Of a DNA stretch of 54,105 nt, positions 1-54,105 are shown in pieces (position 1 is the stretch's first letter; the number at the start of each line of letters is the position of its first letter). A program made the translations under genes and the position numbers. This DNA is from Gammaproteobacteria bacterium. Lineage in GTDB: Bacteria > Pseudomonadota > Gammaproteobacteria > UBA6429 > Thiohalophilaceae. A model generated the notes under the pieces. That model ran no database searches, was not told where the DNA came from, and saw only the letters and a program-made list of their open reading frames with translations. The stretch is taken from NCBI GenBank assembly GCA_024641475.1, contig JAHECZ010000019.1:1-54105 (forward strand). Direction: 5' to 3'.

Positions 1-2241
1 CATATTCTGGTCGATGAATTCCAGGATACCAACCCCACGCAGTGGCAACTGTTGTTACCGTTGTTACAGGAAATTGCCGCTGGTAACCCTGATGCAAGTC
101 GTCATAGTGTGTTACTGGTGGGCGACGCCAAACAATCGATTTACCGCTTTCGTCGCGCTGAACCACAACTGTTTTACACGGCTGACGCATGGTTACAGCA
201 ACATCTGCAGGCCAAACAATTAACCTTGCGCAAATCCTGGCGCTCCTCGCCCGCGATCCTGCATGTCGTCAATCAACTGTTTGCGGCGGAATCGTCATTG
301 CAGTTACCGGATTTTGTGCCACATATCACCGCGCTTACTGATCTATGGGGACATGTCAGCATACTGCCATTATCCCTAGGCATTGATGCGGATGACGACG
401 CCAGTACGATTCCCGTCACGCCAGCAGGTGCACCACGCGATCTGTTGCGTGTGCCACGCTATGCCGTGACCACCACACGCTCCTACCAGGAGGGCCAGCG
501 CATTGCTAGCCTGATTCAGGAATTGATCGCGGCACACTTACCTGTCCAGATTAATGGCAACACCCGCCCACTCTGCTATGGCGATATCATGCTGTTATTT
601 CGCCAACGCGATCACCTCGGTGACTATGAACGTGCCTTGCGTGAAGCCGATATTCCCTATCTGGGCAATGAACGTGGCACGCTGCTCGCCAGCCTGGAAG
701 TCAAGGATATGGTCAATCTACTGCAGTGGCTGGTGACACCGTTTGATAATCTGGCCTTGGCCGGTATCTTGCGTTCACCGTTATTCGCAGCCAGTGACAC
801 CGACTTACAGACACTGGCAGGTAAAAAAGATTGGTATGCTCGCTTATTACCACAGGCGCTCGAGTCTGCTGATTTACCCTTGGCACGTGCGGCACGCATA
901 TTGCCACGTTGGTTGCACTATGCGCAGACACTGCCGGTGCATGATCTGTTGGACAAAGTTTATAATGAAGGCAATGTGTTGGCGCGTTACCGCAGCGCTT
1001 ATCCTGCGCATTTGCAAATTCGCGTTAATAATAATCTGACGCGCTTTCTTGAACTGGCATTGGAAAGTGACAGCGGTCGTTATCCGAGTCTGACACGCTT
1101 CCTGCATTGGCTAGGCATGCTGGAACAAGCCAGTGATGCACCGGATCAACCCAGCGGTACCGGCAGCAACAATCGCGTGCAGTTACTCACGATACACAGC
1201 GCCAAGGGATTGGAAGCGCCGCTGATCATTCTGGCAGACAGCGCCCGTGTGAATGACAAAAAGAAAGCCAGCCCGGTCTTGATCGACTGGCCCGCGCAGC
1301 ACGCTACGCCCAGCAATTTTTTGTTGCATCCTGCCAGCAAATTTCCCAATGCGTACAATGCCGCACAAATAGCCCATCGTGAGCAATTAGCCTCACAAGA
1401 AGAAACCAATCTGCTCTATGTGGCCTTAACCCGCGCCCGACAATATTTATATATAAGTGGCAATGCCGCTCCCAAGCCCGAAACCGCCAATGAAAAACTG
1501 GGATGGTATGGCGCAATTTGCACGGTGTATCAGCAACAAGCGATGAATTTAAACCAGGCTGTAATCCTTCATGAAATGCCGCCCCCTTCCATCGCATTGA
1601 CAGAGCGTGCCCCTCCGCCGCCACCTGCGGCAACACCACATGTCGACCCACGTTTACAAGAACCCTGTCAGCTACCACGGCACTGGCGTGAAATCGCACC
1701 CAGTCATAATCTGCATGCCACGGCGCATTATGGTGGCAGTGGCGATGCTGATGGCGAATTACGTGGTCAAATTATTCACGCCATGTTGCAGTTCATGGCG
1801 CAAACTCCGCAAGCAGAGTTGACTCAATGGCGTTCGCGTCTGACACAGGCCGCCAGCTTGGAAATGTTACAGGCCTGCTGGAAAGAAGCTTGCCGTACCG
1901 TCGCGGCTCCAGCCTTGCAATTCATATATGACGAACATCAATATCTGCGTGCCTACAATGAGGTTCCAATATACTACCGTCGCGATAACACACTGGTACA
2001 TGGCGTGATTGATCGACTGGTCGTACAAACCGAGCAAATCCATGTCATCGATTACAAAAGCCATCGCTATGCCAACAGGGCAGAACTGCAACAGCTCAGT
2101 GAACGCTTTCATTCGCAACTGGCGTATTATGTCGACGGGATTACGCGGCTGTGGCCGCACAAACCCGTCAGCGCGATTTTAGTGTTTACTCAAGGTCCGG
2201 ATCGAATTGACTTGAACTTGACCCCTGACACCGCTATATAA
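1..2241 (+). CDS. UvrD/AddA-RecB-type ATP-dependent helicase-nuclease, 3' part (5' end outside window)
   Basis: The reading frame is open from base 1, so the start lies to the left. 746 codons are visible, beginning just before superfamily 1 helicase motif II (VDEFQDT, nt 10-30). Motif III (GDAKQSIYRFR, about nt 120-155), motif V (TIHSAKGLE, about nt 1190-1215) and motif VI (YVALTRAR, about nt 1417-1440) follow in order. The C-terminal part carries a PD-(D/E)XK nuclease signature: GQIIH near nt 1764, GVIDRL near nt 2002 and VIDYKSH near nt 2044. Walker A and motif I are missing with the 5' end. This architecture is that of AddA or RecB, which resect double-strand breaks for RecA loading. Length and the C-terminal nuclease fit an AddA-like protein, whose AddB-like partner would be expected upstream. 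AddA versus RecB cannot be settled here. Confidence 0.9.
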   Translation, partial: HILVDEFQDTNPTQWQLLLPLLQEIAAGNPDASRHSVLLVGDAKQSIYRFRRAEPQLFYTADAWLQQHLQAKQLTLRKSWRSSPAILHVVNQLFAAESSLQLPDFVPHITALTDLWGHVSILPLSLGIDADDDASTIPVTPAGAPRDLLRVPRYAVTTTRSYQEGQRIASLIQELIAAHLPVQINGNTRPLCYGDIMLLFRQRDHLGDYERALREADIPYLGNERGTLLASLEVKDMVNLLQWLVTPFDNLALAGILRSPLFAASDTDLQTLAGKKDWYARLLPQALESADLPLARAARILPRWLHYAQTLPVHDLLDKVYNEGNVLARYRSAYPAHLQIRVNNNLTRFLELALESDSGRYPSLTRFLHWLGMLEQASDAPDQPSGTGSNNRVQLLTIHSAKGLEAPLIILADSARVNDKKKASPVLIDWPAQHATPSNFLLHPASKFPNAYNAAQIAHREQLASQEETNLLYVALTRARQYLYISGNAAPKPETANEKLGWYGAICTVYQQQAMNLNQAVILHEMPPPSIALTERAPPPPPAATPHVDPRLQEPCQLPRHWREIAPSHNLHATAHYGGSGDADGELRGQIIHAMLQFMAQTPQAELTQWRSRLTQAASLEMLQACWKEACRTVAAPALQFIYDEHQYLRAYNEVPIYYRRDNTLVHGVIDRLVVQTEQIHVIDYKSHRYANRAELQQLSERFHSQLAYYVDGITRLWPHKPVSAILVFTQGPDRIDLNLTPDTAI

Positions 2242-2273
2242 CCCACTCCCAATCTTTTGCACAAAGGTGAACC

Positions 2274-3122
2274 ATGCACAGCTTTGATGTTACCACCCAG
2301 AATTTTGCTACCGAGGTGGTACAAGCCTCACAACACATGCCGATTCTGGTGGATTTTTGGGCGCCGTGGTGCGGACCCTGCAAATCACTGATGCCGGTGT
2401 TAACCAAACTCGCCGATGAATATCAAGGTGCATTCAAACTCGCCAAGGTCAATATCGATGAGCAGCAACAATTAGCCGCCCAATTTGGCGTACGCAGCGT
2501 ACCCACGGTGAAACTGGTGAAAGGCGGTCAAATTGTTGATGAATTCACCGGTGCGATTCCCGAAGCACAGATCCGCACTTTGCTCGACAAACACATGCAA
2601 CGCGAATCGGATCAATTAATGCAACAGGCTTATGCACAGTTTCAGGCAGGCGATAAGCAAGCACTCGAAGCCATGATCGACATTGCCAATGCGGATCCCG
2701 GCAATAATTCCAATCGGTTGCTGTTAGTGGATGCGCTGTTGAAAGAAAAGCGTCACAGCGACGCCAAGGTAATTCTGGAAAACCTGCCAGATGATATTCG
2801 CAGCAAACCTGAAATCAACGGGATGCTGGCGCGACTGGAAGCCATGGAACAAGCACGTAATTTGCCGGACATGGATTCACTGCTCAAACGTGTTGCTGCC
2901 GATGCCAATGATCACCAGGCGCGAGAACAATTGAGCGCCCATTATGTCCTGCATGCCAATTATGCAGCGGCGATGGATCAATTGCTGGAAATCATGCGCC
3001 GTGATCGCAAATATGGCGATGATGCCGGTCGTAAGGGATTGATAAAGGTATTTGAAATGCTCGGTGGCAGTGGCGAACTGGTCAGTCGCTATCGGCAGAA
3101 AATGGCCAGCCTTTTATATTGA
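2274..3122 (+). CDS. thioredoxin-domain protein with TPR tail, CnoX/YbbN-like co-chaperone
   Basis: 282 residues. The first ~110 form a thioredoxin fold with W32-CGPC at 33-36 and the cis-proline segment SVPTVK near residue 77. The remaining ~170 are alpha-helical TPR-like sequence, the layout of YbbN/CnoX, which hands substrates to chaperones and protects them under oxidative stress. E. coli CnoX has lost the second-cysteine arrangement (SxHC), whereas here the redox pair is complete, so classical thiol-disulfide activity is possible. There is no signal peptide, so it acts in the cytoplasm. It starts 32 bp after the helicase gene with a good ribosome site (AAAGGTG), suggesting co-transcription. 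Confidence 0.9.
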   Translation: MHSFDVTTQNFATEVVQASQHMPILVDFWAPWCGPCKSLMPVLTKLADEYQGAFKLAKVNIDEQQQLAAQFGVRSVPTVKLVKGGQIVDEFTGAIPEAQIRTLLDKHMQRESDQLMQQAYAQFQAGDKQALEAMIDIANADPGNNSNRLLLVDALLKEKRHSDAKVILENLPDDIRSKPEINGMLARLEAMEQARNLPDMDSLLKRVAADANDHQAREQLSAHYVLHANYAAAMDQLLEIMRRDRKYGDDAGRKGLIKVFEMLGGSGELVSRYRQKMASLLY

Positions 3123-3140
3123 TAAATTTTGCCAATGACA

Positions 3141-3175
3141 AATAAAAAGCCCTGCACAACGACTTGCACAGGGCC
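3141..3175 (-). terminator. rho-independent terminator of dsbC, shared by the convergent thioredoxin gene
   Basis: Inverted repeat gccctg (3149-3154) and cagggc (3169-3174), extended inwards by two wobble and three Watson-Crick pairs around a 4-nt loop. On the minus strand it is followed by a TTTTTATT tract, fitting the end of dsbC. It lies between two convergent stop codons and may slow transcription from both sides. Confidence 0.8.
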
Positions 3176-3198
3176 TGATTATTGCGCTGAACCAGCGA

Positions 3199-3927
3199 TT
3201 AACTTTTACCGCTTTTAATTTTATCCAGTAACTCGCTTAGTTGCTTGGCCGGTGCATAACCTGGGTAAATCTTGCCATTTTCCAACACCAGGGCTGGTGT
3301 GCCATTAACACCCAGTGCCTGACCCAGTTCAAATTCCTTGGCTACCGGATTGTCACAGGTTTTTGCGGTAATTGATCCACTCACTTTCGCAGCCGTCATG
3401 GCTTTTTTGCGATCATCGGCACACCACACGGATACCGCTTTGTTGTACGACTCCGAAGGGATGCCCGCGCGGGGATAGGCCATATAGCGCACCTTGATAC
3501 CCAGATTATTGTATTCCGCCATTTCGCTATGCAATTTACGACAATAGCCGCAATCGATATCGGTAAACACGGTAATGGTATGTTTGGTTTCTTTCGGTGC
3601 GAAGACGATCATATTTTTTTCACCAATCGCATCCAGCGCGGCCAGACGTGCGCCATCACGCTTTGCATCGGTAAGGTTGGCCTTGCTCTGCATATCTAAC
3701 AGATCGCCACGGAAGATATAACGTGCGTCCTGTGTCATATAATATACTTCGGGACCAATGACCACTTCATACAGACCTTTAATCGGTGAGGAAGCAATTG
3801 AAGTCGGTGTCTGACCGAGTTCTTTGGTCATACGTTCCTTGATTTTGTCGAATTGGGCTGCATCATCCGCATTTGCTGAACCGAAACCGAATCCCAACAG
3901 GAAAAGACTTAAGAGAATTTTACGCAT
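3199..3927 (-). CDS. dsbC: periplasmic thiol:disulfide interchange protein DsbC
   Basis: 242 residues from the ATG at 3927, chosen because a typical signal peptide follows (MRKILLSLFLLGFGFGSANA, cut before DDAAQ) and AGAAGG sits upstream. An in-frame start at 4011 would place 28 extra residues before the signal peptide. The N-terminal ~70 residues match the DsbC dimerisation domain. The thioredoxin domain holds the CGYC active site at 126-129 and the cis-proline segment NGTPAL. Two further cysteines near the C-terminus match the structural disulfide of the family. DsbC isomerises wrong disulfides in the periplasm and is kept reduced by DsbD. It lies downstream of xerD, a common gammaproteobacterial arrangement. 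Confidence 0.95.
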   Translation of the reverse strand: MRKILLSLFLLGFGFGSANADDAAQFDKIKERMTKELGQTPTSIASSPIKGLYEVVIGPEVYYMTQDARYIFRGDLLDMQSKANLTDAKRDGARLAALDAIGEKNMIVFAPKETKHTITVFTDIDCGYCRKLHSEMAEYNNLGIKVRYMAYPRAGIPSESYNKAVSVWCADDRKKAMTAAKVSGSITAKTCDNPVAKEFELGQALGVNGTPALVLENGKIYPGYAPAKQLSELLDKIKSGKS

Positions 3928-4031
3928 AGATACCTTCTGATGACATACTGAACCAATAGTGTAGCCGATTTGACCATTTACAAGCGTGGAAAGTTGCACA
4001 TTCCAGACCATTTTTCCTAACTTATTGAATT

Positions 4032-4964
4032 TTATCCACGCGGGTGATGTTGGGCATGCAAAGCCTGCAATCTGGCCTTGGCTACATGAGTATATATTTG
4101 TGTGGTGGAAATATTGCTGTGACCCAACAACATCTGCACAGCACGCAGATCGGCACCATGATTCAGCAAGTGCGTTGCGAAAGCATGCCGCAACGTGTGT
4201 GGTGACAACGCAACTTTAATCTCCGCGAGTACGGCATAACGCTTCAACAGATGCCAGAATGCCTGACGTGTCATGGCCGCCTGGCGTTGCGTCACAAATA
4301 ACGCCTCAGATAATTTTCCGGCAACCAGCGCAGGGCGCGCTTCCTGCACATAACGTTGCAGCCAGTTGATCGCTTCTTCCCCCATCGGAACCAGGCGTTC
4401 TTTATTGCCTTTACCCGTGACACGTAATACCCCCTGACGCAGGTTTACTTGTAAAAACTGCAGGTTGACCAGTTCCGAGACACGTAGTCCGGTCGCATAG
4501 AGCACTTCGAGCATGGCACGATCTCGAATTCCCAGATCGGTGTGCAAATTAGGTGCAGCGAGTAATTTTTCCACATCATTTTCAGTCAGTGTGCCCGGCA
4601 AACTGCGGCCTATCTTGGGCGAATCCAGTAAACGGGTAGGATCTTCCGTCATTAATTTTTCGCGCAAACAGAATCCATAAAAACGCCGCAGGGTTGACAT
4701 ACTGCGTGCGGTACTACGCGGGCTGAAATTCATGGTGCTACGATAAAGCAGATACGCGCGCAACAAAGTATCGGTTGTGACAAGCAGATCGGTGGAGTGA
4801 TGCTGCGCTGCCAACCAACGACTCAACGTAATCAAATCATTGTGATAAGCAGCCCGCGTATTTTCACTTAATCCCTGCTCCAGCCACATGGTATCGAGGA
4901 ACCGCGCGATTAACGGACTATGCGCAGCGTCGCTAACGGCATCACTCAAACCTGACACCTTCAT
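4032..4964 (-). CDS. xerD: site-specific tyrosine recombinase XerD
   Basis: 310 residues, slightly longer than the usual ~298. An N-terminal SAM-like core-binding domain (GLSENTRAAYHNDL near 31-44) precedes the catalytic domain. All catalytic residues of the tyrosine recombinase family are visible: R161, K185, H256, R259, H282 and nucleophile Y291. Together with XerC, XerD resolves chromosome dimers at dif under FtsK control. XerD rather than XerC is inferred from the adjacent dsbC and the sequence around LRHAFATHLLNHGADLR. Its first 23 nt overlap the end of ogt, pointing to translational coupling. Confidence 0.93.
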   Translation of the reverse strand: MKVSGLSDAVSDAAHSPLIARFLDTMWLEQGLSENTRAAYHNDLITLSRWLAAQHHSTDLLVTTDTLLRAYLLYRSTMNFSPRSTARSMSTLRRFYGFCLREKLMTEDPTRLLDSPKIGRSLPGTLTENDVEKLLAAPNLHTDLGIRDRAMLEVLYATGLRVSELVNLQFLQVNLRQGVLRVTGKGNKERLVPMGEEAINWLQRYVQEARPALVAGKLSEALFVTQRQAAMTRQAFWHLLKRYAVLAEIKVALSPHTLRHAFATHLLNHGADLRAVQMLLGHSNISTTQIYTHVAKARLQALHAQHHPRG

Positions 4965-5457
4965 GTTGCAACAACCAACGCTTGATCGCTAATTGGTGTC
5001 CTGCGGTTTTTCCCGCATAGCCGCCCAGACCATTGGCCGCAATAACCCGGTGACACGGAACGATCACCGGCACAGGATTGGCGCGGCAGGCCATGCCAAC
5101 AGCACGTGGACTACTACGTAGCTGCTTGGCCAGATCGCCATACGTGCGGGTCTGGCCAGGAGGGATAGTTTGTAGTGCTTGCCATACCCGCTGCTGAAAT
5201 GGTGTGCCATGTAACTGCAATGGCAAACGAAAATGGTATTTGGAATTTATAAAATAGGCATTGAGTGCCATGGAAATTTGTTTAGTCGTTGAATCACTAC
5301 GTTGATTCCTGGTATTACTTCGCGATTTTATATCCAGACTGACAATTTTATCCGCCACACAAGCCACGGCTAACACGCCCACTGGCGAGGTGACCTGAAT
5401 GGTATGTGGTTCAGTGTGCACAGTGATAAACGTCAAAACTTTGCTTGCCATCTTCAA
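4942..5457 (-). CDS. ogt: methylated-DNA--[protein]-cysteine S-methyltransferase
   Basis: 171 residues, a normal length for Ogt. The active-site PCHRV motif has acceptor C135, and the surrounding helix-turn-helix region (RTYGDLAKQLRSSPRAVG, 104-121) is typical. It transfers O6-alkyl groups from guanine to its own cysteine in a suicide reaction. It overlaps the DUF4156 gene upstream by 47 nt and xerD downstream by 23 nt. The start could instead be Met3 at 5451, which shortens the upstream overlap only slightly. The N-terminal region aligns with a complete Ogt, so the overlap appears genuine. Confidence 0.92.
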   Translation of the reverse strand: MKMASKVLTFITVHTEPHTIQVTSPVGVLAVACVADKIVSLDIKSRSNTRNQRSDSTTKQISMALNAYFINSKYHFRLPLQLHGTPFQQRVWQALQTIPPGQTRTYGDLAKQLRSSPRAVGMACRANPVPVIVPCHRVIAANGLGGYAGKTAGHQLAIKRWLLQHEGVRFE

Positions 5458-5725
5458 TCGACGTTACCGCCACAATGGCGTTGCCGTTCATCTCTGCCGC
5501 TGTATTGCGTGCCAGTTTTTCCAGATTAGCGGCAATGATGTCATTACGGCGTTTGACGACACCAATGCTGTCAGCCACCGATGCGGTTGTTTGTCCTAAT
5601 TTGTCACAACTTGCTGCGTCAGCAGCACTGACGATGCGGACTTGCTGGCCCTGTGAGGTTAATTCCACCCAGGCACAGCCAGTGAGCAACAAACTCATAC
5701 ACACCAAAAATATTTTACGATTCAT
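5411..5725 (-). CDS. small DUF4156-family lipoprotein
   Basis: 104 residues with a lipoprotein signal (MNRKIFLVCMSLLLTGC), lipobox LLTG-C17, so likely membrane-anchored. After the cysteine come AWVELTSQGQQVR and C-KLGQT, the pattern of DUF4156 proteins such as E. coli YjeI. The function of the family is unknown. It is the first gene of the run leading to ogt, xerD and dsbC, with a ribosome site (GAGGAAA) just before the ATG. Its 3' end runs 47 nt into ogt. Confidence 0.8.
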   Translation of the reverse strand: MNRKIFLVCMSLLLTGCAWVELTSQGQQVRIVSAADAASCDKLGQTTASVADSIGVVKRRNDIIAANLEKLARNTAAEMNGNAIVAVTSIEDGKQSFDVYHCAH

Positions 5726-5789
5726 ACTGTTTCCTCAATGATTAGCTGATGCTACCGGTCTGCCGACAATTCTAACGCGAAATCGTTGC

Positions 5790-5807
5790 GCTGCCATGAT
5801 CGGCAGC
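5790..5807. repeat. perfect 6-bp inverted repeat upstream of the DUF4156 gene
   Basis: gctgcc (5790-5795) and ggcagc (5802-5807) flank a 6-nt spacer, about 65 bp before the DUF4156 start and clear of the rplS terminator. It has no T tract and is not a terminator. It could be an operator or a leader hairpin; nothing identifies the binding protein. Confidence 0.35.
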
Positions 5808-5833
5808 AATCTATGTTAACTATCCCGCAAAAC

Positions 5834-5870
5834 AAAAACGGGTAACGTTTTGCAACGTTACCCGTTTTGT
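5834..5870 (-). terminator. strong rho-independent terminator of the rpsP-rimM-trmD-rplS operon
   Basis: A perfect 15-bp stem (5835-5849 with 5854-5868), 4-nt loop, and on the minus strand a T-rich run continuing past the stem. It lies 23 bp after the rplS stop codon. Confidence 0.95.
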
Positions 5871-5893
5871 ATAACCCGGAAAAGTAATTTAGT

Positions 5894-6283
5894 TTATTCT
5901 TGTGCGTCGCTCGCGGTATCGCCACCTGGTTTGGTACCAGCAAGCTTTTCGCGGATACGTGCAGACTTGCCGGTGCGTTCGCGTAAATAATATAACTTGC
6001 CACGACGAACGGTACCGCGCCGCTTCACGCTGATGGATTCAATCGCCGGGCTATGAGTTTGGAACACACGCTCGACACCTTCACCATGGGAGATTTTGCG
6101 CACGGTAAATGCGGAGTTTAAGCCCCGGTTACGTACCGCAATCACCACACCTTCAAATGACTGGGCGCGCTCACGATCGCCTTCCTTTACCTTTACCTGC
6201 ACTACCACGGTATCACCCGGGCCAAAATCCGGAATTTCTTTGCGCATTTGGCGCGCTTCAAACTGTTCAATTATGTTGCTCAT
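5894..6283 (-). CDS. rplS: 50S ribosomal protein L19
   Basis: 129 residues from the ATG at 6283, preceded by GGAG. The open frame extends further upstream, but the L19 N-terminus ([13 protein letters not shown]) starts here. The core FRPGDTV-like segment ([16 protein letters not shown]), the [12 protein letters not shown] stretch and the basic [21 protein letters not shown] tail region are complete. L19 sits at the 30S-50S interface. It is the last gene of the rpsP operon, 34 bp after trmD and before a strong terminator. The last ~20 residues ([12 protein letters not shown]) form a variable tail. Confidence 0.97.
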
Positions 6284-6317
6284 GACCGTACTCCAGCAAT
6301 AGAGCCGCGCATTATAC

Positions 6318-7070
6318 CTAATTTCCTGAAATTGTCGCCTGTTCTGCAATAAATTCCTCGAGCAGGGCACGCTGTTCTGCACCCAGGGTCTTGTGGCTCA
6401 ATAAATCAGGGCGACGCAACCAGGTCCGGCCCAGCGCCTGTTTAAGCCGCCAACGGGCAATCGCCGCGTGGTCACCACCCAATAAGACCGCCGGCACCTG
6501 CTTGCCATCGATCATCTCCGGGCGGGTGAAATGCGGGCAGTCCAACAGTCCGGAAACAAAGGAATCCTGCGCTGCAGAATCGGCATCCCCCAATACATCC
6601 GGGAGTAAGCGCATGATTCCATCCATCAAGGCCATCGCAGGTAACTCGCCACCACTTAATACATAATCGCCGACTGACCACTCTTCATCGACCTCTGACT
6701 CCAGCAAGCGCTCATCGATACCTTCATAACGGCCACACAGCAGGATTAACCGGGGTAATTCCGCCATGCTGGCCAGAGCCTGTTGTGTCAGAGGTTTACC
6801 TTGCGGCGACAGATAAATCACTCGCGGCGGTACAGTGACAGCCGATCTGGCCGCATGCAGCGCATCCCGTAACGGTTCAACCCGCATGACCATGCCAGGG
6901 CCACCGCCATAGGGTCTATCGTCGACGGTACGATGCACATCATGGGTGAAATCACGAGGATTCCAGTAGCGGATTTGGACCAGTCCCCGCTTTACCGCAC
7001 GACTGGTAATACCGTATTCGGTAACGGCAGCAAACATGTCCGGGAACAAGGTAACGATATCAAATTGCAT
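6318..7070 (-). CDS. trmD: tRNA (guanine37-N1)-methyltransferase TrmD
   Basis: 250 residues from the ATG at 7068-7070 ([13 protein letters not shown]), the family's normal N-terminus; an in-frame Met seven codons upstream is less likely. The trefoil-knot SAM-binding segment is visible ([13 protein letters not shown], then [15 protein letters not shown]) as are [10 protein letters not shown] and the C-terminal domain with RRPDLL. TrmD makes m1G37 in tRNAs reading CNN codons and prevents +1 frameshifting. It follows rimM after two bases and precedes rplS, the standard order. Confidence 0.97.
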
Positions 7071-7072
7071 AT

Positions 7073-7582
7073 CTAGGCCTCGATCTCCCAATCAACACGA
7101 ATCTTACCGGCCTTGGGGTCTACGTCTAAAACATAATCCGGCACATAAGGTATCCATATTTCCTTGCCAAGACTGTCTTTAGCTACCAAAACATCGTTGG
7201 CACCGGTTGCAAATAAATGGCTGACAACACCGAGCTGTATTCCCTGCTGGTTCACAACCTGCAAACCGGTCAGATCAACCCAATAATGCTCACCGGGGGG
7301 TAACTCAGGTAATTGTGTACGCTCAACCGCAATGTCGCAGCCCATGAATGCCATCGCACGATCACGATCGGTACAGCCTTCCAGACGCGCAACAAAACCT
7401 TTGCCATGCGCCTGTGCCTCGGCTACGGCATAAACTTGCCATTGCCCATCACGGTTCACGTACCAGGGAGCATAAGACAGGATATTGGCGGGTGGATCGG
7501 TGTCGGAAAAAACCTTCACCCAGCCTTTTACGCCGAAGACCCCGACAATTCGCCCAATGGGAATAAGCCGGGGTTCGGCCAT
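7073..7582 (-). CDS. rimM: ribosome maturation factor RimM
   Basis: 169 residues from the ATG at 7580-7582 ([24 protein letters not shown]); the open frame upstream overlaps rpsP and is not needed. The N-terminal RimM domain ([17 protein letters not shown]) and C-terminal PRC-barrel ([11 protein letters not shown] to [13 protein letters not shown]) are complete. RimM assists 30S head assembly with S19. It starts 7 bp after rpsP. Confidence 0.96.
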
Positions 7583-7589
7583 GACAGGT

Positions 7590-7835
7590 TTAAGCAGCAG
7601 CGTCCTTGAGCAGCTTTTGTACCCGATCAGACGGCTTGGCACCCTTGCTTAACCAATACTCGACGCGAGTACGATCCAGATTCAGCCGAACTTCCTGGCC
7701 GCTGGCGCATGGATTGAAGAAACCGAGCTGTTCCAAGTGGGTACCCGCATCACGGGCATTACGCTTGTCGGTCACGACGATGTGGTAAAACGCACGCTTA
7801 GGGGCGCCACCACGAGAAAGACGAATCACTACCAT
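7590..7835 (-). CDS. rpsP: 30S ribosomal protein S16
   Basis: 81 residues, [20 protein letters not shown], the full S16 fold and usual length. It is the first gene of the rpsP-rimM-trmD-rplS operon, with its own promoter in the 95-bp gap after ffh. Confidence 0.97.
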
Positions 7836-7870
7836 TGAATCTTTACCTATGCCATAAATGGTGTTGGGTC

Positions 7871-7886
7871 CCGGTCAACGGACCGG
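7871..7886 (-). promoter_or_regulatory. leader hairpin of rpsP
   Basis: A perfect 6-bp stem (ccggtc 7871-7876, gaccgg 7881-7886) with a 4-nt loop lies between the putative transcription start and the rpsP start codon, inside the leader. It may be structural or regulatory; no T tract follows. Confidence 0.4.
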
Positions 7887-7897
7887 AAAGACCGCGC

Positions 7898-7925
7898 ATT
7901 GTACTGAAATCGGTGAAAATGTGAA
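7898..7925 (-). promoter_or_regulatory. sigma-70 promoter of the rpsP operon
   Basis: On the minus strand TTCACA (7920-7925) and TACAAT (7898-7903) are separated by 16 bp; each matches the consensus at five of six positions. A GC-rich discriminator (GCGCGG) follows the -10, the pattern of stringently controlled ribosomal promoters. The -35 ends 5 bp from the ffh stop codon. Confidence 0.7.
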
Positions 7926-7930
7926 GGGGT

Positions 7931-9286
7931 TTACCCCATCCCAGGTGGCATTCTACCCTTAAATTGTTGCATGAGTCGCTGAATTCCCCCGCCTTTACGC
8001 ATTTGTTTCATCATGCGCTGGATTTGATCAAATTGCTTGAGCAACCGGTTGACGTCCTGAACCTGCGTGCCAGAGCCGGTGGCAATTCTGCGCTTACGTG
8101 AACCATTCAATATATCGGGCTTACGCCGTTCCTTTGGCGTCATGGAATTGATAATCGCCTCCATTCGACGCACTTGCCGATCATCCAGTTGACTTGCTGC
8201 CCCGGCAGGCAAATTTCCCATGCCAGGCAATTTATCCAGCAAGCCGCTAATGCCACCCATCTTCTGCATCTGCCGAAACTGCTCGCGAAAATCCTCTAAA
8301 TCGAAACCACCCTTGTTAACCTTTCGCGCCAGCTTCTGCGCCTGTTCCACATCAACATGTTGTTGCGCCGCTTCCACCAGACCAACCACATCGCCCATCC
8401 CCAGGATGCGTGATGCTACCCGCTCCGGATAAAATGGCTCCAGTGCAGAAATTTTTTCACCCACACCCAGAAATTTGATCGGTTTACCGGTGAGATAACG
8501 CACTGACAAGGCTGCACCGCCGCGGGCATCACCATCTGTCTTAGTCAAAATGACGCCGGTCAACGGCAGTGCTTTGGCAAAGGCTGCCGCCGTATTGGCC
8601 GCATCCTGGCCAGTCATGCTATCGACTACAAATAACGTTTCAACCGGTTGCAACGTTGTATGCAGCAGTTGGATTTCCTGCATCATCTCTGTATCAATAT
8701 GCAAACGACCCGCGGTGTCCACGATCAACACATCGGCATGCTGAATCCGCGCAGCCTTGAGCGCGGCGTTGGCAATTGCCAATGGCTGCTGATGCAGATC
8801 ACTGGGGAAAAACTCGGCTTCGGCCTGTGCCGCCACAGTTTGCAATTGACTGATGGCAGCGGGGCGATACACGTCGACGCTCACCACCATGACACGTTTG
8901 CGGTGACGCTGCTTGAGATGCAGTGCGAGCTTGCCAACCGTCGTGGTTTTACCTGCTCCTTGCAGACCCGCCATCAGAATAACGGCAGGTGGTGCCACAT
9001 TTAACTGCAATTCGTCATTGGCTGCACCCATAAGCTGGGTCAATTCATCATTGACGATCTTTATGAAAACCTGGCCCGGCGTAAGACTCTTTAGGACTTC
9101 TTCGCCAACGGCGCGCACACGGACTTGTTCCAGGAAAATTTTTATTACCGGCAAGGCAACGTCGGCCTCCAACAACGCCATACGTACATCACGCAGGGTG
9201 TCTTTGACGTTGTCTTCAGTGAGTCGGCCGACACCGCGCAGATTGCGCAGTGCTTTATCGAGCCGTTGCGTCAGGCTATCAAACAT
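7931..9286 (-). CDS. ffh: signal recognition particle GTPase Ffh
   Basis: 451 residues. The N domain (1-~95) is followed by the G domain with G1 GLQGAGKTT (107-115), DVYRPAAI, DTAGR and TKTDGDARGG. The M domain closes the protein with the methionine-rich region and the RNA-binding SGSRKRRIATGSG-like motif (GSRKRRIATGSGT), then MKQMRKGGG. It binds 4.5S RNA and targets nascent inner-membrane proteins to FtsY. It begins 8 bp after the metallo-hydrolase gene. Confidence 0.97.
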   Translation of the reverse strand: MFDSLTQRLDKALRNLRGVGRLTEDNVKDTLRDVRMALLEADVALPVIKIFLEQVRVRAVGEEVLKSLTPGQVFIKIVNDELTQLMGAANDELQLNVAPPAVILMAGLQGAGKTTTVGKLALHLKQRHRKRVMVVSVDVYRPAAISQLQTVAAQAEAEFFPSDLHQQPLAIANAALKAARIQHADVLIVDTAGRLHIDTEMMQEIQLLHTTLQPVETLFVVDSMTGQDAANTAAAFAKALPLTGVILTKTDGDARGGAALSVRYLTGKPIKFLGVGEKISALEPFYPERVASRILGMGDVVGLVEAAQQHVDVEQAQKLARKVNKGGFDLEDFREQFRQMQKMGGISGLLDKLPGMGNLPAGAASQLDDRQVRRMEAIINSMTPKERRKPDILNGSRKRRIATGSGTQVQDVNRLLKQFDQIQRMMKQMRKGGGIQRLMQQFKGRMPPGMG

Positions 9287-9294
9287 GCAGACGA

Positions 9295-10059
9295 TTATAC
9301 CGTGAAGCGATCGCCGCTGCCTAAAGGATTAACTGAATGATTGGTAATTGCCTTGCGGCATTCCGCCATGATGAGTTGTTCTACACCGGGTTTATTGTGA
9401 CTGATATACACCTTGGGTTTGTGCCGGAGTTTGTCTAAATCCGGTGCCAGTAGATCTGCACAATAATGACCTGCCCTGCGGCATAAATCGATGTCCCGGT
9501 TGGTAAATGCCGCTTCGACAATCAGCATATCGAGACGTTGGTGGGCATTTAATGCCGACCAGAAGCCATCATTGGTGGTGGTATCGCCACTAAATGCAAA
9601 TACCCCGGTGGAATTTTCTACCCGATAGCCAACCCCCGGGACGATATGATTCACGCGGATCATTTCAATGCGGCGTTGACCCAATACACATTGTTCACCA
9701 GGCTGCATGACGACATAGCGCATTACCGGCGTGGTTGCATTGGGCAAGCGGGAAAAATCCGGCCAAATCGTGTTATTGAAAATATGCTGTTTGAGTGCCT
9801 CCAGCGTCGCTGGTTCGGCATGAATCGTGATAGGTTCTTTGATTTGATCAAATAAGGTGTCAACCAGAAACGGAATACTGGTGATGTGATCCAAATGCGA
9901 GTGGGTCAAAAAAATATGACGAATTTTCGCCATCTCGCCCATGCTGAGATCACCAACACCGGTACCGGCATCAATGAGAATATCTGTATCGATGAGCAGC
10001 GTGGTGGTACGCAGGTTCACACCTACACCGCCACTGCAGCCTAAGACGCGTATTTCCAT
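9295..10059 (-). CDS. metallo-beta-lactamase-fold hydrolase, class II cAMP-phosphodiesterase/RNase Z-like
   Basis: 254 residues. The metal-binding THSHLDHI motif (H53, H55, D57, H58) is intact; FSGDTTTNDGFW supplies the bridging aspartate and ISHNKPG the last histidine. The N-terminus (MEIRVLGCSGGVGVN) resembles the class II 3',5'-cyclic nucleotide phosphodiesterase branch rather than true RNase Z or glyoxalase II. The substrate cannot be told from sequence. It is transcribed towards ffh with an 8-bp gap. Confidence 0.8.
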   Translation of the reverse strand: MEIRVLGCSGGVGVNLRTTTLLIDTDILIDAGTGVGDLSMGEMAKIRHIFLTHSHLDHITSIPFLVDTLFDQIKEPITIHAEPATLEALKQHIFNNTIWPDFSRLPNATTPVMRYVVMQPGEQCVLGQRRIEMIRVNHIVPGVGYRVENSTGVFAFSGDTTTNDGFWSALNAHQRLDMLIVEAAFTNRDIDLCRRAGHYCADLLAPDLDKLRHKPKVYISHNKPGVEQLIMAECRKAITNHSVNPLGSGDRFTV

Positions 10060-10080
10060 GTTAACCTGTTGCTATTCCAT

Positions 10081-10098
10081 TCAGACCCTCAGGTCTGA
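10081..10098. repeat. perfect 7-bp inverted repeat in the leader of the metallo-hydrolase/ffh transcript
   Basis: Arms tcagacc and ggtctga flank a 4-nt spacer, 22 bp before the start codon of the minus-strand gene. It lacks a T tract, so it is more likely an operator or leader hairpin than a terminator. Confidence 0.4.
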
Positions 10099-10174
10099 TT
10101 ATTGGTCCGATAATATTAAATTCCTGCCAAGTTAATCAGAATGAGGCGCAAGTCTCAAGGTTCTTACGCATGAT

Positions 10175-10202
10175 TTGTGAGATAACCTGTTATTTTTATA
10201 TA
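10175..10202 (+). promoter_or_regulatory. candidate sigma-70 promoter of ypjD
   Basis: TTGTGA (10175-10180), 16-bp spacer, TATATA (10197-10202). It lies about 120 bp before the start codon, leaving a long leader with no recognised element. Confidence 0.35.
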
Positions 10203-10321
10203 GATTTTCAATAGGGCCTTGAGATAGAGTGATCTCTATGGCGAAGCACCGACAATCCCTCCTGGCTGGGTTACTGCGCAACGCCCCTTTTGTGTTGAGA
10301 GTGATTACGTCAGAATAGCGC

Positions 10322-11131
10322 ATGCTTGTACAAATATTTATCGCCATCGCCGCCATCGGAATTTATAGCGTACTAACGGGTGCACTGATTTTGCGTCTGG
10401 CGCAGGCCAATACCTCCGGCCGCTCCAAATCTATATTACTTGCATTCGGTTTCATCGCTGTCAGCTTGCATGCCATGTTGCTTTACGGTCGGATATTCGA
10501 CGGCCCCCATCTGGACGTCAGCTTCTTTACCGTACTATCACTGATTGCATGGTTGGTTGCGCTACTTCTGCTGCTCGCTGCCTTACGTAAACCGGTTGAA
10601 AACCTGGCGATTGCCGTTCTGCCATTCGCTGCGATCGCGGTCTTACTGCGCTTACTCAATAATGAACAACATATTCTTAATCACAGCCTGTCTTTTGGCA
10701 TAGAGCTGCATATTCTGGTTTCAGTGATTGCCTATAGCCTGTTAACCATTGCCGCACTGCAAGCCATCTTGCTGTATATCCAGGACGCACAACTTCACAA
10801 TAAACACCCCGGCGGATTTATCCGTGCCTTACCGCCCCTGGAGACAATGGAACACCTGATGTTCCGCCTGATTGCCGTGGGATTTGTCATCCTCAGCGTT
10901 TCATTAATCAGCGGTGTGTTTTATATCGATAATTTGCTGGAACAACATTTGGTCCACAAATTCGTCTTGTCGATTAGCGCCTGGTTGCTATTTGCCGTTT
11001 TACTCTGGGGTCGTTATCAATTTGGCTGGCGCGGCCGGATTGCGATTCGCTGGACACTGGCCGGCTTTATTCTGTTACTGCTGGCCTATTTTGGCAGCAA
11101 AATCGTGATCGAACTCATCTTACATCGCTAG
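10322..11131 (+). CDS. ypjD: CcsA/YpjD-family inner-membrane protein (cytochrome c assembly type)
   Basis: 269 residues with about eight hydrophobic helices. The cytochrome c assembly (CcsA/CcmC) fold is suggested by ELHILVSVIAYSLLTIAALQA and by conserved histidines on helix edges. This branch (E. coli YpjD, formerly CorE) regularly lies beside ffh and the corB/yfjD gene, exactly as here. No haem-handling WWD motif is evident, so a direct role in cytochrome c maturation is doubtful. The function is not established. Confidence 0.85.
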   Translation: MLVQIFIAIAAIGIYSVLTGALILRLAQANTSGRSKSILLAFGFIAVSLHAMLLYGRIFDGPHLDVSFFTVLSLIAWLVALLLLLAALRKPVENLAIAVLPFAAIAVLLRLLNNEQHILNHSLSFGIELHILVSVIAYSLLTIAALQAILLYIQDAQLHNKHPGGFIRALPPLETMEHLMFRLIAVGFVILSVSLISGVFYIDNLLEQHLVHKFVLSISAWLLFAVLLWGRYQFGWRGRIAIRWTLAGFILLLLAYFGSKIVIELILHR

Positions 11132-11159
11132 TGACCCCGTATTAATTGTGGCTTAAAGC

Positions 11160-11189
11160 TTGACGGACTCTACTGTAAGCCGGTGTAAT
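11160..11189 (+). promoter_or_regulatory. sigma-70 promoter of the CorB-like gene
   Basis: TTGACG (11160-11165), 18-bp spacer, TGTAAT (11184-11189), in the 92-bp gap after ypjD. It suggests the transporter gene is not solely dependent on ypjD transcription. Confidence 0.55.
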
Positions 11190-11223
11190 TAGCACCTCGC
11201 CCTTATCAAGGATTGTAATCTGC

Positions 11224-12519
11224 TTGGACGATATTCCGCTTAGTCTCTTAATCATTGCCCTGGCTTTTTTATTGTTAGCGTCCGCCTTCTTCTCAGGTTC
11301 TGAAACCAGCCTGATGAGCTTGAACCGCTATCGGCTTCGCCATCTGGCAGAGCGTCATCGTGCCGCACGTAAAGCCCTGCGTCTGCTGGAAAAGCCTTCC
11401 CGGCTGATCGGTGGCATCCTGCTGGGGAATAACTTCGTCAATATTCTTGCCGCCACACTGGCTACACTGATTGGCCAACGCATTTACCCCAAGGGTGATC
11501 TGGGTGTCTTGATATCGACTGTCGTCCTCACGGTAACCATGATTATTTTCAGCGAGGTCACACCCAAGACTCTGGCAGCGCTAAAGCCAGAACGTTTTGC
11601 TTTTCCTGCCGTATATGTTCTGGAGCCATTGCTCAAATTATTTTATCCAGTCGTTTGGGTTCTTAATCAGGTTACTCGCGTGATACTCAAAATAGTTGGC
11701 ATTAAGGAGGATCAGCGCGGTCATCTGGATCTCAGCACGGAAGAATTACGCACTGTGGTGAATGAAGCCGCCACATTGATTCCGCAGCGCCACCAACAGA
11801 TGTTATTGAACATTCTCGATCTGGAAAAAGTCAGCGTCGATGACATCATGGTGCCACGCAATGAAATTGTCGGTATTGATCTGGATAAAGATTGGGACAG
11901 CATTGTCAAAACTCTTACCGAAAGCCAGCACACCAAACTGCCGGTTTACGAAGGTGATATCAATCACATCGTTGGCATCCTGCATTTACGGCGCGTATTG
12001 AAGCTGATTGAGCAACGCGATGAATTTAACAAGGAATCCTTACGCACCCAGGTCCGTGAAGCCTATTTCGTCCCGGAAGGCACACAGCTACAAACCCAAT
12101 TACTGAATTTTCAACGCGCCCGTCATCGTATCGCCATGGTCGTGGATGAATACGGCGATATTCTAGGTTTGGTCACGCTGGAAGACATCCTCGAAGAGAT
12201 TGTTGGCGAATTTACCACCAGCCCTGCTGACAGCGGTCAGGACATCCATACCCAGGAAGACGGTAGTTATCTGGTAGATGGCACCGTCAGCGTGCGCGAG
12301 CTCAACCGTTTATTGGGCTGGAATCTACCAACGGACGGGCCAAAAACGCTTAATGGGCTGATTATTGAATATTTAGAGCGCATTCCGGATCCGGGAACCA
12401 GCTTGCGCTTATCGGGATACCCTATGGATATCGTCCAAACCAACCAAAATGCCGTAAAGACAGTACGGATCGATCCGGCCTGGCAGCCTAAATCTTTGGC
12501 GGAAACGGCCGAAACCTAG
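11224..12519 (+). CDS. CorB/YfjD (CNNM/HlyC-CorC) family transporter with CBS domains
   Basis: 431 residues from a TTG start; MDDIPLSLL is the usual N-terminus of this family, and AAGGA sits 10 bp upstream. A DUF21 membrane domain with about four helices contains SAFFSGSETSLMSLNRYRLRHL. Two CBS domains follow (about 200-330: VDDIMVPRNEIVGID and EYGDILGLVTLEDILEEIVGEF), then a CorC_HlyC domain. Relatives take part in magnesium or cobalt efflux and homeostasis. Ffh-ypjD-yfjD adjacency is common in gammaproteobacteria. Confidence 0.9.
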   Translation: MDDIPLSLLIIALAFLLLASAFFSGSETSLMSLNRYRLRHLAERHRAARKALRLLEKPSRLIGGILLGNNFVNILAATLATLIGQRIYPKGDLGVLISTVVLTVTMIIFSEVTPKTLAALKPERFAFPAVYVLEPLLKLFYPVVWVLNQVTRVILKIVGIKEDQRGHLDLSTEELRTVVNEAATLIPQRHQQMLLNILDLEKVSVDDIMVPRNEIVGIDLDKDWDSIVKTLTESQHTKLPVYEGDINHIVGILHLRRVLKLIEQRDEFNKESLRTQVREAYFVPEGTQLQTQLLNFQRARHRIAMVVDEYGDILGLVTLEDILEEIVGEFTTSPADSGQDIHTQEDGSYLVDGTVSVRELNRLLGWNLPTDGPKTLNGLIIEYLERIPDPGTSLRLSGYPMDIVQTNQNAVKTVRIDPAWQPKSLAETAET

Positions 12520-12536
12520 GCTAGAGATTTAAAATC

Positions 12537-12567
12537 TTGTGTTGATACATGAGAAACTGTCTATAAT
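12537..12567 (+). promoter_or_regulatory. candidate promoter of the FHA-protein gene
   Basis: A perfect TATAAT lies at 12562-12567. TTGTGT (12537-12542) gives a 19-bp spacer; the better-looking TTGATA at 12542 leaves only 14 bp. The -35 is therefore uncertain. Confidence 0.45.
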
Positions 12568-12605
12568 CTACGGATTAATATAGGATTTATACTAAAGGTT
12601 TATTT

Positions 12606-13262
12606 GTGTCGAAACTGACGCTGTCATTCAAAGGCAAGCAACTCAAAATCTACCCGGTAACCCAGGGCAGCCTGACGATTGGCAGCGATCCTGGCTGCGA
12701 TATCGTTATCGATAGTTTGGCGGTTTCGCCCCAACACGCCCGTCTGGATACCCACGGTAATGAATCTACATTGGTAGCGCTTGATAAAAACGAAGGCACT
12801 TTTGTACATCAGGATCAAATTCAGGAGCGCAAGCTCAACGATGGTGATTTGATCCGCATCGGCAAACATAATCTGACGTTTACTTATGAACAGGTCAGTA
12901 CTCTGGTGGCGGATGAGTCCACCACCAGTATCGATATTTCTGGCATGGATGAACAAATCGAACAAGTTGCTGAAAAATCGCACCTTGAATCCGACGCTCA
13001 CAAAGCGGGTTGGCTACAGATACTCAGCGGAACAAATCTCGGTAAAACACTGAGTTTGAGCCGATCAATTACCAATCTCGGTAAACCTGGGTTAGCGACC
13101 GCCGTCATTACGCGCCGTAATGAGGGTTATTTTATTGCGCAACTGGAAGGCAAAGCGCCGTTGCTGGTTGGCAAAGAAACCCTCGGTGATCGCAGTCTGA
13201 AACTGAATGACGGCGATGTGATCCAATTCGGCAATATCAAGATGCAGTTCTATCTGGAATAA
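12606..13262 (+). CDS. cytoplasmic protein with two FHA domains
   Basis: 218 residues from a GTG start with AAAGG 8 bp upstream. The first FHA domain (about 5-100) shows the family pattern: TIGSDPGCDIVID, then SPQHARL, then KNEGTFVHQ and LNDGDLIRIGKHNLTF. After a linker of ~30 acidic residues comes a second FHA-like unit (about 133-218): WLQILSGTNLGKTLSLS, then TRRNEGYFIAQLEG and LNDGDVIQFGNIKMQF. The second unit lacks an obvious serine-histidine (SxxH) pair, so only the first may bind phosphothreonine. No kinase or phosphatase gene is nearby. Its stop is 10 bp from that of radA, which runs towards it. Confidence 0.85.
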   Translation: MSKLTLSFKGKQLKIYPVTQGSLTIGSDPGCDIVIDSLAVSPQHARLDTHGNESTLVALDKNEGTFVHQDQIQERKLNDGDLIRIGKHNLTFTYEQVSTLVADESTTSIDISGMDEQIEQVAEKSHLESDAHKAGWLQILSGTNLGKTLSLSRSITNLGKPGLATAVITRRNEGYFIAQLEGKAPLLVGKETLGDRSLKLNDGDVIQFGNIKMQFYLE

Positions 13263-13272
13263 TTTCCGCCGC

Positions 13273-14643
13273 TTAGCCGATTCGGCTTAACGCTTCGTCG
13301 AGCGTCTTGACTGCAATAATTTCAAAATCTTCCATGTTTTTGCGCGGCGCATTGGCAGCGGCAACCAGGGCGCGCTTATAACCGTGTTTGCGTGCCTCGC
13401 TCAGACGCTCCTGCCCGTTGGGAACCGGGCGAATCTCTCCTGCCAACCCAACCTCACCAAACACCACCATGTCTTGTGGCAAACAGCGATTCTTCAGACT
13501 CGACACCACAGCAAGTATCACTGGCAAGTCGGCACCGGTTTCCGTTACCCGCACACCACCCACGACATTGGCGAAGACATCCTGATCATAGGTGGCAATA
13601 CCACCATGACGGTGCAACACGGCTAACAACATCGCGAGACGATTTTGTTCAAAGCCGACGGCTAAACGTTTTGGCGCATTCACATGGCTGGTATCCACCA
13701 ACGCTTGCACTTCAACAAGTAATGGTCGACTCCCTTCTAGGGTCACCATAATCACGCTGCCAGGTACGGCTTGCTCATGTTGCGATAAAAATATTGCGGA
13801 AGGGTTCGCCACCTCACGCAAGCCGCGATCCGTCATGGCAAACACGCCCAATTCATTGACTGCGCCATAGCGATTCTTTACTGCACGAATCAATCGATAA
13901 CGTTGTCCAGCCTCGCCCTCAAAATACAAGACGGTATCCACCATGTGTTCAAGAATACGCGGTCCGGCCAGGACACCTTCCTTGGTAACATGACCAATAA
14001 GAAACATCACGGTTTGCGTCTGCTTGGCATAGCGCACTAATTGCGCTGCACACTCACGTACCTGCGCAACCGCACCGGGCGCTGACTGCAATTGATCAGT
14101 AAACATTGTCTGGATGGAATCGATAACGATGACATCGGGTTGTTCCCGTTGCGCCACAGTCACGACCGATTCCAATTGAGTGGCAGCGAGCATTCGAACT
14201 TGCAGATCGGTAAACCCTAATCGATGTGAACGCAAACTAACCTGTTGCAGAGATTCTTCACCCGTCACATATAATGTTTTGAGATGACGGCTCAACGCAG
14301 CGACCGTTTGCAATAGCAACGTGGATTTTCCAATGCCCGGATCACCACCCAGCAAAATGACTGAACCCGGTACCAATCCGCCACCCAATACGCGATCAAA
14401 TTCACTGAGGCCGCTGGGAACACGTTGCATGTCATCCAGAGCAACTTCCGCCAAATTCTGTACCCGGTTAAGATCTTTGGCATCACCAAAACCGGCAACA
14501 CGTGAATTCGCCGCTTGGGATGACGGAAAATCAATCGATTCACTAAGGGTGTTCCAGGTGCCGCAATCACCACATTGACCAGCCCACTTGGGAGCCTGCG
14601 CACCGCAGGCGGAACAAACATACACTGTTTTAATTTTAGCCAT
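13273..14643 (-). CDS. radA: DNA repair ATPase RadA
   Basis: 456 residues. An N-terminal C4 zinc finger (C10, C13, C24, C27), Walker A GGDPGIGKST (99-108), Walker B VIVIDS, the RadA-specific KNRYG motif (VKNRYGAVNELG) and a C-terminal Lon-like domain (GEVGLAGEIRPVPN) are all complete. RadA is a RecA-related branch-migration helicase acting in recombinational repair. It diverges from the TerC gene. Confidence 0.97.
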   Translation of the reverse strand: MAKIKTVYVCSACGAQAPKWAGQCGDCGTWNTLSESIDFPSSQAANSRVAGFGDAKDLNRVQNLAEVALDDMQRVPSGLSEFDRVLGGGLVPGSVILLGGDPGIGKSTLLLQTVAALSRHLKTLYVTGEESLQQVSLRSHRLGFTDLQVRMLAATQLESVVTVAQREQPDVIVIDSIQTMFTDQLQSAPGAVAQVRECAAQLVRYAKQTQTVMFLIGHVTKEGVLAGPRILEHMVDTVLYFEGEAGQRYRLIRAVKNRYGAVNELGVFAMTDRGLREVANPSAIFLSQHEQAVPGSVIMVTLEGSRPLLVEVQALVDTSHVNAPKRLAVGFEQNRLAMLLAVLHRHGGIATYDQDVFANVVGGVRVTETGADLPVILAVVSSLKNRCLPQDMVVFGEVGLAGEIRPVPNGQERLSEARKHGYKRALVAAANAPRKNMEDFEIIAVKTLDEALSRIG

Positions 14644-14718
14644 GCTAGTATTGTAATCCTGTTATGGCATGACGTCATCGCCATTAAATTTCAGTCAACG
14701 CTTGCACCAGTTATCATT

Positions 14719-15954
14719 ATGATCTGGATCCTATTCCTGCTGCTGATTCTGATCCTGTTGATATTGGATCTCGTTGTATTACACCGCAAGGCGGTTGATT
14801 TATCGGTATATGAGGCCTTTGCCCTCGTCATTTTCTGGGTCAGCCTCGGCCTGAGTTTCGGTATATTGATCTATTTTACTTATGAGAACCACTGGTTCAG
14901 CAACTCCATTAACCCATCCATTAATGGCAAAACTGCACTTATCGAATATTTCACTGCCTATCTGGTCGAAGAATCACTGAGTCTGGATAACCTGTTTGTC
15001 ATTGCACTGATTTTACAATCGTTACAGATTCCTCTCGGTTATCAACACCGTGTTCTGTTATGGGGGATACTCGGTGCGATCATCTTGCGCGGCGCCAGTA
15101 TCTGGTTAGGCGTATATTTATACGATACCTTTAGCTGGATGAATTATGTTTTCGGCCTGGTTTTGCTATTCAGCGCGGCAAAATTACTGATGGATGACCG
15201 GCAACCTGCTGTCCATTCCGGACAAAACGCCATGATTCGAATGTTGCAGCGTTTTCTACCGCTTGTACCGGATATGTCGAGTGGCCGCTTTTTCGTTCGC
15301 CAGTCCGGCACACTGTGCATGACGCCCTTATTCATCGCTGTGTTGATGGTAGAAACAGCTGATTTGTTATTTGCCATGGATTCCATTCCGGCGGTCATCG
15401 GAATTTCACAGGATAAATTTATTATTTTTAGTTCGAATATATTTGCAATTCTTGGTTTGCGAGCCTTGTATTTTGTTTTGGCGGCCGCCCTTGCCAGTCT
15501 GCGCTACCTGAAAGTCACGCTCATATTGATCCTGAGTTTTATCGGTGTAAAAATGTTGCTTGCAAATCACATTATTATTAATTCGGGCGCCTCGCTACTG
15601 ATTATCGTTATTCTGCTTGCTCTGGGCATTGGCATGTCGTTACTTTTTCCGCATCAATCGATACTCGATATTTCTCCCGTTGGTAAAGCACGCCTGAATA
15701 CGCTGTATCATTTTACTTATGCGAGCCTGCGGCGCGCATTCATACTCATTGTCGGCAGCAGTGTCGTGCTGGTTGGCATAATTATGCTGTTTACTCCCGG
15801 TCCGGCTATCCTGGTCATCCCCGCCGGTATCGCCATCCTGGCAACGGAATTTTTTTGGGCACGACGTCTACTGAACCGCATCAAGGAAAAATTTGCTGTG
15901 TTCCGTAACAGGCATTCTGGGGTAAACTCTGGCAACGAGCAAAGCAAGGATTGA
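14719..15954 (+). CDS. TerC/Alx-family membrane protein with C-terminal PGPGW-like segment
   Basis: 411 residues from the ATG at 14719. The frame is open further upstream, but that part overlaps radA antisense, and the hydrophobic start MIWILFLLLILILLILDL fits a family N-terminus. No clear ribosome site precedes it. The TerC domain (about 1-300) has YLVEESLSLDNLFVIALI, then ETADLLFAMDSIPA, with the paired acidic residues of the manganese exporter Alx. Residues ~345-395 are a separate membrane unit, LFTPGPAILVIPAGIAILATEFFWARRLL, matching the PGPGW transmembrane family. Such a tail is not part of E. coli Alx. The likely role is manganese or metal homeostasis. Confidence 0.85.
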   Translation: MIWILFLLLILILLILDLVVLHRKAVDLSVYEAFALVIFWVSLGLSFGILIYFTYENHWFSNSINPSINGKTALIEYFTAYLVEESLSLDNLFVIALILQSLQIPLGYQHRVLLWGILGAIILRGASIWLGVYLYDTFSWMNYVFGLVLLFSAAKLLMDDRQPAVHSGQNAMIRMLQRFLPLVPDMSSGRFFVRQSGTLCMTPLFIAVLMVETADLLFAMDSIPAVIGISQDKFIIFSSNIFAILGLRALYFVLAAALASLRYLKVTLILILSFIGVKMLLANHIIINSGASLLIIVILLALGIGMSLLFPHQSILDISPVGKARLNTLYHFTYASLRRAFILIVGSSVVLVGIIMLFTPGPAILVIPAGIAILATEFFWARRLLNRIKEKFAVFRNRHSGVNSGNEQSKD

Positions 15955-15956
15955 TC

Positions 15957-16925
15957 ATGCGTCATTGGCTGATACTGCCATTAAGTTTGTTATTAATTAG
16001 CTGCGGCGAGAATAGCGCGATTCTGCCTATTGCCGAACAGATAGCCGGTCAAGCAACGACAATTCAATTTGTAACCTCAGTCGATACAGCGGCGATTCAG
16101 GAAATGCGCATTACCTACTTCCCGAAATATCAACCTACCGCCAGCCAGGATATTACCGCACAACTAAAACACAACCCCGACAATCCCCAGCTCTATCTGG
16201 CGGAATTACCCAATCTGGCGCCAGACGAATATCGGGTTGCCGTCCGAATTGTGTATTACCAGCAAATTGCTGGCGTGAATCTGGTCCGTTACACGCGGGT
16301 GTTTATCCGCGACTTTCACGTTTACGCACCATTGTCACGTGACTGTTATAATTTCGATGATAAACAAAAAGACACGATGGGCTGGACGACCACACCGGTG
16401 TATCTGGATGCACGCGAACAACCCTTCAGTGCCAGCGGTTGTCACGGCGTTTTTTATGCGAATCAAAACTGGCCTACGGCACTGACTGATACGACCAATG
16501 GCGGCAGTCTGTTCATACCCGTTTCAGATAAATGCTTTCCTACTTCTTCACCCAATACCATGCAGACCGGCTATTGGCATTTCACGTTAAGCTCGCCCTC
16601 CTTAGCGGACAAACCCGCATGGCAAAATCTCACTGCAGTCCAACTTCGCGTGGCGAGCAAATCGATCAATGTCGATATACGTCCGGAGATTGTTTTCACA
16701 GGTGGTCTGCCAGTGGGCACAGCACCCATGCCGGAGATTCGTTACCCTACCTATCAAGGGGGCTGGCGCGTAATCGAACATCCCATCGTTATTCCCAAAG
16801 GCGCCCGCATCACCCAATTGCGCTTGCACATCAGCGGGATTCCGGAAAATACAGTGAACTCCAGCGTCGATGCCATTCTCATTGACGGTGTCTGTCCGGT
16901 AAAACAAATTACGCCCCATCCCTAA
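15957..16925 (+). CDS. uncharacterised lipoprotein
   Basis: 322 residues from the ATG at 15957, with AAGGA 6 bp upstream and 2 bp after the TerC stop. The N-terminus is a lipoprotein signal with lipobox LLIS-C (cysteine near residue 15). The rest looks like a beta-rich exported protein: a first module (about 25-120, with RITYFPKYQPTASQD) and a second ending in DAILIDGVCPVKQITPHP. Five further cysteines could form disulfides. I do not recognise a family. Its tight spacing with the TerC gene suggests co-expression at the envelope. Confidence 0.7.
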   Translation: MRHWLILPLSLLLISCGENSAILPIAEQIAGQATTIQFVTSVDTAAIQEMRITYFPKYQPTASQDITAQLKHNPDNPQLYLAELPNLAPDEYRVAVRIVYYQQIAGVNLVRYTRVFIRDFHVYAPLSRDCYNFDDKQKDTMGWTTTPVYLDAREQPFSASGCHGVFYANQNWPTALTDTTNGGSLFIPVSDKCFPTSSPNTMQTGYWHFTLSSPSLADKPAWQNLTAVQLRVASKSINVDIRPEIVFTGGLPVGTAPMPEIRYPTYQGGWRVIEHPIVIPKGARITQLRLHISGIPENTVNSSVDAILIDGVCPVKQITPHP

Positions 16926-16961
16926 ACGCGCGTGACTTTCCTGGTGCAGTGACTTATTCGC

Positions 16962-16978
16962 AGCACAAAAGCGGTGCG
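16962..16978. promoter_or_regulatory. NtrC-like binding site
   Basis: AGCACAAAAGCGGTGCG contains GCAC-N7-GTGC, the core of the enteric NtrC consensus. A further half-site TGGTGCA lies at 16942-16948. The site centre is about 150 bp upstream of the predicted transcription start, a normal enhancer distance for NtrC. Confidence 0.6.
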
Positions 16979-17095
16979 CCTAATTCGATTTCAACATCAG
17001 CATGTACTAATGTAGTGCAGCATAAATCACGCAGCATTTACCCAGCGAAACTAATTCCTCAATAGATTTAATCAGTTAACGCAGTTTTGCCAGCA

Positions 17096-17110
17096 TGGCA
17101 CAAGGCTTGC
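17096..17110 (+). promoter_or_regulatory. sigma-54 (RpoN) -24/-12 promoter of the nitrate importer
   Basis: TGGCACAAGGCTTGC matches the sigma-54 consensus TGGCAC-N5-TTGC at every defined position, with GG and GC separated by 10 bp. Transcription would start near 17122, about 85 nt before the first gene. Confidence 0.8.
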
Positions 17111-17206
17111 GATAAGGATAATGCGGCTCTGGGCGGTTTGTTGCTGCGTAACTCGGTAATAAAACACCAGGTCATTCTGGAATCTATAACAGAGGAATCA
17201 TTATCC

Positions 17207-18646
17207 ATGTCGATGAATACCCAATCCTGTCCAATACGCGTTCACTCTGCTGTAGCAGACCACACTCAGATACAAACCTATTCAATTGCACACCTGTGGC
17301 AATGGATGCTTATAGCGACACTGCTGGTATTACTCAGTTTGCCCAATTTATTACATGCCGCGAGCAAGGTTGAAAAGCCCGATCTGAAATTCGGTTTTAT
17401 AAAACTCACCGACATGGCACCGTTAGCGATTGCCTACGAAAAAGGTTACTTCGAAGATGAAGGGCTGTACGTCACCCTCGAAGCCCAGGCCAACTGGAAG
17501 GTGTTATTGGATCGTGTGATCGATGGCCAGCTTGATGGTGCACATATGCTCGCTGGTCAACCGCTGGGCGCGACAATTGGTTTTGGCACCAAGGCCGATG
17601 TGATTACCGCGTTCAGCATGGATCTCAACGGCAATGGCATCACCATGTCCAATGAAGTTTGGGGAAAGATGAAAAAATATGTGCCGATGAAAGATGGCAA
17701 ACCCGTGCATCCCATCAAAGCCGATTATTTAAAACCCGTGATAGAAGAATATAAAAAAGCCGGCAAGCCTTTTAACCTCGGCATGGTATTCCCGGTGTCG
17801 ACACATAATTACGAATTACGTTACTGGCTCGCTGCCGGTGGTATAAATCCCGGTTTTTACGCACCGGACAAAGGCGACATCAGTGGCCAAATCAAAGCCG
17901 ACGCACTGTTGTCGGTCACCCCACCACCACAAATGCCAGCCACGTTGGAAGCCGGTACGATTTTCGGTTATTGCGTCGGTGAACCATGGAATCAACAAGC
18001 GGTGTTCAAAGGAATCGGCGTGCCGGTTGTTACCGATTATGAAATCTGGAAAAACAATCCGGAGAAAGTCTTTGGCGTCAGCAAAAAATGGGCGGATGCC
18101 AATCCTAAAACCCATATCGCGGTTCTCAAAGCACTGATTCGTGCTGCCAAATGGCTGGATGATGAAAATGACAAGAATCGCGCCGAGGCAGTACGAATTA
18201 TTTCCAAACCCAATTATGTCGGCGCCGACGCCAAGGTGATCGCCAATAGCATGACTGGCACCTTTGAATATGAAAAAGGTGACAAGCGTGCACTGCCGGA
18301 CTTCAACGTGTTCTTCCGTTACAACGCCACCTATCCGTACTACAGCGACGCAGTATGGTATCTGACCCAAATGCGCCGCTGGGGCCAGATTGCCGATTAC
18401 AAACCTGATAGCTGGTACATGGACACCGCCAAAAAAGTCTATCGTCCCGATATCTATGCGCAAGCTGCCAAGGCTCTGATTGCCGAAGGCAAGATGAAAG
18501 CCGCTGACTTTCCGGATTTCGCCAAGGAAAGTGGCTATCGCAAACCACAAACGGAATTCATCGATGGTATTACCTATGACGGTACCAAACCCAATGCCTA
18601 CCTGAAAAAGTTTGCCATTGGTTTAAAAGATAAACAGCAACCGTAA
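17207..18646 (+). CDS. nrtA: nitrate-type ABC transporter substrate-binding protein
   Basis: 479 residues from the ATG at 17207, selected by AGAGGAA upstream; the open frame extends 40 codons further but covers the sigma-54 promoter. A long N-terminal stretch of ~30 polar residues precedes the hydrophobic core ([18 protein letters not shown]), with a likely cut after LLHAAS. The mature protein matches the NrtA/CmpA family: [37 protein letters not shown] and [13 protein letters not shown]. It binds nitrate, nitrite or a related anion in the periplasm. Cyanate or bicarbonate cannot be excluded. Confidence 0.9.
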
Positions 18647-19639
18647 ATGTCAACACAAGGTAACCGCGGTATGAAATTCAAATTTAATATCAACATCTCG
18701 CCACGGGAGGTTTTAACCAACCTCCTGCGGCAGTTGTTGATTCCCAGTATCGGCATATTATGTTTTCTGGGAATGTGGGCCTTTGTCGCCGGTTCGATTC
18801 ACACATCGCTCGGTAAATTTCCTGGACCGGCAAAAGTCTGGGAACAGACCGAAAGTCTCTATCAGGAATACCTCGATGAACGCAGCAAGGAAGCCGCGTT
18901 TAATGAGCGACAGGATAAACGTATCGCAGAGCGTCTTGCCGAAGATCCCCATGCCAGCGTTGAACATCGTCAATACACCGGTGCTCCAACCTTTATCGCA
19001 CAAATAGGCACCAGTTTGATTACCGTCATGACAGGATTTATTCTTGCTTCTCTCATCGCCATTCCGCTCGGCATCATGATCGGTTTGAGTCAAGCGTTAT
19101 ATCAAGCCTTCAATCCACTCATACAATTGTTTAAACCGGTCTCGCCATTGGCCTGGTTGCCTCTCATTACCATGGTTGTCAGTGCAGTGTACGTCACCGA
19201 TGATCCGGCTGTGTCCAAATCGTTTCTCAATTCGATGTTAACCGTATTGCTGTGTTGCTTGTGGCCTACCATTATCAATACTGCTGTTGGCGTCAATGGT
19301 GTCAGCAAGGATCTCAATAATGTCAGTCGGGTACTGCGCCTGGGAGCCATCACGCACATCGCCAAAATCGTGTTGCCCTCCGCTGTGCCAATGATCTTTA
19401 CCGGATTGCGTCTGTCGTTAGGCATCGCCTGGATGGTATTAATTGCCGCCGAGATGCTGGCACAAAATCCGGGATTGGGAAAATTTGTCTGGGATCAATT
19501 TCAGAATGGCAGTTCGGATTCACTCGGCCGCATTATGGTCGCGGTGTTGGTAATCGGCTTTATCGGTTTCCTGCTGGATCGCGGCATGTTATTCATGCAG
19601 CGGCATTTCAGCTGGGATAAAACCGCCACCATTCGTTAA
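18647..19639 (+). CDS. nrtB: nitrate-type ABC transporter permease
   Basis: 330 residues, about six transmembrane helices, with the cytoplasmic EAA loop near LGAITHIAKIVLPSAVPMIFTGLRLSLGIAWMVLIAAEM. The start abuts the nrtA stop (TAAATG); an alternative ATG at 18671 has AAGG 10 bp upstream. A charged insert of ~50 residues between the first and second helices (YQEYLDERSKEAAFNE onward) is typical of proteobacterial NrtB relatives. Confidence 0.9.
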   Translation: MSTQGNRGMKFKFNINISPREVLTNLLRQLLIPSIGILCFLGMWAFVAGSIHTSLGKFPGPAKVWEQTESLYQEYLDERSKEAAFNERQDKRIAERLAEDPHASVEHRQYTGAPTFIAQIGTSLITVMTGFILASLIAIPLGIMIGLSQALYQAFNPLIQLFKPVSPLAWLPLITMVVSAVYVTDDPAVSKSFLNSMLTVLLCCLWPTIINTAVGVNGVSKDLNNVSRVLRLGAITHIAKIVLPSAVPMIFTGLRLSLGIAWMVLIAAEMLAQNPGLGKFVWDQFQNGSSDSLGRIMVAVLVIGFIGFLLDRGMLFMQRHFSWDKTATIR

Positions 19640-19654
19640 CCCAAGGAGTACGCC

Positions 19655-20494
19655 ATGGCAACAGCACACCTGGAGCTATCACAGGTTTCGATTGAATTCC
19701 CCACGCCGCAAGGCCCCTACAAAGCACTCGACAACGTCAATCTGAAAATCGACCAAGGTGAATTTGTTTCCCTGATTGGTCACTCAGGCTGCGGTAAATC
19801 CACTGTGCTCAATATCGTTGCCGGTTTGAACCAGGCCACCGAAGGCGGTGCCATTCTCGATGGCAAGGAAGTGAATGAGCCTGGTCCTGAGCGTGCCGTG
19901 GTATTTCAGAATCATTCGCTCTTACCCTGGTTGACCGCGTATGAGAACGTCGAACTGGCGGTTAAACAAGTGTTCAAGAAAACCAAATCCAGACAGGAAA
20001 TGGCGCAGTGGGTCATGCATAATCTGGAGCTGGTGCAAATGACCCACGCCAAGGATAAACGTCCAGCGGAAATATCCGGAGGTATGAAACAACGCGTTGG
20101 TATCGCCCGTGCGTTGGCGATGCAACCCAAGGTGTTGTTGATGGATGAACCCTTTGGTGCGCTCGATGCACTGACCCGCGCCCACTTACAAGATTCGTTA
20201 ATGGATATCCACGCGACGTTAAAAAACACGGTGATCATGATTACCCACGATGTCGATGAAGCCGTGCTGCTGTCGGATCGCATTGTGATGATGACCAATG
20301 GACCGGCGGCAACCATCGGCAATATTCTCGCCGTCGAGTTACCGCGACCGCGCAACCGCGTCAAACTCACCGATGATGCGCACTATAATCATTGTCGTGC
20401 TGAAGTACTGCGCTTCCTGTATGAGCGCCATACCAAGCTGGAAGTGATCGACAATTCCGCCCCCAGCCCGACTGCTAAAATCAAGACCGGTTAG
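19655..20494 (+). CDS. nrtD: nitrate-type ABC transporter ATP-binding protein
   Basis: 279 residues. Walker A GHSGCGKST, Q-loop QNHSLLPWLT, signature SGGMKQRVGIARAL, Walker B VLLMDEPFGALD and switch ITHDVDEAV are complete. It is a single ATPase like NrtD, without the extra binding-protein domain of NrtC. It follows nrtB after 15 bp with AAGGAG, and completes a three-gene importer. No nitrate or nitrite reductase gene lies in the window. Confidence 0.9.
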   Translation: MATAHLELSQVSIEFPTPQGPYKALDNVNLKIDQGEFVSLIGHSGCGKSTVLNIVAGLNQATEGGAILDGKEVNEPGPERAVVFQNHSLLPWLTAYENVELAVKQVFKKTKSRQEMAQWVMHNLELVQMTHAKDKRPAEISGGMKQRVGIARALAMQPKVLLMDEPFGALDALTRAHLQDSLMDIHATLKNTVIMITHDVDEAVLLSDRIVMMTNGPAATIGNILAVELPRPRNRVKLTDDAHYNHCRAEVLRFLYERHTKLEVIDNSAPSPTAKIKTG

Positions 20495-20501
20495 TTACAC
20501 A

Positions 20502-20531
20502 TTGCGATAATTTCGCCCCCACCCATATAAT
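20502..20531 (+). promoter_or_regulatory. candidate sigma-70 promoter of the liv operon
   Basis: TTGCGA (20502-20507), 18-bp spacer, TATAAT (20526-20531), in the 129-bp gap after nrtD. A second AT-rich block (TATATATA near 20566-20575) could be an alternative -10. Confidence 0.45.
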
Positions 20532-20623
20532 TAGACCCGGCGTCACCCCCAGCCCCATACCTATATATATAAGGTAGATCCTGGATGTGGGTGGCAACCG
20601 CATCATAGAGACGGGAGGATGGG

Positions 20624-21787
20624 ATGAAGGCTGTTGCATTAGGTCGTGGAACACAGATATTTGGACTGATTACCGTAGTGCTACTGGCACTCAATGGCTG
20701 CCAACAGAAAAGCGCGAGCAATGTCGTGCGTATCGGCTCCGTGGCCCCGTTAACCGGTGCCCAATCCCATTACGGCAAGGATAATGACAATGGTGCACGG
20801 CTGGCGGTGGATGAACTCAACGCTAAAGGCGTGATCATTGGTGGCAAGAAGGTCACCATTGAGCTGATCAGTGAAGACGATCAGGCCGATCCCCGCACCG
20901 CCACCATCGTCGCGCAGAAACTGATTGATAAACAGGTCAAGGGCGTGATTGGCCATCTGAATTCCGGTACGTCCATCCCTGCTTCCAAGATTTATCACGA
21001 TGCCGGCATTCCACAAATCTCCCCCTCCGCCACTGCGATTGCGTATACCGCACAAGGATTCAACAGTACCTTTCGCGTGATGACCAATGACCGCCAGCAA
21101 GGCAAAGTCCTCGGCGAATATGCGGTGAAGAAACTCGGCAATAAAGCCGTCGCGATCATCGATGACCGTACTGCCTATGGACAAGGTCTGGCCGACGAAG
21201 TCGCCAAAGCCGTGGAAGCGGCCGGTGGTAAAATCGCCTCACGCCAATACACGACCGACAGCGCCACCGATTTCACGGCGATCCTCACTGCCATCAAGGG
21301 CGCCAATGCGGATGTGGTGTTTTACGGCGGCATGGATCCGCAAGGTGCACCCTTGGTAAAACAAATGCGTAACCTTGGTTTGCACGCCAACTATCTTGGT
21401 GCTGATGGCATCAAGACCCTGGAATATTTAACGCTCGCCGGTAAAGACGGTGATGCGACGATTGCATCGATGCCGGGTTTACCCCTGGAGAAAATGCCCG
21501 GTGGTAAAGAATTCAATGCCAAGTTCACCGCCAAGTATGGTCCAATCCAGGTTTATGCACCGTATGCGTATGACGCCGTCAACGTATTGATCGATGCGAT
21601 GGTGCGTGCCGGTTCAAGTGACCCCGCCAAATATTTACCTGAATTGCACAAGACGCAATTCAAAGGCGTGACCGGTGACATTTCATTTGATGATAACGGT
21701 GATGTCAAAGCTGTCGCCATTACGCTTTACAAGGATGTGAATGGTCAATGGGAATTACTCGAAACCCTTTCCGGTAATGCACCGTAA
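20624..21787 (+). CDS. livK: branched-chain amino-acid ABC transporter substrate-binding lipoprotein
   Basis: 387 residues with GGGAGG before the ATG. The signal ends in a lipobox-like LNG-C26, so the protein is probably lipid-anchored, unlike the soluble periplasmic LivJ/LivK of E. coli. The mature part is the type I periplasmic-binding fold of the LIV family: IGSVAPLTGAQSHYGKDNDNGARLAVDELN, then GVIGHLNSGTSIPASKIYHDAGIPQISPSAT and APYAYDAVNVLIDAM. Leucine, isoleucine, valine or related amino acids are likely; the sequence does not fix the specificity. Confidence 0.9.
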   Translation: MKAVALGRGTQIFGLITVVLLALNGCQQKSASNVVRIGSVAPLTGAQSHYGKDNDNGARLAVDELNAKGVIIGGKKVTIELISEDDQADPRTATIVAQKLIDKQVKGVIGHLNSGTSIPASKIYHDAGIPQISPSATAIAYTAQGFNSTFRVMTNDRQQGKVLGEYAVKKLGNKAVAIIDDRTAYGQGLADEVAKAVEAAGGKIASRQYTTDSATDFTAILTAIKGANADVVFYGGMDPQGAPLVKQMRNLGLHANYLGADGIKTLEYLTLAGKDGDATIASMPGLPLEKMPGGKEFNAKFTAKYGPIQVYAPYAYDAVNVLIDAMVRAGSSDPAKYLPELHKTQFKGVTGDISFDDNGDVKAVAITLYKDVNGQWELLETLSGNAP

Positions 21788-21809
21788 CTTGCGCTGCAGG
21801 TTGTAAGCA

Positions 21810-22736
21810 GTGGATATTTTCGTTCAACAGCTCATTAACGGGCTGGTACTCGGCAGTATTTATGCGTTGATCGCACTGGGTTATACCATGGTGTACGGTA
21901 TCCTGGAGTTGATCAATTTCGCGCACGGTGAAGTCACCATGTTCGGCGCGATGATCTGCCTGGCGATTCTCAATGCGTTGTTACTTCATAGCGGCTTACC
22001 ACCCCTGTTGATTCTGGGGATTGGCCTGGTCGGCGCCATCGGTTTCTGTATGGTGCTGGGCTATGCGCTCGAACGCATTGCGTATCGACCGCTGCGGCAT
22101 GCACCCCGTCTGGCACCGTTGATTACCGCTATCGGCATGTCGATTGTGTTACAAAATGTCGCCATGTTGATCTGGGGCAAAAAATTCCTGAGTTTTCCCG
22201 ACATCATTCCGATTCAACGCTTCACGATTGCCGGTGCCAATATCACCAATCTGCAGATCGTGATCATTTTATTAGCGATCCTGATTATGATTTGCCTGTG
22301 GCTGTTGATCCATCGCACCCGTCTGGGTCGTGCCATGCGGGCTACGGCGCAATCACCGGAACTCGCTTCGCTGATGGGCATCAATCCCAATACGATCATT
22401 TCCGCCACGTTCATGATCGGTGGCGCGCTGGGTGCCGTCGCGGGGGTGATGGTCAATGCCTATTACGGCCCGGCACATTACACGATGGGCTTTATGCTGG
22501 GTTTAAAGGCCTTCACCGCAGCGGTACTTGGCGGCATCGGTAATATCACCGGCGCGATGTTCGGTGGTTTGTTACTCGGCTTGATTGAAAGTTTTGGTGC
22601 GGGATACATCGGGCAACTCACCGGTGGTTTCATGGGCAGTAATTACCAACATGTGTTTGCCTTTTTTGTGTTGATCCTGATCCTGGTGTTTCGCCCGTCC
22701 GGTTTGTTTGGCGAACGTGTCGGAGAACGTGCGTGA
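21810..22736 (+). CDS. livH: branched-chain amino-acid ABC transporter permease LivH
   Basis: 308 residues from a GTG start. About eight hydrophobic helices, beginning FVQQLINGLVLGSIYALIALGYTMVYGILELINFAHGE, the LivH hallmark. The cytoplasmic loop RAMRATAQSPELASLMGIN contacts the ATPases. It overlaps livM by 4 nt (GTGA). Confidence 0.94.
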   Translation: MDIFVQQLINGLVLGSIYALIALGYTMVYGILELINFAHGEVTMFGAMICLAILNALLLHSGLPPLLILGIGLVGAIGFCMVLGYALERIAYRPLRHAPRLAPLITAIGMSIVLQNVAMLIWGKKFLSFPDIIPIQRFTIAGANITNLQIVIILLAILIMICLWLLIHRTRLGRAMRATAQSPELASLMGINPNTIISATFMIGGALGAVAGVMVNAYYGPAHYTMGFMLGLKAFTAAVLGGIGNITGAMFGGLLLGLIESFGAGYIGQLTGGFMGSNYQHVFAFFVLILILVFRPSGLFGERVGERA

Positions 22737-23869
22737 TTGCCAAATTGCAAAGCAAGTGGCAACACGCCAAACAAGACCGTCGTGTCGTCTACGCCACCTG
22801 GATCGTACTGGCGTTGCTATTGCTGCTCTTACCGTTTGTCACCGGTATGACGTTGGGACGTGGTTGGGTACGCATCATCGATTTCGCGTTGCTGTATATC
22901 ATGCTCGCACTGGGTTTGAACATCGTAGTTGGCTATGCCGGACTGCTGGATTTAGGTTACATCGCCTTTTATGCGGTTGGCGCTTATCTCTATGCATTAC
23001 TTGCCTCGCCACAATTTGGATTGCATTGGCCGGTGTGGGCGATCCTGCCATTGGGTGCGTTGACCGCCGGATTGTTCGGGGTGTTGCTGGGGGCGCCGAC
23101 CTTAAAATTACGTGGTGATTATCTAGCGATCGTCACGCTTGGTTTTGGTGAGATCGTACGAATTTTCCTCACCAATTTAAACGCACCCTATAACATCACC
23201 AATGGTCCTCAGGGGATCAGTCGTATTGATCCCATCGTGATTGCCGGGGTGGACTTGCATCGCACCTATCATCTGTTTGGTCTGAGTATTCCCTCCACTT
23301 ATCTCTATTATTATTTATTCCTGAGTTTCTGTCTGGCGATCATCTTTGTATGTGTGCGTCTGCAGGATTCACGCATCGGTCGTGCCTGGGTGGCCATCCG
23401 CGAAGATGAAATCGCTGCCAGCGCCATGGGGATTAACACCCGCAATATCAAATTACTGGCATTTGCGATGGGCGCCAGCTTTGGTGGGATCAGCGGCGGT
23501 CTGTTTGCCGGGTTTCAGGGCTTTATCAGTCCGGAAAGTTTTACCTTGTTTGAATCGATCATCGTCGTCTGCATGATCGTATTGGGCGGCATGGGTAACA
23601 TCACCGGCGTGATTCTTGGCGCAATCCTGTTAACGGTATTTCCCGAGGCACTACGTTACCTGGGTGAATTGCAACGCCTGGTGTTTGGTCAGATTCTCGT
23701 GGATCCCAATGATCTGCGTTTATTGATCTTTGGACTGGCGCTGGTGCTGATCATGATCTTCCGTCCTTCGGGTTTATTGCCCTCGGTACGTCGTGAGCGC
23801 GAATTTGCCGCCGATAATTCCTCCGTGCTGGAGCAGGAACAGGAAAGTCTGTATGACCAGCAACGCTGA
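22733..23869 (+). CDS. livM: branched-chain amino-acid ABC transporter permease LivM
   Basis: 378 residues from a GTG that overlaps the livH stop. Helices with LNIVVGYAGLLDLGYIAFYAVGAY and the coupling loop RAWVAIREDEIAASAMGINTR identify LivM. Its N-terminus has an extra charged stretch (LQSKWQHAKQDRR) before the first helix. The last 17 nt overlap livG. Confidence 0.94.
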   Translation: MIAKLQSKWQHAKQDRRVVYATWIVLALLLLLLPFVTGMTLGRGWVRIIDFALLYIMLALGLNIVVGYAGLLDLGYIAFYAVGAYLYALLASPQFGLHWPVWAILPLGALTAGLFGVLLGAPTLKLRGDYLAIVTLGFGEIVRIFLTNLNAPYNITNGPQGISRIDPIVIAGVDLHRTYHLFGLSIPSTYLYYYLFLSFCLAIIFVCVRLQDSRIGRAWVAIREDEIAASAMGINTRNIKLLAFAMGASFGGISGGLFAGFQGFISPESFTLFESIIVVCMIVLGGMGNITGVILGAILLTVFPEALRYLGELQRLVFGQILVDPNDLRLLIFGLALVLIMIFRPSGLLPSVRREREFAADNSSVLEQEQESLYDQQR

Positions 23870-24659
23870 TACGATCACGCTGCCACACAACGCCACGCCG
23901 GTATTGTCAGTACATGCTTTATGCAAATCGTTTGGCGGTTTGGCAGCGCTCAGTGAGGTGAGTTTTGCAATTCAAGCCAAAGAAATCTTTGGCCTCATCG
24001 GTCCTAATGGTGCAGGCAAGACAACCCTGTTCAATGTATTGACTGGCTTGTATTCCGCTGATGCCGGCAGTGTGACTCTGGCCAATCACAGCCTGTTACT
24101 ACGCAAACCGCATGAGGTCGCACAATGCGGCCTGGCACGCACCTTTCAGAATATTCGTTTGTTTGCCAACATGACGGCATTGGAAAATGTCATGGTCGGC
24201 CGGCATGTGCGGACACGCAGTGGTGTACTCGGTGCGATTCTGCGCAATCGCGCCACCATTAAGGAAGAAACCGCCATCACTGCGCGTGCACAAATACTCC
24301 TGGACTACGTTGGGCTTGGTACCGTCACCAATCAATTAGCCAAATATTTATCCTATGGCGATCAACGCCGTCTGGAGATCGCCCGGGCACTGGCAACCGA
24401 CCCTAAACTGCTGGCATTGGATGAACCCGCTGCCGGGATGAATCCCAGCGAGACACAGACACTACGTGATTTACTGCAACGTATACGCAATGATGGTGTG
24501 ACCATATTGTTGATAGAACACGATATGCAACTGGTAATGAATCTGTGCGATCGTGTCGTGGTGCTGGATTACGGTAAGAAAATTGCCGAAGGCGTGCCTG
24601 CCGATGTGCAGCGCAATCCACATGTCATTGAAGCCTACCTGGGTGGTACCTTCCTGTGA
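23853..24659 (+). CDS. livG: branched-chain amino-acid ABC transporter ATPase LivG
   Basis: 268 residues from the ATG at 23853, with AGGAA upstream; an in-frame Met 20 codons earlier lies inside livM and is less likely. Walker A GPNGAGKTT, the LivG insert region (ARTFQNIRLFANMTALENVMVG), signature LSYGDQRRLEIARAL and Walker B LLALDEPAAGMNP are intact. Confidence 0.94.
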   Translation: MTSNADTITLPHNATPVLSVHALCKSFGGLAALSEVSFAIQAKEIFGLIGPNGAGKTTLFNVLTGLYSADAGSVTLANHSLLLRKPHEVAQCGLARTFQNIRLFANMTALENVMVGRHVRTRSGVLGAILRNRATIKEETAITARAQILLDYVGLGTVTNQLAKYLSYGDQRRLEIARALATDPKLLALDEPAAGMNPSETQTLRDLLQRIRNDGVTILLIEHDMQLVMNLCDRVVVLDYGKKIAEGVPADVQRNPHVIEAYLGGTFL

Positions 24660-25363
24660 TGCTACAGGTGGAAAATCTCAGTGTGGCATATGGCGCTGTG
24701 AATGCCGTTAAAAGCATTGATTTACAGATTGCAGCGGGGGAACTTGTCTGTCTGATCGGCGCCAATGGCGCGGGTAAAACCACCACTCTAAAAACACTCG
24801 GTGGCATGCTCAAGCCGCAACATGGCCGCATTGAATATTTTGATCAATCGATCTGTGGTCTGCCTTCGCATGAATTATTGCAACGCGGCATTGCGCTGGT
24901 CCCTGAAGGTCGCGGTATTTTTTCTCGGCTGAGTGTGCGTGAAAATCTGCAACTCGGGGCCTACAGTCGCAATGACGCGGCCGGTATCACACAAGACCTG
25001 GAGCAAATGTTTACGCTATTTCCCCGTTTAGCCGAGCGCGCCGGACAGATTGCCGGTACGCTGTCCGGTGGTGAACAACAAATGCTGGCGATTGCCCGTG
25101 CGCTGATGAGCCGTCCCAAATTATTACTATTGGATGAACCCAGCATGGGCCTGGCACCGGTCATGGTCCAGAAGATATTTCAAACCATCCGCGATATCGC
25201 CGCCGCCGGGGTCACGATCCTGCTGGTGGAACAAAACGCCAAACTCGCCTTGCAAATCAGTCAACGTGGTTATGTGATGGAGAACGGCCGTATCACGCTG
25301 ACCGACGCCGCCCCGGCACTGCTGGCCAATCCGCAGGTGCAACATGCGTATCTTGGTGGTTAG
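24659..25363 (+). CDS. livF: branched-chain amino-acid ABC transporter ATPase LivF
   Basis: 234 residues from the ATG at 24659, whose A is the last base of the livG stop; a GTG three bases earlier is possible. Walker A GANGAGKTT, VPEGRGIFSRLSVRENL, signature LSGGEQQMLAIARALMSRP and Walker B LLLLDEPSMGLAP are complete. It ends the liv operon; no terminator hairpin with a T tract follows. Confidence 0.94.
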   Translation: MLQVENLSVAYGAVNAVKSIDLQIAAGELVCLIGANGAGKTTTLKTLGGMLKPQHGRIEYFDQSICGLPSHELLQRGIALVPEGRGIFSRLSVRENLQLGAYSRNDAAGITQDLEQMFTLFPRLAERAGQIAGTLSGGEQQMLAIARALMSRPKLLLLDEPSMGLAPVMVQKIFQTIRDIAAAGVTILLVEQNAKLALQISQRGYVMENGRITLTDAAPALLANPQVQHAYLGG

Positions 25364-25367
25364 ATCA

Positions 25368-25491
25368 GGTGATCGCAGCACTGCAGTTAGGTAATTCCTG
25401 AGGTGACGATCGGCCGCAGGGATGCGGCCGGAGAGCGTACATGGATGTATTTACAGCGATCACCGCAGGAATTAGCTAACTGCAGTGCGAT
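25368..25491. repeat. MITE-like inverted-repeat element between livF and hemN
   Basis: Outer arms 25378-25400 and 25466-25488 are inverted repeats matching at 22 of 23 positions. Allowing a 3-nt insertion in the left arm, the match extends by five more bases (atcgc at 25372-25376, gcgat at 25487-25491). Inside lies a perfect hairpin, cggccgca (25411-25418) and tgcggccg (25423-25430), and the motif GAGCGTACATGGATGTATTT. A second inverted pair, ggtgatcgc (25368-25376) and gcgatcacc (25456-25464), crosses the outer arms. There is no reading frame. From memory, similar 'GGGATG ... GTACATGGATGTA' repeats are scattered in other gammaproteobacteria. No target-site duplication is evident. Confidence 0.65.
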
Positions 25492-25538
25492 ATATTTGAG
25501 AACATGAAGTGATACCACCCTCACGATAGTATAGAATT

Positions 25539-25552
25539 TTGATATACATCAA
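25539..25552. promoter_or_regulatory. FNR/Anr box of hemN
   Basis: TTGATATACATCAA matches the TTGAT-N4-ATCAA consensus perfectly. Its centre (25545.5) is placed as in a class II FNR promoter: a -10-like CATACT at 25576-25581 gives a start near 25587, 41-42 bp downstream. Confidence 0.8.
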
Positions 25553-25608
25553 CCCTGCCCCACCCCAATCCAGCGCATACTAACCGCCCATTACCTGACA
25601 CAGACACT

Positions 25609-26988
25609 ATGGAACAACAGATCACATTCGACGAGGCTCTGATTAAACGCTACGACGTCGCCGGGCCACGTTATACTTCTTACCCGACTGCCGTGCAATT
25701 TCATACTGGCCTTGATGCTGCCGCATACCGACAGGTTCTGGCGACACGTGACAGTAACCGACCGTTATCCCTGTATTTTCATTTACCTTTCTGCGACACC
25801 GTCTGTTTCTACTGTGCCTGCAACAAAGTGGTGACCAAGCGGCGTGAAAAGGCCGCCCCGTATCTACAGCGCGTACACCATGAGATGCAACTTGTCGCGG
25901 CACAGTTAGCCGGATCACGTCGCGTCGAACAATTACATTGGGGCGGGGGCACGCCCACCTTCATCAGCCATGACGAAATGCGCGAACTGATGCGGGTCAC
26001 CCGCAGCCTGTTTGATCTGGCCGATGACACCCAGGGTGAATACGGCATTGAAATTGATCCGCGCGAAATCAAACCCGACACGTTGGCGGTACTGCGCGAG
26101 ATTGGTTTTAACCGGCTGTCGATGGGCGTACAGGATTTTGATCCACGGGTGCAAAAGGCCGTGAATCGGCTTCAGTCCGAGGCGGAAACATTTGGTGCGT
26201 TGAACGAGGCACGCCGCCTGGGCTTTCGTTCCATCAGCATGGATCTGATCTATGGCCTGCCGTTTCAAAGTGTCGCCAGCTTCATGACCACTCTTGATAA
26301 GGTACTGGCTGTGCAACCCGATCGCTTGTCGGTATTCAATTACGCGCACTTACCCGAGCTATTCAAACCGCAGCGCCGCATTAATGCAACCGATCTACCT
26401 GCGCCACAAGTGAAACTGGACATCTTGCAAATGACCATCGCCCGGCTTACCGACGCAGGCTATGTCTATATCGGCATGGATCACTTTGCGCGACCCGATG
26501 ATGAGCTGGCGATCGCGCAGCGCGAAGGCAAACTGTACCGGAATTTCCAGGGTTATTCGACGCACGCAGAATGTGATCTGCTGGGCTTTGGGATTACCTC
26601 GATCAGCAGCGTCAACGACTGTTTTGCACAAAATCTCAAAGAGCTCGATGATTACTACCCACGTATCGATGCCAACGAGTTGCCCATATTCCGCGGTATT
26701 GTACTGGATGCCGACGATCGCTTACGCCGTGACATCATTATCCAGTTGAGCTGTCACTTCGAGTTGGTTTTCACAACCATGGAAACCAGGCACAATATTA
26801 CATTTACCGATTACTTCAGTCGTGAATTACAGGATTTGCAACAAATGCAAATCGATGGGCTATTACAGTTGCAACCTGGTCATTTACAGGTTCTGCCTGC
26901 TGGTCGGCTGCTGATCCGCAATATCTGCATGGTGTTTGACAAATATTTGCGCGACAAGACCCGGCAACGCTTCTCAAAAGTAATCTGA
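25609..26988 (+). CDS. hemN: oxygen-independent coproporphyrinogen III oxidase HemN
   Basis: 459 residues, the E. coli HemN length. The radical-SAM cluster motif CxxxCxxC (C62, C66, C69) with a fourth cysteine at 71 is present, as are HWGGGTPTF and EIDPREI for SAM binding. The C-terminal HemN domain (DYFSRELQDL) follows. The enzyme decarboxylates coproporphyrinogen III without oxygen. The GGGTPT and C-x-C features separate it from HemW-like proteins. The perfect FNR box upstream fits anaerobic induction. Confidence 0.96.
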   Translation: MEQQITFDEALIKRYDVAGPRYTSYPTAVQFHTGLDAAAYRQVLATRDSNRPLSLYFHLPFCDTVCFYCACNKVVTKRREKAAPYLQRVHHEMQLVAAQLAGSRRVEQLHWGGGTPTFISHDEMRELMRVTRSLFDLADDTQGEYGIEIDPREIKPDTLAVLREIGFNRLSMGVQDFDPRVQKAVNRLQSEAETFGALNEARRLGFRSISMDLIYGLPFQSVASFMTTLDKVLAVQPDRLSVFNYAHLPELFKPQRRINATDLPAPQVKLDILQMTIARLTDAGYVYIGMDHFARPDDELAIAQREGKLYRNFQGYSTHAECDLLGFGITSISSVNDCFAQNLKELDDYYPRIDANELPIFRGIVLDADDRLRRDIIIQLSCHFELVFTTMETRHNITFTDYFSRELQDLQQMQIDGLLQLQPGHLQVLPAGRLLIRNICMVFDKYLRDKTRQRFSKVI

Positions 26989-27027
26989 TATTAATAAAGA
27001 ACGTACCTGATTATTTTCTGTACCGAT

Positions 27028-27055
27028 AAAAAAATGGCGCTGATTACAGCGCCAT
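27028..27055 (-). terminator. rho-independent terminator of the NHL lipoprotein gene
   Basis: A perfect 9-bp stem (27034-27042 with 27047-27055), 4-nt loop, and on the minus strand a run of seven T. It sits 20 bp beyond the stop of the minus-strand gene and may also stop hemN transcription from the other side. Confidence 0.9.
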
Positions 27056-27074
27056 CCCCCTCGCACAGCGAGTG

Positions 27075-29159
27075 TCAATCGCCGTTATAGATCAACACCC
27101 GGTTATTTAGCGTATCAGAAATATAAAGATGGCTAGCATCAACAAATACGCCCGTCGGAGTATTGAGCGTTGCGTCTGTTATTCCAGTTGCTGTCGAAGT
27201 GAAGTTCGCTTGCCCCACAACCTGATCAGCTGGCTGACCATTAATAACAGGGAAACTATTCCAAACCAGCACACGATTATTACTGCCGTCCGTCACAAAT
27301 AATTGGTCATTATGTACAAACACTCCTCCCCAGGGATAATTCAGCGTTACTGCCGATGCAGTACCGCCCTGGTTAACTGCTTTGTGAGTAAAATCAGTTT
27401 GTCCCAGCACTACATCCGCCGCCTGGCCGTTTGAATCGGGGAAACTGTTCCAGATCAACATACGGTTATTGTTAGTGTCGATAATCACCAGGCGCGTGCC
27501 ATCGGTCCAGACTGCAGACGGACCATTGAGCGTGTTTGCAGCGACTGAACCTGCCCGATTTGCTGCACAGCTCATCATGTTTGCTTGACCTAAAACCAGA
27601 TCGGCTGGTGTATCGTCATTGGTTGGGACATTATTCCAGATCAATACGCGATTGTTGTCTTCATCCGCCACCACCATTTTATCGGCCGCTGCCCAGACCG
27701 CGGCGGGTTTTGCTAATTTATGCGGGTTACATGCACCGCTCTGTGAAGCCTGTTTGTTTTCCTGGCCGACAACCACATCCATAGCGGCGGCAGAACTGGT
27801 TGGTACCGTGTTGTAAATACCAATGCGGTTATTTACATAATCGGGCAAAAATAATTTGCCACCTGAGATCATCGGACTCAGCGGGCCGTTGAACTTCATT
27901 GCACTGCTACCGGAACTAACGCTCATCATATCGGTTTGGCCCAACGCATAATCTGCACTCGCGCCATTGCTGGCTGGTACGGTGTTAAATACCATTACCC
28001 GATTATTGCCATAATCTGCAATATATAGCTTGCCAGTATTCACGAATATACTACCCCACGGACCATGCAATACTGTGGCCCCATCTCCGCTTGTTCCGGA
28101 ATAGATTGTTTTACTTTTGAAATCAGTTTGTCCGACAACAATATTGGCAGCCTTGCCATTGACCAGGTTTAATGGTGGCGTATCTACGGCAAAAATGACT
28201 TTGCTGGTTGTGCTCGCGACGACACCCGTGGAATCCATGACTGAAAAAATCACATTTGCTGCTGCATAAGTAACGGTTGGAGTACCGCTGACTACACCGG
28301 TATTGGAATCAAAATTTAAACCCCCTGGCAGCGTACCTGAATAACTATAGGTATAGCCTGGCATACCACCAGCCGGTGTAATCGGTTTAAAATTTGTCAT
28401 TAACGTATTGACTGTCAGATGCTGTGCGGTCATATCTGCCGTTGCACTGATCGCTGGTGTGCCATCAGCCGCATTAACCGTAAAACTAACGGTACTGGTT
28501 GTCGTTGCCTTGACACCATTTTTGTCAGTTACTGAAAATATCAAATTTGCTGTTGAGTACGTGATGACAGGTGTACCACTTACCAACCCGCTGGCGTGAT
28601 CAAACGTTAATCCTGCCGGTAATGAGCCAGTGAGGCTGTATGTATAGGGTTCGGAACCACCACCAACTGTTAGCGGTAAAAAATCAGTCATGGTCGTGCC
28701 CGCCATTAAAATCTGCGCTGTCGTATCTGCGATAGCACTGATTGCAGGTGTACCGTCAACGTCATTGACAGTCACATGTACTCTACTGGTGGTGCTTGCT
28801 CCGATTTTGTCTGCATCGGTTACATAAAAAACCAGGTCGGCTGTTGAATAGGTAAGAAGTGGCGTACCGCTGAGCACACCGGTGCCTGGGTTAAAGCTAA
28901 GCCCATTGGGTAACTTCCCAGTGTAGCTATAGGTGTACGGTGTTTTACCGCCACTGGCCATTAAGGGGGAAAAATCGGGCATTGCAGTGCCCACGACCAG
29001 AATCTGTGTACTGCTATTGGCCTTGGCACTGAGTGCCGTCGGGCCGTTATTGGTGACATTGGCAGTATCTGCAACATTACCGCTACCACCGCCACCACCA
29101 CAGGCAGACTGAGCAATAACAATGACTAATAATAATATGCGAACAAAATAAGACTTCAT
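27075..29159 (-). CDS. lipoprotein with three Ig-like domains and a six-blade NHL-type propeller
   Basis: 694 residues from the ATG at 29157-29159, preceded by GAGGTG; an in-frame Met four codons earlier is less likely. A lipoprotein signal (lipobox SA-C20) leads into a glycine run typical of gammaproteobacterial surface lipoproteins. Three ~95-residue putative Ig (He_PIG-like) repeats follow, each with a YTYS..G.LP.GL.F...TG..SGTP pattern. The C-terminal ~360 residues contain six NNR-x-x-(I/V)-(Y/W/F)N units (NNRVMVFN, NNRIGIYN, NNRVLIWN, NNRMLIWN, NNRVLVWN, NNRVLIYN), spaced ~55-65 residues, i.e. a six-blade NHL propeller. Its role is unknown; extracellular binding is a guess. Confidence 0.85.
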   Translation of the reverse strand: MKSYFVRILLLVIVIAQSACGGGGGSGNVADTANVTNNGPTALSAKANSSTQILVVGTAMPDFSPLMASGGKTPYTYSYTGKLPNGLSFNPGTGVLSGTPLLTYSTADLVFYVTDADKIGASTTSRVHVTVNDVDGTPAISAIADTTAQILMAGTTMTDFLPLTVGGGSEPYTYSLTGSLPAGLTFDHASGLVSGTPVITYSTANLIFSVTDKNGVKATTTSTVSFTVNAADGTPAISATADMTAQHLTVNTLMTNFKPITPAGGMPGYTYSYSGTLPGGLNFDSNTGVVSGTPTVTYAAANVIFSVMDSTGVVASTTSKVIFAVDTPPLNLVNGKAANIVVGQTDFKSKTIYSGTSGDGATVLHGPWGSIFVNTGKLYIADYGNNRVMVFNTVPASNGASADYALGQTDMMSVSSGSSAMKFNGPLSPMISGGKLFLPDYVNNRIGIYNTVPTSSAAAMDVVVGQENKQASQSGACNPHKLAKPAAVWAAADKMVVADEDNNRVLIWNNVPTNDDTPADLVLGQANMMSCAANRAGSVAANTLNGPSAVWTDGTRLVIIDTNNNRMLIWNSFPDSNGQAADVVLGQTDFTHKAVNQGGTASAVTLNYPWGGVFVHNDQLFVTDGSNNRVLVWNSFPVINGQPADQVVGQANFTSTATGITDATLNTPTGVFVDASHLYISDTLNNRVLIYNGD

Positions 29160-29398
29160 CGTGCACCTCATAAAATAAATATGCTGAGATAACGCGATGC
29201 TGTCATGCTGCTATGCGGGTTTTCCTGTAGTCCAGTTTAGGGGTACTACACATCGCGCTTACTTCCATGTACGTAGTGTCCCCTTTACCCGTACTCCTGG
29301 GCAATAAACGATTACCCTACTTTTTATCGTGAACAGGTAGACTGACTACAGTATCGAACTGACAGTTATTTCCTTGCATGCGACCACTGTGCGAAGCG
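29160..29398. other. 239-bp gap between the NHL lipoprotein gene and the truncated pyrophosphatase gene
   Basis: No reading frame is supported. Four copies of TGTAGT or a one-base variant occur: 29226-29231 (+), 29245-29250 (-), 29272-29277 (CGTAGT, +) and 29345-29350 (-). The first two form an inverted pair 13 bp apart, and ggggtactac (29240-29249) is an imperfect inverted match to gtagtgtcccc (29273-29283). This may be the operator region of the lipoprotein gene. Confidence 0.4.
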
Positions 29399-29785
29399 CT
29401 ATAAGTTGAGGAAAGATAGTGGCGTATACACATCTAGTTCAAGCGAACGACAACGTTCACGAACCCAGTTGGGTTTGCCATCAACGGCATCAATATCACC
29501 GGTCACGACGCTATCAATACCTGTTTTTTCTTTCAGCCATTGCAAACTATACTCATAACCTTCATCAAAAGGTTCGCTCACGGGTAAAACATAATGTGGT
29601 AGCGCCAATGCTGCGGCTTGCATAGCGATAAAATCCAACGGGTGTGCCAGAAACGTGGCATGCAATGGTGCAAAAGTAGCGAGACAACGAATGTTATATC
29701 CTGCTTGCTGCGCATGATACATAGCCAAGGCCGAGTCCTTACCACCGGTCCAGAGCATCGCCGCATTGCGATGTGGCTGCATCAT
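29399..29785 (-). pseudogene. Dph6-like (DUF71) ATP-pyrophosphatase, truncated at the C-terminus
   Basis: 128 residues. The N-type PP-loop (WTGGKDSALAMYHA, 13-26) and the DUF71 pattern (VVTGDIDAVDGKPNWVRERC) are clear. Related proteins are about 215-230 residues, so roughly the last 90 are missing. The frame stops at a place where the family continues with a PLWG-like segment (here PLSFLNL then stop). Other frames over the next 230 bp do not restore it. It follows the YdjM-like gene by 9 bp. Whether the shortened protein has any function is unknown; a decayed gene is more likely. Confidence 0.6.
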
Positions 29786-29794
29786 GCCAGTGAT

Positions 29795-30352
29795 TTAATC
29801 ATTCTGATTATTTTGTGCCGTGGTATTCCTGCGCAAGGTTCGCCATCCCAATACACATAGCGCCATACTTATACTTGGCAGCCACACCCAGAATAACTCG
29901 GATTGCAGCACGGCCAGTCCATGCATAGAGAATAGGCGCGACACGCCAATTGGCGAGACATCAATAACTTGTACGGGGGCGAAATAACGCTGCGTCGAGA
30001 ATGGCCAGAAAAATGCGATGCCCAGCCCGCCGTTGGTAAGCGCATCCAGCACACCATGTGATGCCATAGCAAAAAATATAAATCCATAAGCACGCGCGAA
30101 TGTGGTTTGTAACCATCGGTACATGAAAGCAGCTACTAACGCTGCCATTGCAGCAAACAACAGCGAATGTGAAAAACCGCGATGACCAAAGGCGGCGGCA
30201 TAAGGAATGCCATAATGAAAAGCCAGCACATCCAGATCCGGCAGCATCGCAGCAAGAACACCGCATGTCACTAATCGCGCCGATAGTGCCGCAGGCCCCA
30301 GGCCAAGTCGGATTGCCAGGGGTACCGCTGCATGAGTCAGAATAGTTGGCAT
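29795..30352 (-). CDS. YdjM-like inner-membrane metal-dependent hydrolase family protein (DUF457)
   Basis: 185 residues with about four to five hydrophobic helices. The family motifs are visible: MPTILTHAAVPLA at the N-terminus, LPDLD near 38-42, HRGFSHSL near 57-64 and SHGVLDALTNGG near 98-109, supplying conserved His and Asp residues for metal. E. coli YdjM is LexA-controlled; no convincing LexA box was seen here. The substrate is unknown. Confidence 0.85.
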   Translation of the reverse strand: MPTILTHAAVPLAIRLGLGPAALSARLVTCGVLAAMLPDLDVLAFHYGIPYAAAFGHRGFSHSLLFAAMAALVAAFMYRWLQTTFARAYGFIFFAMASHGVLDALTNGGLGIAFFWPFSTQRYFAPVQVIDVSPIGVSRLFSMHGLAVLQSELFWVWLPSISMALCVLGWRTLRRNTTAQNNQND

Positions 30353-30489
30353 GTATCAAATTACTCCTGCAATGCAGCTTTACCAGGATGGGTTAATTTC
30401 CGCTACTGCTCAATGGTAACATTACCTGTTGGTACCGCCGTATTTTTCGATTACCGTATACGAGCGTTCCTTTCGACTAAATAATTGGC

Positions 30490-30495
30490 TATAGT
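30490..30495 (+). promoter_or_regulatory. candidate -10 element of the 122-residue unknown
   Basis: TATAGT lies 30 bp before the start codon; no convincing -35 is at the right distance (TCCTTT region near 30468). Confidence 0.25.
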
Positions 30496-30525
30496 AGTAA
30501 ATCAGCAGATTACGGATGCAGCCCC

Positions 30526-30894
30526 ATGAAGCAACAATTCGAATTCCAAGGCAAGTCTTTCACCCTCACCCTTACCGATGCAGCCCAACGGGTTGTGACA
30601 GAGCGCGCCACTCCATTGGTTGCGGAGATGGAATTATATTTCAGCTGCCTGATCCGCCTGAAGGTACGGTTTCGTGAACAAACGGATTTATCAAATAGCA
30701 TGAAAGTGATGGATAATCTGCACCTGCGCTTTCGCCCCGTCATGACTGCGCAATGCGATTTAAATTACGAAGGGGATGAACCGCCGCTCACCGACTTTCC
30801 CATTGCCAAACCCGAAGCATTCGTACCGCATTGGCTGAAGATCGATTTCCGGCACGGTAAACTGGAAGGTGAGTTCGGTTATACCGAAAGTTAA
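30526..30894 (+). CDS. small unknown protein
   Basis: 122 residues, no signal peptide or membrane helix, so probably cytoplasmic. It is compact and mixed alpha/beta in appearance, with a proline-rich middle (GDEPPLTDFPIAKPEAFVP) and a conserved-looking tail (WLKIDFRHGKLEGEFGYTES). No catalytic motif is recognised. Codon use looks like its neighbours. It is transcribed alone, between the YdjM-like gene (divergent) and alr (convergent). I recall similar short hypothetical proteins in gammaproteobacteria but cannot name the family. Confidence 0.65.
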   Translation: MKQQFEFQGKSFTLTLTDAAQRVVTERATPLVAEMELYFSCLIRLKVRFREQTDLSNSMKVMDNLHLRFRPVMTAQCDLNYEGDEPPLTDFPIAKPEAFVPHWLKIDFRHGKLEGEFGYTES

Positions 30895-30923
30895 ATTAAA
30901 AATAGGCGCACGCAGGCGTGCCT
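30895..30923 (-). terminator. terminator of alr
   Basis: Stem 30904-30923 (seven pairs, a two-base bulge, 4-nt loop cctg) followed on the minus strand by TATTTTTAATTT. It lies between the convergent stops of the small unknown gene and alr. Confidence 0.65.
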
Positions 30924-30941
30924 TGCGGAAGGTACTGTTGC

Positions 30942-32033
30942 TTAATGATGGCGATATTCGTAGGGAACTCGCACAGTGACACCACATAGTAACTCATAAC
31001 CGATCGTGTCGGCATGCCGGGCAATTTCTTCAACCGGTAATCCTTCTCCCCATAACACAACCGGATCACCAATGCGCGCCGTCGCCTGATTGCGCAAGTC
31101 CACCATGATCATATCCATCGAGACACGACCAATTAACGGCACACGTTGACCATTGACCAGCACCGGCGTGCCGTTTTTGGCATGTCGTGGATAACCATCG
31201 CCATAACCGATCGCTACCACGCCTACCGGCATATCGGTCGGACATTCATAGGTCCCGCTATAACCGATGCGATCACCCTTATGATGCTGATTGACGGCAA
31301 TCAACTCTGAATGCAAGGTCATGACCGGTTGTAAATCATGATCGGCCGCTGTGCTATCCGTAAACGGTGACACACCGTAGAGCATAATTCCCGGACGCAC
31401 CCAGGCACTGTGCGCATCTGGCCATGCCAGCACGGCCGCGGAATTCGCCATACTGGTCAGTGGCGCTGGCGAGATCGCCATGGCATCGATGCTAGTAAGA
31501 AAGGTGTTGATCTGGGTTTTGGTATAACTGTCGTGACGGTCATCAGCATTGGCAAAGTGTGTGAACAACGCGACGGGCTTTTTTACCGCATTGCAGGTCA
31601 GTAACCGTTGGTAAACAGATTTGGCTTGTTGCGGATTGAATCCCAACCGGTGCATACCGCTATCGATCTTGAACCAGACATGCACCGGCACGCCCGGCGA
31701 TTGTTCCAATAAGGTAACTTGTGCTTCGTTATGTAAGACGATATCAAAACGGTGTAACCGTAATTTTACCAATTGATCGCTGTGACTAAACCCTTCTAAC
31801 AAGGTAATGGGTTTTTGAATTCCCGCTTCGCGCAATTGCAACGCTTCATCCAGCGTCGCAACACCGAAACCGTCGGCATCATGCAGGGCACGTGCAATCT
31901 GCACCATACCATGACCGTAGGCATTGGCTTTGATGATCGCCATAACCAGGGAATACGGCGCAGCACGCCGTGCAATGTCCAGATTATGTTGCAACGCGGC
32001 CAGATCGATGACGGCACGCGTGGCACGCGTCAT
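30942..32033 (-). CDS. alr: alanine racemase
   Basis: 363 residues, the usual length. The pyridoxal-phosphate lysine is K35 in IIKANAYGHG, and the catalytic tyrosine lies in RIGYSGTY. The C-terminal beta domain (GRVSMDMIMVDL, then GYELLCGV) is complete. It supplies D-alanine for peptidoglycan. It overlaps dnaB by 4 nt (ATGA), the same pairing as in E. coli. Confidence 0.96.
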   Translation of the reverse strand: MTRATRAVIDLAALQHNLDIARRAAPYSLVMAIIKANAYGHGMVQIARALHDADGFGVATLDEALQLREAGIQKPITLLEGFSHSDQLVKLRLHRFDIVLHNEAQVTLLEQSPGVPVHVWFKIDSGMHRLGFNPQQAKSVYQRLLTCNAVKKPVALFTHFANADDRHDSYTKTQINTFLTSIDAMAISPAPLTSMANSAAVLAWPDAHSAWVRPGIMLYGVSPFTDSTAADHDLQPVMTLHSELIAVNQHHKGDRIGYSGTYECPTDMPVGVVAIGYGDGYPRHAKNGTPVLVNGQRVPLIGRVSMDMIMVDLRNQATARIGDPVVLWGEGLPVEEIARHADTIGYELLCGVTVRVPYEYRHH

Positions 32034-33433
32034 GGATAACCCTCGCCGTATTTGCCTGCTGCCGTGTAATTTTCGAAGCGTGTGTATTGACCCAGGAAGG
32101 TCAGACGGGTGGTACCAATAGGACCATTACGTTGTTTGCCGATAATAATTTCGGCTATACCTTTATCTGGCGAATCTTCGTTGTACACCTCATCGCGATA
32201 GATAAAGGTAATCAAATCCGCGTCCTGTTCGATAGCACCCGATTCACGCAGATCCGACATCACCGGGCGCTTATTGGGCCGCTGTTCCAGTGAGCGATTC
32301 AACTGTGACAATGCGATCACTGGTACGCTCAATTCTTTCGCCAATGCCTTGAGACTTCGCGAGATATCCGAAATTTCCGTCGCACGATTTTCCTTGGCAC
32401 CGACCGGGGAACGCATCAACTGTAAATAGTCGATAACGATCAAACCCAAACCATGTTCACGTTTGATACGTCGGGCACGGGCACGAATGTCGCTCGGCGA
32501 CAAAGCCGCGGAGTCGTCGATAAAAATCGGTGCTTCGGAAAGAATCCCCACCGCCGAAGTCAGACGCGGCCAGTCATCATCACTGAGTTTGCCGGTACGA
32601 ATTTTGTGTTGATCGATATGCCCCAGCGATGACAGCATACGCATCACCAGCGACTCGCCCGGCATTTCCATACTGAATACCGCTACCGGAATCTTATGCT
32701 TGATGGCGGCGTTTTCGACGATATTCATCGCATAGGTGGTTTTACCCATCGAAGGACGACCGGCAACGATCACCAGGTCGCCTTTTTGCAACCCGGCGGT
32801 TTGTTCATCAAAATCGGCGAAACCAGTCGGTACGCCGGTAATCGGATTTTCCAGTTGAAACAATTTTTCAATGGTATCAATGGCACGCGTCACCAGTTGA
32901 TTAACGCCCTGATATTCCAGTCGGCCACGTGCGCCGCGTTCGGCGATGTCGAATACCAGTTTCTCGGCATGTTCGAGGATATCCGCACTGGTGCGGCCTT
33001 CACCCTGATAGGCATCGGTGCTGATCTCATTGGCGGCACGGATCAATTGCCGCAGAATGGAACGTTCTCGCACGATATCCGCGTAGGCCTTGATGTTGGC
33101 CGCCGTCGGGGTATTTTTGGCCAGTGTACCGAGATAACTCAGGCCACCGACATTTTCCAGCTCCTTACGCTGTTCAAGCCATTCCGACAGCGTGACCGCA
33201 TCAAAAGGCTGACTGGTATTGGCCAGATGCGCGATGGCCCGAAAAATCAGCCGATGATCACGTCGGTAAAAGTCTTCTTCCACCAGAATATCCGCGACAT
33301 TGTCCCAGGCATTGTTGTCGAGCATCAGCCCGCCCAGCACGGCCTGCTCAGCATCAATGGAAAACGGTGGTAATTTAATCGATTCAGTCAGTGTATCGTC
33401 ACTGGGTAACTTCGGATAGGCGCGATCAGCCAT
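32030..33433 (-). CDS. dnaB: replicative DNA helicase DnaB
   Basis: 467 residues from the ATG at 33431-33433, chosen by GGAGG just upstream; an in-frame Met six codons earlier lacks one. The N-terminal DnaB domain (PPFSIDAEQAVLGGLMLDN) and the RecA-like domain with Walker A GRPSMGKTT, IVIDYLQLM and SQLNRSLEQRPNKRPVMSDLRESGAIEQDAD are complete. There is no intein. The ring helicase drives replication forks. Confidence 0.97.
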   Translation of the reverse strand: MADRAYPKLPSDDTLTESIKLPPFSIDAEQAVLGGLMLDNNAWDNVADILVEEDFYRRDHRLIFRAIAHLANTSQPFDAVTLSEWLEQRKELENVGGLSYLGTLAKNTPTAANIKAYADIVRERSILRQLIRAANEISTDAYQGEGRTSADILEHAEKLVFDIAERGARGRLEYQGVNQLVTRAIDTIEKLFQLENPITGVPTGFADFDEQTAGLQKGDLVIVAGRPSMGKTTYAMNIVENAAIKHKIPVAVFSMEMPGESLVMRMLSSLGHIDQHKIRTGKLSDDDWPRLTSAVGILSEAPIFIDDSAALSPSDIRARARRIKREHGLGLIVIDYLQLMRSPVGAKENRATEISDISRSLKALAKELSVPVIALSQLNRSLEQRPNKRPVMSDLRESGAIEQDADLITFIYRDEVYNEDSPDKGIAEIIIGKQRNGPIGTTRLTFLGQYTRFENYTAAGKYGEGYP

Positions 33434-33459
33434 GCATCCTCCACTCAACATTCCGGATC

Positions 33460-33465
33460 ATTATA
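33460..33465 (-). promoter_or_regulatory. candidate -10 element of dnaB
   Basis: A perfect TATAAT on the minus strand lies 27 bp upstream of the dnaB start codon. The nearest TTGCGT (-35-like) would give a 19-bp spacer. Confidence 0.45.
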
Positions 33466-33484
33466 AGAATAGCGTTTTTTTGCG

Positions 33485-33501
33485 ACGCAAGTTGCTTGCG
33501 T
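33485..33501. repeat. perfect 7-bp inverted repeat upstream of the dnaB promoter
   Basis: acgcaag (33485-33491) and cttgcgt (33495-33501) flank a 3-nt spacer, over the -35 area of the putative dnaB promoter. There is no adjacent T tract in either direction for a terminator. It may be an operator. Confidence 0.4.
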
Positions 33502-33583
33502 TCGTTATAGCGAAGCAGCATAGCAAGCTCAGACGTGCCAGAACAGGTACAACCCTGTTGATAACTTGTAGACAATCACTGCA

Positions 33584-33624
33584 TAAAAAAACCCCGCCAA
33601 CCGCAACGCGGACTGGCAGGGTTT
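33584..33624 (-). terminator. rho-independent terminator of the rpsF-rpsR-rplI operon
   Basis: aaccccgcca (33590-33599) pairs with tggcagggtt (33614-33623) with one mismatch, and an inner ccgc/gcgg stem closes a 3-nt loop. On the minus strand a run of seven T follows. It lies 13 bp past the rplI stop. Confidence 0.85.
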
Positions 33625-33636
33625 GAGGATCACCAA

Positions 33637-34086
33637 TTACGCGGCGACGACGTTAACCTTGATCTTTTGTGTCACGTCGGTATGCAGACGAATCGTCACT
33701 TCAAACTCGCCCAAGACATGCACGGGGCCTTGCGGCATCATAACTTCGCGCTTGGCGACATTGATACCCGCAGCCGTCAAGGCTTCGGCCACATCAGAAT
33801 TGGTGACTGAACCAAACAAGCGGCCTTCTTCGCCGGCATTGTGTGCGATGGAGACGCCGCCCAGTGCGGCCAGTTTCTCGGCTCGAGACTGCGCCTGCGT
33901 GATGCTATCCGCTGCATGCTGCTCCAGTTCTGCACGACGGGCTTCAAACTTCGCCAGATTTTCGGCAGTGGCTGAAACCGCTTTCTTTTGCGGAATCAGA
34001 AAATTACGACCGTAACCGGCTTTAACCTTAACTTTGTCACCCAGGTTACCCAGGTTGGTGACTTTTTCTAACAAAATGACTTCCAT
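33637..34086 (-). CDS. rplI: 50S ribosomal protein L9
   Basis: 149 residues, the standard length. N-terminal RNA-binding domain [32 protein letters not shown], long connecting helix, and C-terminal domain with [16 protein letters not shown]. It ends the rpsF operon. Confidence 0.97.
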
Positions 34087-34119
34087 TTGACTTACCTCTT
34101 CAATTCGTTAACGACTGGC

Positions 34120-34347
34120 TTATTTGTGCGCATCGCTATACGGCAGTAACGCCAGGAAACGCGCGCGCTTGATCGCTGTAGACAGCTGACGTTGATAACG
34201 TGCGCTGGTTCCGGTGATGCGGCTGGGAACGATCTTGCCGTTTTCCATGATGTAGTTACGCAGCAAATTGACATCTTTATAGTCAATCTCGACAACACCT
34301 TCGGCTTTGAAGCGGCAGAATTTTTTACGACGGAAAAAACGTGACAT
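34120..34347 (-). CDS. rpsR: 30S ribosomal protein S18
   Basis: 75 residues, [17 protein letters not shown], with the C-terminal [23 protein letters not shown] segment. It begins 20 bp after rpsF, so no priB gene fits between them, unlike in E. coli. Confidence 0.97.
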
Positions 34348-34367
34348 AGTAGGTTACTCCTTGAGAA

Positions 34368-34739
34368 TTAGGCGGCGTCGTCGTCAAAATCACGTGAGAA
34401 ATCTTCGTGTTGACGTTCATCATCTTTCTTCATCAACGGTGACGGTTCGGTATCGGCACTATCACGCTTGATAATCATATGACGCAGAACCGCGTCATTG
34501 AAGCGGAAAGCACTAACCAGTTCGTCGAGTGTGGTTTGATCACATTCGATATTCATCAGCACGTAGTGAGCCTTGTGAGCTTTTTCGATAATGAATGCCA
34601 GCTGGCGACGGCCCCAATCTTCGAGGCGATGGATCTTGCCACCTTTGCCTTCAATCGAGGCTTTATAGCGTTCGATCATACCGGGGACTTGTTCACTCTG
34701 ATCCGGGTGAACGAGAAACACAATTTCATAGTGACGCAT
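34368..34739 (-). CDS. rpsF: 30S ribosomal protein S6
   Basis: 123 residues. [25 protein letters not shown] and the YVLMNIECD strand identify S6. The tail is acidic ([24 protein letters not shown]), as in gammaproteobacterial S6 proteins that are modified by RimK. No rimK is seen in the window. Confidence 0.97.
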
Positions 34740-34760
34740 GGCGTCTCCTTATGGGTTATA

Positions 34761-34784
34761 GCCTCCTGAACAAAGCAGTGAGGC
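34761..34784 (-). promoter_or_regulatory. leader hairpin of rpsF
   Basis: gcctcctg (34761-34768) pairs with cag-gaggc (34776-34784) with one bulged base and a 7-nt loop, ending about 20 nt before the rpsF start codon, next to its ribosome site. It could take part in autoregulation by the S6:S18 complex, but the conserved features of that leader were not confirmed. Confidence 0.4.
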
Positions 34785-34797
34785 AAGGATTTTAAAA

Positions 34798-34822
34798 TCA
34801 ACAGCTTCGGGGTGAGCCGAAG
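34798..34822 (-). terminator. possible weak terminator of rlmB
   Basis: cttcgg (34805-34810) and ccgaag (34817-34822) form a 6-bp stem with a 6-nt loop; the minus strand continues CTGTTGATTTT, a poor T tract. Partial termination between rlmB and rpsF is plausible. Confidence 0.35.
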
Positions 34823-34832
34823 GGGCGCTATT

Positions 34833-35603
34833 CTACTTGCGGGACGCTATTTGAGCAACGGTTCGTTGGCGTAACGCTTCATACAGGGCAATCCCGGTTG
34901 AAACGCTCACATTCAGGCTGGAAACGGCACCTTCCATGGGGAGTTGGCCCAGGTAATCCATCAATTCGCGGGTCAGCTGGCGCAGACCGCTACCCTCTGC
35001 CCCCATCACAATAACCAAGGGACCTTGCAAATCAAGCTGATAGAGTGACTGGTTGGCGCCGGCATCCAGCCCGACACACCAGATGTTACGCTCCTTCAAG
35101 GCCCGCAGCGTGCGGGCCAGGTTCGTGACCTGAATAAACGGGATGATCTCAGCCGCACCGCAAGCCACTTTGCGTACCGTGGCAGTCAGGCCACAGGCGC
35201 GATCCTTGGGGACGATTACGCCGTGGACCCCGGCGGCATCCGCGGTCCGCAGGCAGGCGCCCAGATTGTGTGGATCGGTGACGCCATCCAAAGCTAATAG
35301 AAATGGGGGAACCTGCAAGCGATCGAGTAAATCTTCCAGCGCATTCTCGCCTTCGATCTCGCGCGGCACGACCTGTGCCACCACGCCCTGATGGGTAACA
35401 TCACCGGCCTGTTTGTGGAGTTCTTCCTTGCTGACTTTCTGGACCTGAATTCCGGCTGCCTGGGCCGCTGCCAGCAGTGTTTGCATGCGCACATCAAGAC
35501 GTGCTGCATCGATCACAATGTTGCGAATGCGTTCGGGATTGTGCGTCAACACCATCTGCACGGTATGGATGCCATAAATCACCGCGAGTTGTTCGGATTT
35601 CAT
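34833..35603 (-). CDS. rlmB: 23S rRNA (guanosine2251-2'-O)-methyltransferase RlmB
   Basis: 256 residues. The SPOUT (TrmH-type) motifs are present: NLGACLRTADAAGVHGVIVPKDRA, VIVMGAEGSGLRQLTRE and SLNVSVSTGIALYEALRQR. The N-terminal substrate-binding domain begins YGIHTVQMVL. It overlaps rnr by 4 nt, the rnr-rlmB order of E. coli. Confidence 0.96.
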   Translation of the reverse strand: MKSEQLAVIYGIHTVQMVLTHNPERIRNIVIDAARLDVRMQTLLAAAQAAGIQVQKVSKEELHKQAGDVTHQGVVAQVVPREIEGENALEDLLDRLQVPPFLLALDGVTDPHNLGACLRTADAAGVHGVIVPKDRACGLTATVRKVACGAAEIIPFIQVTNLARTLRALKERNIWCVGLDAGANQSLYQLDLQGPLVIVMGAEGSGLRQLTRELMDYLGQLPMEGAVSSLNVSVSTGIALYEALRQRTVAQIASRK

Positions 35604-37999
35604 CGAGGCTTACGGCGTTTGGCCTTGGGCTGCTTCGCTTTCTCTGCTGGTTTTTTTGCTTTGCCAGTCGCGGGTTTTGCTTTGCCGGAATTTCCCGATT
35701 TTTTATTTTTATTACTGCCGTTACGTTTGGTCCTGGCTTTGCCACCACGTTTGGCTTTCGTCTCAACGGGTTTGCCGCGCGCCGAGGCGGCCTTGGCTGC
35801 ACCGGGTTCAGCACGGGATATATTGGGTTGTTCTGCCGTCAGTTCAAAATCAATCTTGCGATCATCCAGATTCACACGGCTCACCGCAACACGAATCGGA
35901 TCACCCAAACGGAAACTCCGGTTGGTGCGTTCGCCAATCAGACGATGATGCACCGAATCAAAATGATAATAGTCACTGGGCAAGCCGGTGATGTGCACCA
36001 ATCCTTCGACATAAATTTCGGATAACGCGACAAACAAACCGAAACTGGTTACCGAACTGATCGTGCCATCGTAATGCTCACCGAGTTTGTCCTGCATGTA
36101 TTCGCACTTGAGCCAGTCGACTACATTACGGGTGGCTTCGTCAGCGCGGCGTTCAGTCATTGAGCAATGATCACCAAAATTTTGCATGTCGCTGTGACTG
36201 TAGGCAAACGCCGCGGTTGACTTATGGCGCAGCAAATGGCGAATGGCGCGATGCACTAATAAATCCGGATAGCGCCGGATTGGCGAGGTGAAATGCGTAT
36301 ACGCATCGTAGGCCAGACCAAAATGGCCGCCATTCTCCGGACTGTACACCGCCTGTCGCAGACTGCGTAACATCACGGTTTCGATTAAATGGCTGTCCGG
36401 ACGATTGCGTACTTTATTCAGTAATTCACTGAAGTGTCGCGGCTGAGGTTCTTCGCCACCACCCAGTGACAATCCAAAACTGCCAAGAAATTCACGCAAA
36501 TCGGTCAGCTTCTCGGCACTGGGGGTATCGTGCACACGATACAGAATCGGTATTTCATGACTGGCCAGATAATCCGCCGAAGCGACATTGGCCAATAACA
36601 TGCATTCCTCGATTAAACGATGTGCATCATTGCGTTGTTGCGGCACGATGCGTTCAATCTTGCGATCCGGGCCAAACATAATACGTGTTTCCGTGCTGCC
36701 GAAATCGATCGCGCCGCGCTGATTGCGCGCCTGTTGCAACACTTTGAATAAATCGTAGAGGGTTTCCAGCGGGGGTAATAATGCGGCATATTGCTGCCGC
36801 AATTGCGGATCTTTATCCACCAATATCGCTGCGACTTTTGTATAGGTGAAACGCGCGTGTGAATACATCACCGCTTCGGTGAAGCGGCTGCTTTTCACCG
36901 CCCCTTGCGCATTGATGTCCATAATACACACCATACACAAGCGATCGGTTTGTGGATTGAGGGAACACAGACCGTTCGACAAAATCTCCGGCAACATCGG
37001 GATGACCCGCTCGGGGAAATACACCGAGTTGCCGCGTTTGTGTGCTTCGACATCCAGGGCGGTGCCGACTTTCACATAATGCGACACGTCGGCGATGGCG
37101 ACATACAAACGCCAACCCTTGCCATTCTTCTCACAATACACGGCGTCATCGAAATCACGGGCATCTTCACCATCAATCGTCACCAAAGGTAAATGGCGCA
37201 GATCTTCACGACCTTGCTTGTCGGTGTCACGCACTTCCGGTGTGTAGCCGCGAATTTCCTGTTCAACATCCGCTGGCCAGGTATTGGGTAAGCCATAACT
37301 GCGGATCGCGATATCGATCTCCATCCCCGGCGCCATGTGTTCGCCGAGAATCTCGACGACTTTGCCGATGGCCTGGCGATGCTTGGTGGGATATTCGGTG
37401 ATGTTGACCGTGACGATCTGACCGTGCTTGGCACTGTGAAATTCTTCGTTAGGAATTAAAATATCCTGATGAATTCGTTTGTTGTCGGCAAGCACATAGC
37501 CCACGCCGCTTTCGATAAACAGGCGTCCCACGATTTGACTCAAGCCACGTTCCAATACTTCGACTACCGCGGCTTCACGACGGCCACGGCGATCCACGCC
37601 AACTTCGCGTACCGCAACACGATCGCCATGCATGATGGCGCGCATTTCATGGGCGGGCAGTAACAAATCGTCACCACCTTGTTCGGGAATCACAAAACCG
37701 AATCCCTGGGAGTGGCCCTGCACACGACCGGTGATCAATTCCACCTTGGCGGCCAGGCAATATTCATTGCGACGATTGAATAACAATTGGCCGTCACGCT
37801 CCATGGCACGTAACCGCCGCTGCAATGCCTCGATCTGCTCCTCGCCGTCTAACTTGAGGGCTTCACGGATTTGTTCGCGCCGCAGTGGCTGACCGGCCTC
37901 TTCCAGTAACGCCATGATGAACTCACGGCTGGGGATGGGTTGGGCGTATTTTTGTGCTTCGCGCTCGGCGAACGGGTCGTGCTTGCTGGATTTGGACAT
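35600..37999 (-). CDS. rnr: ribonuclease R
   Basis: 799 residues. A winged-helix N-terminus (PSREFIMALLEEAGQPLRREQI), two cold-shock domains, the RNB catalytic domain with DGEDARDFDDAVY (metal-binding aspartates), an S1 domain (GTISSVTSFGLFVALSEIYVEGLVHI) and a lysine-rich tail of ~75 residues are all visible. The enzyme degrades structured RNA 3' to 5' and processes rRNA and tmRNA-tagged messages. nsrR, which separates purA from rnr in E. coli, is absent here; a tRNA gene lies there instead. Confidence 0.97.
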   Translation of the reverse strand: MSKSSKHDPFAEREAQKYAQPIPSREFIMALLEEAGQPLRREQIREALKLDGEEQIEALQRRLRAMERDGQLLFNRRNEYCLAAKVELITGRVQGHSQGFGFVIPEQGGDDLLLPAHEMRAIMHGDRVAVREVGVDRRGRREAAVVEVLERGLSQIVGRLFIESGVGYVLADNKRIHQDILIPNEEFHSAKHGQIVTVNITEYPTKHRQAIGKVVEILGEHMAPGMEIDIAIRSYGLPNTWPADVEQEIRGYTPEVRDTDKQGREDLRHLPLVTIDGEDARDFDDAVYCEKNGKGWRLYVAIADVSHYVKVGTALDVEAHKRGNSVYFPERVIPMLPEILSNGLCSLNPQTDRLCMVCIMDINAQGAVKSSRFTEAVMYSHARFTYTKVAAILVDKDPQLRQQYAALLPPLETLYDLFKVLQQARNQRGAIDFGSTETRIMFGPDRKIERIVPQQRNDAHRLIEECMLLANVASADYLASHEIPILYRVHDTPSAEKLTDLREFLGSFGLSLGGGEEPQPRHFSELLNKVRNRPDSHLIETVMLRSLRQAVYSPENGGHFGLAYDAYTHFTSPIRRYPDLLVHRAIRHLLRHKSTAAFAYSHSDMQNFGDHCSMTERRADEATRNVVDWLKCEYMQDKLGEHYDGTISSVTSFGLFVALSEIYVEGLVHITGLPSDYYHFDSVHHRLIGERTNRSFRLGDPIRVAVSRVNLDDRKIDFELTAEQPNISRAEPGAAKAASARGKPVETKAKRGGKARTKRNGSNKNKKSGNSGKAKPATGKAKKPAEKAKQPKAKRRKPR

Positions 38000-38054
38000 G
38001 GGGCCTATTGTAGCCTTTATATATAGGCTTGTGGTACGCGTCAGGCCGGTTTGA

Positions 38055-38084
38055 TTGACAAACCGGCATAAATCCCGTTAGAGT
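38055..38084 (+). promoter_or_regulatory. promoter of tRNA-Leu
   Basis: Perfect TTGACA (38055-38060), 18-bp spacer, TAGAGT (38079-38084), then a GCGCGCC discriminator typical of stringently controlled stable-RNA promoters. An 8-bp inverted repeat, gccggttt (38045-38052) and aaaccggc (38060-38067), overlaps the -35. Confidence 0.75.
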
Positions 38085-38120
38085 GCGCGCCCTTATTGCA
38101 AGCAGAAATGCTTGCCCACC

Positions 38121-38207
38121 GCCGAGGTGGCGAAATTGGTAGACGCGCTAGTTTCAGGTACTAGAGTGCGAAAGCATGTGGAGGTTCGAGTCCTCTCCTC
38201 GGCACCA
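38121..38207 (+). tRNA. tRNA-Leu(CAG)
   Basis: 87 nt including an encoded CCA. Acceptor arms gccgagg and cctcggc pair fully. The anticodon stem ctagt/actag encloses ttcaggt, giving anticodon CAG, which reads CUG. A long variable arm and ggttcgagtcc T-arm mark a class II leucine tRNA. Confidence 0.96.
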
Positions 38208-38228
38208 AATCCCCCCATTTACTGCGTA

Positions 38229-40729
<2,501 letters not shown>

Positions 40730-40734
40730 CACGG

Positions 40735-40923
40735 TCACGACTTTAAAAAATAAATGGCGATGGCGCCAATAATCATTAGTATTAATCCCATTACACGAAT
40801 GGCACGATCATCCTTGGTGCCGAGCAATTGCACCATGCGACGATAACCCCGTGGATTCATCGCTGGCAATAAACCCTCTACAACCAGTACCAACGCAAAA
40901 GCAATCCACCAATCATTCCACAT
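40735..40923 (-). CDS. yjeT: DUF2065 small membrane protein YjeT
   Basis: 62 residues from the ATG at 40921-40923, with GAGAG upstream; a TTG four codons earlier lies against the terminator tract. Two hydrophobic helices (WIAFALVLVVEGLLPAM and VMGLILMIIGAIAIYFL) flank a basic loop containing NPRGYRRM, the DUF2065 pattern. Its function is unknown. It lies between hflC and hisZ/purA as in E. coli. Confidence 0.9.
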   Translation of the reverse strand: MWNDWWIAFALVLVVEGLLPAMNPRGYRRMVQLLGTKDDRAIRVMGLILMIIGAIAIYFLKS

Positions 40924-40933
40924 AACATCTCTC

Positions 40934-40970
40934 AAAAAAAACCGGGCTTACGTTGTTGACGCCGCCCGGT
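40934..40970 (-). terminator. rho-independent terminator after hflC
   Basis: accgggc (40941-40947) and gcccggt (40964-40970) form a 7-bp stem, closed by an inner cgt/acg pairing, and eight T follow on the minus strand. It ends only 11 nt before the yjeT start codon, so it separates hflKC from yjeT-hisZ-purA or attenuates read-through. Confidence 0.8.
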
Positions 40971-40989
40971 CTGCTGCTCACAGCAGTGG

Positions 40990-41856
40990 CTATTTCTTAC
41001 TGGAACCAAAATATTTAAAGAATTCCGAATCTGGCTCCAACACAAAGACATCGTCTTTACTGGTAAAGGTATTACGATAACCTTGCAGGCTGCGATAGAA
41101 CGCATAAAATTCCTGATCCTGGTTGTAAGCTTTGGCATAAATACGGGTCGCTTCGGCTTCACCGACACCACGCAGTCGCTCCGCTTCCATGCGTGCCTTG
41201 GCCTTAATCTCCACGGACTTACGATCTGCTTCCGCGCGAATAATCCGTGCGCGTTTCTCGCCTTCGGCACGTAAACCGCTCGCTACCGTTTCGCGTTCTG
41301 CATTCATACGCTGAAACACTGAACGCAACACGCCACCTTCCAGTTCGATTTGTTTGATACGAACATCCACCACCTGGATACCATACTTACTCACCTTGTT
41401 ATTTGTTTCTTCAGTGAGACTTTTCATGATCGTGTCGCGATCGACCGATACAACTTTTTCGATCGTACTCTTGTTAAATTCCACCTGTAATTGGCTATTG
41501 ATAATATCTGCCAGCTGTTGCGTAGCATTGCGAATATTGCCTTTATTGAACGTGATATAAAATTCCTTTAAATCACAAATTCGCCATTTCGCAAAATAGT
41601 TTACCGTGACATTTTTCTTTTCACCGGTAAGCACACGTTCAGGTGCCGAATCCAGTGTCAAAATCCGCCGTTCGAATTTTTCAACATTCTCCCAGGGTAA
41701 CTTGCCGTGCAGACCAGGCGCGATGACAACGCGATCAATCTTGCGAAATACCAACACTACCGCTTGCTCTGTTTCGCTGACTGTATAGGTACACAAATAC
41801 ACCAGTAACACTGCCAGTGCGGCACCGATTAATTGAATGAGTGACTTGCCTTCCAT
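40990..41856 (-). CDS. hflC: FtsH-modulating SPFH protein HflC
   Basis: 288 residues. One N-terminal membrane helix (LIQLIGAALAVLLVYLCTYTV) and an SPFH domain (TEQAVVLVFRKIDRVV, then DVRIKQIELE) with the coiled-coil RAEGEKRARIIRAEADRKSVEIKAKARMEAERLRG. With HflK it forms a periplasmic cage round the FtsH protease. Its start shares one base with the hflK stop (TAATG). Confidence 0.96.
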   Translation of the reverse strand: MEGKSLIQLIGAALAVLLVYLCTYTVSETEQAVVLVFRKIDRVVIAPGLHGKLPWENVEKFERRILTLDSAPERVLTGEKKNVTVNYFAKWRICDLKEFYITFNKGNIRNATQQLADIINSQLQVEFNKSTIEKVVSVDRDTIMKSLTEETNNKVSKYGIQVVDVRIKQIELEGGVLRSVFQRMNAERETVASGLRAEGEKRARIIRAEADRKSVEIKAKARMEAERLRGVGEAEATRIYAKAYNQDQEFYAFYRSLQGYRNTFTSKDDVFVLEPDSEFFKYFGSSKK

Positions 41857-43184
41857 TAGCGTACCCTCCCGTCACTGCTGCGCGTGCGTGAATCTGGTAC
41901 AGATGGCGGTGGTAACGACGCCGGTTCTGGTATTGTTTTCAACTCGTTACTCGCTGCCGCAGAACCGGCCGCATTGGCGTTATCTCTGTTTATAAAGCGA
42001 TCAATAGGCAAATACATGACATTGTTACCCTTATTTACCTTCACAACGACCTTGGTGGAATTTTTCAGCAATTGTTCAATGGTATCCAGGTACATACGTT
42101 TACGTGTCACTTCAGGCGCCTTGCGATACTCGGTTAAATTTTGCAAAAAGCGTTGCGCTTCACCATCGGCCTTGCGAATAACTTGTTCCCGATAAGCACT
42201 GGCTTCCTGAATCAGACGTTCCGCATCACCTTCCGCCTTGGGAAGTAAATCACGTGTATACGCTTCAGCTTTCTTGTGCAGCGTCTCTTGATCTTCCTTG
42301 GCGCTCACCGCATCCTGGAAAGCTTTCTGCACATCATCAGGTGGCTGGACGTTTTCCAGATTGACTTTGGTTACCAAATAGCCGGTGCGATATTTATCGA
42401 CGGTTTTTTGAATTTGCTCTTTAATCGCATTGACCAGCTTATCGCGACCTTCGCCTTCGCTGATGATTTCATCCATGGTGGCGCCACCAACGATCTCACG
42501 CAAGGCGCTCTCGGTACTCTCTTGTAAGGATGTTTTTGGATCGTAGACAGCAAACGCGTGATCAGTGATGTAGTTACGCATCGGCCCTTCCTTCTGGGCA
42601 CCTGACTTTGCCGCATCAGCGGCAACGACTTGCGCAGCAGGACATGCGCGCTGCGTACCCTGCTCAAGGTAATGCACGTCAAATTTATAATTGTCATTGA
42701 TCTTATATTGCACTACCAGGGAGATCCGGATCAGGTTGAGATCTTTAGTAAGCAATTGTGCCTGCATGGGAATTCGTTGCACCTGACTGACATCAATTTT
42801 ATCAACATGATCAATCGGGCGAGGAAACTGGAAATTCAGCCCAGGTTCCAACATACCAATATATTTCCCAAAACGGGTAACAACGCCACGTTGGGCTTGA
42901 TCGATAAAATAAATGGAATCAACCATCAGCCACAATGCCAACACTGCCAATATGATTGGCACAGCGGATTTGATCAAATCATCGCCACTGCCACCTGTTT
43001 GACGTGGTGAGCCACCATTGCCGCGGTTACCGCGGCCACCACCGAATAAGCCGCGAAGCTTTTTACTGAGATTTTTAAATACCTCATCAAGGTCGGGGGG
43101 CCCACCTTGTGGTTTAGGTCGGTTGCTCCACGGATCGCGGTTCTTGTCTTTGTCCTCGGAGCCGCCAGGTTCATTCCATGCCAT
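41856..43184 (-). CDS. hflK: FtsH-modulating SPFH protein HflK
   Basis: 442 residues. A cytoplasmic glycine-rich N-terminus (FGGGRGNRGNGG), one helix (VPIILAVLALWLMVDSIYFI), the SPFH domain (QRGVVTRFGKYIGMLEPGLNFQFP) and a helical tail (AYREQVIRKADGEAQRFLQ). An insert in the SPFH domain (about 184-205, with C184) is not usual in E. coli HflK. GGGAG precedes the ATG. Confidence 0.95.
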   Translation of the reverse strand: MAWNEPGGSEDKDKNRDPWSNRPKPQGGPPDLDEVFKNLSKKLRGLFGGGRGNRGNGGSPRQTGGSGDDLIKSAVPIILAVLALWLMVDSIYFIDQAQRGVVTRFGKYIGMLEPGLNFQFPRPIDHVDKIDVSQVQRIPMQAQLLTKDLNLIRISLVVQYKINDNYKFDVHYLEQGTQRACPAAQVVAADAAKSGAQKEGPMRNYITDHAFAVYDPKTSLQESTESALREIVGGATMDEIISEGEGRDKLVNAIKEQIQKTVDKYRTGYLVTKVNLENVQPPDDVQKAFQDAVSAKEDQETLHKKAEAYTRDLLPKAEGDAERLIQEASAYREQVIRKADGEAQRFLQNLTEYRKAPEVTRKRMYLDTIEQLLKNSTKVVVKVNKGNNVMYLPIDRFINRDNANAAGSAAASNELKTIPEPASLPPPSVPDSRTRSSDGRVR

Positions 43185-43242
43185 GTTGTCACTCCCGCTT
43201 ATGTTATTGGGTGGTTAGCTCAGGCGTGATGCCGGCCACCTA

Positions 43243-43271
43243 TTATAAAGGCCAGGCTAGAAAAGTCGAAC
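43243..43271 (-). promoter_or_regulatory. candidate promoter of hflKC
   Basis: A perfect TATAAT (43243-43248, minus strand) lies 59 bp before the hflK start in the 140-bp gap after hflX. The hexamer at the -35 position (43266-43271, 17-bp spacer) matches poorly. Confidence 0.35.
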
Positions 43272-43324
43272 TGGCGATACACTGGTCAAGTTGTATATAT
43301 TAGCTTGCAGACTGCCAGTATGTG

Positions 43325-44632
43325 CTAGATGGATACCTGTTGGGCGGGACTCTGCGGCTGGCAGAAGCTATCGATAGCAAAATGCTTGCACAATGACTGC
43401 CAGGTATTCGCCGGTAATCGCACCGTCAGCTCCCAGCCACCCTCAATATCAGGCTGTTCCTGTGCAACAACACCCAGGGCATGCAGTTTTGCATGCAGAC
43501 GACCTTGTGCCGGTGGCAATACTAAATGTTCTTCAACCATATCGGTATGCAATGCTTCTGCAATGGCCTGCAACAGCAGTGGCAAGCCGGCGCCGGTACG
43601 CGCACTCACCCACACTCGCCGCGGCACACCTTGGTCATCACGCTCAATACGGGGGTTGACGTCATCGAGCTGGTCAATTTTATTAAACACTTCCAACTGG
43701 GGGATATCGGTCGCATCGATTTCTTCCAGTACGGCATTTACCTGCGTCATATTTTCATCACGGATGTGGCTGGCCGCATCGACCACGTGCAGCAGCAAAT
43801 CAGCATCCTGGGTTTCCTGTAAGGTGGAACGAAAAGCCGCCACCAGTTGATGGGGTAAATCTCGAATAAAACCGACGGTATCCGCCAGAATGACCGGTTG
43901 ACCGGTGGCAACCTCGACACGCCGCATGGTGGGATCGAGCGTCGCAAATAATTGATCCGCGGCGTAAACATCCGCCGTGGTCAAGGCATTAAACAGCGTG
44001 GATTTGCCAGCATTGGTATATCCCACGATCGAAACCGTCGGCAGCTCTGCACGTTTGCGTTTACGCCGGCCTTGTTCGCGTTGGGATTGGACGCGTTCGA
44101 GTTTGCGCTTGAGTTGTTTGATGCGTTCGCCAAGTAAGCGCCGATCCGTTTCTAATTGGGTTTCACCCGGTCCACGTAAGCCGATGCCGCCTTTTTGTCG
44201 TTCCAAGTGTGTCCAGCCCCGTACCAGTCGTGTCGCCAAATGACGTAATTGCGCCAGTTCAACCTGCAATTTACCGTCATGGGTACGAGCGCGTTGCGCA
44301 AAAATATCCAGAATCAGCCCGGTACGATCCAGCACACGACATTTGAGTTCACGTTCAAGATTGCGTTCTTGCGCCGGAGTGAGTGTGTTATTGAAAAGCA
44401 CCACTTCGGCCTGCAATGCCGCAACAGCCGCTTGCACTTCCTCTAACTTACCACTACCAATAAAGTGCGCTGAATCAGGCGTACGCCGTGTGGTAGTGAT
44501 AACTTGCAAGGGTTGCACGCCTGCCGATACGGCCAAGGCATGAAATTCCTGCAAGGAATCCTGATCAAATTCGGTATGATGATCGATATGAACGAGAATG
44601 GCACGTTCACCGCCGACAGGACGTTCAAACAA
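43325..44632 (-). CDS. hflX: ribosome-associated GTPase HflX
   Basis: 435 residues. An N-terminal HflX domain (LQVITTTRRTPDSAHFIGSGKLEE) and the linker GPGETQLETDRR precede the G domain with G1 GYTNAGKST, LADTVGFIRDLPHQLV and NKID. It splits stalled ribosomes under stress. It follows hfq after 38 bp. Confidence 0.96.
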   Translation of the reverse strand: MFERPVGGERAILVHIDHHTEFDQDSLQEFHALAVSAGVQPLQVITTTRRTPDSAHFIGSGKLEEVQAAVAALQAEVVLFNNTLTPAQERNLERELKCRVLDRTGLILDIFAQRARTHDGKLQVELAQLRHLATRLVRGWTHLERQKGGIGLRGPGETQLETDRRLLGERIKQLKRKLERVQSQREQGRRKRKRAELPTVSIVGYTNAGKSTLFNALTTADVYAADQLFATLDPTMRRVEVATGQPVILADTVGFIRDLPHQLVAAFRSTLQETQDADLLLHVVDAASHIRDENMTQVNAVLEEIDATDIPQLEVFNKIDQLDDVNPRIERDDQGVPRRVWVSARTGAGLPLLLQAIAEALHTDMVEEHLVLPPAQGRLHAKLHALGVVAQEQPDIEGGWELTVRLPANTWQSLCKHFAIDSFCQPQSPAQQVSI

Positions 44633-44670
44633 TCTTACGGCTCCTGCCGACGATGACGCCGGACAACCTT

Positions 44671-44919
44671 TTATTCATCAGCAAGCGGAGGCATATCATC
44701 AGACATGGGTAATTTTACATTGCGCGCCGGTACCACGGTAGAAATAGCGTGCTTATATACCATTTGGCTGACACTGTTACGCAGCAATACGACAAATTGA
44801 TCAAACGATTCAATCTGACCTTGCAGCTTAATGCCATTTACGAGATAAATTGATACGGGAATCCGTTCCTTGCGCAGTGCATTCAGATAAGGATCTTGTA
44901 ACGCTTGCCCTTTACTCAT
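44671..44919 (-). CDS. hfq: RNA chaperone Hfq
   Basis: 82 residues. Sm1 ([40 protein letters not shown]) and Sm2 ([10 protein letters not shown]) motifs are complete, with the distal and lateral RNA-binding residues preserved. The disordered tail is short ([16 protein letters not shown]). It acts as a hexamer pairing small RNAs with messages. Confidence 0.98.
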
Positions 44920-44959
44920 CGTTATTCTCCATTTTGTATTGTAATTTTGTTACCACTTT

Positions 44960-44978
44960 TAAAATGCCTTGACGGCAT
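44960..44978 (-). terminator. possible weak terminator between miaA and hfq
   Basis: atgcc (44964-44968) and ggcat (44974-44978) form a short stem; the minus strand continues TTTTAAAAG. It lies in the 117-bp gap before hfq and may attenuate read-through; hfq could have its own promoter here. Confidence 0.3.
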
Positions 44979-45036
44979 GTGCCGAAAAAATACGGCCAAA
45001 TTTGCAATAAGAGACAGTCTAGCACAGCCATTCCTG

Positions 45037-45969
45037 TCAAAAAATGCGGACAGCCTGCAAGGTTTTCAAGACCTCATTGGCTAAGTCTTTGTTTAAACAG
45101 TCAAAAATAGTTACATTATCCATGCCACGCAGCCAGGTCATTTGCCGTTTTGCTAACTGGCGCGTCGCAGTAATCGCTTTTTCGACCATGATTTCGTAGC
45201 TATATTGCCCTTCCAGGTATTCCCACACCTGACGATATCCCACAGCGCGTAACGCGGGCATGTCCGGGGTTAAATCGCCTCGCTGCCGCAAGTGTACGAC
45301 CTCGTCGATTAAACCAGACTTAAGCATGAGCTCAAAACGACGGGCAATCCGTTGCCGTAATATTTCACGATCACCCGGCATAAGTCCCAGACGAAGAATA
45401 TGATTCGTTAATGGTGTCTGGGTTTGCGCTTGCCAGACTGAAATCGGCGTACCCGTAAGACGATAGACTTCCAGTGCACGCAGAATACGCTGGGGATCAT
45501 TCGGATGTATCCGTGCCGCCGCCGCCGGATCAGCGCGGGCAAGTTCATCGTGAAGCGCTTGCCAGCCTTCCAGGTTTGCTTGAGCCAGCATGGCATCACG
45601 CAATGCGGGGTCAGCCGGAGGCATACTGGCGATACCTTCCAATAAACTGCGAAAATACAACATCGTACCACCCACCAACAGCGGTATACGTCCGTGCGCA
45701 GCGATATCGGCTATTTCGCGCTGTACATCGGTGACGAAGCGCGCTGCGGAATAGGCTTCCGTCGGATCAAGAAAATCGATTAACCGATGTGGTGCTTGCT
45801 GTAATATTTCAATTGAAGGTTTTGCGGTACCGATATCCATATCTTTATATATCAATGCTGAATCCACACTGATGATCTCGAACGGCAGGCGCTGAACAAG
45901 TTCGACGGCGAGATCCGTCTTGCCACAGGCTGTCGGTCCCATCAAACAAACTACGGTGGTTGGTGTCAT
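45037..45969 (-). CDS. miaA: tRNA dimethylallyltransferase MiaA
   Basis: 310 residues from the ATG at 45967-45969, which overlaps the mutL stop by 4 nt; the frame is open for 24 further codons inside mutL. Walker A GPTACGKTDLA, DSALIYKDMDIGTAKPS, VGGTMLYFRSL and NDPQRILRALEVY are intact. It adds isopentenyl groups to A37 of tRNAs reading UNN codons. Confidence 0.96.
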   Translation of the reverse strand: MTPTTVVCLMGPTACGKTDLAVELVQRLPFEIISVDSALIYKDMDIGTAKPSIEILQQAPHRLIDFLDPTEAYSAARFVTDVQREIADIAAHGRIPLLVGGTMLYFRSLLEGIASMPPADPALRDAMLAQANLEGWQALHDELARADPAAAARIHPNDPQRILRALEVYRLTGTPISVWQAQTQTPLTNHILRLGLMPGDREILRQRIARRFELMLKSGLIDEVVHLRQRGDLTPDMPALRAVGYRQVWEYLEGQYSYEIMVEKAITATRQLAKRQMTWLRGMDNVTIFDCLNKDLANEVLKTLQAVRIF

Positions 45970-47636
45970 GCCGTCACTTTGGTAACAGCATGCTGCTGTA
46001 CCCAACGATGAAATTGATCTGCATCGATTTGCATGCGCCATGGCACAACCGATGTGTGCAGCCGTTTTGCATCCTGCAACAACAAACCTCGTTGCGCCTC
46101 ATCTACCGGAATAAAATTATCCTGTAAATGGCGTAACAAGCGCGCGATTAAGATGCCGCCAATGTTTTGCTTTGGCTGGTTATAATCGATTGCCTCACTC
46201 AACATCCCCGCCAGTAATGTTTCTATGCATGCAGCCGGTATCCGATTCGGAACAGTCCGTAGCAGGATGCTGCGTGGACCGGCAATACTGCAATCAAATC
46301 CCAGCTCATGCAGCACATCAAGAAGACAATCGCAACGTTGCAGCATCACGCTGGACACTTCGAATACTTTAGGCAGTAACAGCGGCAGGCTGATAATGGG
46401 ATGATTGTGTCGATCAGCGTACGTGGCCTGAACAGCGTCGATACGCAGCAAATGCAGATCGGTAATTTGTAGCTGCTGATCTATTGCCTGTAAATAATAC
46501 CTGTCAAATAAAATCATCCCGCTGCCAGTTGCCATTGGTGCAGAGACCGCCGCATAGCGCGATACTGATTCTGCTACGCCGGTTATATCTACTGAATGAA
46601 TCGGCGCATATGCATTCGAATGATTCGATTCCCGCTGCAGACTATCGCGCAGACACCGAGCCAAAAAATCATGTACCAGCCGGGTCTCATGAAAACGGAC
46701 TTCGTGTTTGGTGGGATGCACATTAACGTCAATGACCTGTGGATCGATGTCCAGATACAACACATACGCAGGATAGCGTCCTGGTGGCAATGTGGCCTGA
46801 TAGGCCATACGGATGGCATGCGTGATGATCCGATCGCGGATGATGCGGCCATTGATATAGAAATACTGCAGATCCGATTGTTGGCGCGTATAGGTCGGCG
46901 TGCTCACCCAGCCATGTAATCGCATCGCCTGATGCGCAAATTCAATTTGCAATGACTGTTGGATAAACGTCTCACTCAACAGTTGAGCGACACGTCGATT
47001 ACGGCCAACAGCATCATTTACTGCTGGCAATCGATGGATTTGGCGTTGATTGTGCTGAACAAAAAAACCAACATCAAACCGGCTCAACGCCAGGCGTTTG
47101 ATCACATCATCGCAATAGCGATATTCGGTTTGCTCACTACGTAAGAATTTTCTGCGCGCAGGCGTATTGTAAAAGAGATGCTCGATGATCACCGTAGTGC
47201 CTGTGGCATGTGCCACAGCGGTGGGTAACTCTGCCTTACGATAACTCAAACGCTGCCCGCTGGATTGATCCAGGCGAGTACTGTGTATTTCCCATTCGCT
47301 TACCGAACAAATACTGGCGAGAGCTTCACCACGGAAGCCCAAAGATCGGAGGTTATAGAGATCATCGAGTTGGGTAATTTTACTGGTTGCATGTCGGTAT
47401 ATCGCTAATGGCAGTTCCTCCGCGGTAATACCGTGACCGTTGTCGGTAACGCGGATACGTGTGGTGCCGCCATGCTGCAATTCAATATCCAAACGGGTGG
47501 CACCGGCATCGAGACTGTTTTCCACCAGTTCCTTGACGACAGAGGCTGGTCGTTCAATGACTTCACCAGCCGCAATTTGATCCGCCAGTTGCGGCGATAA
47601 GACACGAATGGGAGCAAAATCAGATACCACGGACAT
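45966..47636 (-). CDS. mutL: DNA mismatch repair protein MutL
   Basis: 556 residues, a little shorter than the 615 of E. coli, mainly in the linker. The GHKL ATPase domain is complete: QIAAGEVIERPASVVKELVENSLDAGA, TDNGHGI, LGFRGEALASI. The C-terminal dimerisation domain lacks the DQHA-x2-E-x4-E endonuclease motif, so nicking would need MutH or another nuclease. No mutH is in the window. It starts 82 bp after the amidase gene. Confidence 0.96.
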   Translation of the reverse strand: MSVVSDFAPIRVLSPQLADQIAAGEVIERPASVVKELVENSLDAGATRLDIELQHGGTTRIRVTDNGHGITAEELPLAIYRHATSKITQLDDLYNLRSLGFRGEALASICSVSEWEIHSTRLDQSSGQRLSYRKAELPTAVAHATGTTVIIEHLFYNTPARRKFLRSEQTEYRYCDDVIKRLALSRFDVGFFVQHNQRQIHRLPAVNDAVGRNRRVAQLLSETFIQQSLQIEFAHQAMRLHGWVSTPTYTRQQSDLQYFYINGRIIRDRIITHAIRMAYQATLPPGRYPAYVLYLDIDPQVIDVNVHPTKHEVRFHETRLVHDFLARCLRDSLQRESNHSNAYAPIHSVDITGVAESVSRYAAVSAPMATGSGMILFDRYYLQAIDQQLQITDLHLLRIDAVQATYADRHNHPIISLPLLLPKVFEVSSVMLQRCDCLLDVLHELGFDCSIAGPRSILLRTVPNRIPAACIETLLAGMLSEAIDYNQPKQNIGGILIARLLRHLQDNFIPVDEAQRGLLLQDAKRLHTSVVPWRMQIDADQFHRWVQQHAVTKVTA

Positions 47637-47718
47637 GCCGCAAGTGTAAGGAAAAAATCCCGGTGATTAAAGCAAGAACAGCAAAACAGTCACATTAAAC
47701 CACACGAATCAAACAGGA

Positions 47719-48936
47719 CTACCCACCTGTATTGTCGCGTTCGCCACTGGCGATACGTTGCCTGGTTTGACGTTGCTCGGCCATGTGTGTGCCCGGTGGT
47801 GGATTTTGTTTAAAATAACTCAATATGCCTTTGAATATTGCTTTGGCAAAGGTTTGCTGCTGCGCCGGATTCCGTAACTTGGCTTCTTCTGACGGATTGG
47901 AAATAAATGCTGTTTCTACCAGCAATGAAGGAATATCCGGCGCCTTGAGCACACGGAATCCCGCCTGCTCAACCCGACCTTTATGCAAAGTGTTGATTCC
48001 GCGTAAACCCGTTAAGACATATTTGGCGGCAGAATGACTGTCTTCAATGGTGGAGTTACGCACCATATCGACAAGCACCATCTTCAGCAGATCATCTTTA
48101 TCATCCAGACTGACACCACCGACCAGATCCGAATTGTTTTCACTATCGGCTAAAAATTTCGCGACCTGTGAACTGGCGCCATGTTCGGACAACACAAACA
48201 CCGAGGAACCCTTGGCGCGTCGATTGGTGAAGGCATCGGCATGAATCGAAACAAACAGATCCGCCTCAGCATCCCGCGCTTTCTCGACACGTTTGTGCAA
48301 TGAAACGAAATAATCGCTTTCCCGAATCATGACTGATTTCATACCCGGCTGCTTGCGAATCAATGCGTCAAGATTTTTGGCGATTTTCAGTACTACGTCT
48401 TTTTCACGTGTGCCTTTTCTGCCAAGCGCACCGCTATCATCACCGCCATGCCCCGCATCAATTGCGATCACAATATCGCGTCCACGTGCGGGTAAGGCGA
48501 TATCCTTCGGCAGCGGCTTGCGGGGAGTCACGGTAGCGGTCTCGTATTCAAGATCCAGAACCAGACGGTTACCGTATTCGCCTTGCGGCTTGAGACTGAA
48601 ACTTTTGGCTTTGACCTTGCGGTTGAGATCCAACACCACGCGCAGATCGGTGGCACCGCGTTTGGCATAACGAATTTCTTTAATGACATTATCCGCAGCA
48701 GTCAACTGTGGTAACACAGCTTTAAATTCCGCGGCATCGATATCGACAACAACCCGCTCGGGATCGCTCAAGGTAAACAGGCTGTGTTGCACGGGCGCAT
48801 TGAGATCAAATACCAGGCGAGTATGATCGGGTGCCGGCCACAGACGCATACCGGCGATATCTGCGGCATGCACCGCATTGACGCTGCCCCAAATCAGCAA
48901 GGCTATCAATCCGTGGTTCACCATCCACCGCACCAT
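47719..48936 (-). CDS. periplasmic N-acetylmuramoyl-L-alanine amidase (AmiB/AmiC type)
   Basis: 405 residues. A Sec signal (GLIALLIWGSVNAVHA) leads to an AMIN domain (MRLWPAPDHTRLVFDLNAP to RLVLDLEYE), which targets the septum, and an Amidase_3 catalytic domain: AIDAGHGGDDSGA, the zinc-binding glutamate in MIRESDYF, SIHADAF and catalytic VETAFISNPSE. The inhibitory helix region near 250-270 is present, implying activation by EnvC or NlpD. A Met four codons downstream is an alternative start. By position it corresponds to amiB. Confidence 0.93.
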   Translation of the reverse strand: MVRWMVNHGLIALLIWGSVNAVHAADIAGMRLWPAPDHTRLVFDLNAPVQHSLFTLSDPERVVVDIDAAEFKAVLPQLTAADNVIKEIRYAKRGATDLRVVLDLNRKVKAKSFSLKPQGEYGNRLVLDLEYETATVTPRKPLPKDIALPARGRDIVIAIDAGHGGDDSGALGRKGTREKDVVLKIAKNLDALIRKQPGMKSVMIRESDYFVSLHKRVEKARDAEADLFVSIHADAFTNRRAKGSSVFVLSEHGASSQVAKFLADSENNSDLVGGVSLDDKDDLLKMVLVDMVRNSTIEDSHSAAKYVLTGLRGINTLHKGRVEQAGFRVLKAPDIPSLLVETAFISNPSEEAKLRNPAQQQTFAKAIFKGILSYFKQNPPPGTHMAEQRQTRQRIASGERDNTGG

Positions 48937-48968
48937 GACTTTCCCTCGTGATTAATCCCGTATGATTA

Positions 48969-48996
48969 ATTGTGCCTTACTTTGGCATAATTTCAA
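48969..48996 (-). promoter_or_regulatory. candidate sigma-70 promoter of the amidase-mutL-miaA-hfq run
   Basis: On the minus strand TTGAAA (48991-48996), 16-bp spacer, CACAAT (48969-48974), 33 bp before the amidase start. The direct repeat gattaat occurs twice, 14 bp apart (48950-48956 and 48964-48970). Confidence 0.45.
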
Positions 48997-49048
48997 GGAA
49001 AATAATGATATTTTTTATGGAGATAGCATGTTTTGTTAATCTTGGCAC

Positions 49049-49525
49049 TTAAGAGATCGCCGTGAGACAGGCAGCGGCGCGTTGTAACCAATCTTTTCCA
49101 ACATGAGAGCTGGTCTGAAACGTAATTTGCCGTTCCACACCGTGGGGTTGCAGGTGCAAAATCAAGTCAGCCGCGGGTATCTCCGCCTCACCCCGGCCTG
49201 GCCATTCGATCAGACATACTGCCTCAGCACTAAAAATCTCGCGTGTGCCAATAAACTCCAGCTCCTGCGGATCGTTTAAACGATATAAATCAAAGTGATA
49301 TATGTCACCGCCAGCCGTTTGGTAGGGTTCCACCAGGGTATAGGTTGGGCTTTTTACCACGCCAGTATGTCCACTTGCCTGAACGAAACCGCGGACCAAC
49401 GTCGTCTTCCCTGCCCCCAAATCCCCTTGCAAATACACAATGGCATGGGCGGGACGTGTCGCGGCCAAACAAGCACCGATGGCTTCGGTGTTGGCACTGT
49501 CGTGTGCGATGACTTGCTGTTGCAT
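49049..49525 (-). CDS. tsaE: tRNA threonylcarbamoyladenosine biosynthesis ATPase TsaE
   Basis: 158 residues. Walker A GDLGAGKTTLVRG and the family block SPTYTLVEPY ... YHFDLYRL are intact. With TsaB and TsaD it makes t6A37 in tRNAs reading ANN codons. It starts 3 bp after nnr. Confidence 0.96.
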   Translation of the reverse strand: MQQQVIAHDSANTEAIGACLAATRPAHAIVYLQGDLGAGKTTLVRGFVQASGHTGVVKSPTYTLVEPYQTAGGDIYHFDLYRLNDPQELEFIGTREIFSAEAVCLIEWPGRGEAEIPAADLILHLQPHGVERQITFQTSSHVGKDWLQRAAACLTAIS

Positions 49526-49528
49526 GAA

Positions 49529-51016
49529 TTAACTAACCGGATTGGCCAGGCGTCGTAGCCAGCTCATCAAATCACTGGCCAACAAACCCCGTTCGCCCGC
49601 CGCCTTCGCCGCCGCATCACCGGCGGCTGAATGCAGGACGGTGCCGAGCTGACTGGCTTCGAGTAACGACATTCCCTGCGCAACCAGCGCTGCGATGACG
49701 CCGGTTAACACATCGCCCATTCCACCACTCGCCATGCCGGGGTTACCTTCGCTGCATAACTGCAAGGCAACATTCGGCGCGGCTATCAATGTGCCTGCGC
49801 CTTTAAGTACGATTATTCCACCATATTGTTTCTGGAGTGCTTGCACAGCGGCAAACCGATCCTGGTGCAACTCATGACAACTTTTGCCTAATAACCGCGC
49901 TGCTTCTGCACAATGCGGCGTAAGTACCCACTTTTGCCGTTGCACAGGTGCGTGCGCCAGTAAACTCAAGGCGTCGGCATCAAGGATTAATGGTAATTCG
50001 GAATCCAGTGCCAACTTTAGCATTTGCTGGCCCCAATCCTGCTGGCCCAGGCCTGGGCCAATCGCGATCACATCGGCGCGTTCGGTTAATACCTGTAGAT
50101 TCGCCTCGTCTTCTACAGCATGCACCATCAGCTCCGGCCGGTTCGCATTGAGCAGCGCAGCATGTGACCCACGAGTGGCAATACTGACTAACCCTGCACC
50201 CGTACGGAGTGCAGCCTCACCTGCCAGGCGTATTGCACCGGTATAACCCGCGTCACCACCGATAAGTAATACATGACCACTCTGTCCCTTGTGAGCAGTA
50301 CGCGCACGAGGTTTAAGCAAGGATTTATAGCGCGGATAATCCACGCGCTCGACTTCAATCGATTGTGTCTGATGTGCTGCCGCAGGCACACTAAGATCAT
50401 GAAAGGCAATTGCCCCTGTATAGTCAGGCCCATCACCGGTAAATAAGCCACGCTTTAATCCTAAAAATGCGATTGTGCACATCGCACGTATCGCTACGCC
50501 ATGTGGCATGCCACTATCGGCATCCAAACCCGAAGGAATATCCAGCGACAAGACCGGGAGAGTTGCCAGATTGATTGATTCGATAACTGACGCAATCTCA
50601 CCTGTTACATCACCGTGTAAGCCCGTACCCAATACGGCATCGACCACTACGTCTGCCGCTTGCAGATCGTTGGCGTTAAATGCGCGCAGTTCGACATCGA
50701 GATTTTGCAAGCGTTGTAGCGCTGACAGGGCATTTCCCTGCAGGCGATTGGTATCGCCGACTTGCAATACGACCACTTCCATACCGGCTTCTCTGGCCAG
50801 CCGTGCCAGCACAAAACCGTCACCGCCGTTATTGCCATGACCACACACCACCACCAGGCGTTGCGCCTTGAGCCAGCGACGCTGTAACTCAGCAAATGCG
50901 GCGGCACCGGCACGTTCCATTAAAATCGTGTCGGAAATCCCCAGTGTCTCGATCACATAGCGATCGATCTGGCGGACCTGTTCACCACGGTAAAGGGCAT
51001 ACGGTAATATTGACAT
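49529..51016 (-). CDS. nnr: bifunctional NAD(P)H-hydrate repair enzyme Nnr
   Basis: 495 residues from the ATG at 51014-51016 (MSILPYALYRGEQVRQIDRY); an in-frame TTG 12 codons upstream is a weaker choice. The N-terminal YjeF epimerase domain has VVCGHGNNGGDGFVLAR and VDAVLGTGLHG; the C-terminal ADP-dependent dehydratase has KGQSGHVLLIGGDAGYTGA and NPGMASGGMGDVLTGVI. It repairs hydrated NAD(P)H. It diverges from queG as in E. coli. Confidence 0.95.
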   Translation of the reverse strand: MSILPYALYRGEQVRQIDRYVIETLGISDTILMERAGAAAFAELQRRWLKAQRLVVVCGHGNNGGDGFVLARLAREAGMEVVVLQVGDTNRLQGNALSALQRLQNLDVELRAFNANDLQAADVVVDAVLGTGLHGDVTGEIASVIESINLATLPVLSLDIPSGLDADSGMPHGVAIRAMCTIAFLGLKRGLFTGDGPDYTGAIAFHDLSVPAAAHQTQSIEVERVDYPRYKSLLKPRARTAHKGQSGHVLLIGGDAGYTGAIRLAGEAALRTGAGLVSIATRGSHAALLNANRPELMVHAVEDEANLQVLTERADVIAIGPGLGQQDWGQQMLKLALDSELPLILDADALSLLAHAPVQRQKWVLTPHCAEAARLLGKSCHELHQDRFAAVQALQKQYGGIIVLKGAGTLIAAPNVALQLCSEGNPGMASGGMGDVLTGVIAALVAQGMSLLEASQLGTVLHSAAGDAAAKAAGERGLLASDLMSWLRRLANPVS

Positions 51017-51066
51017 CGTGTTATCGTTGTTTATCGTGAAAGATATCTGCAAGCATAGAAGCTCCC

Positions 51067-52119
51067 ATGCCTAACATTCAACTGTCAGAACTCTCCGCTC
51101 AGATTAAATCCTGGGGAAAACAGCTGGGCTTTCAGGCTATCGGCATTAGCGACGTCCAGCTTGATGTGGCCGAACAACATTTACACAGCTGGCTGGCCAA
51201 ACACTATCACGGCAATATGCAGTGGATGGCCGAACATGGCAGCAAGCGCTCGCGACCGGCCGAACTGGTACCCGGCACATTACGGGTGATTACCGCACGT
51301 CTTGATTACTGGCCTGCCCAGTCCCGCGAGCCCTGGTCGGTACTTGAAGATGGCGACAAGGCATACATATCACGCTATGCACTGGGACGGGATTATCACA
51401 AACTACTGCGATCACGTTTACAAAAACTCGCTGATCAGATTGCCAACCACATAGGTACTTTTGGTTATCGGGTGTTTTGTGACAGTGCACCGGTACTGGA
51501 AAAAGCCCTGGCGGAAAAATCCAGTCTCGGCTGGATCGGCAAACATACCAATGTGATTCACCGCGAACATGGCTCGTATTTTTTTCTGGGTGAGATATAC
51601 ACCGACCTACCATTACCCATCGACGACACATCAAGCAATCATTGTGGGACTTGCCAAAGTTGCATCGAGATATGTCCGACCCAGGCCATCATCGCCCCCT
51701 ATCAGATCGATGCGCGACGCTGCATTTCCTATCTGACGATTGAATTACGCGAGTCCATACCGCTCGACTTGCGCCCGCTGATCGGAAATCGTATTTATGG
51801 CTGCGATGACTGCCAATTGATCTGCCCATGGAACCGCTTTGCAAAAATCACGGCAGAAACAGACTTTGCACCCCGCCACCAGTTGGATGATGTCAAATTG
51901 ATTGATTTGTTCGCCTGGGACGAAGCGACGTTCTTATCGCGCACGGAAGGTTCGGCTATCCGCCGGATTGGTTACGCGTGCTGGTTACGTAATATTGCCG
52001 TCGCGCTGGGAAATGCGCCTCGCTCTGCAGCGGTGTTAAATGCATTAAATACGCGTAAGGATGACACCAGCGAACTGGTTCGTGAACATGTGCGCTGGGC
52101 GTTAGCGCAGCATCAATAA
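51067..52119 (+). CDS. queG: epoxyqueuosine reductase QueG
   Basis: 350 residues. The DUF1730 region, cobalamin-binding part, and two [4Fe-4S] motifs are visible: CGTCQSCIEICPTQAI and CDDCQLICPWNRF. A C-terminal HEAT-like stretch (SELVREHVRWALAQ) is shorter than in E. coli (379 residues). The enzyme makes queuosine from epoxyqueuosine in tRNA. Confidence 0.95.
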   Translation: MPNIQLSELSAQIKSWGKQLGFQAIGISDVQLDVAEQHLHSWLAKHYHGNMQWMAEHGSKRSRPAELVPGTLRVITARLDYWPAQSREPWSVLEDGDKAYISRYALGRDYHKLLRSRLQKLADQIANHIGTFGYRVFCDSAPVLEKALAEKSSLGWIGKHTNVIHREHGSYFFLGEIYTDLPLPIDDTSSNHCGTCQSCIEICPTQAIIAPYQIDARRCISYLTIELRESIPLDLRPLIGNRIYGCDDCQLICPWNRFAKITAETDFAPRHQLDDVKLIDLFAWDEATFLSRTEGSAIRRIGYACWLRNIAVALGNAPRSAAVLNALNTRKDDTSELVREHVRWALAQHQ

Positions 52120-52166
52120 TCTGCAGATTCATAATGCCGATTGGTTCGGTACCACGAATGTACGTG

Positions 52167-52994
52167 TTACAAGCCTGCCAATGAATTAACACGCTCGCGC
52201 ACAATCGAATCGTGAAATGCCTGCTCACTATATTGCCGCTTGTGCAGCAACTGATTACGCAAAGCATCAACCTCACTGTAGTCCAGCATCAGCAGATTTT
52301 CGGAATGAAACCGGGTATGGAGATTGGCATCGAATCTCACGACGAGATTGCCATTCGCAGGTTCATAAATAAGGAAATTATGTTCATCAAGCTTTACGAG
52401 TGAAGGTTCGATATTTTCAATCTGCACTTCGATTGCCGCACGCGGCACACGAGTTCCGCAGGTTTCATCGACCAACAAGCTTTTGGGTGTCTGATTTTTA
52501 TAAAACAGCACCTTGCGGGCAAGCACATGTCCAGCGCGGTCTTTCTTGACCAGGGATGCATTGACAAACTGATAGCAATTATAATTATTGCTCACTACTT
52601 CAATGGTGGCGCCATCACTCATTTGAATTTTTTTATTTCGCGAATATTGTGCCGCACCGGCTTCGCGATAAAATTCCTCGTATTCAACCGGATTATAGGA
52701 ATGGGTTTTTCCGGAAAAAAATTCGATACCTTGACGCAAAAAATCATCGTCACAGCAGGTGTTATCCGACTTGAGAGTTTTAATCGGCTCGGCAACATAC
52801 GTAATCAGTACGTCACCATTGTCCAGCTGAAATAAACGTGGATGAACATTGCGGATATCATTCACATATTGCGGCAATGCATATCCCCAGGCATCCATCG
52901 CTACCGCCTGGGGTTTTTCCTCCACAGCAGTATTCTGATGCCCAAAGGACGGAAACAGCCCGAATAATAAAATGACATTGCCAAGAATATTCAT
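52167..52994 (-). CDS. exported or membrane-anchored protein of unknown function
   Basis: 275 residues with AAGG 7 bp before the ATG. The N-terminus (MNILGNVILLFGLFPSFG) is a weak signal peptide or anchor; no lipobox is seen. The body is hydrophilic with repeated beta-like segments, for example VHPRLFQLDNGDVLITYVAEPI and EPSLVKLDEHNFLIYEPANGNLVVRF, two related-looking '-L.-.N-.LI-Y-P' units. A CCDDD stretch and further cysteines may form disulfides. The C-terminal ~40 residues are helical and charged. I do not recognise a family. It follows the 56-residue gene by 56 bp on the same strand. Confidence 0.65.
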   Translation of the reverse strand: MNILGNVILLFGLFPSFGHQNTAVEEKPQAVAMDAWGYALPQYVNDIRNVHPRLFQLDNGDVLITYVAEPIKTLKSDNTCCDDDFLRQGIEFFSGKTHSYNPVEYEEFYREAGAAQYSRNKKIQMSDGATIEVVSNNYNCYQFVNASLVKKDRAGHVLARKVLFYKNQTPKSLLVDETCGTRVPRAAIEVQIENIEPSLVKLDEHNFLIYEPANGNLVVRFDANLHTRFHSENLLMLDYSEVDALRNQLLHKRQYSEQAFHDSIVRERVNSLAGL

Positions 52995-53050
52995 CGCAGA
53001 ACCTTATGATTTTTTGTTAGTACACCCACACCGATTTCATCGTGGCGGGC

Positions 53051-53221
53051 TTACGCCATCACATCAATATTTTTGCCGAGATTGTCGTAACTACCGGATG
53101 ACTGCACCCGTGACTGCGTCATATCGGTGGCTTCTTTGGCAGCGGCCGACGAGGTATCCACCGCTTTGAACGTGCCGCGCTGAACATTACTGATACTGCC
53201 GCTAAGACTGACATCTGACAT
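53051..53221 (-). CDS. 56-residue protein with a putative-motility-protein-like tail
   Basis: Start at the ATG 53219-53221, with AGGGAG upstream; the open frame continues 62 codons further through sequence that includes the mobA start and is a shadow. The peptide is Ser/Ala/Thr-rich, helical, with no cysteine or membrane segment, and ends NLGKNIDVMA. The 'LG-x-NID' ending resembles the short YjfB-type putative motility proteins found near flagellar genes, but the rest of the match is weak. No flagellar gene is in the window. Confidence 0.55.
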   Translation of the reverse strand: MSDVSLSGSISNVQRGTFKAVDTSSAAAKEATDMTQSRVQSSGSYDNLGKNIDVMA

Positions 53222-53256
53222 GGTGAACTCCCTGCTGCTTGCTTCGTGTACATTTA

Positions 53257-53283
53257 ATAGCGTCGCTTGGGTTAAAATGTTTA
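53257..53283 (-). promoter_or_regulatory. possible sigma-28 (FliA) promoter of the 56-residue gene
   Basis: On the minus strand TAAA (53280-53283), 15-bp spacer, GACGCTAT (53257-53264), which matches the sigma-28 -10 consensus GCCGATAA at five of eight positions. The transcription start would be ~30 bp before the start codon. The match is modest. Confidence 0.3.
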
Positions 53284-53318
53284 GTGCTCCTGACATACCA
53301 AAAAAGAGATAAAACAAC

Positions 53319-54105
53319 ATGGGTTTAGACTCACACATCATTACCGGCGTCATCCTGGCTGGTGGCCGCAGTAGTCGTATGGCCGGGGAAGACAAGGGCT
53401 TGCTCAACTATGCCGGTAAGCCATTGATTGCCCATGTTATTGCACGGATCACACCCCAAATTTCGAGACTGGTAATCAACGCCAATCGACATTTAGCCGA
53501 CTACCAAGCCTTTGGATTTCCGGTTTTTCCTGATAGCAACAGCCAATTTGCAGGGCCTCTGGCGGGGGTTGCCGCGGCACTGGCCTATACCAAAAGTGAG
53601 TGGATTCTCACTGTACCCACGGATGCCCCCTCGCTACCCGCGGATTTAGCCAACCGATTAATGCAAGCGGTCACGGCTACACGGATTCATGTCGCCACTT
53701 GTCAGGGTGAATGGCAACCGGTGTTTGCACTCTGGCCACGCACCTGCCTGCCAGCACTGGAGACCTTCCTCGCCAGCGGCAAACGTGCCGCGTATGAATT
53801 TTTGCGCGAGCAACAAGCCATTGGTGTGGATTTTTCTGATCAGCCAGCCGCATTTACCAATATCAATACGCCAGAACAATTACAGGCTAAGCGCATTAAT
53901 TGTCCTGTACTGGGAATTGTTGGTTGGAGTGGTAGTGGCAAAACCACGCTGCTAAAACAGCTCATTCCATTATTGAATCAAGCCGGAATGCAGGTAGGCT
54001 TGCTCAAACATGCGCACCATCAATTTGATATCGATATTCCCGGTAAAGACAGTTATGAATTACGCAAGGCAGGGGCATGCCAGGTACTTGTTGCTTCATC
54101 CCGGC
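53319..54105 (+). CDS. mobA: MobA-MobB fusion, molybdenum cofactor guanylyltransferase with GTP-binding domain (3' end outside window)
   Basis: 262 codons are visible and the frame is still open at the right edge. Residues ~9-195 are MobA: the nucleotide-binding VILAGGRSSRMAGEDKG, then FAGPLAGVAAAL, PTDAPSLP and FTNINTPEQL. After a short linker MobB begins (VLGIVGWSGSGKTTLLKQLIP, Walker A near 207-215) and continues with VGLLKHAHHQFDID, PGKDSYELRKAGA. MobA attaches GMP to molybdopterin to give the bis-MGD cofactor; MobB binds GTP and MobA. In E. coli they are two genes, mobA-mobB. The fusion lies next to, and divergent from, the 56-residue gene. Confidence 0.92.
   Translation, partial: MGLDSHIITGVILAGGRSSRMAGEDKGLLNYAGKPLIAHVIARITPQISRLVINANRHLADYQAFGFPVFPDSNSQFAGPLAGVAAALAYTKSEWILTVPTDAPSLPADLANRLMQAVTATRIHVATCQGEWQPVFALWPRTCLPALETFLASGKRAAYEFLREQQAIGVDFSDQPAAFTNINTPEQLQAKRINCPVLGIVGWSGSGKTTLLKQLIPLLNQAGMQVGLLKHAHHQFDIDIPGKDSYELRKAGACQVLVASSR

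Follow-up and report, generated by a model that had tools for sequence, protein, structure and literature searches.

Between a livF-type and a hemN-type gene, a gammaproteobacterial genome carries a palindromic element (25368-25491), which the original prediction described as a MITE-like repeat that might insulate or modulate hemN. What is this element, and which of the two genes would it serve? The window analysed here, i.e., the whole stretch of DNA in which the element lies, is 54,105 nucleotides long. In our reading, which we hold with about even confidence, the element is a copy of a YPAL-type dispersed family of structured RNAs that would dock CsrA, here within the 3′ untranslated region (UTR) of the liv transcript. 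The element and its surroundings comprise the following features:

24656..25363, + strand: livF-type ABC ATPase gene, upstream, end of the liv operon (ABC_tran, 1.2e-31)
25368..25376, + strand: upstream half of the alternative 9-bp pairing, with 25456-25464 (inverted-repeat search)
25378..25406, + strand: 5′ arm, locus-specific stem, 29 nt, 93% complementary to 25460-25488 (fold)
25403..25463, + strand: conserved apical core, matched by covariance model R1 (70.0 bits, E 2.6e-16)
25411..25430, + strand: hairpin 1, loop CAGGGATG (C-ANGGAX-G) at 25417-25424 (inverted pair, motif scan, covariation)
25435..25457, + strand: hairpin 2, loop CATGGATG (C-ANGGAX-G) at 25440-25447 (motif scan, spacing, covariation)
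25460..25488, + strand: 3′ arm, locus-specific stem (inverted-repeat search, fold)
25539..25552, + strand: palindrome TTGATATACATCAA resembling an FNR box, located between element and hemN (from the sequence, by a presumed consensus)
25609..26988, + strand: hemN-type gene, downstream (Radical_SAM 2.4e-20, HemN_C 9.3e-07)

The arms, predicted to be 23 bp long, proved somewhat longer, with 27 of 29 nucleotides paired (93% complementarity) and a total span of 111 bp (25378-25488). The perfect 8-bp hairpin expected within them is present (25411-25418 / 25423-25430, 100% complementary), as is the second inverted pair of 9 bp (25368-25376 / 25456-25464, likewise 100%). Folded as RNA, positions 25360-25500 reach -72.2 kcal/mol compared to -38.1 kcal/mol (sd 3.8) in 200 shuffled sequences (z -8.97), none of which was equally good. 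The 9-bp pair and the arms are mutually exclusive, and enforcing the former yields -47.9 kcal/mol, i.e., a fold 24 kcal/mol worse; no 9-nt counterpart of this outer pair was found in the 107 named copies and the 49 copies of a congeneric genome (see below) with measurable arms. Thus, the two predicted folds do exclude each other, but a switch between them is not borne out. The window copy carries two CANGGANG motifs 23 nt apart. Searching the whole genome with R1 recovers it at an E-value of 1.0e-15, although its own score is not independent, as it is one of the 30 sequences behind the model. A further weak match (20831-20893, + strand, 25 bits, E 0.001) lies inside the open reading frame (ORF) of a periplasmic binding protein and is probably due to chance. 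No intrinsic-terminator-like site was found at the element, and the idea that such elements insert into existing terminators was rejected on this ground.

The neighbours of livF (BPD_transp_2, BCA_ABC_TP_C and Peripla_BP_6) mark a branched-chain amino acid transport operon. Both livF and hemN are encoded on the + strand, and the strand of the element that carries the GGA motifs (GGA strand) is the livF sense strand. The element ends 120 nt before hemN, and between the two lies TTGATATACATCAA at 25539-25552, which resembles an FNR box by the presumed consensus TTGATNNNNATCAA. The element would thus be missing from a hemN mRNA started at that promoter, and the transcription start of hemN is, by this presumed consensus, likely located downstream of it. 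A role of the element in insulating or modulating hemN is therefore unlikely. The expected lack of a linked transposase held for the nine window proteins scanned around the element (20624-30352), and csrA is present in the source genome (G000).

At the corresponding livF site of the only other genome of the same genus in our set of 96 (G001), the syntenic region aligns in pieces of 64-77% identity. Comparing this junction in relatives, as had been proposed, did not reveal an empty site; instead, G001 also holds a copy here (L078:2140-2340), 37 nt after livF and with other arms. An 8-bp direct repeat, ATAAATAC, flanks it, and ABC-transporter-type genes follow it, not hemN. As the arms differ and the direct repeat surrounds the copy, it may represent a separate insertion.

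A BLAST search of the 96 genomes using a 141-bp stretch as query yielded matches in 17 of them including G000; these covered the core and left out the outer arms. Thirty aligned cores (BLAST set) were employed to build R1, which matched four sites in G000 with E-values of up to 0.1 (C126, C127, C71 and C112) and at least 150 sites in G001, revealing a dispersed element and not a single-copy local RNA. The resemblance to dispersed gammaproteobacterial repeats that had been pointed out in the original prediction thus proved well founded, also beyond the 96 genomes: a pattern scan of public genomes retrieved at least 119 stretches with the core pattern, inside which R1 identified 135 + 31 = 166 copies (named set). 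Wherever their titles give a class or genus, we take it to be gammaproteobacterial, while two titles state Proteobacteria only. The complete chromosome of Stenotrophomonas maltophilia SJTL3 contains at least 129 copies (129 of 150 candidates scored), and a copy in Yersinia similis (L190:7887-7949) scored 71.1 bits. Among the genera with copies, Marinobacter, Methylotuvimicrobium and Stenotrophomonas, for instance, include cultured species.

Plasmid and phage records gave no match to the 141-bp query at an E-value of 1e-5. Viral contigs contributed three stretches with the pattern, and because there were only three, the family is probably not mainly phage-borne as judged from these searches. 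Of the 17 genomes with the element, 15 have a csrA gene, as do 66 of the 79 without it; the two exceptions among the former (G021 and G029) are assemblies of ~550 contigs each. Co-occurrence of csrA and the element is thus uninformative. Ordinary neighbours, of the FKBP and SPase II types, lie between two copies in L087, and the idea of a flanking gene cassette was rejected. Among four Stenotrophomonas genomes, sites were shared, rearranged or partly deleted, and no clean empty site was observed.

The apical core of 62 nt consists of hairpin 1, a short joint and hairpin 2, which carries a conserved TTTAC on its 3′ side. Among the 30 copies of the BLAST set, 15 of 21 base pairs are altered on both sides, amounting to 88 such cells compared to 22.8 in shuffled alignments and 4-17 in slid structures used as a control. 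The wider set of 134 distinct rows, fitted to R1, shows 620 double-change cells compared to 157 after shuffling; here, double changes affect 17 pairs, a number that 54 of 500 shuffles also attained. Some copies are enlarged. Nine of these were chosen by hand, as a non-exhaustive sample, and five (L034, L112, L113, L107 and L272) contain extra hairpins with GGA loops, which are absent from L078, L205, L142 and L131. The copy at L034:662-826 (+ strand, genome G021) has several hairpins, some with AGGA loops, in place of hairpin 1, on top of a long, near-perfect stem.

Both loops read C-ANGGAX-G, with N and X being the most variable positions. The available part of PMC4005645 describes an ANGGAX hexaloop placed directly on a stem as a high-affinity CsrA/RsmE site, in which N and X are looped out and variable. 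The loop form seen here matches this published arrangement, with two sites per unit. In the named set, hairpin 1 was left untouched by the search pattern. Out of 146 distinct cores examined, 101 had a clear stem and were placed by stem complementarity only. They conserve C in 90, A in 96, G in 99, G in 99, A in 98, X as T in 82 and the closing G in 90 cores, while N is G in 43, T in 42, A in 14 and C in 2. The pattern did constrain part of hairpin 2, whose conservation in this set is not independent evidence. All 50 SJTL3 cores of 62 nt show CANGGANG in both loops. Their hairpin 1 invariably reads CATGGATG, while at hairpin 2 N is T in 27, G in 14 and A in 9 cores, and X is C in 34, T in 15 and G in 1. 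The SELEX consensus of CsrA is RUACARGGAUGU.

Both motifs were retained in 26 of 30 copies of the BLAST set, 38 of 63 in G001 (one motif in 22, none in 3) and 51 of 55 in SJTL3, three sets drawn without the search pattern, and in 115 of 166 named copies, which were drawn with it. Among copies with two motifs, the spacing is 23 nt in 25 of 26 (BLAST set), 30 of 38 (G001), 50 of 51 (SJTL3) and 91 of 115 (named). A CsrA dimer bridges sites roughly 10-60 nt apart, with an optimum near 18 nt. In loop 2 of the BLAST set, the C-G closing pair is present in 30 of 30 copies, while the enclosed A and X remain unpaired in 7, as a hexaloop allows.

Three orthologous Stenotrophomonas sites were compared in up to four species. 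Among intact copies, hairpin 2 differs in N and/or X at five of six positions, the comparison displaying only loops that match CANGGANG. The non-intact cases are hairpin 2 of one D5.1 copy, which adjoins an inserted stretch, the E301 unit and the left EA1 copy at site 2, and the EA1 unit at site 3, where D5.1 could not be anchored. At site 1, the right EA1 copy is exchanged together with its stem. At these sites (in L267, L280, L281 and L282), loop letter N of hairpin 2 varies between species although the units around it are often ~90% identical. Judging from these alignments, the loop of hairpin 2 may turn over faster than its neighbourhood, or copies may exchange with each other.

The arms pair with each other, yet their sequence mostly differs from locus to locus. 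Terminal repeats common to the copies, as a MITE would have them, are therefore not what we found: most copies have arms of their own. Subsets that share arms exist among G001 copies, in other genera and in SJTL3, so that G001 holds two classes, one with shared and one with locus-unique arms. Where arms are at least 15 nt long, they reach beyond the model by a median of ~23 nt in 102 named and ~29 nt in 49 G001 copies, and are perfect in 19 of 106 named and 21 of 51 G001 copies. Because some unique arms in G001 are related by eye and still perfect, their sequences suggest copying of one arm onto the other. Ordinary terminators are an unlikely identity for the family, considering perfect arms of ~30 bp with unrelated sequences. 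Direct repeats of at least 6 nt within 2 nt of the arm ends occurred in 1 of 49 G001 copies (8 bp) and in 0 of 102 named copies, which is about chance, and no target duplication was seen by eye at the window copy.

Mismatches in the arms were counted outside the 62-nt model, on the GGA strand. If the structure functions as RNA, or as single-stranded DNA with a fixed polarity, only one strand should tolerate G.T mispairs. After removal of 57 copies whose flanks or arms were too short and of 7 duplicates from the 166 named copies, G.T exceeds A.C by 135 to 22 in the remaining 102. In 99 named copies, arm positions 1-20 show 105 vs 28, and the excess is gone beyond the stem (positions 27-45, 178 vs 291). 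Purine-purine mismatches also outnumber pyrimidine-pyrimidine ones in the named set (74 vs 17), so wobble tolerance cannot explain the whole asymmetry. Fifty-two SJTL3 copies gave 19 vs 6. Replication strand as the cause was rejected, as neither member of the SJTL3 pairs reverses the excess (7:0 in + and 10:5 in - members), albeit with small numbers. Twenty BLAST-set copies from other genomes showed 18 vs 7, which became non-significant (13 vs 6, p 0.17) in the 18 left after removing two copies shared with the named set. No excess was detected in the arms of 35 G001 copies (16 vs 15) or in hairpin 1 stems (14 vs 12 named, 7 vs 6 G001). The strand-asymmetric signature is thus strong in the pooled named set, and is neither clean nor universal.

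Copies less than 600 nt apart were treated as close pairs. In SJTL3, 37 of 37 such pairs face outward, with gaps of 166-279 nt, and so do 9 of 11 in G001 among the matches listed (147 copies). The named loci contain 17 outward, 10 same-direction and 2 inward pairs (29 in total), and 7 of the 10 same-direction pairs fall within three arrays. An outward-facing pair ensures that transcription from either direction meets one GGA-strand copy. The arrays at L132:3129-3728, L217:2175-2513 and L230:4895-5789 contain three to six copies each, spaced by 70-140 nt, with the same direction in L132 and L217 and mixed directions in L230. By eye, 26 pairs in L260-L279 of SJTL3 are composite units, many of them bounded by outer inverted repeats and having inner CGACAG/CTGTCG-like and other short repeats in their spacers. 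A further hairpin, CCACCATGGATGGTGG, lies between paired copies in the L163 spacer near 1700.

With respect to genes, G001 copies occupy 23 convergent, 29 tandem and 5 divergent gaps (6 of 63 unplaced), compared to 38, 92 and 39 among all gaps of at least 150 nt at the same loci. The 100 placed named copies fall into 33 convergent, 49 tandem and 18 divergent gaps; a further 42 border the edge of their locus, and 24 are located within long ORFs, whose reality is questionable where the DNA is GC-rich. For SJTL3 pairs, 16 of 26 were placeable (8 convergent, 5 tandem, 3 divergent, vs 15, 34 and 20 for other gaps). Between tandem genes, the GGA strand showed no bias towards the direction of transcription (19 sense and 30 antisense named, 16 and 13 in G001; orientation from crude ORF calls), meaning that roughly one in two of them lies antisense to its neighbouring genes.

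We propose the following mechanism. A stem of ~30 bp, largely free in sequence and fixed in pairing, would present two hairpins on the GGA strand. Their C-ANGGAX-G loops, putative high-affinity CsrA/RsmA sites 23 nt apart, could be bridged by one CsrA dimer, given the known bridging range. An intergenic copy, often near 3′ ends, would thereby place a CsrA docking site in the 3′ UTR of any through-running transcript, which for the livF-hemN copy would be that of the liv operon. Docking might titrate CsrA and/or alter the decay of that mRNA. The element itself may be mobile. In a broader and rather doubtful extension of this proposal, YPAL-type repeats would constitute a mobile, genome-wide CsrA sponge: each insertion would add a docking site for a CsrA dimer at an mRNA 3′ end, outward pairs would offer one site in the right orientation for transcription of either strand, copy number (4 vs at least 150 in one genus) would reset the free CsrA of a lineage, and some copying process would re-make the stem at each site as a near-perfect palindrome of new sequence.

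How does CsrA docking compare with other explanations? A serious possibility, to which we assign a minority share of our belief, is a selfish YPAL/REP-like DNA repeat whose transposase reads the hairpins as single-stranded DNA and thereby keeps the loop letters, the likeness to CsrA sites being coincidental or without effect on the host. The disparity between 4 and at least 150 matches in two genomes of one genus would fit such an element, as would the missing gene-orientation bias, the prediction in the available part of PMC2229807 that YPALs were recently mobile, and the 37 of 37 outward pairs of SJTL3, whose fixed spacing (gaps of 166-279 nt) recalls REPIN-like units. Unpaired SJTL3 copies moreover lie on the presumed leading strand in 35 and on the lagging strand in 20 cases, assuming the origin at coordinate 1. 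G.T mispairs are the mildest also in single-stranded DNA, so that the mismatch signature suits this explanation too. On the other hand, a common transposase end is missing from arms that are mostly unshared, direct repeats beside the arms are at chance level (1 of 49 and 0 of 102), neither G000 nor G001 has a Y1_Tnp match, and it is not obvious why a transposase site would let N and X vary most in two different hairpins.

Alternatively, the long stem could suffice as a 3′-end module, acting as a barrier to 3′ exonucleases, an RNase III or E site or a Rho-related end without CsrA. Stems of ~30 bp, the prevalence of convergent over divergent G001 copies (23 vs 5, with 38 vs 39 such gaps available), the similar leaning of the SJTL3 pairs (8, 5 and 3 vs 15, 34 and 20) and the suggestion in the accessible portion of PMC2229807 that YPAL might affect the stability of upstream transcripts speak for it. 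We nonetheless consider it unlikely, as such a module would not need two conserved loops, the element has no intrinsic-terminator-like site, and the named set does not avoid divergent gaps (18 of 100 placed copies). Very improbable, in our judgement, is a leader switch or insulator specific to hemN that works through the two alternative folds. Both pairings exist and the element ends 120 nt upstream of the gene, but the alternative fold costs 24 kcal/mol and recurs in none of 156 other copies, the FNR-like box intervenes, and the G001 copy 37 nt after livF is followed by ABC-transporter-type genes and not by hemN.

If the CsrA reading is correct, repeats treated as genomic clutter would become part of the Csr/Rsm network, and one chromosome with at least 129 copies would hold up to ~250 high-affinity CsrA loops beyond the known antagonist RNAs. 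YPAL would gain a mechanism, and the near letter-for-letter constancy of two loops on a stem whose sequence changes almost completely would be explained.

Several known systems resemble the family in part. REP/REPIN elements are likewise short palindromic intergenic repeats that form inverted pairs; however, the arms seen here are mostly locus-specific. A Y1 transposase (PF01797) as partner was rejected, since it found no match in G000 or G001, while being present in 7 of 12 genomes searched. MITEs differ in that terminal inverted repeats are mostly not common to the copies here. No Rfam family of the Csr/Rsm RNA kind reached its gathering score in the window. CsrB/C and RsmX/Y/Z also expose ANGGAX loops on stem hairpins, according to the part of PMC4005645 at hand, but the present units carry two sites each and are dispersed in few to more than 100 copies. 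The Yersinia sRNA Ysr224 (Rfam RF02770) gave the best sub-threshold match over a copy (L034:445-544, + strand, 32.6 bits, E 4.7e-05) and a weaker one in the window (25410-25497, - strand, 13.7 bits, E 1.7); neither reaches the gathering score of 70, and both fall on the complement of the GGA strand. From this overlap, Ysr224 may be the transcript of a YPAL copy.

The closest relative is YPAL/RU-2. In the sequence given in the available part of PMC2759123, we recognised by eye the same core, loops CAAGGATG and CATGGATG and the GAGCCTACATGGATGTATTTACGGCG segment, and YPAL, too, is intergenic and present in many copies. The accessible text of PMC2229807 gives a length of ~168 bp and target duplications of 3-26 bp; in comparison, the livF-hemN unit is shorter (111 bp), its stem is by eye unrelated to that of YPAL, and such duplications were not found here. 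The main text of PMC2229807 never mentions CsrA, and a literature search retrieved no link between CsrA/RsmA and YPAL-type repeats among the best-ranked matches of several hundred or more. Taken together, the family is known in Yersinia as YPAL, and what the present analysis adds is its spread across the class, the CsrA-type rule of its loops and the outward orientation of its pairs.
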